Positions 1 to 36,392 of a stretch of DNA of 36,392 bases are shown in pieces. Under the pieces are notes generated by a model that made no database searches, had not been told where the DNA came from, and worked only from the letters and a program-made list of their open reading frames with translations. The position numbers and the translations under genes are program-made. The DNA comes from an uncultured Pelagibacteraceae bacterium (GTDB taxonomy: Bacteria > Pseudomonadota > Alphaproteobacteria > Pelagibacterales > Pelagibacteraceae). Position 1 is the first letter of the stretch. Each line of letters begins with the position of its first letter. The stretch spans positions 1-36,392 of the forward strand of contig CACIPT010000008.1 in the NCBI GenBank assembly GCA_902588595.1, given 5' to 3'.

Positions 1-355
1 AACTTTAGGAGATATTGGTCACGAAATCCAATCACATGTGGAAGAAAAAGGTTTTAGTGTTGTAAGAGATTTTTGTGGTCACGGAATAAGTACTGCATTT
101 CATGAACCTCCAAATGTTTTACATTATGGTAAAAAAAATACTGGAATTAAGGTTTGTCCAGGGATGACTTTTACAATAGAGCCAATGATTAATTTTGGAA
201 AATATGATGTAAAACTATTAAATGATGGATGGACGGCTGTTACCAAGGATAAATCGTTGTCTGCACAATTTGAACATACTGTAGGAATTACTGAAAATGG
301 ATATGAAATCTTTACAGAATCTGCTAAAGGTTATTCTAAGCCTCCATACAAATAA
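1..355 (+). CDS. map: Methionine aminopeptidase type I (C-terminal part, cut by window edge)
   Basis: Removes the initiator methionine from new proteins in the cytoplasm; a metal-dependent 'pita-bread' peptidase. The reading frame is open from base 2, well before the first internal ATG at 38, so the real start lies outside the window; 117 residues are visible. Three metal-ligand positions known from the family are present: the His of CGHGIS (visible residue 27), the Glu of FTIEPM and the Glu of QFEHT. GHEIQ, HEPPNVLHYG and DGWTAVTKDKSLSAQ also match the family. The stop is followed after 3 bases by purB, so it probably shares a transcript with the purine genes. The frame is intact to its natural C-terminus. 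Confidence 0.95.
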   Translation, partial: TLGDIGHEIQSHVEEKGFSVVRDFCGHGISTAFHEPPNVLHYGKKNTGIKVCPGMTFTIEPMINFGKYDVKLLNDGWTAVTKDKSLSAQFEHTVGITENGYEIFTESAKGYSKPPYK

Positions 356-358
356 TTA

Positions 359-1651
359 ATGATTAATAGATATTCAAGAAAAGAACTCACAACTATTTGG
401 TCTGAAGAGAACAAGTATAAAATTTGGCTTGATGTAGAAATAGCAGCAGCTCAAGCAATGGAAAAATTAGGACAAATTCCAAAAGGAGTTTCTTCAACAA
501 TTAAAAGAAAAGCAAAAATAAATGTAGATAGAATTCATACTATAGAATCAAAAGTTAAACATGACGTAATAGCTTTTCTTACATCAATTACAGAAAAAGC
601 AGGTATTAATGCTCGTTATCTTCACCAAGGAATGACTTCTTCAGACGTACTAGACACAAGTTTTAATATTCAATTAGTTCAATCAGGAAAAATATTAATA
701 AAAGATATAGATTCAATTTTAAAAGTATTAAAAAGACAGGCAAAAAAACATAAGTTCACACCTTGTATTGGAAGAAGTCATGGAATTCATGCAGAACCAA
801 TTACTTTTGGATTAAAATTGGCGTCATTCTATGAGGAATTTAAAAGAAATAGAAAAAGATTAGTTGATGCAATCGATGAAGTTTCTAGCTGTGCTATTTC
901 AGGAGCCGTAGGAACTTTTGCTAATATAAATCCAAATGTAGAAAAACATGTTGCAAAAAAACTTGGTTTAAAAATAGAACCAATATCTACTCAAGTTATA
1001 CCTAGAGATAGACATGCATTTTATTTTTCTGTTTTAGGAATTATTGCAGGATCAGTTGAAAGAGTAGCAACTGAAATTAGACACCTACAAAGATCTGAAG
1101 TTTATGAACTTCAAGAATTTTTTTCGAAAGATCAAAAAGGATCTTCTGCAATGCCTCATAAAAAAAATCCTATTCTAAGTGAAAACTTAACAGGACTATC
1201 AAGAATGGTGAGAAGTTATGTGACGCCCGCTTTAGAAAACATAGCACTTTGGCATGAAAGAGATATTTCGCATTCTAGTGTTGAGAGAAATATAGGCCCA
1301 GATGCAAATATTACTTTAGATTTTGCTTTAAATAGACTGTCAAATATTTTAGATAAAATGATAATTTACCCAAAAAAAATGGTTCAAAATATTAATTTAA
1401 CAAAGGGTTTAATATTCTCTCAAGAAATAATGTTGGAACTTACAAAAAGTGGTTTAAGTAGAGAAAAATCGTATAAAATTGTTCAATCATATGCAAAAAA
1501 ATGCTTCTCGGAAAATACAAATTTGTTTGATTTAATATCAAAAGATAAATTTATAATGAGTAAAATCAGTAAATCTAAATTAAATTCAATATTTAATTAC
1601 TCTTCTCATTTTAAAAATGTAAATTTAATTTTTAAAAGAGTGTTTAAATAA
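359..1651 (+). CDS. purB: Adenylosuccinate lyase
   Basis: Splits SAICAR to AICAR plus fumarate and adenylosuccinate to AMP plus fumarate, so it acts twice in purine synthesis. At 430 aa it has the usual length of the bacterial fumarase/aspartase-superfamily enzyme. The superfamily signature GSSAMPHKKNP is near residue 263, and the conserved GRSHGIHAEP with its histidines is near residue 140. QGMTSSDVLD near residue 91 is the substrate-binding loop. It starts 3 bases after map, and its TAA stop shares one base with the purC ATG. Together with purC, S, Q and L downstream, the assignment is secure. Confidence 0.97.
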   Translation: MINRYSRKELTTIWSEENKYKIWLDVEIAAAQAMEKLGQIPKGVSSTIKRKAKINVDRIHTIESKVKHDVIAFLTSITEKAGINARYLHQGMTSSDVLDTSFNIQLVQSGKILIKDIDSILKVLKRQAKKHKFTPCIGRSHGIHAEPITFGLKLASFYEEFKRNRKRLVDAIDEVSSCAISGAVGTFANINPNVEKHVAKKLGLKIEPISTQVIPRDRHAFYFSVLGIIAGSVERVATEIRHLQRSEVYELQEFFSKDQKGSSAMPHKKNPILSENLTGLSRMVRSYVTPALENIALWHERDISHSSVERNIGPDANITLDFALNRLSNILDKMIIYPKKMVQNINLTKGLIFSQEIMLELTKSGLSREKSYKIVQSYAKKCFSENTNLFDLISKDKFIMSKISKSKLNSIFNYSSHFKNVNLIFKRVFK

Positions 1652-2433
1652 TGAAAAAAGGCAAAAAACTCTATGAAGGAAAAGCAAAAATAATTTTTGC
1701 TACCAGTGATAAAAATGTAGTAATTCAGCATTTTAAAGATGATGCAACTGCATTTAATAATCAGAAAAAAGCTAGTATAGAAGGAAAAGGAATTTTAAAT
1801 AATAGAATTTCAGAACATATACTAAAATCTCTTTCAGAAATAGGAATTAAAAATCATCTTGTTAAAAGATTAAATATGAGAGAACAACTCGTTGAATTGG
1901 TAAATATTATACCAATTGAATTTATAATAAGAAATATAGCAACTGGTTCTCTAACTAAAAGACTAGGAATTGAAGAAGGTACTGTTTTAGACTATCCATT
2001 AATTGAGTATTGTTTAAAAAATGATGAGCTTGGTGATCCAATTATTTCTCGTGAACATATATTAAATTTCAAGTGGTTAAACATAGTTGAATTAAATCAA
2101 ATTAATGAACAATGTTTAAGAATTAATGATTTCCTTCAAGGTGTATTCAGAGGAATAAGAATTAAATTGGTTGATTTTAAAATTGAATTTGGAAAAGCAA
2201 AATCAGATGAAAAAATAATATTAGCAGATGAAATAAGTCCTGATACTTGTAGGTTATGGGATCAAGGAACAGACAAAAAGCTGGATAAAGACAGATTTAG
2301 AAAAGATTTAGGTAATGTAATTGAGGCCTATCAAGAAGTAGCAAGAAGACTTGGAATTCTTCATGAACAATCAAATATAAGACCAATAAAATTTTCTAAG
2401 CCAACAGCGGTTAAAATTAAAAAAAATAAATGA
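1651..2433 (+). CDS. purC: SAICAR synthetase (phosphoribosylaminoimidazole-succinocarboxamide synthase)
   Basis: ATP-dependent joining of aspartate to CAIR to make SAICAR, the substrate of the purB product next door. The N-terminal LYEGKAKIIF is the typical opening strand, and DEISPDTCRLWD near residue 194 is the classic signature. VKRLNMREQ and IPIEFIIRNIATGS also match the family. At 260 aa it is somewhat longer than the roughly 237-aa E. coli enzyme because of a lysine-rich tail. It begins in the last base of purB (TAATG) and ends in an ATGA overlap with purS, so translation of the three is probably coupled. Confidence 0.97.
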   Translation: MKKGKKLYEGKAKIIFATSDKNVVIQHFKDDATAFNNQKKASIEGKGILNNRISEHILKSLSEIGIKNHLVKRLNMREQLVELVNIIPIEFIIRNIATGSLTKRLGIEEGTVLDYPLIEYCLKNDELGDPIISREHILNFKWLNIVELNQINEQCLRINDFLQGVFRGIRIKLVDFKIEFGKAKSDEKIILADEISPDTCRLWDQGTDKKLDKDRFRKDLGNVIEAYQEVARRLGILHEQSNIRPIKFSKPTAVKIKKNK

Positions 2434-2663
2434 AAGTAAAAGTAATTGTTACTCTAAAAGATGGAGTACTTGACCCTCAAGGTAAAGCTATACAACAAAC
2501 TTTAAATGGAATGAGCTTTTCTGATATAAAACAAGTTAGACAAGGAAAATATTTTGATATTGAAGTTAATATAGAAGATGAAAAAAAAGCAAAAGCTAAC
2601 GTTGAAGAAATGTGTAAAAAACTTTTAGCTAACCTTGTAATTGAAGATTATAAAATTCTATAA
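2430..2663 (+). CDS. purS: FGAM synthetase subunit PurS
   Basis: Small structural subunit that bridges PurQ and PurL in the multi-protein formylglycinamidine ribonucleotide synthetase of most bacteria other than gammaproteobacteria. It is 77 aa, normal for PurS. The pattern VTLKDGVLDPQGKAIQQTL followed by VRQGKYFDIEV is characteristic. The ATG overlaps the purC TGA by four bases (ATGA). Its presence beside purQ and the short form of purL shows that this organism uses the split enzyme, with ammonia passed from PurQ to PurL. Confidence 0.95.
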   Translation: MKVKVIVTLKDGVLDPQGKAIQQTLNGMSFSDIKQVRQGKYFDIEVNIEDEKKAKANVEEMCKKLLANLVIEDYKIL

Positions 2664-2668
2664 AATTA

Positions 2669-3352
2669 ATGAAGTCATCTGTAATAATTTTTCCTGGATC
2701 CAATTGCGATAGGGATATGGATGTAGCATTAAAAAAATTTGGTTTTAAGAACCAAATGGTTTGGCATAATGATCCTGAAATTCCTAAAAGTGATTTAATT
2801 GTATTACCTGGAGGTTTTTCTTATGGAGATTATTTAAGATGTGGAAGTATAGCTGCAAAATCAAAAATAATTAAATCTGTAATAGATTTTGCTAATTCTG
2901 GTGGTTTGGTAATTGGAATATGCAATGGTTTTCAAATTTTGATTGAAACTGGGCTTTTACCTGGTGCATTATTAACCAACAAATATTTAAAATTTATTTG
3001 TAAAAATGTTTTTGTTAAACTTAATAAAGATGAGAGTAAATATTTTAAAAATATAAAAAAAAATGTTTTAGAACTGCATATTGCTCACAACGATGGTAAT
3101 TATTTTTGCTCTAAAGATGAAGTAAAATCTTTAGAAGATAACAATCAAATAGCTGTAAACTATTGTGGACAAAATGGTGAAGTTACTGAACAATTTAATC
3201 CAAATGGATCAATAAATAATATCGCTGGAATATTTAATAAAAATAAAAATATAATTGGAATGATGCCTCATCCTGAAAGAATGATAGATAAATGTCTTTC
3301 GAGTAATGATGGTAACTTTTTCTTTGAAAACTTAATTCAAAATTTAAAATAA
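2669..3352 (+). CDS. purQ: FGAM synthetase glutaminase subunit PurQ
   Basis: Class I glutamine amidotransferase that releases ammonia from glutamine for PurL. The nucleophile is Cys85 in GICNGFQ, and the partners His201 and Glu203 sit in MMPHPER, completing the triad. FPGSNCDRD at the N-terminus and [12 protein letters not shown] near residue 46 are typical of PurQ. At 227 aa it has the normal length. It lies 5 bases after purS, and its TAA shares a base with the purL ATG, so the three subunits are made together. Confidence 0.97.
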
Positions 3353-5544
3353 TGGAAGTTAACGAACAAATTGCAATAGATCATGGTTTAAAAAAAGAAG
3401 AATTTAGTAAAATTTGTGATCTACTAAAAAGAAAGCCAAACCTTACGGAACTTGGAATTTTTTCCGCTATGTGGAACGAGCATTGCTCATACAAATCATC
3501 AAGACTTCATTTAAAAAAACTTAACACTAAAGGAAAAAAAGTTATTCAAGGACCTGGGGAAAATGCTGGTGTAATTGATATTGAAGATGATGATGCAATA
3601 GTTTTTAAAATAGAAAGTCATAATCATCCTTCATTTATTGAGCCCTATCAAGGAGCAGCAACTGGTGTTGGTGGTATAATGAGAGATGTTTTTACAATGG
3701 GGGCAAGACCTATTGCAAATTTAAATTCTATTCATTTTGGTTCACCACAACATCCTAAAACAAAAAATTTATTAAGAGGAGTGGTTAAAGGCATAGGAGG
3801 TTATGGAAATTGTATGGGTATACCAACTGTAGGTGGCCAAACAACTTTTGATGAGTCCTATAACGGAAATATTTTAGTTAATGCAATGACTTTGGGTTTG
3901 GTTAATAAAAATAAAATTTTTTATTCAAAAGCAGCAGGCATAAATAAGCCTGTAATTTATGTTGGATCAAAAACCGGACGTGATGGTATTCACGGTGCTA
4001 GCATGGCATCTGCGATTTTTGATGATAAAATTGAAGAAAAAAAACCAACAGTTCAAGTTGGAGATCCTTTTACAGAAAAATTACTTTTAGAAGCGTGTCT
4101 TGAGTTAATGGCAGGAAAATCAATTATATCTATACAGGATATGGGTGCTGCAGGATTAACATCTTCTAGTATTGAAATGGCTTCAAAAGGTAATTTAGGT
4201 ATCGAATTAAATCTAAATAAAGTTCCATGTCGCGAAGAAAAAATGACACCTTATGAAATTATGCTTTCTGAAAGCCAAGAAAGAATGTTGATTGTTTTAG
4301 AAAATGGAAAAGAAGCAGAGGCAAAAAAAATCTTTGATAAATGGAATTTAGATTTTGCTGTTATTGGAAAAACTACTGATACAAAAAAAATAGAATTATT
4401 TTTTGATAACAATAAAGTTGCTGAAATTCCAATCAATATATTGGCAGAAAATGCACCTGTTTATGATCGAAAGTGGAAAAAAACAAAACTTCCACAAAAA
4501 ATAAAATTTAATAAAGATGATTTTAAAAAATTAAAAATTACTGAAGTTCTTAAAAAAATATTAAGTTTGCCTAATATTTCAAGTAAAGAATGGATTTGGC
4601 AACAATACGATCATACTGTAATGGGAGATACTATTCAAAAGCCTGGGTCTGACTCTGGTGTGGTAAGAGTCCATGGAACTAATAAAGCTGTTGCGACTTC
4701 AGTAGATTCTTCTGCCGTATATTGCTACGCCCACCCTCTTACTGGTGGAAAACAAGTTGTTTGTGAAAGTTGGAGAAATTTAATTTCATGTGGATCTAAA
4801 CCAATAGCTATTACTAACTGTTTAAACTTTGGTAACCCTGAAAAAGAAAAAAATATGGGTGAATTTGTTGAATGTGTTGAAGGAATTAATGAGGCAAGTA
4901 AATTTTTAGATTATCCAGTGGTTTCGGGAAATGTATCTTTTTACAATGAAACAAAGGACAAAGGAATTAAACCTACTCCTGCAATTGGAGGTGTTGGTTT
5001 AATTAAAGATTACAAAAAAATGATCACTATGAGTCTAAAAAACAATGAAAATTTAATTTTGGTTATTGGAAAAACTGAGGGTCACTTAGATCAAAGTATT
5101 TTTGCAATAAACATTTTAAATGAAAAAAAAGGCCCTCCGCCAGTTGTCAATTTATTTAACGAAAAAAATAACGGTGTAACAGTTTTAAAATTAATGGGAG
5201 AAGGTTTAATTAATTCTGCTCATGATGTGTCATTAGGTGGAATTATCACAGCAGTTTCAAAAATGGCAATAAAAGGCAAAAAAGGCTTTAAACTTAATAA
5301 ACTTAAAGTTTTAATGAACAAATTTGATTATTATTTTGGAGAAGATCAAGGAAGATATGTAATAGAAATTGAACCAAATAATCTTTCAAAAGTAAAAAAT
5401 ATTTTAAAGGATAATTCTGTACATTATGATGAAATTGGAATTGTAACTGAAAATGAGATAATAGTAGATAAAGAGCCAATTCTACATATTGACGAATTAA
5501 TTGAATCTAATAAAAATTGGTTAGAACATTATATGGATAAATAA
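3352..5544 (+). CDS. purL: FGAM synthetase large subunit PurL (short form)
   Basis: ATP-dependent conversion of FGAR to FGAM using ammonia from PurQ. At 730 aa it is the 'small PurL' type that needs PurS and PurQ, unlike the roughly 1,300-aa fused enzyme of E. coli. [12 protein letters not shown] near residue 40 carries the conserved catalytic-site His. KIESHNHPS near residue 88 and [12 protein letters not shown] near residue 262 are AIRS/PurM-like domain motifs, and the second half repeats the fold ([17 protein letters not shown]). It overlaps purQ by one base and is followed after a single base by the BolA gene. No frameshift is visible. Confidence 0.97.
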
Positions 5545-5545
5545 T

Positions 5546-5773
5546 ATGGCAATGGATTTAAAAGAAATTGAAAAATTAATTAAAGAAGCAATGCCAGATG
5601 CAAAGATAGAAATTCAAGATTTAGCAGGTGATGGTAATCACTATTCTGCAACAGTTACTTCAACTACATTTGCAGGAAAAAGTAAAATTGAACAACATAA
5701 AATGGTATATAATTCATTAAAAGGAAAAATGGGAAATGAGTTACATGCATTAGCAATTAAAACAAAGGAGTAA
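5546..5773 (+). CDS. BolA family protein
   Basis: Small BolA/IbaG-like protein of 75 aa. Family members bind a [2Fe-2S] cluster jointly with CGFS-type monothiol glutaredoxins and take part in Fe-S handling. The fold is recognisable from DLKEIEKLIKEAMPDA, the glycine-rich turn GDGNHY (His32), FAGKSKIEQHKMVY (His51) and ELHALAIKT (His67). The very next gene, one base away, is exactly the partner glutaredoxin. The start could be Met1 or Met3; neither has a clear ribosome-binding site, and the distance from the purL stop suggests re-initiation. Which BolA subgroup it belongs to cannot be settled here. Confidence 0.9.
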   Translation: MAMDLKEIEKLIKEAMPDAKIEIQDLAGDGNHYSATVTSTTFAGKSKIEQHKMVYNSLKGKMGNELHALAIKTKE

Positions 5774-5774
5774 C

Positions 5775-6107
5775 ATGGATCAACAAATAAATGATTTAAT
5801 CAGTAAAGAAATAGAAGCCAATGAAGTTTGTCTTTTTATGAAAGGAACACCTGATGCTCCTCAGTGCGGCTTTTCAATGGCAGTTTCAAATATGTTAAAA
5901 ATTTTAGAAGTTAATTTTAAAGGTGTTAATGTTTTAGAAGACGAAAAACTAAGACAAGGTATAAAAGAATTTAGTGATTGGCCAACAATACCTCAGTTAT
6001 ATATTAAGAAAGAATTCGTTGGTGGTTGTGATATCGTAAAAGAAATGTATGAAAACGGTGAACTTAAAAAGGTTCTTCAAGATAAAGGAATTAATTTTAA
6101 AAAATAA
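5775..6107 (+). CDS. grxD: Monothiol glutaredoxin, Grx4/GrxD type
   Basis: Monothiol glutaredoxin that carries or transfers [2Fe-2S] clusters and pairs with BolA. It is 110 aa, the usual single-domain length. The active site CGFS is at residues 31-34, preceded by FMKGTPDAPQ. WPTIPQLYIKKEFVGGCDIV is the conserved cis-Pro and glutathione-binding stretch. It ends the plus-strand purine run: its TAA (6105-6107) directly abuts the stop codon of convergent rpsD at 6108, with no spacer. Attaching the BolA/Grx pair to a purine operon may be simple genome compaction. Confidence 0.95.
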   Translation: MDQQINDLISKEIEANEVCLFMKGTPDAPQCGFSMAVSNMLKILEVNFKGVNVLEDEKLRQGIKEFSDWPTIPQLYIKKEFVGGCDIVKEMYENGELKKVLQDKGINFKK

Positions 6108-6725
6108 TTATCTAGAATAATATTCAATTACTAAATTTGGTTCCATCACAACAGGATAAGGAACTTCTTCAAACTTAGGCACTCTTACAAATTTTACTTT
6201 TTTGTTTTTTTCGTCTAGTTGTAAATATTCAGGTACTTCTCTTTCTTTATTAGCAAGAGCTATATCAATTAAAGCTAATTGTTTCGATTTATCTCTAATC
6301 TCTATATTATCCTCTTCTCTAACTTGATAGCTTGCAATATTAACTTTTTTTCCATTAACTCGTACATGTCCATGGTTAATTAGTTGTCTTGATGAAAAAA
6401 TTGTATTTGAAAGTTTAGATCTATAAATTACCGCATCAAGTCTTCTCTCTAGTAAACCAATTAAATTTTCTGCAGTATCTCCTCTTTTCATTATAGCTTT
6501 TCTATAAACATTCCTAAATTGTCTTTCATTCATATTGCCATAATAAGATTTTAATTTTTGTTTTGCATTTAATTGAATTCCGTAGTCGGATGGCTTAGAC
6601 GATTTTGTTTGTCCATGTTGTCCAGGAGGGTAAGCTCTTGTATTAAAAGGACTCTTTGGTCTTCCCCATAGATTTACTCTTAGCCTTCTATCAACTTTAT
6701 GTTTAGAGTTTGATCTTTTTGTCAT
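6108..6725 (-). CDS. rpsD: 30S ribosomal protein S4
   Basis: Primary 16S rRNA-binding protein of the small subunit. It is 205 aa, the normal length. The N-terminal block KHKVDRRLRVNLWGRPKSP is typical of alphaproteobacterial S4, and the S4 RNA-binding domain spans roughly residues 90-155 (LERRLDAVIYRSKLS, RQLINHGHVRVNGKKV). It is a single gene here, not inside an rpsM-rpsK-rpoA cluster, as is common in alphaproteobacteria. A good promoter candidate lies at 6738-6765. Its last codon abuts the convergent glutaredoxin gene with no gap. Confidence 0.97.
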   Translation of the reverse strand: MTKRSNSKHKVDRRLRVNLWGRPKSPFNTRAYPPGQHGQTKSSKPSDYGIQLNAKQKLKSYYGNMNERQFRNVYRKAIMKRGDTAENLIGLLERRLDAVIYRSKLSNTIFSSRQLINHGHVRVNGKKVNIASYQVREEDNIEIRDKSKQLALIDIALANKEREVPEYLQLDEKNKKVKFVRVPKFEEVPYPVVMEPNLVIEYYSR

Positions 6726-6737
6726 TTAATAGAACGC

Positions 6738-6765
6738 TTTATAAACACAAGATCAATTTTGTCAA
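6738..6765 (-). promoter_or_regulatory. Candidate sigma-70 promoter of rpsD
   Basis: Reading the minus strand, a perfect -35 hexamer TTGACA (6765-6760) is followed by a 16-base spacer and a -10 of TATAAA (6743-6738), five of six bases matching consensus. The -35 overlaps the TGA stop codon of the upstream methyltransferase gene. The rpsD ATG begins only 12 bases past the -10, so the transcript leader would be about six bases, close to leaderless. The match is seen in the sequence; promoter activity is inferred. Confidence 0.55.
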
Positions 6766-7478
6766 TCAGCCTTTTTTTTAGCCAAACTAGCAAATACACT
6801 TGATAAAATACGAGTTTCTTTTTCTGATAAATCCATTTTATAAAATATACTTCTCAGATTTTCTAGCATTTTAGGTTTTTTTTCTTGTGGTTTAAAAAAA
6901 TTTATTTCTTCAAGGTGTTTGATACATAAATTTGTCATTGCTTGAATATTTTTTTTTGATGCAGGCTTAATTTTCTTTGATTTAGAATATTTTGATTTTT
7001 TCATATTCAATAGTTGAAAAACGGACTGTGCTACAATGATTAAACTATGCGATAAATTTAATGATTTGAATTTACTATTACTGGGTATTTGTAATACATA
7101 ATTCGAAAAGCTTATTTCATTGTTTGATAATCCTGATGCTTCAGGTCCAAACAGAAAAGCAACTTTTTTTTTAAAATCTATTTTATTTAATTCATTTAAC
7201 TTAATATGTTTAATATTCTTGTTTCTAAACCTAGAGGTTGTTGAAATTAAATAATCTATATTTTTCATTGCAGGTTCTAAAGTGTCATAAACCTTACTTT
7301 TCTTGATAATTTCCTGAGCCCCTACTGAAGTAGCAACTATTTTGTCATTAGGAAAAGTCGGCTTAGGGTTGATTACAATTAATTTAGAAAAATTAAAATT
7401 TTTCATTGCCCTTGCGCATGATCCAATATTTTCAGATAGCTGTGGTTTATGTAAAATAAAAGAAATATTATTAAACAT
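6762..7478 (-). CDS. trmJ: TrmJ/SpoU-type RNA 2'-O-methyltransferase
   Basis: SPOUT-fold methyltransferase of the TrmH group 1 family, which usually methylates the ribose at tRNA position 32 (TrmJ). It is 238 aa. Three knot motifs are visible: KPQLSENIGSCARAMKNF (about residues 11-28), FLFGPEASGLSNNEI (about 108-122) and SLNLSHSLIIVAQS (about 139-152). The target RNA is assigned from family similarity only, and other TrmH-like substrates are possible. Its start codon shares one base with the cimA stop. Its own stop lies under the -35 box of the rpsD promoter candidate. Confidence 0.85.
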   Translation of the reverse strand: MFNNISFILHKPQLSENIGSCARAMKNFNFSKLIVINPKPTFPNDKIVATSVGAQEIIKKSKVYDTLEPAMKNIDYLISTTSRFRNKNIKHIKLNELNKIDFKKKVAFLFGPEASGLSNNEISFSNYVLQIPSNSKFKSLNLSHSLIIVAQSVFQLLNMKKSKYSKSKKIKPASKKNIQAMTNLCIKHLEEINFFKPQEKKPKMLENLRSIFYKMDLSEKETRILSSVFASLAKKKAD

Positions 7479-9079
7479 TAAAGACTTGCAGGTGCTTTAT
7501 CTTTAAACAGTTTATAATCTAAACTATCAACTAGTGCTTTAAACGATGCATCAATAATGTTTGCAGAAACACCGATTGTAAACCAGTTTTTACCTTTTGA
7601 ATCTGTGCTTTCAATTGAAACTCTCGTTACAGCTTCTGTTCCTGTGTTTAGAATTCTAACTTTATAATCTACTAATTTTAAATCTTTTAAATACTGAGAG
7701 TATTTTGCAAGTTTATCTACATTATTTCTTATTGCATTATCAAGCGCATGAACAGGACCATTGCCTTCTCCTTCACAAAGAATTAATTTTTTATCAACTT
7801 CTAATTTAGCTTTCGCTGAAGAAATAATTTCTCCTGAACTATTTTTTTTAACACTAACATCGTACTCTTTAATTGAAATGTATCTTGGAATTTCACCCAT
7901 TATTCTTCTTGCTAATAACTCAAATGATGCATCCGCTCCATCATAGCTGTAGCCTATGAATTCTCTGTCTTTAACTTCTTCTAAAAGTTTTTTTACTTTT
8001 GGATCATCTTGTTTAAAATCTATTCCAATAGATTTTAATCTTGAAACTATATTTGATTTTCCAGATTGATCAGAAACAACAATGTTTCTTGCATTTCCCA
8101 CATCTTCAGGATTTATATGCTCATATGTTTTTGGATCTTTTTGTACTGCAGATACATGTAATCCTCCTTTGTGTGAAAAGGCAGCCGCACCTACATAAGG
8201 TAAATGTTGATTAGGTTTTCTATTTAATATCTCATCAAGTAACCTTGAACATTGAGTTAATTTACCAATATTTTCTTTTTTAATATTTATTTCATAATCT
8301 TTTGAGTAAGTTTCTTTTAAGTGTAATGTTGGAATTACTGACATTAAATTTGCATTTCCGCATCTTTCACCTAATCCATTAATTGTTCCTTGTATTTGTC
8401 TAACTCCAGATAAAACTGCTACTAAAGAATTTGCAACTGCATTTCCAGTGTCATTATGAGCATGAATTCCAAGATTTTTTCCTGGGATCGTTTTAACAAC
8501 TTCATTTATAATTTCTGAAACTTCGTTAGGCAATGTTCCACCATTTGTATCACAAAGTACAATCCATCTAGCACCATTATCATATGCTGATTTAATACAT
8601 GAAAGCGCATATTCTTTATTGTTTTTAAAACCATCAAAAAAATGTTCAGCATCAAACATAAATTCTTTTTTTTCTTTAACAAAAAGTTTTGCACTTTCTG
8701 AAATATTTTCTAAATTTTCTTCATTTGATATTCCTAGTGCTACATCAACATGAAAATCCCAAGATTTACCAACCAAACATACAGCTGATGTATTGCTATT
8801 TAGTATAGATGAAAGTCCTGGATCATTATCAGCGCTTCTACCTGATCTTTTAGTCATACCAAATGCTGTTAATACTGAATTATTTAATTTTATTTTTTTT
8901 TGAAAAAACTCTGTATCTGTAGGATTGGCTCCAGGCCAACCTCCTTCGATGTAGTCCACACCCAAATCATCTAAAGCTTTGGCTATTTTTAATTTATCAT
9001 CTATTGAAAAATCAACACCTTGAGTTTGTGCGCCATCTCTCAGTGTAGTGTCAAATATATGTATTTTTTCTCTGCTCAT
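7478..9079 (-). CDS. cimA: (R)-citramalate synthase (LeuA/homocitrate synthase family)
   Basis: Condenses acetyl-CoA and pyruvate to citramalate, the first step of the threonine-independent isoleucine route. It is 533 aa. The N-terminal TIM-barrel has FDTTLRDGAQTQGVDFS near residue 9 and the metal-site motif HAHNDTGNAVANS near residue 207. A C-terminal LeuA-type regulatory domain covers roughly residues 390-533. TQGVDFS after the RDGAQ motif, and the overall length, fit the CimA branch better than 2-isopropylmalate synthase, but substrate choice cannot be proved by eye. It overlaps cysS by four bases and the methyltransferase gene by one. Confidence 0.85.
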   Translation of the reverse strand: MSREKIHIFDTTLRDGAQTQGVDFSIDDKLKIAKALDDLGVDYIEGGWPGANPTDTEFFQKKIKLNNSVLTAFGMTKRSGRSADNDPGLSSILNSNTSAVCLVGKSWDFHVDVALGISNEENLENISESAKLFVKEKKEFMFDAEHFFDGFKNNKEYALSCIKSAYDNGARWIVLCDTNGGTLPNEVSEIINEVVKTIPGKNLGIHAHNDTGNAVANSLVAVLSGVRQIQGTINGLGERCGNANLMSVIPTLHLKETYSKDYEINIKKENIGKLTQCSRLLDEILNRKPNQHLPYVGAAAFSHKGGLHVSAVQKDPKTYEHINPEDVGNARNIVVSDQSGKSNIVSRLKSIGIDFKQDDPKVKKLLEEVKDREFIGYSYDGADASFELLARRIMGEIPRYISIKEYDVSVKKNSSGEIISSAKAKLEVDKKLILCEGEGNGPVHALDNAIRNNVDKLAKYSQYLKDLKLVDYKVRILNTGTEAVTRVSIESTDSKGKNWFTIGVSANIIDASFKALVDSLDYKLFKDKAPASL

Positions 9080-10437
9080 TTAAATTTCCACAGGGTTTTA
9101 TCATCTTTGTCTTCAATTAAAACTCCTTTGTCCAATAATTCATTTCTGATTTCATCTGCAGCTTTATAATCTTTATTTTTTCTAGCTTTGTTTCTTTCAG
9201 TAATTTTTTGTTTAATTTCTTCTTCAGAAATCTTTGATTTGCTTTTCTTGAATTTATCCCAAGAATTTTTACTTTCATTCAACAGTCCAATAAAATTACA
9301 TGCTGAAACAAATATTTCTTTATCTTTAATTGAACCTTTTTGAGAATTTTCAAATAATTTGTGAAGGTTAGCAATATAACCTGGTGTATTTAAGTCATCG
9401 TATAATGGGTAAAGATACTCCTCAGGAATTAAAACCTGTTTTTTTATTTCAGTATAACTTTCATACCACTTGTTAATTGTTTTTTCACACTCAGATAAAA
9501 GTTTATCATTCCAATCTAAAGGCTGTTTGTAGTGTGCACTAATCAAAGCTAATCTTAATACTTGTCCACTTATTTTATTTTTAAATTCACCGATTTTTAA
9601 AATATTGCCCTGAGATTTTGACATTTTTTCACTTGAGATTGTTATAAATCCATTATGAACCCAATAATTTGCGAAAGTTTCATTTTCATTAGCACATCTA
9701 GATTGTGCAATTTCATTTTCATGATGTGGAAAAATTAAATCCATTCCTCCTCCATGAATATCAAATTTATCACCCAAAAATTTCTTAGACATAACTGAAC
9801 ATTCAAGATGCCAACCAGGTCTACCTTTACCCCATGGAGATTCCCATGAAGGTTCGCTTTCTGTTGATGGTTTCCATAATACAAAATCAGCTGGATTTTT
9901 TTTATTTTCTGAAATCTCAACTCTTGCACCAGCAATTAATTCATCTAAATTTTTGTTTGATAATTTTCCATAATCATCAAATTTTTTTACTTCAAAATAA
10001 ACATGATTGTTAATTTCATAAGCAAATTTATTTTTTATAAGTTTATTAATCATTTCAATCATTAAAGAAATGTTTTCAGTTGCTTTTGGTTCTTGTGTTG
10101 GAATCTCACAATTCAAATATTTACAGTCTTCATGAAAAATATTTGTAATTTTTTTTGTAAGATCGGTTATTGAAATCTTTTTTTTTATTGAAGAAGCTAT
10201 TATTTTATCATCAATATCCGTAATATTTCTTACATAGTTAACTGAATTATTTCCGTATTTGCATTTTAAAACTTTAAACAAAATATCAAACACGACTAAA
10301 GGTCTTGCATTACCGATGTGTGGGTTGTCATAAACAGTTGGTCCACAAACATACATTCCAATCTTTTTTGGATTAATTGGTGTAAATTTGTCCTTCTTGT
10401 TACCAAGGGTATTTGTTAATAAAATATCTTTATTCAT
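9076..10437 (-). CDS. cysS: Cysteinyl-tRNA synthetase
   Basis: Charges tRNA-Cys; class Ia synthetase of 453 aa, normal length. The nucleotide-binding HIGH signature appears as HIGN at residues 40-43, as usual for CysRS, and KMSKS is at 271-275. The zinc ligands expected for this enzyme are present: Cys31, Cys213, His238 and Glu242. The C-terminal tRNA-binding region is lysine-rich and ends at LWKFK. It overlaps cimA by four bases. The 45-base gap to nadE contains no clear ribosome-binding site. Confidence 0.97.
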   Translation of the reverse strand: MNKDILLTNTLGNKKDKFTPINPKKIGMYVCGPTVYDNPHIGNARPLVVFDILFKVLKCKYGNNSVNYVRNITDIDDKIIASSIKKKISITDLTKKITNIFHEDCKYLNCEIPTQEPKATENISLMIEMINKLIKNKFAYEINNHVYFEVKKFDDYGKLSNKNLDELIAGARVEISENKKNPADFVLWKPSTESEPSWESPWGKGRPGWHLECSVMSKKFLGDKFDIHGGGMDLIFPHHENEIAQSRCANENETFANYWVHNGFITISSEKMSKSQGNILKIGEFKNKISGQVLRLALISAHYKQPLDWNDKLLSECEKTINKWYESYTEIKKQVLIPEEYLYPLYDDLNTPGYIANLHKLFENSQKGSIKDKEIFVSACNFIGLLNESKNSWDKFKKSKSKISEEEIKQKITERNKARKNKDYKAADEIRNELLDKGVLIEDKDDKTLWKFK

Positions 10438-10482
10438 TGTTCTAGAAATATACTTTAATTTCCTGTTTGTGAATCTTTTAGA

Positions 10483-11220
10483 TCACTTAGGAATCTTACA
10501 AACTGGAATTGGCTCCATTTTGTGAAGATTTAATTTTCTTATTTTAATGTATTTTTCGTAATTAGGAGAATTTGGATTACTCATCGCTTCTTCTACTTCT
10601 TTATATTTTAAGCCCAATTGACTTTCGTCAGTTCTTCCATCATCCCATAAACCATCTGTAGGTTTAGCATTTATAATTTGTTCTGAAATCTTTAATTCTT
10701 TTCCAAGTTCCCAAACATCTGTTTTGGTACAATCAGCAATTGGAGAAATATCAACACCTCCGTCTCCATATTTAGTATAAAAACCAACTCCAAAATCTTC
10801 AACTTTATTTCCAGTTCCAACAACAATTCCATTGTTAGCAGCAGCAACTTGATAAAGCGTTGTCATCCTCAGTCTAGCTCTTGAGTTTGCCATACCATGT
10901 TCACTTTTAAAACTTGTCAGGGTATTTTCAAAATTTTTAAATACATCATCAAGTTCTAATGAATGAGACTCTACATTATTAAATTTATCAGTTAACCATT
11001 TCTTGTGTGAAAGACTTAAGTCATTCTGTTCTTTATTCTGTTTGATTGGCATAGTTAAAACTATTGTTTTTAGACCAGTCATTGCACATAAAGTACTTGT
11101 AACTGAAGAATCTATGCCTCCTGAAATACCAATTATTAATGATTCAGCTTTTACAGGCATTGAATTTACATAATTCAATATCCAGTCTTTTATAAATACA
11201 ATTTTTTTACTTACTTCCAT
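10483..11220 (-). CDS. nadE: NH3-dependent NAD synthetase
   Basis: Final step of NAD synthesis: ATP-dependent amidation of deamido-NAD. The PP-loop SGGIDSS is at residues 33-39, and NKVEDFGVGFYTKYGDGGVDISP around residue 140 is the conserved deamido-NAD/ATP pocket. At 245 aa it has no N-terminal nitrilase domain, so this is the ammonia-using type and would need free ammonia or a separate glutaminase. LWDDGRTDESQLG near residue 190 also matches. It sits in a run of minus-strand biosynthetic genes with a 38-base gap to the DAHP synthase upstream. Confidence 0.93.
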   Translation of the reverse strand: MEVSKKIVFIKDWILNYVNSMPVKAESLIIGISGGIDSSVTSTLCAMTGLKTIVLTMPIKQNKEQNDLSLSHKKWLTDKFNNVESHSLELDDVFKNFENTLTSFKSEHGMANSRARLRMTTLYQVAAANNGIVVGTGNKVEDFGVGFYTKYGDGGVDISPIADCTKTDVWELGKELKISEQIINAKPTDGLWDDGRTDESQLGLKYKEVEEAMSNPNSPNYEKYIKIRKLNLHKMEPIPVCKIPK

Positions 11221-11258
11221 AATTCAAATATACGTTAAAGGATTTCTTTTATAAACGA

Positions 11259-12638
11259 TTAAGAAACCGCTCTAATTCCACTTCTTGCGTAAATGGAATT
11301 TTTTTTAATTTCATCAGAAATTAAAAATGACAGTTCTAAGGCTTGATTAGCATTTAATCTTGGGTCGCAATGTGTACGGTATCTGCTTGATAAGTCTTTA
11401 TCAGAAATTTTTTGTGTACCTCCAGTACATTCTGTAACATTTTGTCCAGTCATCTCTATATGTAAACCTCCAGCATAAGATCCTTCGCTTTGATGTACAG
11501 CAAAAACATTTTTAACTTCTTTTAAAACATTATTAAATGGTCTTGTTTTAAAACCTGTAGAAGATTTAACTGTGTTTCCATGCATAGGGTCACAGGACCA
11601 AATAACATTTAAACCTTCTTTTTTAATAGTTCTAACTAATTTTGGTAAAAATTTTCCAACATTTTCATGACCAAATCTTGAAATTAAAGTTATTTTTCCT
11701 TTTTCATTTTTAGGATTTATAACATTGCAAATTTTAACTATTTCTTCTGGTTTTGATGTTGGTCCACATTTAATTCCGATTGGATTTTCAATTCCTCTAC
11801 AAAATTCAACATGACCACCATCCAACTGTCTTGTTCTATCACCTATCCACACAAAGTGTGCCGATGTATCGTGATACTCTCCTGTTGTTGAGTCGATTCT
11901 TGTCATGCTCTCTTCAAAAGGAAGTAACAAAGCTTCGTGTGAAGTCCAAAAGTTAACTGTTTTTAGTCTTCTATTGAAATCTGAATTTATTCCACATGCA
12001 TCCATAAAAGCTAATGCATCTGCAATTTTGTCTTCTAATTCTCTAAATTTTTTAGCTTGTGGGCTTTTTTTAATGTAACCTAAGTTCCACAAGTGAACTT
12101 TTTTTAAATCAGCAAATCCACCATGACAAAAAGCTCTTATTAAATTTAAAGTAGATGCCGCTTGTGAATACGCTTTAAACAATCTTTTAGGATCCGGTTT
12201 TCTAGCTTTTTCAGTAAATTCTATACCATTTATATTATCGCCAAGGTAACTTGGCAGCTCTATATCGCCTTGTTTTTCAGTCGGTGCACTTCTTGGTTTT
12301 GAAAATTGTCCTGCGATTCTTCCAAGTTTAACAACTGGTAAAGACGCTGAATAAGTCATAACTAGTGACATTTGCAACATAACTTTAAAATAATCTCTAA
12401 TATTGTCAGGATTAAACTCAGCAAAACTTTCTGCACAATCACCACCTTGTAACAAGAAAGCTTTTCCATCAACAACATCAGCAAGTTGTTGTTTTAAATG
12501 TCTCGTCTCACCAGCAAACACTAAAGGAGGGAAATTTTTTATTTTTCCAAGAACCATATTAAGTTCTTTTTCATCCTCGTAATTAGGTATGTGTTTTACA
12601 GGATAGTTTTTCCAACTATTTATTTTCCATTTTTTCAT
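11259..12638 (-). CDS. Class II 3-deoxy-7-phosphoheptulonate (DAHP) synthase
   Basis: First step of the shikimate pathway: PEP plus erythrose 4-phosphate gives DAHP. The 459-aa length and motifs are of the class II (plant/AroA-II) type, not the E. coli AroFGH type. The metal-binding Cys68 lies in LLQGGDCAESF. GRIAGQFSKPRS near residue 106, SHEALLLPFEE near 234, IKCGPTSKP near 288, SCDPMHGNT near 348 and GGLHIEMTGQNVTECTGG near 392 are all class II signatures. No separate chorismate-mutase domain is seen. It is transcribed with nadE downstream. Confidence 0.95.
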   Translation of the reverse strand: MKKWKINSWKNYPVKHIPNYEDEKELNMVLGKIKNFPPLVFAGETRHLKQQLADVVDGKAFLLQGGDCAESFAEFNPDNIRDYFKVMLQMSLVMTYSASLPVVKLGRIAGQFSKPRSAPTEKQGDIELPSYLGDNINGIEFTEKARKPDPKRLFKAYSQAASTLNLIRAFCHGGFADLKKVHLWNLGYIKKSPQAKKFRELEDKIADALAFMDACGINSDFNRRLKTVNFWTSHEALLLPFEESMTRIDSTTGEYHDTSAHFVWIGDRTRQLDGGHVEFCRGIENPIGIKCGPTSKPEEIVKICNVINPKNEKGKITLISRFGHENVGKFLPKLVRTIKKEGLNVIWSCDPMHGNTVKSSTGFKTRPFNNVLKEVKNVFAVHQSEGSYAGGLHIEMTGQNVTECTGGTQKISDKDLSSRYRTHCDPRLNANQALELSFLISDEIKKNSIYARSGIRAVS

Positions 12639-12664
12639 ACAACTAATAGTATATATATTGATTT

Positions 12665-13387
12665 CTAATAATTTTTCAAATCAACAAAATGTAAGCTTAA
12701 TATACCTAGATATTCCCTAATTAATCCATCAAATGATCTAGTATTTTGAACAAAACTAAAGGTTTGATAGTAATTTATAAAGGAAAAATTACTTCTCCGC
12801 GCTTTCCAATAGTATGGGTAAACCTCTAAATCCATTTTTTTAGATATTGCTAAAGATCTTTTCATATGGGTTGGGCTGGTCATTAAAACGACTCTTTCAA
12901 ATTTTTTATTTTTATTAAATTCTTTAAATTCTAACATATTCTCAATTGTATTACGCGAATTAGGAAGAACATAATAATCATTATTGTCAATTATATTGTC
13001 TATTAATCTTTTTATCTTGATACTTTTATTATTTTTTTTATTTTTAATTAAAAGAGGAGAACCGCCAACAATAATTAATTTTGCATTTTTTTGTTTTTTA
13101 ACTAAGTTTACAGCATATATAATTCTTCTCTCATCTCCCCCTAAAACTAATAGTGCATCAAAATTATCAATAGTTTTATTATTATAAAAATTTTTTTTTA
13201 AAAGATTGTATTCTAAATAACTTCCAATTGGAAATAATCCCATAATAAAAAATGTTGTCATAAATAAATAAAATATTTTTTTAAATTTATTTCTAAAAAT
13301 AAATGAAATTATTAAAGATAAAATTATTAAGTTGGAAAATAAAAAGAATGGTTGAAGTATTTTTGAAATAAAAAAATAAAAATTCAC
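12665..13387 (-). CDS. ElyC/SanA/YdcF-family membrane protein (DUF218)
   Basis: Envelope protein with about two N-terminal membrane segments (roughly residues 5-30 and 35-58) followed by a DUF218 domain. Family features are FDALLVLGGDERRI near residue 78, AKLIIVGGSPL near residue 102, the SRNTIENM stretch near residue 144 and VVLMTSPTHMKRSL near residue 166. The closest described relatives, E. coli ElyC and SanA, affect envelope integrity and peptidoglycan; the biochemical role is unsettled. Its start overlaps the end of glmS by one base. That pairing with amino-sugar synthesis is consistent with a cell-wall task, but this is inference. Confidence 0.8.
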   Translation of the reverse strand: MNFYFFISKILQPFFLFSNLIILSLIISFIFRNKFKKIFYLFMTTFFIMGLFPIGSYLEYNLLKKNFYNNKTIDNFDALLVLGGDERRIIYAVNLVKKQKNAKLIIVGGSPLLIKNKKNNKSIKIKRLIDNIIDNNDYYVLPNSRNTIENMLEFKEFNKNKKFERVVLMTSPTHMKRSLAISKKMDLEVYPYYWKARRSNFSFINYYQTFSFVQNTRSFDGLIREYLGILSLHFVDLKNY

Positions 13388-15207
13388 TATTCTACCGTTA
13401 CAGATTTAGCCAAATTTCTTGGTTTATCAATATCGTAACCTCTTTTAAGTGCAGAATAATAAGCTAATTTTTGAAGAGGAATGGTTATTAAAAAAGGTAG
13501 CAAATCATCAGATATATTTTCAACTTCAACCTTTTCCCAAATGTTTTCTGAATAAACCTCATCTTTACTTTTGTTTGTAATTAACAAAACCTTAGCGCCT
13601 CTTGCTATAACTTCTTGCATGTTAGAAATTGTTTTTTTGTAATATTTATCTCTTGGAGCTAATACAACAACAGGCATTCCTTCTTCAATTAATGCAAGCG
13701 GTCCGTGTTTCATTTCACCGGCTGGATATCCTTCTGCGTGTACATAGGCTAATTCTTTTAATTTTAACGATCCTTCTAAAGCTATTGGAAAAGAATAACC
13801 GCGTCCTAAAAACATTGATCCTTTTATATCTACAAATGAACTACAAACAGATTGAACTTTGCTATCAGTTTCTAAAGTTTGTTTTGCTAGCTTTGATAAT
13901 GAAAAAAGTGACTTAATTTTCTCTAAATATTTTTTTTTATCAATATCTTTTCTCATTTTGGCGATTTTTAAACATAAAATATATAAAACTAACATTTGCC
14001 CTAAAAAAGCTTTGGTAGAAGCTACACCAATTTCTGGTCCACAATGTATAGGAAGTACAAATTTAGAGTCTCTGGCTATAGAGCTTTCAACAACATTTAC
14101 AACACTGCATGTTTTCATTTTATTTTTATTGCATAAATCTAATGCTGCAAATGTGTCTGCTGTTTCTCCTGATTGAGAGACAAATATATAAAGAGTATCT
14201 TTTTTAAATCTATTATTTCGATACCTAAACTCTGAAGCAATATCTACATTCACATTTAATGTCGTTAATTGCTCAAACCAATATTTAGCCATTAAACATG
14301 AATGATAAGCAGTTCCACAGCCTATTAACATTATCGAAGAAAATTCATTCAATTTCCAAGGAAAATTAAAAATATTTATATCGTTGTTAACTTTGTCAAT
14401 GTATTCGTTTACGCAGTTTTTAATTGTTGTTGGCTGTTCTTCAATTTCTTTAGCCATGAAATGTTTATAATCACCTTTATCATAGCTTTGTCCGTCTAAA
14501 GAAAGTTTTAAAATTTTTTTGTTAACTTTTTTTCCATTTTCGTCAAAAAATTCTACATTATCTTTTTTAAGAATACAAAATTCACCATCGTTTAAATAAG
14601 AAATCTTATTTGTCATTGATTTTAACGCATAAGAGTCAGAACCAAGATAATTTTCATTTGGTCCATAACCAACGGCTAAGGGAGAGCCTCTTCTTGCTCC
14701 AACAATTAAATCTGGTTGATCTTTAAATATTATTCCAATTGCAAAACTTCCATGAAGTCTTTTTAAAATCTTTAAAATTGATTTTTTTAAATCATTATTT
14801 TTCAGATATTCAGTAATTAAATGAACAATAACCTCTGTGTCAGTTTGTGATTTAAATTTGTGTCCTTTTTTGATTAATAATTTTTTTAATAAAGTAGAAT
14901 TTTCTATAATACCATTATGTACCACAGATACACTTTCAGAAGAATGTGGATGAGCATTTATTGAGCTTGGTATTCCGTGAGTTGCCCATCTAACATGACC
15001 AATACCAACATTTCCTAACAAACTAGATTTATTTAAATTTTTTTCTAAAGCATCAACTCTTCCTTCACATTTAACTTCATTAATATTACCATTATGTAGT
15101 GTTGCAATTCCTGAGGAATCATAGCCTCTATATTCAAGTTTTCGTAAAGAGTTCACGATCATAGATGTTACAGATTTAGTGCTTGTGATTCCAACTATTC
15201 CACACAT
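13387..15207 (-). CDS. glmS: Glutamine--fructose-6-phosphate aminotransferase
   Basis: Makes glucosamine 6-phosphate, the entry point to UDP-GlcNAc. It is 606 aa, full length. The glutaminase domain begins MCGIVGITS with the Cys2 nucleophile exposed after Met removal; RWATHG near residue 74 and EYRGYDSSG near residue 26 fit. Two SIS sugar-isomerase domains follow (GCGTAYHSC near residue 299, SQSGETADT near 347), ending with the family tail KPRNLAKSVTVE. No ribozyme or riboswitch fits upstream, since only 2 bases separate it from the GlmU-type gene. It overlaps the ElyC-like gene by one base. Confidence 0.97.
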   Translation of the reverse strand: MCGIVGITSTKSVTSMIVNSLRKLEYRGYDSSGIATLHNGNINEVKCEGRVDALEKNLNKSSLLGNVGIGHVRWATHGIPSSINAHPHSSESVSVVHNGIIENSTLLKKLLIKKGHKFKSQTDTEVIVHLITEYLKNNDLKKSILKILKRLHGSFAIGIIFKDQPDLIVGARRGSPLAVGYGPNENYLGSDSYALKSMTNKISYLNDGEFCILKKDNVEFFDENGKKVNKKILKLSLDGQSYDKGDYKHFMAKEIEEQPTTIKNCVNEYIDKVNNDINIFNFPWKLNEFSSIMLIGCGTAYHSCLMAKYWFEQLTTLNVNVDIASEFRYRNNRFKKDTLYIFVSQSGETADTFAALDLCNKNKMKTCSVVNVVESSIARDSKFVLPIHCGPEIGVASTKAFLGQMLVLYILCLKIAKMRKDIDKKKYLEKIKSLFSLSKLAKQTLETDSKVQSVCSSFVDIKGSMFLGRGYSFPIALEGSLKLKELAYVHAEGYPAGEMKHGPLALIEEGMPVVVLAPRDKYYKKTISNMQEVIARGAKVLLITNKSKDEVYSENIWEKVEVENISDDLLPFLITIPLQKLAYYSALKRGYDIDKPRNLAKSVTVE

Positions 15208-15209
15208 TG

Positions 15210-15836
15210 TTATTTCTTTCTTTTGTAATTTTTTTTTTCAGTTTGTTTTGATCTTGTAAGTGCCAAAGAATTTTTTTTAACATTTCTTGTTATTACAGAT
15301 CCTGCGCCTATTATACTTTTTTCATTTAAAGTAACTGGAGCAACTAATGAAGAATTTGAGCCTACAAAAACTTTGTTCTTTATTGTTGTTTTATTTTTTT
15401 TTTTTCCATCATAATTACAAGTAATTGTGCCAGCGCCAATATTAACAAAATCTCCAATACTAGCATCACCAATATAAGATAAGTGATTTACTTTTGAATT
15501 TTTTCCTAAATTACTTTTTTTTATTTCTACAAAATTTCCAACTTTTGATCCTGATTTTAAAACTGTGCCCGGTCTTAATCTCGCAAAAGGTCCTATTGTT
15601 ACATTATTTTCAATTTTAACATTTTCTAAATGTGAAAAAGATTTTATTTTTGAATTATTTTGTATTTTAACTTTTTCTCCTAGAACTACATATGGTTCTA
15701 TAGTCACATTTTTTCCAATTTTTGTATCTTTTGAAAAATAAACTGTTTCAGGTGCAAGCATCTTAACACCATTTTTCATAAACTTTTCTCTCAACCGTTC
15801 TTGAGCTTTTTGTAAATTTGTTAGTTTCATTTGCAA
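15210..15836 (-). CDS. glmU: Stand-alone C-terminal (acetyltransferase) half of GlmU
   Basis: Left-handed beta-helix acetyltransferase matching the C-terminal half of GlmU, which acetylates glucosamine 1-phosphate. Active-site stretches are present: FARLRPG near residue 85, GNFVEIKKS near 100, [10 protein letters not shown] with catalytic His118, [11 protein letters not shown] near 135 and [12 protein letters not shown] near 157. The 208-aa protein starts in the linker helix ([18 protein letters not shown]) and lacks the whole N-terminal uridylyltransferase of about 230 residues. The frame is not open further upstream: gph starts 66 bases away on the other strand. The first Met or Met3 may be the start. 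The missing half must be elsewhere or replaced. Confidence 0.9.
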
Positions 15837-15901
15837 TTTTATTTATAGTTAAGTAAATATGATCGTTAATTCACAAATTGTTTCTTATTAATACTTTTTA
15901 A

Positions 15902-16591
15902 ATGACTCAAAAACTTACCATATTATTTGATTTGGACGGAACTTTGGTTGATACAGCTCCCGATCTTATGAATGCACATAATCATGTTATGAAAAAATTC
16001 GGTTACAAAGCCAAATCAACAGATGACATAAGAAAATTGGTAGGACAAGGTGCTAAATCTCTAATTGGTAGATCTGTATGGGGTCAAGCAAAAAAAGAAT
16101 TTGGTCAAATAGATGACGGAAAAATCAAAAAAGAAATGGTAACAGAATTCATAAATTTTTATGGACAAAATATAGTTAAGGAAAGCAAATTAATTAATGG
16201 GGTGTACGATTTTCTAAAGTGGTCAAAAGAAAATAAAATTTCAATGGGTGTATGCACTAATAAGCCAGAACATCTTGCAGTAGATCTTTTAAAAAAAATT
16301 AAAATTTATGATTTTTTTGAGTATGTTGCTGGAAGTAACACTTTTGATTTTTGTAAACCCGACCCTAGGCATTTAACAAATGTAATTGAAATTATGCAAG
16401 GTGATATAAAAAAAAGTATAATGATTGGTGATAGTGAATCTGATGGAAATGCCGCAAAAGCAGCTGGTATTCCATTTATTCTATTAGAAGACGGATATAC
16501 TGAAAAAAATGCTAATGAAATTACACACGATCATTTAATAAGAGATTTTATTGGAATTGAAAAAATAGTTCACAAATATTTGAATCATTAA
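15902..16591 (+). CDS. gph: Phosphoglycolate phosphatase (HAD superfamily)
   Basis: HAD hydrolase of 229 aa, best fitting phosphoglycolate phosphatase, which removes 2-phosphoglycolate. Motif I is FDLDGTLVDTAPDL with the nucleophile Asp10 and Asp12; the alpha-helical cap (about residues 20-90) is of the C1 type. Motif II is CTNKPEHLA near residue 118, the motif III Lys lies in CKPDPRH near residue 157, and motif IV is MIGDSESDGNAAKAAG near residue 180. HAD substrates are hard to fix by sequence; the DTAPDL cap-entry sequence and genomic commonness favour Gph. It is divergent from the GlmU-type gene over 65 bases, which must hold both promoters. Confidence 0.8.
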   Translation: MTQKLTILFDLDGTLVDTAPDLMNAHNHVMKKFGYKAKSTDDIRKLVGQGAKSLIGRSVWGQAKKEFGQIDDGKIKKEMVTEFINFYGQNIVKESKLINGVYDFLKWSKENKISMGVCTNKPEHLAVDLLKKIKIYDFFEYVAGSNTFDFCKPDPRHLTNVIEIMQGDIKKSIMIGDSESDGNAAKAAGIPFILLEDGYTEKNANEITHDHLIRDFIGIEKIVHKYLNH

Positions 16592-16636
16592 TATTGATTA
16601 TTGTCATTCCTGGTTGTATTAAAAAACAATAAAAAT

Positions 16637-16649
16637 TGGAGATAAATTG
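16637..16649 (+). promoter_or_regulatory. Ribosome-binding site deciding the TTG start of prpD
   Basis: GGAGA at about 16638-16642 lies a few bases ahead of a TTG at 16647. No in-frame ATG occurs until deep in the conserved domain, so TTG is the best start. This is one of the few clear Shine-Dalgarno matches in the window. Confidence 0.6.
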
Positions 16650-18149
16650 ATAACTCACAAAGTAAAAGTTTACCCGTCGAAAATTAAATTAGATAAAAAA
16701 AATCAACTTGCGTGGAAATTGGCTGAAATATCTAGTGACAATGCAAAAATAAATAAAAAATCTATTGAAATGGTTATCAACAGAATTATTGATAATGCCT
16801 CAGTTGCAATTGCTTCCTTAAATAGAAAACCAGTAATTTCTTCAAGAGAAATGGCATTAAGACATCCAAAAAGAAATGGTGCAACAATATTTGGAGTTAG
16901 CTCAAAAAAAAAATTTGATTGTGAATGGGCTGCTTGGGCTAATGGAACAGCTGTAAGAGAGCTAGATTTTCATGATACTTTCTTGGCTGCAGATTATAGT
17001 CACCCTGGCGATAATATTCCTCCACTTATAGCTGTTGCTCAACAAAAGAAAAAAAGTGGTATAGATTTATTAAGAGGAATAATTACCGCTTATGAAATCC
17101 AAGTGAATTTAGTTAAAGGAATTTGTTTACATAAACATAAGGTTGACCACATTGCTCATCTGGGACCAAGTGTAGCTGCAGGAGTTGGTACAATGCTTAG
17201 ATTAAATACAAAAACAATTTATCAAGCAATTCAACAAGCACTTCATACAACAATTTCTACAAGACAATCTAGAAAAGGTGAAATTTCAAGTTGGAAAGCT
17301 TACGCGCCTGCTCATGCAGGCAAACTTGCAATTGAAGCGGTTGATAGAGCTATGCGAGGAGAAGGAGCGCCAAGTCCAATCTATGAAGGTGAAGATAGTG
17401 TAATTGCACAAATTCTAGATGGTAAAAAAGCTTTATATAAGGTTCCATTGCCAAAAAAAAATGAAGAAAAAAAAGCAATTTTAGAAACTTACACAAAAGA
17501 ATATTCTGCTGAGTATCAAGCACAAGCCCTTATTGATATTGCAAAAAAACTTAACAAAAAAATTAAAAATCTTAATCAAATCAAAAAAATTGATATTTAT
17601 ACAAGTCATCATACGCATTACGTGATTGGAACAGGTGCAAATGATCCTCAAAAAATGGATCCTAATGCAAGTAGAGAAACTTTAGATCACTCAATAATGT
17701 ATATATTTGCTGTCGCTTTGGAAGATGCTAATTGGCATCATGTTAATTCGTATAAGAAATCGAGAGCTAATAAAAAAAGCACAATCAAGATTTGGAGATT
17801 AATTAAAACACATGAAGATAAAAAATGGACCAAAAAATATCACGATCCCAATCCTAAAAATAAATCATTTGGTGCAAAAGTAATTGTATCATTAAATAAT
17901 GGTAAAAAAATTATTGAACAATTGGATAAAGCTGATGCACATCCATATGGATCGAGACCTTTTATAAGAAAAAATTATATAAATAAATTTCTTACATTAA
18001 CAAAAAATATTCTTTCTAAAAAAGAAAGCGCTCGTTTTTTAAGAAATGTACAAAATTTAACTAAACTAAAATCAGGCCAGTTAGATAAACTTAATATAGA
18101 AATCAAAAGTTCTAATTTGAAAAAAAATAATAAAAAAGGAATTTTTTAG
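16647..18149 (+). CDS. prpD: 2-methylcitrate dehydratase (MmgE/PrpD family)
   Basis: Dehydrates 2-methylcitrate to cis-2-methylaconitate in propionate breakdown. It is 500 aa. The family block RELDFHDTFLAADYSHPGDN is near residue 107, and HIAHLGPSVAAG near residue 168, ISSWKAYAPAHAGKLA near 211 and NASRETLDHSIMYIFA near 338 also match. MmgE/PrpD proteins vary in substrate, but the direct neighbours PrpB and PrpC make methylcitrate the best choice. It uses a TTG start with GGAGA upstream. Its TAG stop shares one base with the GTG start of prpB. Confidence 0.92.
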   Translation: MITHKVKVYPSKIKLDKKNQLAWKLAEISSDNAKINKKSIEMVINRIIDNASVAIASLNRKPVISSREMALRHPKRNGATIFGVSSKKKFDCEWAAWANGTAVRELDFHDTFLAADYSHPGDNIPPLIAVAQQKKKSGIDLLRGIITAYEIQVNLVKGICLHKHKVDHIAHLGPSVAAGVGTMLRLNTKTIYQAIQQALHTTISTRQSRKGEISSWKAYAPAHAGKLAIEAVDRAMRGEGAPSPIYEGEDSVIAQILDGKKALYKVPLPKKNEEKKAILETYTKEYSAEYQAQALIDIAKKLNKKIKNLNQIKKIDIYTSHHTHYVIGTGANDPQKMDPNASRETLDHSIMYIFAVALEDANWHHVNSYKKSRANKKSTIKIWRLIKTHEDKKWTKKYHDPNPKNKSFGAKVIVSLNNGKKIIEQLDKADAHPYGSRPFIRKNYINKFLTLTKNILSKKESARFLRNVQNLTKLKSGQLDKLNIEIKSSNLKKNNKKGIF

Positions 18150-19045
18150 TGCATTTTGTTAAAAAAAAAGCAGAAGAAAAAAGAATTGAATTTGATAAAA
18201 AATTAAAATCAAAAAAAATTTTAAGAATTCCTGGTGCTTATAACCCTTTAACCGCAAAAGTAATTGAAGAAATTGGATATGATGCTGTTTATGTTTCTGG
18301 GGGAGTTATGTCTAATGATTTAGGTTATCCTGATATTGGTTTAACTACTTTAAAAGATGTAAGCAATAGAGCAAATCAAATAGCCAGGGTTACAAACTTA
18401 CCAACAATTGTTGATATTGATACTGGATTTAAATCTTGCAAAGAAACTATTGAGACATTCGAGAAATTTGGAATTACTGGAGTTCATATTGAAGATCAAG
18501 TATCACAAAAAAGGTGCGGACATCTAGATAATAAAGAGCTCATCACTAAAGATGAAATGATAAAAAAAATTAAGGAATGTGTAAGTTCAAAAAAAGATAA
18601 AAATTTTAAAATAATTGCAAGATCAGATGCAAAAAGTGTCGAAGGCATTGATAAAATGATCGATAGATGCAAAAGCTATGTTGATGCTGGGGCAGAAATT
18701 ATTTTTCCAGAAGCTTTACACGATGAAAAAGAATTTGAAAAAGTAAGAAATTCATTAAATTGTTATCTTTTAGCCAATATGACTGAATTTGGTAAATCAA
18801 AGTTACTAAATTATAAAGAGCTAGAAAATATTGGATATAATATAGTAATTTATCCTGTAACTACACAAAGATTGGCTATGAAAAGTGTGGAAGATGGTTT
18901 GCGTGCTATTTTTGATGATGGACATCAAAACAATATTATTGATAAAATGCAAACAAGAAAAAGATTATATAATTTAGTTGAGTACGAAAAATATAACTCT
19001 CTAGATGAAAAAATTTATAACTTTAACACAGAAGGTCACGAATAA
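18149..19045 (+). CDS. prpB: 2-methylisocitrate lyase
   Basis: Cleaves 2-methylisocitrate to pyruvate and succinate. It is 298 aa, the PrpB size. The isocitrate-lyase/PEP-mutase signature KRCGH is at residues 121-125; PrpB has KRCGH, whereas true isocitrate lyase usually has KKCGH. Substrate and metal stretches are RIPGAYNPLTAKVIEE, VDIDTGF near residue 88 and ARSDAK near residue 158. The start is GTG in a one-base overlap with the prpD stop, and the TAA stop overlaps the prpC ATG by one base. An oxaloacetate decarboxylase-like relative is a less likely alternative. Confidence 0.92.
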   Translation: MHFVKKKAEEKRIEFDKKLKSKKILRIPGAYNPLTAKVIEEIGYDAVYVSGGVMSNDLGYPDIGLTTLKDVSNRANQIARVTNLPTIVDIDTGFKSCKETIETFEKFGITGVHIEDQVSQKRCGHLDNKELITKDEMIKKIKECVSSKKDKNFKIIARSDAKSVEGIDKMIDRCKSYVDAGAEIIFPEALHDEKEFEKVRNSLNCYLLANMTEFGKSKLLNYKELENIGYNIVIYPVTTQRLAMKSVEDGLRAIFDDGHQNNIIDKMQTRKRLYNLVEYEKYNSLDEKIYNFNTEGHE

Positions 19046-20169
19046 TGAGTGATGAAGTAAAAAAAGGTCTATTAGGAATTGTTGTTGATGAAACAACGGT
19101 ATCTCAGGTAATGCCTGATATTAATTCTCTTACTTATAGAGGTTATGCAGTTCAGGATCTTTGTGAAAAATGTATTTTTGAAGAAGTAGCTTATCTTGTC
19201 TTGAATGGAGAGCTTCCAAATAAAACACAGTTAAAAAAATTTATTAAAGAAGAGAGATTGGACAGAAGTCTCTCAAAACAAATATTAAATGACATCCAAA
19301 AAATGCCAAAAAAAGCACACCCAATGGATGTTGTTAGAACTGCGGTTAGTTTAATGGCACTTGAAGATAAAGAGACTAGAAATAATTCTCCTAAAGCTAA
19401 CATGAGAAAAGCTATTAGAATATTTGCAAAAACGCCTATTGCTTTAGCTGCATTTTTTAGATCTAGAAAAGGTAAAAAAATAATATCTCCTAAGAAAAAT
19501 CTATCTTTTTCTGAAAATTTTTTTCATATGTGTTTTGGAAAAGTACCTAGTAAAGAGATTGTTAAAGCTTTTGATGTGTCGTTAATTCTTTATGCTGAAC
19601 ATAGTTTCAATGTTTCAACATTCACCGCAAGAACCATAACAAGCAGTTTATCAGATATTCATGGTGCAATAACTGGTGCTATAGCAAGCTTAAAAGGTCC
19701 TTTGCATGGAGGAGCCAACGAAGAAGTTATGCATATGATGAATAAAATTAAAAATCCTGAAAAAGCATTAAAATGGATAAATAATGCATTGGATAAAAAA
19801 GATGTAGTAATGGGTTTTGGGCACAGAGTTTATAAAAAAGGTGATTCAAGAGTTCCAACAATGGAAAAATATTTTAAAAAAGTTGCAACAATTAAAAAAG
19901 ACAAAAAGTTTATTAAAATTTATGACACTGTTAAAAATGTAATGATTGAAAGAAAAAATATTCACCCAAATGTTGATTATCCGACTGGACCGACTTATCA
20001 TTTAATGGGTTTTGATACCGATTTTTTTACACCAATTTTTGTAATTTCAAGAATAACTGGATGGTCTGCTCATATCATGGAACAACACGCTGCAAATAAA
20101 TTAATTAGACCTCTTTCTAAATATAGCGGCGCAGATCATAGAAAAGTTATGCTTCTTAACCAAAGATAA
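19045..20169 (+). CDS. prpC: 2-methylcitrate synthase (citrate synthase family)
   Basis: Condenses propionyl-CoA with oxaloacetate to 2-methylcitrate. It is 374 aa, the short type of PrpC/citrate synthase 2. Catalytic residues are His186 in AEHSFN, His221 in GPLHGGANE and Asp311 in NVDYPTGPTYHLMG; GFGHRVYKKGDSR is the conserved oxaloacetate-binding loop. Context with prpD and prpB supports the methylcitrate role, although many such enzymes also accept acetyl-CoA. The order D-B-C puts the first enzyme of the cycle last. In marine bacteria the pathway would handle propionyl-CoA from odd-chain, amino-acid or DMSP breakdown; that is inference. Confidence 0.92.
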   Translation: MSDEVKKGLLGIVVDETTVSQVMPDINSLTYRGYAVQDLCEKCIFEEVAYLVLNGELPNKTQLKKFIKEERLDRSLSKQILNDIQKMPKKAHPMDVVRTAVSLMALEDKETRNNSPKANMRKAIRIFAKTPIALAAFFRSRKGKKIISPKKNLSFSENFFHMCFGKVPSKEIVKAFDVSLILYAEHSFNVSTFTARTITSSLSDIHGAITGAIASLKGPLHGGANEEVMHMMNKIKNPEKALKWINNALDKKDVVMGFGHRVYKKGDSRVPTMEKYFKKVATIKKDKKFIKIYDTVKNVMIERKNIHPNVDYPTGPTYHLMGFDTDFFTPIFVISRITGWSAHIMEQHAANKLIRPLSKYSGADHRKVMLLNQR

Positions 20170-20171
20170 AT

Positions 20172-20345
20172 TTAGTCTAAATCTAAATCTCCACATTCTG
20201 TGTCTGTAAATATACATGTACTGTAATGATGAATTGCTTTAACATCTTTTACAACACCTAAAGCAGTACCTTCAACAGTTCCTGTTACCGTATTACATTG
20301 ATTAAGAGTAAAAAATGAAAATAAAAGTAAAATTAATTTTTTTAT
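20172..20345 (-). CDS. Small lipoprotein-like frame without a standard start codon
   Basis: A 57-codon frame directly behind nrdB, in the same frame, with no stop until TAA at 20174-20172. If the ATA at 20345-20343 is taken as the first codon, it reads (I)KKLILLLFSFFTLNQC and then a 40-residue mature part with GTVEGTALGVV and a final CGDLDLD. That is a typical lipoprotein signal: two lysines, about ten hydrophobic residues and a lipobox-like LNQC at residues 14-17. No ATG, GTG or TTG is in frame. An ATG at 20350-20348 is out of frame and stops after two codons. Either ATA initiates or a one-base change destroyed the start. Two cysteines besides the lipobox Cys could form a disulfide. Function unknown. 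Confidence 0.5.
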   Translation of the reverse strand: MKKLILLLFSFFTLNQCNTVTGTVEGTALGVVKDVKAIHHYSTCIFTDTECGDLDLD

Positions 20346-20357
20346 CTCATAGAAGCT

Positions 20358-21377
20358 TTATGAAAATGCTTCTGTCCAATTTCCTTGCGTAGACGCTTTT
20401 GAATATTCTGTTGCCCTTCCTTCAAAAAAGTTCATGTGTTCAACTGCATTCAACATTGTATCCAACCAAGTTAAAGGGTTTTTATCAATTTCATAAATTG
20501 GTTCTAATCCTAATTGAGCAAGTCTTCTATTTCCAATAAATCTTATATAGTCTTTAACTTCTTTTGCGGTTAACCCTTCCATTGATCCCATTTCAAAAGC
20601 TAAATCAATAAAAGCATCTTCATGATGCACTATAGTTCTGCAAGCTTCGTAAAGTTCTTTTTTTAATTCTGCTGTCCATATTTCTGGATTTTCCTTTATA
20701 AACTCTTTAAATAATCTTATCATAGAATTACAATGTAAAGTTTCATCTCTTACTGACCAAGTAACAATTTGGCCCATGCCCTTCATTTTATTAAATCTAG
20801 GAAAATTAAGAAGGATTGCAAAACTTGCAAACAGTTGTAGTCCTTCTGTAAAAGCACTAAACACTGCTACTGTTTTTGCAATATCTTTTTTTGAATTTAC
20901 ATTAAAGCCTTGCATGTAATCATATTTATCTTTCATTTCTTTGTACTTCATGAAAGCTGAATACTCAGACTCTGGCATTCCAATTGTATCAAGTAAGTGA
21001 GAGTAAGCAGCAATGTGAACTGTTTCCATTGAAGCAAATGCTGTCATCATCATTAAAACTTCTGTTGGTTTAAATACTGTTGTGTAATGTCTTAAATAAC
21101 AATTTTGAACTTCTACATCCGCTTGAGTAAAAAATCTAAAAATCTGAGTTAATAAATTTTTTTCTGACTGTGATAAATTTTTTTGCCAGTCTCTAACATC
21201 ATCACCCAAAGGTACTTCTTCAGGTAACCAATGAATTCTTTGTTGAGTTAACCAAGCATCGTAACACCATGGATATCTAAATGGCTTGTACACTGGATTC
21301 TCCACTAACAGACCCATTTTCTTTGGAGTAATTATTTCTTTTTGCTTATCTTTTTTAATTTTATCTATTACTGACAT
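20358..21377 (-). CDS. nrdB: Class I ribonucleotide reductase small subunit
   Basis: Ferritin-like radical-generating subunit. I place the start at the ATG at 21377 (MSVIDKIKK), because GAGGA at 21391-21387 lies nine bases ahead of it; that GAGGA directly touches the in-frame ATG at 21386 and could not serve it. Metal and radical residues (numbered from MSVID) are Asp87, Glu118, His121, radical Tyr125 (in ETVHIAAY), Glu178, Glu212 and His215. The tyrosine is kept, which fits a Tyr-radical (class Ia-like) enzyme. It overlaps the end of nrdA by 10 bases, is 339 aa long and has no ATP-cone. Confidence 0.95.
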   Translation of the reverse strand: MSVIDKIKKDKQKEIITPKKMGLLVENPVYKPFRYPWCYDAWLTQQRIHWLPEEVPLGDDVRDWQKNLSQSEKNLLTQIFRFFTQADVEVQNCYLRHYTTVFKPTEVLMMMTAFASMETVHIAAYSHLLDTIGMPESEYSAFMKYKEMKDKYDYMQGFNVNSKKDIAKTVAVFSAFTEGLQLFASFAILLNFPRFNKMKGMGQIVTWSVRDETLHCNSMIRLFKEFIKENPEIWTAELKKELYEACRTIVHHEDAFIDLAFEMGSMEGLTAKEVKDYIRFIGNRRLAQLGLEPIYEIDKNPLTWLDTMLNAVEHMNFFEGRATEYSKASTQGNWTEAFS

Positions 21378-23305
21378 GATAAACATTCCTCATAATCTTG
21401 TTCTTCATTTTGCTGATTTTTAGATTTATAAACATTTGCTGTAACATCGGTTAATTTTGCATCATTAATATTTTCAGCTCTTTGAATTGATTTAGATCTA
21501 CAATAATAAAGGCTTTTAAGTCCTTTTTTCCATGCTTGGAAATGAATTTGGTGTAGTTCTTTTTTGTGTATATCGGCAGGAACAAAGATATTAATAGATT
21601 GAGCTTGAGATATATGAGGAGTTCTGTCTGCGCCTAGTTCAACTATCCATTTTTGGTCTAGCTCAAAAGCTGTTTTAAAAACGTCTTTTTCTTGCTGGGT
21701 TAAGAAGTCTAAATGAGATACAGATCCTTGGTTGGTTGTAATACTAGACCATGTCTCATTATCATTTTTATTGTGTTTTTCTAATAATTTTTCAAGATAT
21801 CTATTTCTAACGTTGAAAGATCCAGAAAGTGTTTTGTGTGTAAAACTATTAGCAGCAATTGGCTCAACACCTGGTGAAGTTCCTCCACAGATAATTGATA
21901 TTGATGCTGTAGGAGCTATTGCTGTTTTGTTTGAAAATCTTTCTTTTATTCCATAGTCTGCAGCATCGGGGCATGCTCCTCTTTCTTCTGCTAAATCTTT
22001 AGAGGCTTTATCCACATCTTTTTGAATATGTTCAAAAATCTTTTTATTCCAAACTTTACTCATAACAGATTCAAGTGGAATCATTTTTTGTTGAAAAAAT
22101 GAATGAAGCCCCATAACACCTAAACCTACACTTCTTTCTCTTAGAGCTGAATATGTTGCATCACTAAATTCTTCGGGCGCTCTTTCAATAAAATCTGTTA
22201 AAACATTATCTAAAAATCTCATTACATCTCCAATAAAATTTTTATCATCTTTCCACTCATCATATTTTTCTATGTTTAAAGAAGACAAGCAGCATACAGC
22301 TGTTCTATCTCTACCATCTTTATCAACTCCTGTTGGTAAAGTAATTTCACTACATAAATTAGAAGTCTTAACTGTTAGCCCAGCAAGTTTATGGTGTTGT
22401 GGGATAAGTCTATTTACCGTATCAATATAAACTATATAAGGTTCACCTGTTTCTATTCTAGCAGTTAACAATCTTATCCATAAATTTCTCGCAGAAACAG
22501 TTGATTGAACTATTCCATCTTTAGGACTTTTTAATGCCCATTGTTCGTCAAGTTCAACTGCTCTCATAAATGCATCACTAACTAGAATACCGTGATGAAG
22601 ATTTAATGATTTCCTATTTGGATCACCTCCAGTTGGTCTTCTCATTTCAATAAACTCTTCTATCTCAGGATGATCAATTGGAAGATAACATGCGGCAGAA
22701 CCTCTTCTAAGTGAACCTTGGCTAATTGCCATGGTTAAAGAATCCATTACTTTAATAAAAGGAATTATCCCAGATGTTTTTCCAACTCTTCCAATTTTTT
22801 CTCCAATAGATCTTAGGTTGCCCCAATAACTTCCAATTCCACCTCCTTTGGCAGCTAACCAAACATTTTCGCTCCAAAGATCTAAAATTCCATGAAGACT
22901 ATCATTTGCTTCATTTAAAAAACATGAAATTGGCAAACCTCTTTTGGTTCCTCCATTTGAAAGTACTGGTGTTGCAGGCATAAACCAAAGATTGCTTATG
23001 TAGTTATATAATCTTTGAGCATGTAAATTATCATCTGCATAATGACTTGCTACTCTTGCAAATAGATCTTGGAAGGATTCGTTATAACCTAAATATCTAT
23101 CGCTTAGAGTTGCTTTTCCAAACGATGTAAGATTTTCATCTTTGGATCGATCAATTTTAATTGTTATCCCTTTTGAATTTTGAAATAGTTCTGTTTCGTT
23201 GTTTAAAGAAAATAAATCTGGTCTTTTATCTAAATGGTTTTCTTGGGTAGTTGGTGAAAATTCAGAGACAGCTTTCTTAATGGCTTGAGATAAAACTTTG
23301 TTCAT
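21368..23305 (-). CDS. nrdA: Class I ribonucleotide reductase large subunit (no ATP-cone)
   Basis: Reduces ribonucleoside diphosphates to deoxy forms. Active-site residues are Cys128 (PISCFLN), Asn316-Cys318-Glu320 (SNLCSEI) and the Cys338/Cys339 pair; Tyr600-Tyr601 (SLYYCRSK) form the radical path to NrdB. The swinging C-terminal cysteines are a CLSC pair at 641-644 rather than the CxxxxC of E. coli. At 645 aa it is about 115 shorter than E. coli NrdA, and the N-terminus does not show the ATP-cone, so the overall-activity site seems absent. A good ribosome-binding site, AAGGGAG, lies at 23316-23310. The upstream region is shared with pgm. Confidence 0.95.
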   Translation of the reverse strand: MNKVLSQAIKKAVSEFSPTTQENHLDKRPDLFSLNNETELFQNSKGITIKIDRSKDENLTSFGKATLSDRYLGYNESFQDLFARVASHYADDNLHAQRLYNYISNLWFMPATPVLSNGGTKRGLPISCFLNEANDSLHGILDLWSENVWLAAKGGGIGSYWGNLRSIGEKIGRVGKTSGIIPFIKVMDSLTMAISQGSLRRGSAACYLPIDHPEIEEFIEMRRPTGGDPNRKSLNLHHGILVSDAFMRAVELDEQWALKSPKDGIVQSTVSARNLWIRLLTARIETGEPYIVYIDTVNRLIPQHHKLAGLTVKTSNLCSEITLPTGVDKDGRDRTAVCCLSSLNIEKYDEWKDDKNFIGDVMRFLDNVLTDFIERAPEEFSDATYSALRERSVGLGVMGLHSFFQQKMIPLESVMSKVWNKKIFEHIQKDVDKASKDLAEERGACPDAADYGIKERFSNKTAIAPTASISIICGGTSPGVEPIAANSFTHKTLSGSFNVRNRYLEKLLEKHNKNDNETWSSITTNQGSVSHLDFLTQQEKDVFKTAFELDQKWIVELGADRTPHISQAQSINIFVPADIHKKELHQIHFQAWKKGLKSLYYCRSKSIQRAENINDAKLTDVTANVYKSKNQQNEEQDYEECLSCQ

Positions 23306-23338
23306 TTAACTCCCTTATTGTAACAGTTTTTTAGTAAA

Positions 23339-23353
23339 ACAACTACATGTTGT
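23339..23353. repeat. Short inverted repeat in the nrdA leader
   Basis: ACAAC, five bases TACAT, then GTTGT. The arms pair perfectly over five bases. It lies 34 bases upstream of the nrdA start codon, probably in the untranslated leader or promoter. It is too short to assign a factor; it may be chance. Confidence 0.3.
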
Positions 23354-23395
23354 ATGAAGATCTCTTTAATATACTATATAAATTAGAAATCAATA

Positions 23396-23410
23396 GAACA
23401 TATATAGAAC
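23396..23410 (-). promoter_or_regulatory. GTTC-N7-GTTC direct repeat, candidate alphaproteobacterial LexA box
   Basis: On the plus strand GAAC (23396-23399), seven bases ATATATA, then GAAC (23407-23410); on the nrdA strand this reads GTTC-N7-GTTC. That exact spacing is the known SOS (LexA) operator of alphaproteobacteria. It sits 91 bases upstream of nrdA and 51 bases upstream of pgm in the shared divergent region. Just downstream on the nrdA strand is a plausible TTGATT/TATTAA promoter. The match is seen; LexA binding is inferred, and whether the genome encodes LexA is unknown from this window. Confidence 0.4.
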
Positions 23411-23460
23411 ATAATAAATAAATATCAATAAAAAAATAAAAAAAATATAAATATATCAAC

Positions 23461-24915
23461 ATGGAAAATTCAACAAAAATTGATCCTTATGGCTTTAGAG
23501 AATATGACGCCAGATGGTTGTATGAAAAAGATATAGGACTTGGAGGTATTGAAAGTTTAGGAAAAGGACTAGGAACACAAATTATAAATCATACTAAAAA
23601 AAACAACCCGAGAGTAATAGTTGGTCATGATTACAGATCTTACAGTGAAGAAATTAAATCATCTCTAAAAAAAGGATTAATTTCAACTGGTTGTTTTATA
23701 GAAGACTTAGGATTGTCGTTATCTCCCATGGTTTATTTTGCACAATTTAATTTAAATGCAGATGCAGTTGCAATGGTTACTGCAAGTCATAACGAAAATG
23801 GTTGGACAGGAGTTAAAATGGGAATCAAAAAAGGTTTAACTCATACGCCTGAAGAAATGAAAGAATTAAAAGACATAACTTTAAATCAAAAATTTACAGA
23901 AGGAAAAGGAAACGTAAAAAAAATAGAAAACTTTCAACAAATTTACAAAGAAAACTTAATAAAAAATAAAAAAATAAAAAAAAAAATTAAAGCGGTTGTT
24001 GCCTGTGGAAATGGTACAGCTGGTATATTTGCACCAGACGTTCTAAAAGGTATAGGTTGTGAAGTAATTGAGCTCGATTGTAAATTAGATTGGAATTTTC
24101 CAAAATATAATCCAAATCCAGAAGATATGAAAATGTTACATGCAATCAGCAATGTAGTAAAAGAAAATGGTGCTGATATAGGATTTGGTTTTGATGGAGA
24201 TGGTGATCGTTGTGGTGTTATTGATAATGAAGGTAATGAAATATTTTCAGATAAAATAGGTCTACTAATTGCTAGAAATTTATCTTCTCAACATAAAGGT
24301 TCTAAATTTATTGTAGATGTTAAATCTACAGGATTATTTAACACTGATAAAATATTATTAAATAATAACTGCAAAACAATCTATTGGAAAACCGGTCATT
24401 CACATATTAAAAGAAAGGTAAATACTGAAAAAGCTTTAGCTGGATTTGAAAAAAGTGGACATTTCTTTTTTAATAAACCATTAGGTTATGGATATGATGA
24501 TGGAATTAATTCAGCAATACAAGTTTGTCATTTATTAGATAATCAAAATAAAAAAATGAGTGAAATAATAAAGGAATTACCTAATACCTATCAATCCCCT
24601 ACTATGGCCCCTTTCTGTAAGGATGAAGAAAAATATCAATTAGTAAATGAGTTGGTTAAAAAAGTTAAAGAAATCAAGGAAAAAAAGATAAAAATAGATA
24701 ATCAAGAAATAGAAGAAGTTTTAACTGTAAATGGTGTTAGATTTTCATTTAATGATGGATCGTGGGGACTAATAAGAGCTTCATCAAATAAACCTTCGTT
24801 AGTGGTTGTAACAGAAAGTCCAACATCAGATATAAGAAAAAAAAAGATATTTGAATTCATAGACGGTTTGCTTCAAAAAACTGGAAAAATTGGAGAATAT
24901 GACCAAAAAATATAA
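23461..24915 (+). CDS. Phosphomannomutase/phosphoglucomutase (alpha-D-phosphohexomutase)
   Basis: Moves phosphate between C1 and C6 of mannose or glucose phosphate for nucleotide-sugar and polysaccharide synthesis. It is 484 aa with the four-domain phosphohexomutase layout: the phosphoserine loop TASHN at residues 107-111 (Ser109), the metal loop DGDGDR at 245-250, the sugar-specificity loop FEKSGH at 329-334 and the phosphate-binding loop GVRFSFNDGSWGLIRASSNKP near residue 425. The family's usual SHNPP is SHNEN here. FEKSGH resembles the GEMSGH of PMM/PGM enzymes, so a dual PMM/PGM role (ManB/AlgC type) is likely. A strong terminator follows. Confidence 0.88.
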   Translation: MENSTKIDPYGFREYDARWLYEKDIGLGGIESLGKGLGTQIINHTKKNNPRVIVGHDYRSYSEEIKSSLKKGLISTGCFIEDLGLSLSPMVYFAQFNLNADAVAMVTASHNENGWTGVKMGIKKGLTHTPEEMKELKDITLNQKFTEGKGNVKKIENFQQIYKENLIKNKKIKKKIKAVVACGNGTAGIFAPDVLKGIGCEVIELDCKLDWNFPKYNPNPEDMKMLHAISNVVKENGADIGFGFDGDGDRCGVIDNEGNEIFSDKIGLLIARNLSSQHKGSKFIVDVKSTGLFNTDKILLNNNCKTIYWKTGHSHIKRKVNTEKALAGFEKSGHFFFNKPLGYGYDDGINSAIQVCHLLDNQNKKMSEIIKELPNTYQSPTMAPFCKDEEKYQLVNELVKKVKEIKEKKIKIDNQEIEEVLTVNGVRFSFNDGSWGLIRASSNKPSLVVVTESPTSDIRKKKIFEFIDGLLQKTGKIGEYDQKI

Positions 24916-24974
24916 ATCATAAATTCAACTAATAAGAGTTTAAGAAAATTTAGAGAATCGCATATAAACTAATT

Positions 24975-25015
24975 AAGGGGCGGTAGAGGGAGACTGAAAC
25001 CGCCTCTTTTTTTTT
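24975..25015 (+). terminator. Rho-independent terminator after the phosphohexomutase gene
   Basis: Stem AAGGGGCGGT (24975-24984) pairs with ACCGCCTCTT (24999-25008) with one G-T pair, across a 14-base purine-rich loop, and runs into nine T. It lies 60 bases past the stop codon. Its GC content is far above the surroundings. The T-tract is on the plus side only, so it mainly stops the pgm transcript and touches the stop of the convergent permease gene. Confidence 0.85.
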
Positions 25016-25847
25016 ATAAATTTAGATATCTATATAAAAAGACAGTTCCCACTACATATAAAAAAATTCCAAAAAATCTCTGCAATTTTGACTTATCCAT
25101 TTTATGAACTGTGTTTGCTCCTACTCTCGCCATAACCATAGTTATTGGTATAAATATTAAAAACGCAGGAATGTTTATAAATCCTACACTTAATGGCAAA
25201 TTAGCTTTTAAAAATGAACCTGTTATTAAAAAACCTAATGCACCAAATAAAGAAATTACTGAACCAATAGCTACTGCACTGCCTATTGCTTTGCTAATTG
25301 GATATCCAAAATACCTTAAAATAGGTACATTCATAATTGCCCCGCCTATGCCCATAATTGCAGAAATAAAACCTGAAACAAAGGCAAGTAAAATTCTTGG
25401 AATTAAATTAAAATTCACTCTTAATTCATCTGTCTTGTTTTTAAGATTTATTAAGTAAGCTCCAAGCACAAAAACAATTATAGCAAAAAACAACAAAAGA
25501 GATTTAGTATGTAAATTGGCTGCAAAAATAGTTCCCGATAAAACACCGGGTATTACAAAAATTCCATAATTTTTGATCACGGAAAAATCAACAGATCCAT
25601 GTTTTTTGTGTGTTAAAGCTGAAACTATGGATGTTGGAATAATTATAGAAAATGTAGTTCCAACTGCTAAATGCATCAAGTAATCTTGATTTACATTCAA
25701 ACTATCAAAAATAAAAAATAGAAAAGGGACAGTAATGAGCCCTCCACCAATTCCAAACAATCCAGCAAGAAAACCAACTGGAAAAGCGGTTAGAATCATT
25801 AACAGTATAAAAAAAAAATAATCGTTTGTAAAAATTGAACCAATCAA
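25014..25847 (-). CDS. TauE/SafE family permease
   Basis: Inner-membrane protein of 277 aa with about eight predicted membrane segments. The internal duplication typical of TauE/SafE (DUF81) is clear: GFLAGLFGIGGGLITVPFLF near residue 25 and SGFISAIMGIGGAIMNVPIL near residue 159. Described members export or import sulfite, sulfoacetate or other small organic anions; nothing in the neighbourhood fixes the substrate. It starts one base after the end of dusA and could be co-transcribed with it. The C-terminal end lies against the pgm terminator. Confidence 0.88.
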   Translation of the reverse strand: MIGSIFTNDYFFFILLMILTAFPVGFLAGLFGIGGGLITVPFLFFIFDSLNVNQDYLMHLAVGTTFSIIIPTSIVSALTHKKHGSVDFSVIKNYGIFVIPGVLSGTIFAANLHTKSLLLFFAIIVFVLGAYLINLKNKTDELRVNFNLIPRILLAFVSGFISAIMGIGGAIMNVPILRYFGYPISKAIGSAVAIGSVISLFGALGFLITGSFLKANLPLSVGFINIPAFLIFIPITMVMARVGANTVHKMDKSKLQRFFGIFLYVVGTVFLYRYLNL

Positions 25848-25848
25848 T

Positions 25849-26832
25849 CTAACTCGCTGATCGAACTTGTGGTGCTAATTTAACTTTGTCCATTATATGA
25901 TCTATTTTTTTAACATCAGCGTCTCTAACACATAAATTTTCGCTTAAATATCTTTTCCAGAAATTAGATCCTGTTTGGCCATGAAACAATCCTAAAGTAT
26001 GTCTCATAATTTGATTTAACCTTGTTCCTTTTTTTGTTTCTTCTTTTATATATGGAATTAAATTTTCAATAACTTCTTGTCTTGAAGCAGTATTATTATT
26101 TTTAAAAATTTCCTTTTCAATTTCAGCCAAAAAGTAAGGGGAATGGTAAACTGATCTTCCAATCATAACTCCATCTACTTTACTTAGATGGTTTTTAATT
26201 TGATCAGTTGAAGTAATACCTCCATTTACAATTATTTCTTCATTTTTAAAATCTTTTTTTAAATTATAAACAACATCATATTTTAAAGGAGGAATATTTA
26301 AATTTTGTTTAGGCGTAAATTTTCCAAGGATAGCTTTTCTTGCATGTATAATAAATGTTTTAACTCCAGTATTTTTTAATTTATCAATAAATTTATATAA
26401 ATTTTCATAATCTTCTTGATCATCATATCCAATTCTAGTTTTTACTGTTACAGGAAGTTTGGTTAACGATTGCATTTTGCTTAAACAATCAGCTACTAAA
26501 TTTGGTTCTTTCATTAAACAAGCGCCAAATTTATTTTTTTGAACTTTTTTGCTTGGACAACCAAGATTTAAATTTATTTCATCATAACCAAATTCTTCTC
26601 CAAATCTTGCTGCATTGGCTAAAAGAGTTGGCGACGATCCACCTACTTGAAGTGCTAAAGGTTTTTCATTAATATTGAATGATAAAAGTTTTTTTTTGTC
26701 TCCTCTATCAATTGCTTCGCATACAATCATCTCAGTATATAAAAGAACATTTCTACTTATTAAACGTAAAAAATATCTTTCATGACGATCTGTACAATCC
26801 ATCATTGGAGCGACTGATACTTTTCTATTCAT
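25849..26832 (-). CDS. dusA: tRNA-dihydrouridine synthase A
   Basis: FMN enzyme that reduces uridines in the tRNA D-loop to dihydrouridine. It is 327 aa. APMMDCTDRHERYFLRLIS at the N-terminus is the DusA signature, NLNLGCPSKKVQKNKFGACL carries the catalytic Cys105, and VKTRIGYDDQEDY near residue 135 and NGGITS near 203 are FMN-barrel motifs. RHTLGLFHGQTGSNFWKRYLSE near residue 279 belongs to the C-terminal tRNA-binding domain and is typical of DusA rather than DusB or DusC. A 25-base gap separates it from rpoZ upstream. Confidence 0.94.
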   Translation of the reverse strand: MNRKVSVAPMMDCTDRHERYFLRLISRNVLLYTEMIVCEAIDRGDKKKLLSFNINEKPLALQVGGSSPTLLANAARFGEEFGYDEINLNLGCPSKKVQKNKFGACLMKEPNLVADCLSKMQSLTKLPVTVKTRIGYDDQEDYENLYKFIDKLKNTGVKTFIIHARKAILGKFTPKQNLNIPPLKYDVVYNLKKDFKNEEIIVNGGITSTDQIKNHLSKVDGVMIGRSVYHSPYFLAEIEKEIFKNNNTASRQEVIENLIPYIKEETKKGTRLNQIMRHTLGLFHGQTGSNFWKRYLSENLCVRDADVKKIDHIMDKVKLAPQVRSAS

Positions 26833-26857
26833 AATATAAGATTGTTATATTATTTAT

Positions 26858-27394
26858 TTAGCTATTTGTAGACTCTGAATCTTTTTGTTCTTCACTAGCT
26901 ATTTCTTCATCTTTTAAATTATCTAAAGAAACATCTTCTTCTTGTGCCTCTATCGATTCTTCTGAAGGTTCGCTTTCAATTGTCTGTTCTTTTGGTGAAT
27001 TTTTTAATTCAGCAAGATCTTCTTTGGAAACTTGAATTTTTTCAGGAATTTTTCTAGCTCTTTTTGAAGGCAATATTGGAACTCCACTCTTCGAGATTTC
27101 TCCTTTGTAAAGATTTTCAAAATTATCTCCAATTTCTTCATCATCCTCTGATGAATCGTCTACTTGCTCAACATGTTTTCTTAATTTGTAAACAGCACTT
27201 TCAATTAAATCTTTAACTTTAATTTTTTCTTCAGCAATTTCTCTAAGAGATATAACAGTATTTTTGTCGTTATCTTTATTTATTGATGGTTCTGTTCCTG
27301 AGTTAAGTTGAGTCGCTCTTTCTTTTGCAACTAATACTAATTCATAAGGGCTATCTACTTTATCTATACAATCTTCTACGGTTACTCTTGCCAT
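26858..27394 (-). CDS. rpoZ: RNA polymerase omega subunit with long acidic tail
   Basis: Omega subunit, which helps assemble RNA polymerase by clamping beta-prime. The first 60-70 residues are the conserved core: [27 protein letters not shown], then [14 protein letters not shown]. From about residue 72 the chain becomes extremely acidic and low in complexity ([10 protein letters not shown], later [15 protein letters not shown] and EEQKDSES), with one more basic island, [14 protein letters not shown], near residue 107. At 178 aa it is twice the E. coli length of 91. A perfect hairpin sits 8 bases before the start codon. Confidence 0.9.
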
Positions 27395-27402
27395 GCGAGT
27401 TG

Positions 27403-27424
27403 TTTATACTTCGCAAAGTATAAA
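27403..27424 (-). promoter_or_regulatory. Perfect 9-bp inverted repeat just upstream of rpoZ
   Basis: TTTATACTT and AAGTATAAA are exact reverse complements separated by four bases. On the rpoZ strand the loop is TGCG and the structure ends 8 bases before the ATG. It lies in the 42-base gap between the MFS gene stop and rpoZ. No T-tract follows on the minus strand, so it is not an intrinsic terminator. It could be an RNA hairpin masking the translation start, a processing site or a protein operator. Both arms include TATACTT, a fair -10 sequence. Confidence 0.6.
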
Positions 27425-27436
27425 ATCAAGTGATTT

Positions 27437-28645
27437 CTATATTTTTACAGGATTTAAGTTTTTTCTTATAAAGAACAAAGAAATTATAGAAATAAAAATA
27501 TAAGCGGCAGAAACTAAAGAGATTTGTTCTATAGAAAAGCCTTTATCAATAAGAATTCCAAATACTGCAGTTCCAAAGGCTGTAGCAAATACCATTAAAG
27601 CAGTAGTAAGAGCTTTTATAGATCCTATATACTTTACACCATATATTTCAGCCCACGTTGATGATCCTAGTACATTGCAAAGGCCGTTGGTAATGCCAAT
27701 CAATCCAAAAAATACAAATGAAGAAAAAGGATTATCAAAATAAAACAACACCATTGCTGCAAAAAATAAAGGAATGTTCATATAAATTAAAATTTTTCTA
27801 CTAGTAAATTTATCAATTAAAAAACCTGAAAAAATTAATGCAACAACTGAAAGTATAGAATAAGACATAAAAGATTGTGCAATTATATAGGGACCCCAAT
27901 TTTTTGAAGAAAGTATAAAAGATTGATAAATAAAAGATCCAGTAGCAATAGAAGGCATTGCCAACATATTTGCGCAAACAATATAAAATCTATAATCTTT
28001 TATAACTTCAACTCTTTTCCATTGTTTAAAATTATCTTCATTAACAGTATTGTCTTCTTCTTTTTCTCTTGAATCAAAATTAAGATTTTTTACTAAAAAA
28101 AAAGAAGATAAAGGTAAAAAAATTAATACAACAATTGAAATTGCAATCCAAATATTTTGCCATTCAGTGATTGTCAAAAGATAAATCATTAAAACTGGCA
28201 AAATAAATTCAGCAGCAGATAGACCAAACCAACCTGTGCTTAAAGCTTTTCCTCTGGATTTTGTAAAATATCTAGAAATTGTTGTAGTGGCTGTATGAGA
28301 CATCATGCCTTGACCAGAAAATCTCATTAACAATATTGCTATAAACAAAAAAGAAATAGATGAAATTTTAGAAAAAAAGAAACAAGAAAAGCCAAGCAAT
28401 AAAATTACAAAAAAAGCAAACTTAGAAATATCTATGTCGTCAATTTTTTTTCCTGCCCAGATTAATATAAAACTACTTGTAAGAGTAGCTGCAGCATAAA
28501 TTGAGCCAAATTGTCCATGAGTAATCGATAGTTCGTTCCTTATGCTTGGATTAAATATTCCTAAAAAAAAACTCTGTCCAAAACTAGAAAAAAATGTAAA
28601 TATAAAACCAAATATAATTACTTTTAAACTTAAACTTTTAAACAT
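27437..28645 (-). CDS. Major facilitator superfamily transporter
   Basis: Membrane protein of 402 aa with about twelve hydrophobic segments and the central cytoplasmic loop near residues 188-215 (charged, FDSREKEEDNTVNEDN). The loop between segments 2 and 3 reads AGKKIDDIDISKFA, a loose version of the MFS motif GxxxDrxGrr; SGFLIDKFTSRKIL near residue 272 repeats it in the second half. The opening, FGFIFTFFSSFGQSFFLGIF, resembles oxalate/monocarboxylate-type MFS proteins, but the substrate is not assignable. Its start codon is only 8 bases from the start of a divergent dehydrogenase gene. Confidence 0.85.
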   Translation of the reverse strand: MFKSLSLKVIIFGFIFTFFSSFGQSFFLGIFNPSIRNELSITHGQFGSIYAAATLTSSFILIWAGKKIDDIDISKFAFFVILLLGFSCFFFSKISSISFLFIAILLMRFSGQGMMSHTATTTISRYFTKSRGKALSTGWFGLSAAEFILPVLMIYLLTITEWQNIWIAISIVVLIFLPLSSFFLVKNLNFDSREKEEDNTVNEDNFKQWKRVEVIKDYRFYIVCANMLAMPSIATGSFIYQSFILSSKNWGPYIIAQSFMSYSILSVVALIFSGFLIDKFTSRKILIYMNIPLFFAAMVLFYFDNPFSSFVFFGLIGITNGLCNVLGSSTWAEIYGVKYIGSIKALTTALMVFATAFGTAVFGILIDKGFSIEQISLVSAAYIFISIISLFFIRKNLNPVKI

Positions 28646-28653
28646 TTTTTTTT

Positions 28654-29523
28654 ATGACTTGTAAAGTTGCTTTCATTGGTCTTGGTGTCATGGGTTATCC
28701 AATGGCTGGATATATATCAAAAGCTGGACATAATGTAACTGTTTATAATCGTACAACAACAAAAGCAGATAAATGGCTTACCGAATACAAAGGAGCAAAA
28801 GCAGAAACTCCTGCAAAAGCTGCTGATGGAGCTGATTTTGTTTTTACATGTGTTGGAAATGACAACGATCTAAAAGAAGTTACTTTTGGAGATAACGGAA
28901 TTTTTAAAACAATAAAAAAAGGTGCTATCTATATTGATAACACAACAGCTTCTGCAACAATCGCTAGAGAAATTTATGATCATTCAAAAAAAAATGGTTT
29001 TGGATTTTTAGATGCGCCTGTTTCAGGTGGACAAGCTGGAGCAGAAAATGGTGCACTAACAGTAATGATCGGTGGAGATCAAGAGAGTTTCAATAAAGCA
29101 AAAGATGTAATCGATTGTTACAGTAAAAAAATGAAATTACTTGGCAAAGCTGGAAACGGCCAATTAGCTAAAATGGTAAACCAAATTTGTATTGGTGGAT
29201 TAGTACAAGCATTATCTGAAGGAATAAATTTTGGTATAAAAGCTGGTCTAAATATGGAGGATGTTATTGAAGTTATATCTAAGGGAGCAGCTCAATCATG
29301 GCAAATGGATAATAGATATAAAACAATGATTGATGATAAGTTTGAATTTGGATTTGCTGTAGATTGGATGAGAAAAGACTTAAAAATTGCTTTAGAAGAA
29401 GCAAAAAAAAACAATTCATTATTACCCGTAACAGAAATTGTTGATCAATATTATGGAGATGTTCAAAAATTAGGTGGTAATAGATGGGATACATCAAGTC
29501 TTATTAAAAGACTTAGAAAGTAA
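28654..29523 (+). CDS. Beta-hydroxyacid dehydrogenase (3-hydroxyisobutyrate dehydrogenase-like)
   Basis: NAD(P)-dependent oxidoreductase of 289 aa in the 3-hydroxyisobutyrate / tartronate-semialdehyde / glyoxylate reductase family. The Rossmann loop GLGVMG is at residues 9-14; the substrate motif DAPVSGG is at 120-126; the catalytic Lys173 with Asn176 is in GQLAKMVNQ. NRT near residue 32 after the second strand favours NADP over NAD. Substrate within the family cannot be chosen by sequence alone. It runs head-to-head with the MFS gene over 8 T residues, and a PNPOx-like gene follows after 6 bases. Confidence 0.88.
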   Translation: MTCKVAFIGLGVMGYPMAGYISKAGHNVTVYNRTTTKADKWLTEYKGAKAETPAKAADGADFVFTCVGNDNDLKEVTFGDNGIFKTIKKGAIYIDNTTASATIAREIYDHSKKNGFGFLDAPVSGGQAGAENGALTVMIGGDQESFNKAKDVIDCYSKKMKLLGKAGNGQLAKMVNQICIGGLVQALSEGINFGIKAGLNMEDVIEVISKGAAQSWQMDNRYKTMIDDKFEFGFAVDWMRKDLKIALEEAKKNNSLLPVTEIVDQYYGDVQKLGGNRWDTSSLIKRLRK

Positions 29524-29529
29524 ATAAGT

Positions 29530-30129
29530 ATGCAACCAGCATACTACGAAAATTTTAAAGAAATCAAAAAAAAAATTTGGTCAATGTTAGATGATGCAGT
29601 GACAAATAGAAGTTCAACATTTAGAATTCCAGTATTTATTTGTGGAGATCAAAAAGATTTTGATGGAAGAATTGTAGTTCTTAGAAAATCTGATCAAATA
29701 AATAATCTTCTTCAATTTCATAGTGATATTAGATCAGAGAAAATACCTAAATTAAAAAGTAATAAAAATGCTTCTATGCTTTTCTATGACAAAGAAGAAA
29801 AAATCCAAGTAAGATTAAAAGTTGAATGTATAGTTAATCATAACAATGAAATAACTAAAGAGTCTTGGTCAAAAACAGGACATATGAGTAGAAAATGTTA
29901 TTTGGTTGATAATGGACCTGGAACAAAATCTCCCAACCCAACATCAGGTTTAAAACCTGAGTTAGATAATTTTGAATTTTCAATGGAACAAAGCGAAGAA
30001 GGTTATAAAAACTTTACTGTAATTCAGTGTAAAATAAAAAATATTGAATGGCTTTATCTAGCTGCTAAAGGGCATCGCAGAGCCAGATTTGAATTAGATA
30101 CAAATAAAGAATACTGGCTAGTTCCTTAA
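29530..30129 (+). CDS. Pyridoxamine 5'-phosphate oxidase-related flavoprotein
   Basis: FMN-binding split-barrel protein of 199 aa. RSSTFRIPVFICG, then DGRIVVLRKSDQINNLLQFHSDIRSEKI, is the FMN-binding pattern shared with pyridoxamine-phosphate oxidases and the Alr4036 family; ASMLFYDKEEKIQVRLKVEC follows as the next strands. The C-terminus WLYLAAKGHRRARFEL replaces the PNPOx dimerisation tail, so classical PdxH activity is doubtful. The gene follows the dehydrogenase by 6 bases and precedes a small membrane protein by 3, suggesting one transcript. The specific reaction is unknown. Confidence 0.78.
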   Translation: MQPAYYENFKEIKKKIWSMLDDAVTNRSSTFRIPVFICGDQKDFDGRIVVLRKSDQINNLLQFHSDIRSEKIPKLKSNKNASMLFYDKEEKIQVRLKVECIVNHNNEITKESWSKTGHMSRKCYLVDNGPGTKSPNPTSGLKPELDNFEFSMEQSEEGYKNFTVIQCKIKNIEWLYLAAKGHRRARFELDTNKEYWLVP

Positions 30130-30132
30130 ATA

Positions 30133-30336
30133 ATGTTTGTAAAATTTATTTTTTATTTATCTCTAATAATTTTAGGAATGTTTGTTATGAGATTTGGAAT
30201 AATCCAAATAAGACAATACAAACAAGGTCAAACCAAACTTAAAAAGAAGCTACTAGAACAGATTGCTTTTGTAATTTTTTTTATAATAATTTTAGGATTA
30301 ATTATTTATTCGGTTAACGGCCTACTTTTTAATTAA
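30133..30336 (+). CDS. Small two-span membrane protein, unknown function
   Basis: I do not recognise this gene. It is 67 aa. A hydrophobic segment at about residues 3-24 and another at about 44-64 flank a basic loop (QIRQYKQGQTKLKKKLLEQ), so a hairpin with the loop in the cytoplasm is likely. It begins 3 bases after the PNPOx-like gene and probably shares its transcript. Its stop overlaps the stop of the convergent hydrolase gene within the palindrome TTAATTAA. The context, AT-rich but with a well-formed two-helix pattern, favours a real gene. Confidence 0.65.
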   Translation: MFVKFIFYLSLIILGMFVMRFGIIQIRQYKQGQTKLKKKLLEQIAFVIFFIIILGLIIYSVNGLLFN

Positions 30337-31423
30337 GTAAATTTTCTTCCCAAAATTTAATATTCTTCTTAAAAAACAATTTTCCTTTATCACCGCCACC
30401 TTTGGCACCTGTGAACATGCATCCACTTAAATTATAAGGGTCAAAACTGAATTTCAAAGTTCGTAGTGGATCTTCTCTTGACATTTTATAAAAATCTTCT
30501 TCAGTTTCCCAACGGTCTACATACTCCAATAAAAAATCCATATATGACTTGCTCATCTTTCCATCATCTTCAGTGTACCACTTAGGACATTTCCAAAAAA
30601 TCTGTGCGTACTCCATATCTTCAACTTCATAATTTCCAATGAAATCATGATACCATCCTTTTTTAACATCAACTATTATATCTCCACCATTTGCTTTAAT
30701 TTTTTTACCTAGTTCAACACAGGGTTCTGCTCGGGTATAGTTGTCGGATCCACCGAGAATCATCCATGTTTTTGTTTCTTTTGTTGGTTGAGGATTTCTA
30801 AACATTCCAACATCCTCACAATCTGGATATAATGGTTGTGCTGCAGCAAAATATAAATCTTTACTTATAAGTGCATCTCTTAATCTTTTTTCTGATGCTA
30901 AAATTGAAACCATCCCACCTCTCGATCCTCCTTGGATACCGACTTTTTTTATATTGATCTTAGGATTCTTGGACAGATATTCAAGAGCGATAAATGGATC
31001 AAGAAATTGTGACCAAATATTAACTGTGAACTGATTTCCGGCTGTACTACCTATTTGATCTCTTGCAGTAAAGTGATCAATAAACATTGTTGCGATTCCT
31101 TTTTTTTGTAATGCCTTAGCCTGTTTTCTATGCCAAACCATCCACTTTGAATAAAATTCTTCAGGTCCCCAACTACTATGACTTACCATTACAAGTGGAA
31201 ATGGACCTTCGCCTTTAGGATATACTATCAAGGCATCAAATTCGCTTGGTGACTCTTTGTGCCAGCCTTCTTGAATAGCATAAAAATCGAATGCTCTATA
31301 AGATTGAATTTTTACTAACTCACTATTTTTAAAAGATTTATTTAATCTTTTCATAAATTTATTAAATGCAAATGCAGGATTTGCAATTAATAAACAAATC
31401 AAAATTAAAAATATTTTTCTCAT
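30329..31423 (-). CDS. Exported alpha/beta hydrolase (dienelactone-hydrolase-like)
   Basis: A 364-aa protein with a cleavable signal peptide (MRKIFLILICLLIANPAFA, cut after residue 19), so it should act in the periplasm. The hydrolase core begins near residue 60. The nucleophile elbow GGSRG places Ser167; Asp227 in LGGSDNYT and His259 in GWYHDF would complete the triad. FPLVMVSHSSWG near residue 75 is the oxyanion-hole strand. The family acts on dienelactones, esters or related small molecules; the substrate is unknown. The mature part has four Cys that might pair. It faces the small membrane protein gene with an 8-base stop overlap. Confidence 0.8.
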   Translation of the reverse strand: MRKIFLILICLLIANPAFAFNKFMKRLNKSFKNSELVKIQSYRAFDFYAIQEGWHKESPSEFDALIVYPKGEGPFPLVMVSHSSWGPEEFYSKWMVWHRKQAKALQKKGIATMFIDHFTARDQIGSTAGNQFTVNIWSQFLDPFIALEYLSKNPKINIKKVGIQGGSRGGMVSILASEKRLRDALISKDLYFAAAQPLYPDCEDVGMFRNPQPTKETKTWMILGGSDNYTRAEPCVELGKKIKANGGDIIVDVKKGWYHDFIGNYEVEDMEYAQIFWKCPKWYTEDDGKMSKSYMDFLLEYVDRWETEEDFYKMSREDPLRTLKFSFDPYNLSGCMFTGAKGGGDKGKLFFKKNIKFWEENLLN

Positions 31424-31499
31424 ACAAAATTTATTTTTTATATAGTTTAGTTAAAAAAGATAATGTCACAAACAAAAAAAAATGTGTTCGATTTGAGCT

Positions 31500-32291
31500 T
31501 TATTTAATTGTAATTCTGTGCATTATTCTATTTCCTTTAAAAGGAGTAGCTTGATGCAGCATTGATCTATTATCCCAAATTGCAAGCTGGTTTTTTTCCC
31601 ATTCCAAAGAATATTGAAATTTTTTTTTTACTTGATGATTAAACAAATATTTTTCTAACTTTTTTTTTCTAATGATATTAGAATTAAATCCGATAAAGTG
31701 ACCTGGACTAAAGTAAATTGTATGTTTTGAGTTAATTTTTCTAATAATATTATGTCTAGATTTTAATTCTTTGTTTATTTTTCCTTTTTCTTTAACTCTT
31801 TCCCTTGTTGTAATTGAAATAGGACCCTCTGAAGAATAATTGCCTTTGTATTTTTTTAATTTATTTTTAATAGATTTAGGAAGAGCTTTATAAGCTAAAT
31901 ACTGCGAAGAAAACTCAGTATTAGCCTTACCTTTTTTTGGAACTAATTTTGATAATAGCATAGTAAATTTTGGAGGTTTTTTTGTATAAATAGAGTCGGT
32001 ATGAAATTGTTCACCAAAGCTTGGTCCCTTATCAGATATCTTTCTTTGAACGACTGTAATTTTTGGATATTTTTTATTTAATCCTCTTAATCTAGGATAA
32101 TTAGCAAGTTGACCAAAGTTTTTGGCAAACTGAATATATGTTTTGGAATTTAAATTTTGTTTTCTAAAATATATCATTCCATATTTTTGAAGAGCAAATT
32201 TAATTTTCTTTAAATCATTTTTGTTTATTTTTTTTATATTGCCAATAATTTCGGCACCTATATCTTTTTTGCCTGGAATAATTTTAAACAT
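31500..32291 (-). CDS. TauD/TfdA-family Fe(II)/2-oxoglutarate dioxygenase
   Basis: Non-haem iron dioxygenase of 263 aa. The iron ligands fit HxD at His97-Thr-Asp99 (GEQFHTDSIY) and a distal His246 (SMLHQATP); Arg255 or Arg259 near the C-terminus would bind 2-oxoglutarate. FARNFG-like AKNFGQLANYP near residue 56 and WDNRSMLHQATP are typical. Family members oxidise taurine, sulfonates, carnitine precursors, phosphonates or aromatic acids; the substrate is not readable here. The region 31424-31499 before the next gene is AT-rich with no clear structure. The gene follows the carbonic-anhydrase-like gene by 10 bases and is probably co-transcribed. Confidence 0.87.
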   Translation of the reverse strand: MFKIIPGKKDIGAEIIGNIKKINKNDLKKIKFALQKYGMIYFRKQNLNSKTYIQFAKNFGQLANYPRLRGLNKKYPKITVVQRKISDKGPSFGEQFHTDSIYTKKPPKFTMLLSKLVPKKGKANTEFSSQYLAYKALPKSIKNKLKKYKGNYSSEGPISITTRERVKEKGKINKELKSRHNIIRKINSKHTIYFSPGHFIGFNSNIIRKKKLEKYLFNHQVKKKFQYSLEWEKNQLAIWDNRSMLHQATPFKGNRIMHRITIK

Positions 32292-32301
32292 AAAAATTTT
32301 T

Positions 32302-32814
32302 TCATTTTATTGATTTAGAATATTTTTTCCAATTCTCTTGATATCTTATAGCATTTTTTTTAACAGCTTCTGTTTCTTCTTCTGTAATTTTTCTAATAAC
32401 TTTTCCAGGTGATCCAACCACAAGTGAGTTATCTGGAATCTCTTTGTCTTCTGTAATAAGTGCTTTAGCTCCTATAATACAATTGTTGCCAATTTTAGCA
32501 TTATTTAAGATTACTGCGCCTATTCCAATCAAACTATTATCTCCAATTGTGCATCCGTGAAGCATAACCATATGGCCAATAGTTACATTTTTTCCAACTT
32601 TTAAAGGGCAACCTGGGTCAGTATGTAAAACACTACCATCTTGAACATTTGATCCTTCGCCAATATGAATATTTTCTATATCTCCTCTTAAAACCGCATT
32701 AAACCAAATACTTGTATTTTTTTCTAATGTAACATCGCCAATTATTGTTGCATTAGGTGCTACCCAATTTTCACCAGAATTTTTTGGTTTTTTATTTTCC
32801 AAATCGTAAAACAT
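32302..32814 (-). CDS. Gamma-carbonic anhydrase family protein (YrdA/PaaY-like)
   Basis: Left-handed beta-helix trimer protein of 170 aa. Hexapeptide repeats run through most of the chain (VTLEKN, IHIGEG, LKVGKN, VTIGHM, CTIGDN, AKIGNN). The three zinc histidines of the family are His64 (VLHTDPG), His81 and His86 (IGHMVMLHG). WFNAVLRGD near residue 37 is conserved. Some members hydrate CO2 while others are thioesterases or of unknown role, so carbonic anhydrase activity is uncertain. It is divergent from the thioredoxin-fold gene over 19 bases. Confidence 0.85.
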   Translation of the reverse strand: MFYDLENKKPKNSGENWVAPNATIIGDVTLEKNTSIWFNAVLRGDIENIHIGEGSNVQDGSVLHTDPGCPLKVGKNVTIGHMVMLHGCTIGDNSLIGIGAVILNNAKIGNNCIIGAKALITEDKEIPDNSLVVGSPGKVIRKITEEETEAVKKNAIRYQENWKKYSKSIK

Positions 32815-32820
32815 ATCTTA

Positions 32821-32826
32821 TATAAT
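32821..32826 (+). promoter_or_regulatory. TATAAT -10 element directly before the thioredoxin-fold gene
   Basis: A perfect -10 hexamer lies 7 bases ahead of the ATG at 32834. Transcription from it would start at about the start codon, giving a leaderless or nearly leaderless message. No good -35 lies 16-18 bases upstream, where the divergent gene's coding sequence already begins. AT-rich DNA makes chance matches common. Confidence 0.35.
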
Positions 32827-32833
32827 ACTTAAC

Positions 32834-33391
32834 ATGTCGCTTACAAAAACTCCAATATGTGATTTTGGAAAAAAAGCTGAAACTTTCCAATTAAACTCCA
32901 CTGATAATAAAATTATTTCACTAAATGATATAAAGGGAGATAAAGGAACTTTAATAATGTTTATTTGCAATCATTGTCCTTATGTAAAAGCTGTGATTAA
33001 AGATATTGTTGAAGATTCAAATAAGTTAGCTGATTTTGGAATAAAATCAGTAGCGATTTGTTCAAATGATGTAAAAAATTATCCCGAAGATTCTTTTGAA
33101 AATATGATTGAATTTTCAAAAGAACACAAATTTAATTTTCCTTATGTAATTGATGAAACTCAAGAAATTGCAAAAAAATATGATGCTGTCTGCACACCTG
33201 ATTTTTTTGGCTACAACAAAGACTTGGGACTTCAATACAGAGGAAGAATTAGAGAATTAAAAGAGTTAAAACCTGTAAGAAGTGGAGAAAGTGATTTATA
33301 TAAAGCAATGAAACAAATTTCTGAAACTGGGAAAGGACCAGAAAATCAAATTCCAAGTATGGGTTGTAATATCAAGTGGTTAAATAGTTAA
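32834..33391 (+). CDS. Thioredoxin-fold protein (AhpC/TSA-like)
   Basis: Thioredoxin-superfamily protein of 185 aa, probably cytoplasmic, with no signal peptide. The active site is CNHC (Cys45, Cys48) in MFICNHCPYVKAV, a sequence typical of a peroxiredoxin-like subgroup often annotated as thioredoxin family or alkyl hydroperoxide reductase/thiol-specific antioxidant. AVCTPDFFGYNKDLGLQYRGRI near residue 117 contains the cis-Pro region. Its role may be thiol reduction or peroxide defence; the partner is unknown. Its TAA shares one base with the ATG of the glycosyltransferase. Confidence 0.85.
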   Translation: MSLTKTPICDFGKKAETFQLNSTDNKIISLNDIKGDKGTLIMFICNHCPYVKAVIKDIVEDSNKLADFGIKSVAICSNDVKNYPEDSFENMIEFSKEHKFNFPYVIDETQEIAKKYDAVCTPDFFGYNKDLGLQYRGRIRELKELKPVRSGESDLYKAMKQISETGKGPENQIPSMGCNIKWLNS

Positions 33392-34473
33392 TGTATATAG
33401 TAGTTACTAGAGCTTTTCCGCCAGAAATAGGTGGAATGCAAAACTTAATGTGGGGACTAACCTACTCTTTGGCAAAATATAACTTAGTAAAAGTTTTTGC
33501 AGATTATCATGAAAAATATAAAGAACATGATGAAAAAGTTTCTTTTTCTATTGATAGAGTTGGAGGATTAAAACTTTTTAGAAAACACAGAAAAGTTTAT
33601 TTGGTAAATGAATTTATTAAAAAAAATAAAAATGTTAATTGCGTTATTGCAGATCATTGGAAAAGTTTAGAACTAATTAAAACAACTAAAAAAAAAATCT
33701 GTCTTATTCACTCAAAAGAAATTAATCATAAAAAAGGATCATTTTCTAATAGAAGAATTTTAAAAGCGTTTGATAATATTGATCAAGTAGTTGCTAATTC
33801 TGAATATACAAAAAATCTTGCAGTAGAAATTGGAATAGATCAAAATAAAATTATTGTTATTAATCCAGGTGTATTTCCTGTTAAAGATATAGATAAATCA
33901 TTAATCAAAGAGACTGAGAAATTACTAAAAAATAAAAATCCAAGATTAATTACAGTTTCAAGATTTGATAAAAGAAAAAATCATGAAAAAGTAATAATGG
34001 CTCTAAGAAATCTTAAACAAATATACCCAAATATTGTTTACACTTGCATAGGCTATGGTGATGAAGAAGAAAACATAAAAAAGCTTACAAAAGAATTAGA
34101 ATTAGATGAACAAGTAATATTTTTAAAAAATATTTCTCAAGACTTAAAAAACACTTTAGTTGCTAGATCAAATGCTTTTGTAATGCCTTCAATAATACAC
34201 AAAACTTCAGTTGAAGGTTTTGGTATTGCTTATGTGGAAGCTGCACAATATGGAATTCCATCAATTGGTGGAAAAGATGGAGGTGCATCGGATGCTATAA
34301 AAAATAATGAAACTGGAATTATTTGTGATGGTAATAATTTGGAAGAAATTTATTCTAGTATAGATTTAATTTTAAAAAATAATTCATATGTAGAAATGGG
34401 TAAAAAAGCTAAAGAATACTCAAATAAATTTGAATGGAACAATATAATTAAAGAATACTTAAAAATTTTGTGA
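33391..34473 (+). CDS. Glycosyltransferase, GT4 family
   Basis: GT-B fold enzyme of 360 aa that transfers a sugar from a nucleotide donor. The N-terminal acceptor domain has TRAFPPEIGGMQNLMWGLTYSLAKY, the usual GGxxxH-like loop. The donor domain shows NPGVFPV near residue 164, VSRFDKRKNHEKVI near residue 189 and EGFGIAYVEAAQYGIPSIG near residue 276, with the EX7E motif as E276 and E284 approximately. Acceptor and sugar are unknown; surface polysaccharide or glycolipid is likely. It overlaps the thioredoxin-fold gene by one base and is followed after 12 bases by a membrane protein gene. Confidence 0.88.
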   Translation: MYIVVTRAFPPEIGGMQNLMWGLTYSLAKYNLVKVFADYHEKYKEHDEKVSFSIDRVGGLKLFRKHRKVYLVNEFIKKNKNVNCVIADHWKSLELIKTTKKKICLIHSKEINHKKGSFSNRRILKAFDNIDQVVANSEYTKNLAVEIGIDQNKIIVINPGVFPVKDIDKSLIKETEKLLKNKNPRLITVSRFDKRKNHEKVIMALRNLKQIYPNIVYTCIGYGDEEENIKKLTKELELDEQVIFLKNISQDLKNTLVARSNAFVMPSIIHKTSVEGFGIAYVEAAQYGIPSIGGKDGGASDAIKNNETGIICDGNNLEEIYSSIDLILKNNSYVEMGKKAKEYSNKFEWNNIIKEYLKIL

Positions 34474-34485
34474 TAATATAATCTT

Positions 34486-34899
34486 ATGATCGAAAAATTT
34501 AATGGAATTATTTATTTAATCGTTTTCATAGTCCATTTTTTAGGTTTTGGAGTTTATGCTTATCAAATGATAATTAATAACAAAAATTTTAGAGCTAAAT
34601 TTGAAATGGACGAAACAGCAACACCTATAATGCGAATGATAGGTGCTTCGTTTCTTGGAGCATTATTAATGGCTCTTTACATTATGTTCATTAGACCCGG
34701 AGGAGTCGAAGGTACTTGGGCATTTTTTAATTTAATTTTTGTACAAAATCTTTGTATCTTCATTGTAAATACTTACTCAATTAAAATTGACAAGACAGGA
34801 ATAAAAAACGATTCAAATGAAGGGGTTATTGCACCACTAGTTTTTACAATTTTAAGTGCTATTCTTTGTTACGGTTTGGCAGATAAAATATATAGCTAA
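34486..34899 (+). CDS. Four-span membrane protein, unknown function
   Basis: I do not recognise this family. It is 137 aa, with about four hydrophobic segments: roughly residues 8-28, 48-68, 77-97 and 112-132. A charged cytoplasmic-looking stretch (NNKNFRAKFEMDETATP) follows the first span, and RPGGVEG is a short loop between the second and third. It begins 12 bases after the glycosyltransferase and likely shares its transcript. Its TAA abuts the stop codon of convergent tctA with no spacer. A part in polysaccharide export or in the TctA system is possible but only by position. Confidence 0.6.
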   Translation: MIEKFNGIIYLIVFIVHFLGFGVYAYQMIINNKNFRAKFEMDETATPIMRMIGASFLGALLMALYIMFIRPGGVEGTWAFFNLIFVQNLCIFIVNTYSIKIDKTGIKNDSNEGVIAPLVFTILSAILCYGLADKIYS

Positions 34900-36392
34900 T
34901 TATTTTTTAAAACTTTTATAAACTTGCCAGCCTATTATTGAAACTGTAAACAATAATATTATTGCAGTTAAAGGTCGGCCCCATAAAAAATTAAAAGAAC
35001 CATCACTAATTAACAATGATCTTCTTAAATTTTCTTCCATTAATCCTCCTAAAACAAAGGCAAGAATAAGTGGTGGCATTGGAAAATCATATAGCCTCAT
35101 AAAAGTTGCCACAACAGCAATTCCTATCATTAAATAAATATCAAAATTATTAAATGACATTACGTAGATTCCTGTAATAGAAAAAAATAAAATAAGTGGA
35201 ATTAAATAGTTTTTAGGTACAGCGAGTATTCTGGCTATATAAGGGATTAATGGCAAATTTAATATAAGTAATATTACCATTCCAATATACATCGACATTA
35301 TGACTGACCAAAAAATTTCTGGATTAGTTATATAAAGCCTTGGTCCAGGCTGTATTCCAAATCCTAATAAAGCGCCAAGCATAACTGCAGTTGTTCCGCT
35401 TCCTGGTATTCCCAAAGTTAACAAAGGTACGAAAGCTCCTGAACATGCAGCGTTATTTGCGGTTTCAGGAGCAGCTAAACCATGAACACTTCCTTTTCCA
35501 AATTTTTGTTTTTCTTCATCATTTACAAAATTTCTTTCCATTCCATATGCTAAGAATGATGCAATAGTTGCACCAGCGCCTGGTAAAACACCAATAAAAA
35601 AACCCACAATTGAATTACGAGGAATAGTTTTTAACATTTTGCTTCTTTCTTCTTTATTAATCCTAATAGAGCCAAGTTCTGTTAGAGAAACCTGCTTAGC
35701 TGCTGCAGTTGGATCATTTCTTTTTAAAATAATTGTTAACGCCTCACTCATAGCAAAAGTTGCCATTACAACTAAAACAAAACTAATTCCATCGGTTAAA
35801 TTCATGTTATTAAATGTAAATCTTGTAATATCTGATAAAGAATCTTGACCAACTGAAGCTAACATTAAACCTAAAACAACCATCATCATTGCTTTTAAAA
35901 ACTGTCCTTTAGATGAAAAAGCTGCAATTGCAGTTAAACCTAAAATCATTAATGCAAAGTAATCTGGAGATCTAAACGATAAACTTACTTTAGATAAACT
36001 TGGAGCCATAAATAATAAATATATTGCAGCAAGAGTCCCTCCTGCAAAAGAGCTCCATGCAGCTATAGCTAATGCCTTTCCAGCTTTTCCTTGCTGTGCC
36101 ATAGGATATCCGTCAAATGAAGTGGCAACAGTTCCAGGTACACCAGGTGCATTTAATAATATTGATGAAGTCGAACCACCAAATACTGCGCCATAATAAA
36201 CACCTGCCATTAAAATTAATCCAGTTGCTGGATCAAATCCATATGTAATTGGTATCATTAATGCAATGGCTGTCATTGGTCCAAGACCAGGTAGCATTCC
36301 AATAATTGTTCCAAAAAAACAACCAATCATTACCATCAATATATTTTGAAAAGTTAGTGCAGTTTTTAAGCCAATTAAAATTCCCTCTATCA
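34900..36392 (-). CDS. tctA: Tripartite tricarboxylate transporter, large membrane subunit TctA (5' end at window edge)
   Basis: Large permease subunit of a TTT-type secondary transporter for di/tricarboxylates or related acids, working with TctB and a periplasmic TctC. Typical blocks are GTIIGMLPGLGPMTAIALMIPITYG near the N-terminus, YYGAVFGGSTSSILLNAPGVPGT, and in the second half GVLPGAGATIASFLAYG and GIPGSGTTAVMLGALL. The frame stays open to the window edge, reading IEGILIGLKTALTFQNIL before the TTG/ATG codons at 36339-36331, and this is exactly TctA N-terminal sequence. The last two bases (TG on the minus strand) would complete an ATG one base outside the window. tctB and tctC should lie beyond the edge. 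Confidence 0.93.
   Translation of the reverse strand, partial: IEGILIGLKTALTFQNILMVMIGCFFGTIIGMLPGLGPMTAIALMIPITYGFDPATGLILMAGVYYGAVFGGSTSSILLNAPGVPGTVATSFDGYPMAQQGKAGKALAIAAWSSFAGGTLAAIYLLFMAPSLSKVSLSFRSPDYFALMILGLTAIAAFSSKGQFLKAMMMVVLGLMLASVGQDSLSDITRFTFNNMNLTDGISFVLVVMATFAMSEALTIILKRNDPTAAAKQVSLTELGSIRINKEERSKMLKTIPRNSIVGFFIGVLPGAGATIASFLAYGMERNFVNDEEKQKFGKGSVHGLAAPETANNAACSGAFVPLLTLGIPGSGTTAVMLGALLGFGIQPGPRLYITNPEIFWSVIMSMYIGMVILLILNLPLIPYIARILAVPKNYLIPLILFFSITGIYVMSFNNFDIYLMIGIAVVATFMRLYDFPMPPLILAFVLGGLMEENLRRSLLISDGSFNFLWGRPLTAIILLFTVSIIGWQVYKSFKK

Follow-up and report, generated by a model that had tools for sequence, protein, structure and literature searches.

Introduction

AUA is known to initiate translation in Staphylococcus and Listeria. 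In the part of the S. aureus report that was available (PMC13009471), ribosomes accumulate at the AUA codon of infC, and for ccpN and citZ the AUA reporters reach about 10% of the AUG level in poor medium, the value for ccpN rising to as much as 30% in rich medium. For Listeria, the accessible portion of the report (PMC13068326) describes an rsbW reporter in which the change of ATG to ATA left a lower but still detectable signal.

It is useful to compare these systems with a small lipoprotein gene located directly behind nrdB in an uncultured Pelagibacteraceae bacterium of the SAR11 group. According to the available part of the S. aureus report (PMC13009471), infC, ccpN and citZ have AUA at the start position, as the SAR11 gene does; the citZ AUA belongs to one strain lineage, and the SAR11 AUA to one genome. 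The S. aureus starts were studied by ribosome profiling, with reporters in addition for ccpN and citZ, while the SAR11 case is known from its sequence alone. The SAR11 AUA has no visible Shine-Dalgarno sequence, unlike the AUA-started genes described in that part of the S. aureus report. The rsbW gene of Listeria monocytogenes is also a downstream operon gene, with a single start substitution such as is probable for the SAR11 gene. However, as far as the accessible portion of that report goes (PMC13068326), its mutants came from laboratory acid selection and have a secondary start 6 bp downstream, of which the SAR11 gene has no counterpart.

Among SAR11 bacteria, the nrdB-linked lipoproteins of loci L003 and L004, of genome G436 and of others share place, lipobox and core with the gene considered here. 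They have a canonical start, whereas this member is without one, and gene callers demanding ATG, GTG or TTG would miss it.

Organization of the locus

The window, that is the whole stretch of DNA analysed, has a length of 36,392 nucleotides (contig CACIPT010000008.1). An earlier note had described, behind nrdB, a lipoprotein frame of 57 codons counted from ATA, with the lipobox LNQC and no usable start codon, and also an out-of-frame ATG five bases upstream that reads ATG AGA TAA (20350-20342). Re-reading of the sequence bears out each of these observations. The features of the locus are as follows.

20358..21386, minus strand: upstream gene, which we take, as the earlier note did, to be nrdB (ribonucleotide reductase small subunit)
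20360-20358, minus strand: nrdB stop TAA
20172..20357, minus strand: lipoprotein open frame from stop to stop, 61 codons plus stop, in the nrdB frame
20342..20350, minus strand: ATG AGA TAA, an out-of-frame two-codon ORF whose stop overlaps ATA (ATAA)
20346..20348, minus strand: GAG, codon 4 after the nrdB stop
20343..20345, minus strand: ATA, codon 5 after the nrdB stop, preceding the Lys-Lys of the signal peptide
20337..20343, minus strand: run of seven A (A7)
20295..20306, minus strand: lipobox LNQC, with the codon of the lipid-bearing Cys at 20297-20295
20175..20297, minus strand: mature part of 41 residues, CNTVTGTVEGTALGVVKDVKAIHHYSTCIFTDTECGDLDLD, with two further conserved Cys
20174-20172, minus strand: lipoprotein stop codon
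19045..20169, plus strand: convergent gene, presumably gltA-like (citrate synthase)

A comparison of the ORFs in the window places the lipoprotein in the same frame as nrdB. After the nrdB stop the sequence reads AGC TTC TAT GAG ATA AAA AAA TTA ..., and none of the codons ATG, GTG, TTG and CTG is present in frame between this stop and the Cys codon. The ATA follows the nrdB stop at a distance of 12 nt, and the gltA-like gene and the lipoprotein stop are separated by 2 nt. Reading from AUA would give fMet-K-K-L-I-L-L-L-F-S-F-F-T-L-N-Q-C. No Shine-Dalgarno-like sequence was seen before the ATA on inspection, and the RNA folding around the start is unremarkable (z -0.47). The AlphaFold model of the lipoprotein is poor (mean pLDDT 64.9, pTM 0.31). 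The mature part contains a predicted tryptic peptide, AIHHYSTCIFTDTECGDLDLD.

The lipoprotein family

As judged from sequence comparison, the lipoprotein is a real gene that belongs to a conserved accessory family of SAR11. Relatives of the peptide were found at no fewer than 25 loci on genome contigs (at least 25), with all records assigned to Pelagibacteraceae, Pelagibacterales or Pelagibacter. At the family level 14 of 297 genomes match the peptide, the window's own genome included. At the genus level the number is 23 of 399, many of these genomes being incomplete, and it includes the window's own genome and three weak matches of a distant group (E 1e-7 to 1e-8). A repeat genus search centred on G436 gave 17 of 348, and all the gene-bearing genomes were already present in the draw of 399. 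The class-level profile search of 289 genomes matched the window's own genome alone, and no relatives of the lipoprotein were found among viral contigs and phages; a viral or wider origin was rejected on these two results. The solved structures contain no match to the lipoprotein, and with E values up to 1 the window's protein is assigned to no family by Pfam or NCBIfam. The comparison thus documents a small, patchy family of nrdB-linked SAR11 lipoproteins that has no model in these two collections.

The fetched loci contain 37 distinct members of the subfamily, the window's included, and all are from SAR11. Twenty-six of these 37 are in a locus with nrdB and 11 are elsewhere. The family core consists of the lipobox Cys followed by NTVTG (CNTVTG), the motif HY.TC.FT and a final Cys. 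The window's protein has all of these elements, and its gene is located directly behind nrdB on the same strand. An in-frame ATG, GTG or TTG precedes the signal peptide in 34 of the 37 distinct members, the window's not being one of them. The stop-to-Cys distances indicate that family genes behind nrdB start near the nrdB stop.

Members at L005, L008, L013, L016 and L027 are away from nrdB and have varied neighbours, some of which are presumably methyltransferases, judging by a motif. In their mature parts L005 and L003 are identical except for one residue. This near-identity suggests that the lipoprotein gene moves between sites. In L063 (genome G387) and L064 (genome G453), visual inspection shows nrdB followed immediately by the end of the convergent gltA-like gene.

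A second, distant lipoprotein group is found at L039, L040, L059 and L060, with the sequence CSTAVTVVDTTASVAINTxKGVxHYSTCPFTKKECF; it has the same HYSTC.FT..C core. A member of the L040 type weakly resembles the lipoprotein model NF038104 (NCBIfam, E = 2.7e-05, below the cut-off of the model). The entericidins EcnA and EcnB of E. coli are short lipoproteins too, and the distant SAR11 members L038 and L041 show ACNT at the lipobox. Two other family members gave E = 0.074 with the entericidin B model and E = 0.41 with the entericidin A model, both far below cut-off, and the window's protein is unmatched by the entericidin models of NCBIfam.

The start region in the closest relatives

The window and its three closest relatives with the gene, L003 (which belongs to genome G474), L004 and G436, share a spacing of exactly 60 nt between the nrdB stop and the lipid-bearing Cys. 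These relatives have 88-89% DNA identity to the window. In the 22 other distinct sequences of the 26 compared, the distance is 38-59 nt. Where the window has GAG at codon 4 from the nrdB stop, L003 and L004 have GTG, and where it has ATA at codon 5, G436 has ATG; L003 and L004 start one codon earlier than the window's ATA. Among the sequences compared, the ATA start region was seen in the window's genome only, the searches having turned up no second genome of the species. The equal spacing, together with GTG or ATG at these codons of the relatives, suggests that the start was lost by substitution, for which a change of one base would be sufficient.

Pairwise alignments of the start region were run under four gap settings. 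The ATA of the window coincides with the ATG of G436 under every one of them, so that AUA occupies the place of a homologous start, with no canonical start in frame. Under one of the four settings the window aligns without gaps against L003, L004 and G436 alike. Which of the two codons changed is less clear. The GTG of L003 and L004 favours a change at codon 4, while the ATG of G436 and the alignment of L006 favour codon 5. The GTG of L006 is codon 4 when counted from the stop, but all four alignments place it on the ATA, with a gap of 3 nt after the stop and the AT of the window on the GT of this GTG (the spacing in L006 is 59 nt). As an outgroup, L006 does not decide between a change at codon 4 and one at codon 5, and its GTG is not taken as support for GTG-to-GAG. 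In a tree of nrdA, nrdB and gltA (15 sequences), L003, L004 and G436 are grouped apart from the window and the rest with a support of 99, and L004 is placed beside G436 with a support of 76.

The earlier note had offered three explanations: a non-standard ATA start, a fresh frameshift, or a slip near the run of seven A, with one base missing between the upstream ATG and the signal peptide. The first of these is the best of the three, and the other two appear less likely than a substitution. The distance from the upstream ATG to the Cys is 53 nt, compared with 51 nt from the start of L003 and L004, which would mean two extra bases instead of one missing. Because the out-of-frame ATG AGA TAA already ends in a stop at the left edge of the A7 run, a longer or shorter run would be useless to the window, and rescue by slippage would be closed to it for the same reason. 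A separation of start and body by a homopolymer only is seen in L006 and does not fit the window.

In a more general form, the ATG at 20350 might still be the old start, shifted out of frame by small indels. The TG of this ATG aligns with the TG of the GTG of L004 under three of the four settings and with that of L003 under one, and L006 and L058 appear to have indels just behind the start. However, the TG of the relative's ATG is matched under none of the settings in G436, whose ATG aligns with the ATA throughout, and the TG-on-TG alignments of L003 and L004 need several compensating indels. With the 60-nt spacing kept in all four genomes, these would have to cancel exactly, and the two extra bases stand against the shift as well. 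We regard it as decidedly unlikely.

Assembly quality and other starts in the genome

The lost start could also be an error of one base in the assembled contig, the true base giving ATG or GTG. The window is one substitution away from a start in two ways (GAG from GTG and ATA from ATG), and GTG for ATA, by way of ATG first, may be counted too. The genome is 64% complete and is divided into 47 contigs, as would be expected of single-cell or binned material, and isolated base errors occur in such genomes. For the rest of the assembly, 758,378 bases of the window's genome were set against L003, L004 and stretches of genomes G436 and G474. No split gene was found among 269 ORFs of the relatives of at least 150 codons, in a scan that had no positive control and counted some genes twice; this also speaks against a fresh frameshift in the lipoprotein gene.

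The scan of starts covered 323 gene pairs, corresponding to 271 distinct ORFs after removal of overlapping antisense ORFs. A canonical start was missing within 12 codons of the relative's start only for the lipoprotein (4 pairs) and for one other flagged case. The latter, L112 against L160, was rejected as a probably spurious ORF in which the chosen start of the relative is deep inside the frame. In 17 pairs a start was present within 12 codons but off the aligned place, and in 3 pairs the place was past the end of the frame. With no split gene and no other credible lost start among the 271, the assembly appears to be of good quality, and it is improbable that an error would have struck precisely at this codon. 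A faulty base call is accordingly very doubtful as the source of the missing start. For the part compared, both a use of AUA throughout the genome and a widespread loss of starts were rejected, the lipoprotein being the sole credible case.

An SD-like 4-mer is found upstream of 56 of the 271 ORF starts, when the first possible start is taken; the corresponding value for random 19-mers is 8.3%. By this count, starts without a Shine-Dalgarno sequence look usual in the window's genome. The infC gene, which starts with AUU in E. coli, has in this genome an in-frame GTG directly after a stop. A GTG right after a TAA stop was found for infC in L188 and in 7 of 9 others (L189-L197), the seven being those readable by script. 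A coupling of the SAR11 infC GTG start to the preceding stop is possible. A literature search for AUA start codons in SAR11 and for the start of Pelagibacter infC found no published account.

Selection and the possible use of AUA

The earlier note had considered that its proposal would fall if related genomes lacked a conserved frame or if the codons showed no conservation at the protein level. The frame is conserved and the mature part is under purifying selection, with dN/dS values of 0.037 against L003, 0.094 against L004 and 0.167 against G436, and it contains no stop or frameshift. Ala 21 is the single residue unlike L003, L004 and G436, and it recurs in L048; compared with ten hand-picked relatives, L048 among them, the window has no private residue.

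The dS of the neighbouring genes to L003, L004 and G436 is 0.66-0.74. A hand estimate, built on the dS to L003 of about 0.72 and on branch lengths of the nrdA, nrdB and gltA tree, gives about 34 amino-acid-changing substitutions for free drift along the whole window branch. The mature part shows 3 changes relative to L003, on both branches together. The comparison of 3 with about 34 suggests that the unconstrained time was at most about a quarter of the window branch. Purifying selection of this kind fits both continued use and recent loss of the gene.

These observations allow us to propose, with a probability of about 0.45, that a substitution removed the start of a conserved accessory gene behind nrdB, and that the gene is still translated at a low level from AUA. 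In this lineage codon 4 would have changed from GTG to GAG, or codon 5 from ATG or GTG to ATA, and AUA would be the remaining near-cognate start ahead of the Lys-Lys of the signal peptide. Termination of nrdB 12 nt upstream may help initiation at AUA by translational coupling, and ribosomes coming off nrdB probably translate the lipoprotein gene. The initiation at AUA in Staphylococcus and Listeria makes low-level expression plausible. Against this use of AUA, there is no sign of AUA starts elsewhere in the compared part of the genome, where infC uses GTG, and the out-of-frame AUG 5 nt upstream could compete.

The two-codon ORF AUG-AGA-UAA may draw ribosomes away from the AUA or, alternatively, supply them to it for re-initiation, and its stop overlaps the AUA in an AUAA that resembles the usual AUGA of coupled genes. 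A maintained AUA start, in which ribosomes leaving nrdB are caught by this ORF and re-initiate at AUA to give a fixed low dose of the protein, would be one outcome; it seems to us quite improbable. Readthrough of the nrdB stop was also considered and was rejected as a conserved route, an extra TAG being present between nrdB and the lipoprotein in L003 and G436. It is further disfavoured by the position of the Cys out of the nrdB frame in 16 of 26 distinct sequences, and a signal peptide in the middle of a protein makes little sense.

The same substitution could instead have silenced the gene, leaving a young pseudogene whose protein is intact because there was little time for drift. The gene is accessory, as seen from its occurrence in the genus, and the close relatives G387 (96% NrdB) and G453 (92%) are without it at this place. 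An in-frame start is missing from three of the 26 distinct nrdB-linked members (those of the window, L006 and L058), compared with 0 of 11 elsewhere. Two other broken 5' ends and the absence of the gene from most of the genus genomes searched make simple decay plausible, and selection limits just the unconstrained time, to under roughly a quarter of the branch. However, the mature part is free of stops and frameshifts and has one residue unlike all three closest relatives, and AUA initiates in other bacteria. Silencing is thus a possible but somewhat unlikely account.

Sequence by itself cannot separate weak AUA initiation, a recent loss of the start and an error of one base. Taken together, the comparisons indicate that the start was most likely substituted in a genuine conserved accessory lipoprotein gene, with no new mechanism needed, and that the protein either continues to be made, probably at a low level from the AUA behind nrdB, or recently ceased to be produced. 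In this abundant marine bacterium the gene offers a natural case of balance between loss and weak initiation at a non-canonical codon. If AUA is used, the known range of initiation at this codon would come to include a genome where Shine-Dalgarno sequences precede few of the starts.

Other members with damaged 5' ends

The gene of L058/L067 (genome G330) has an ATG CTA start and a stop-to-Cys distance of 50 nt, with two apparent indels relative to L015 as judged by eye. Its mature part contains three unusual residues, and the gene appears to be in decay.

In E. coli and Buchnera, according to the available part of the report, insertions by transcription slippage rise exponentially with the length of the run (PMC5574713). 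The member at L006:2983-3060 (the same as L044, genome G515) has a GTG that precedes a run of nine A and is shifted by one base from the lipoprotein frame. By analogy, slippage on this A9 run could restore the frame in part of its transcripts.
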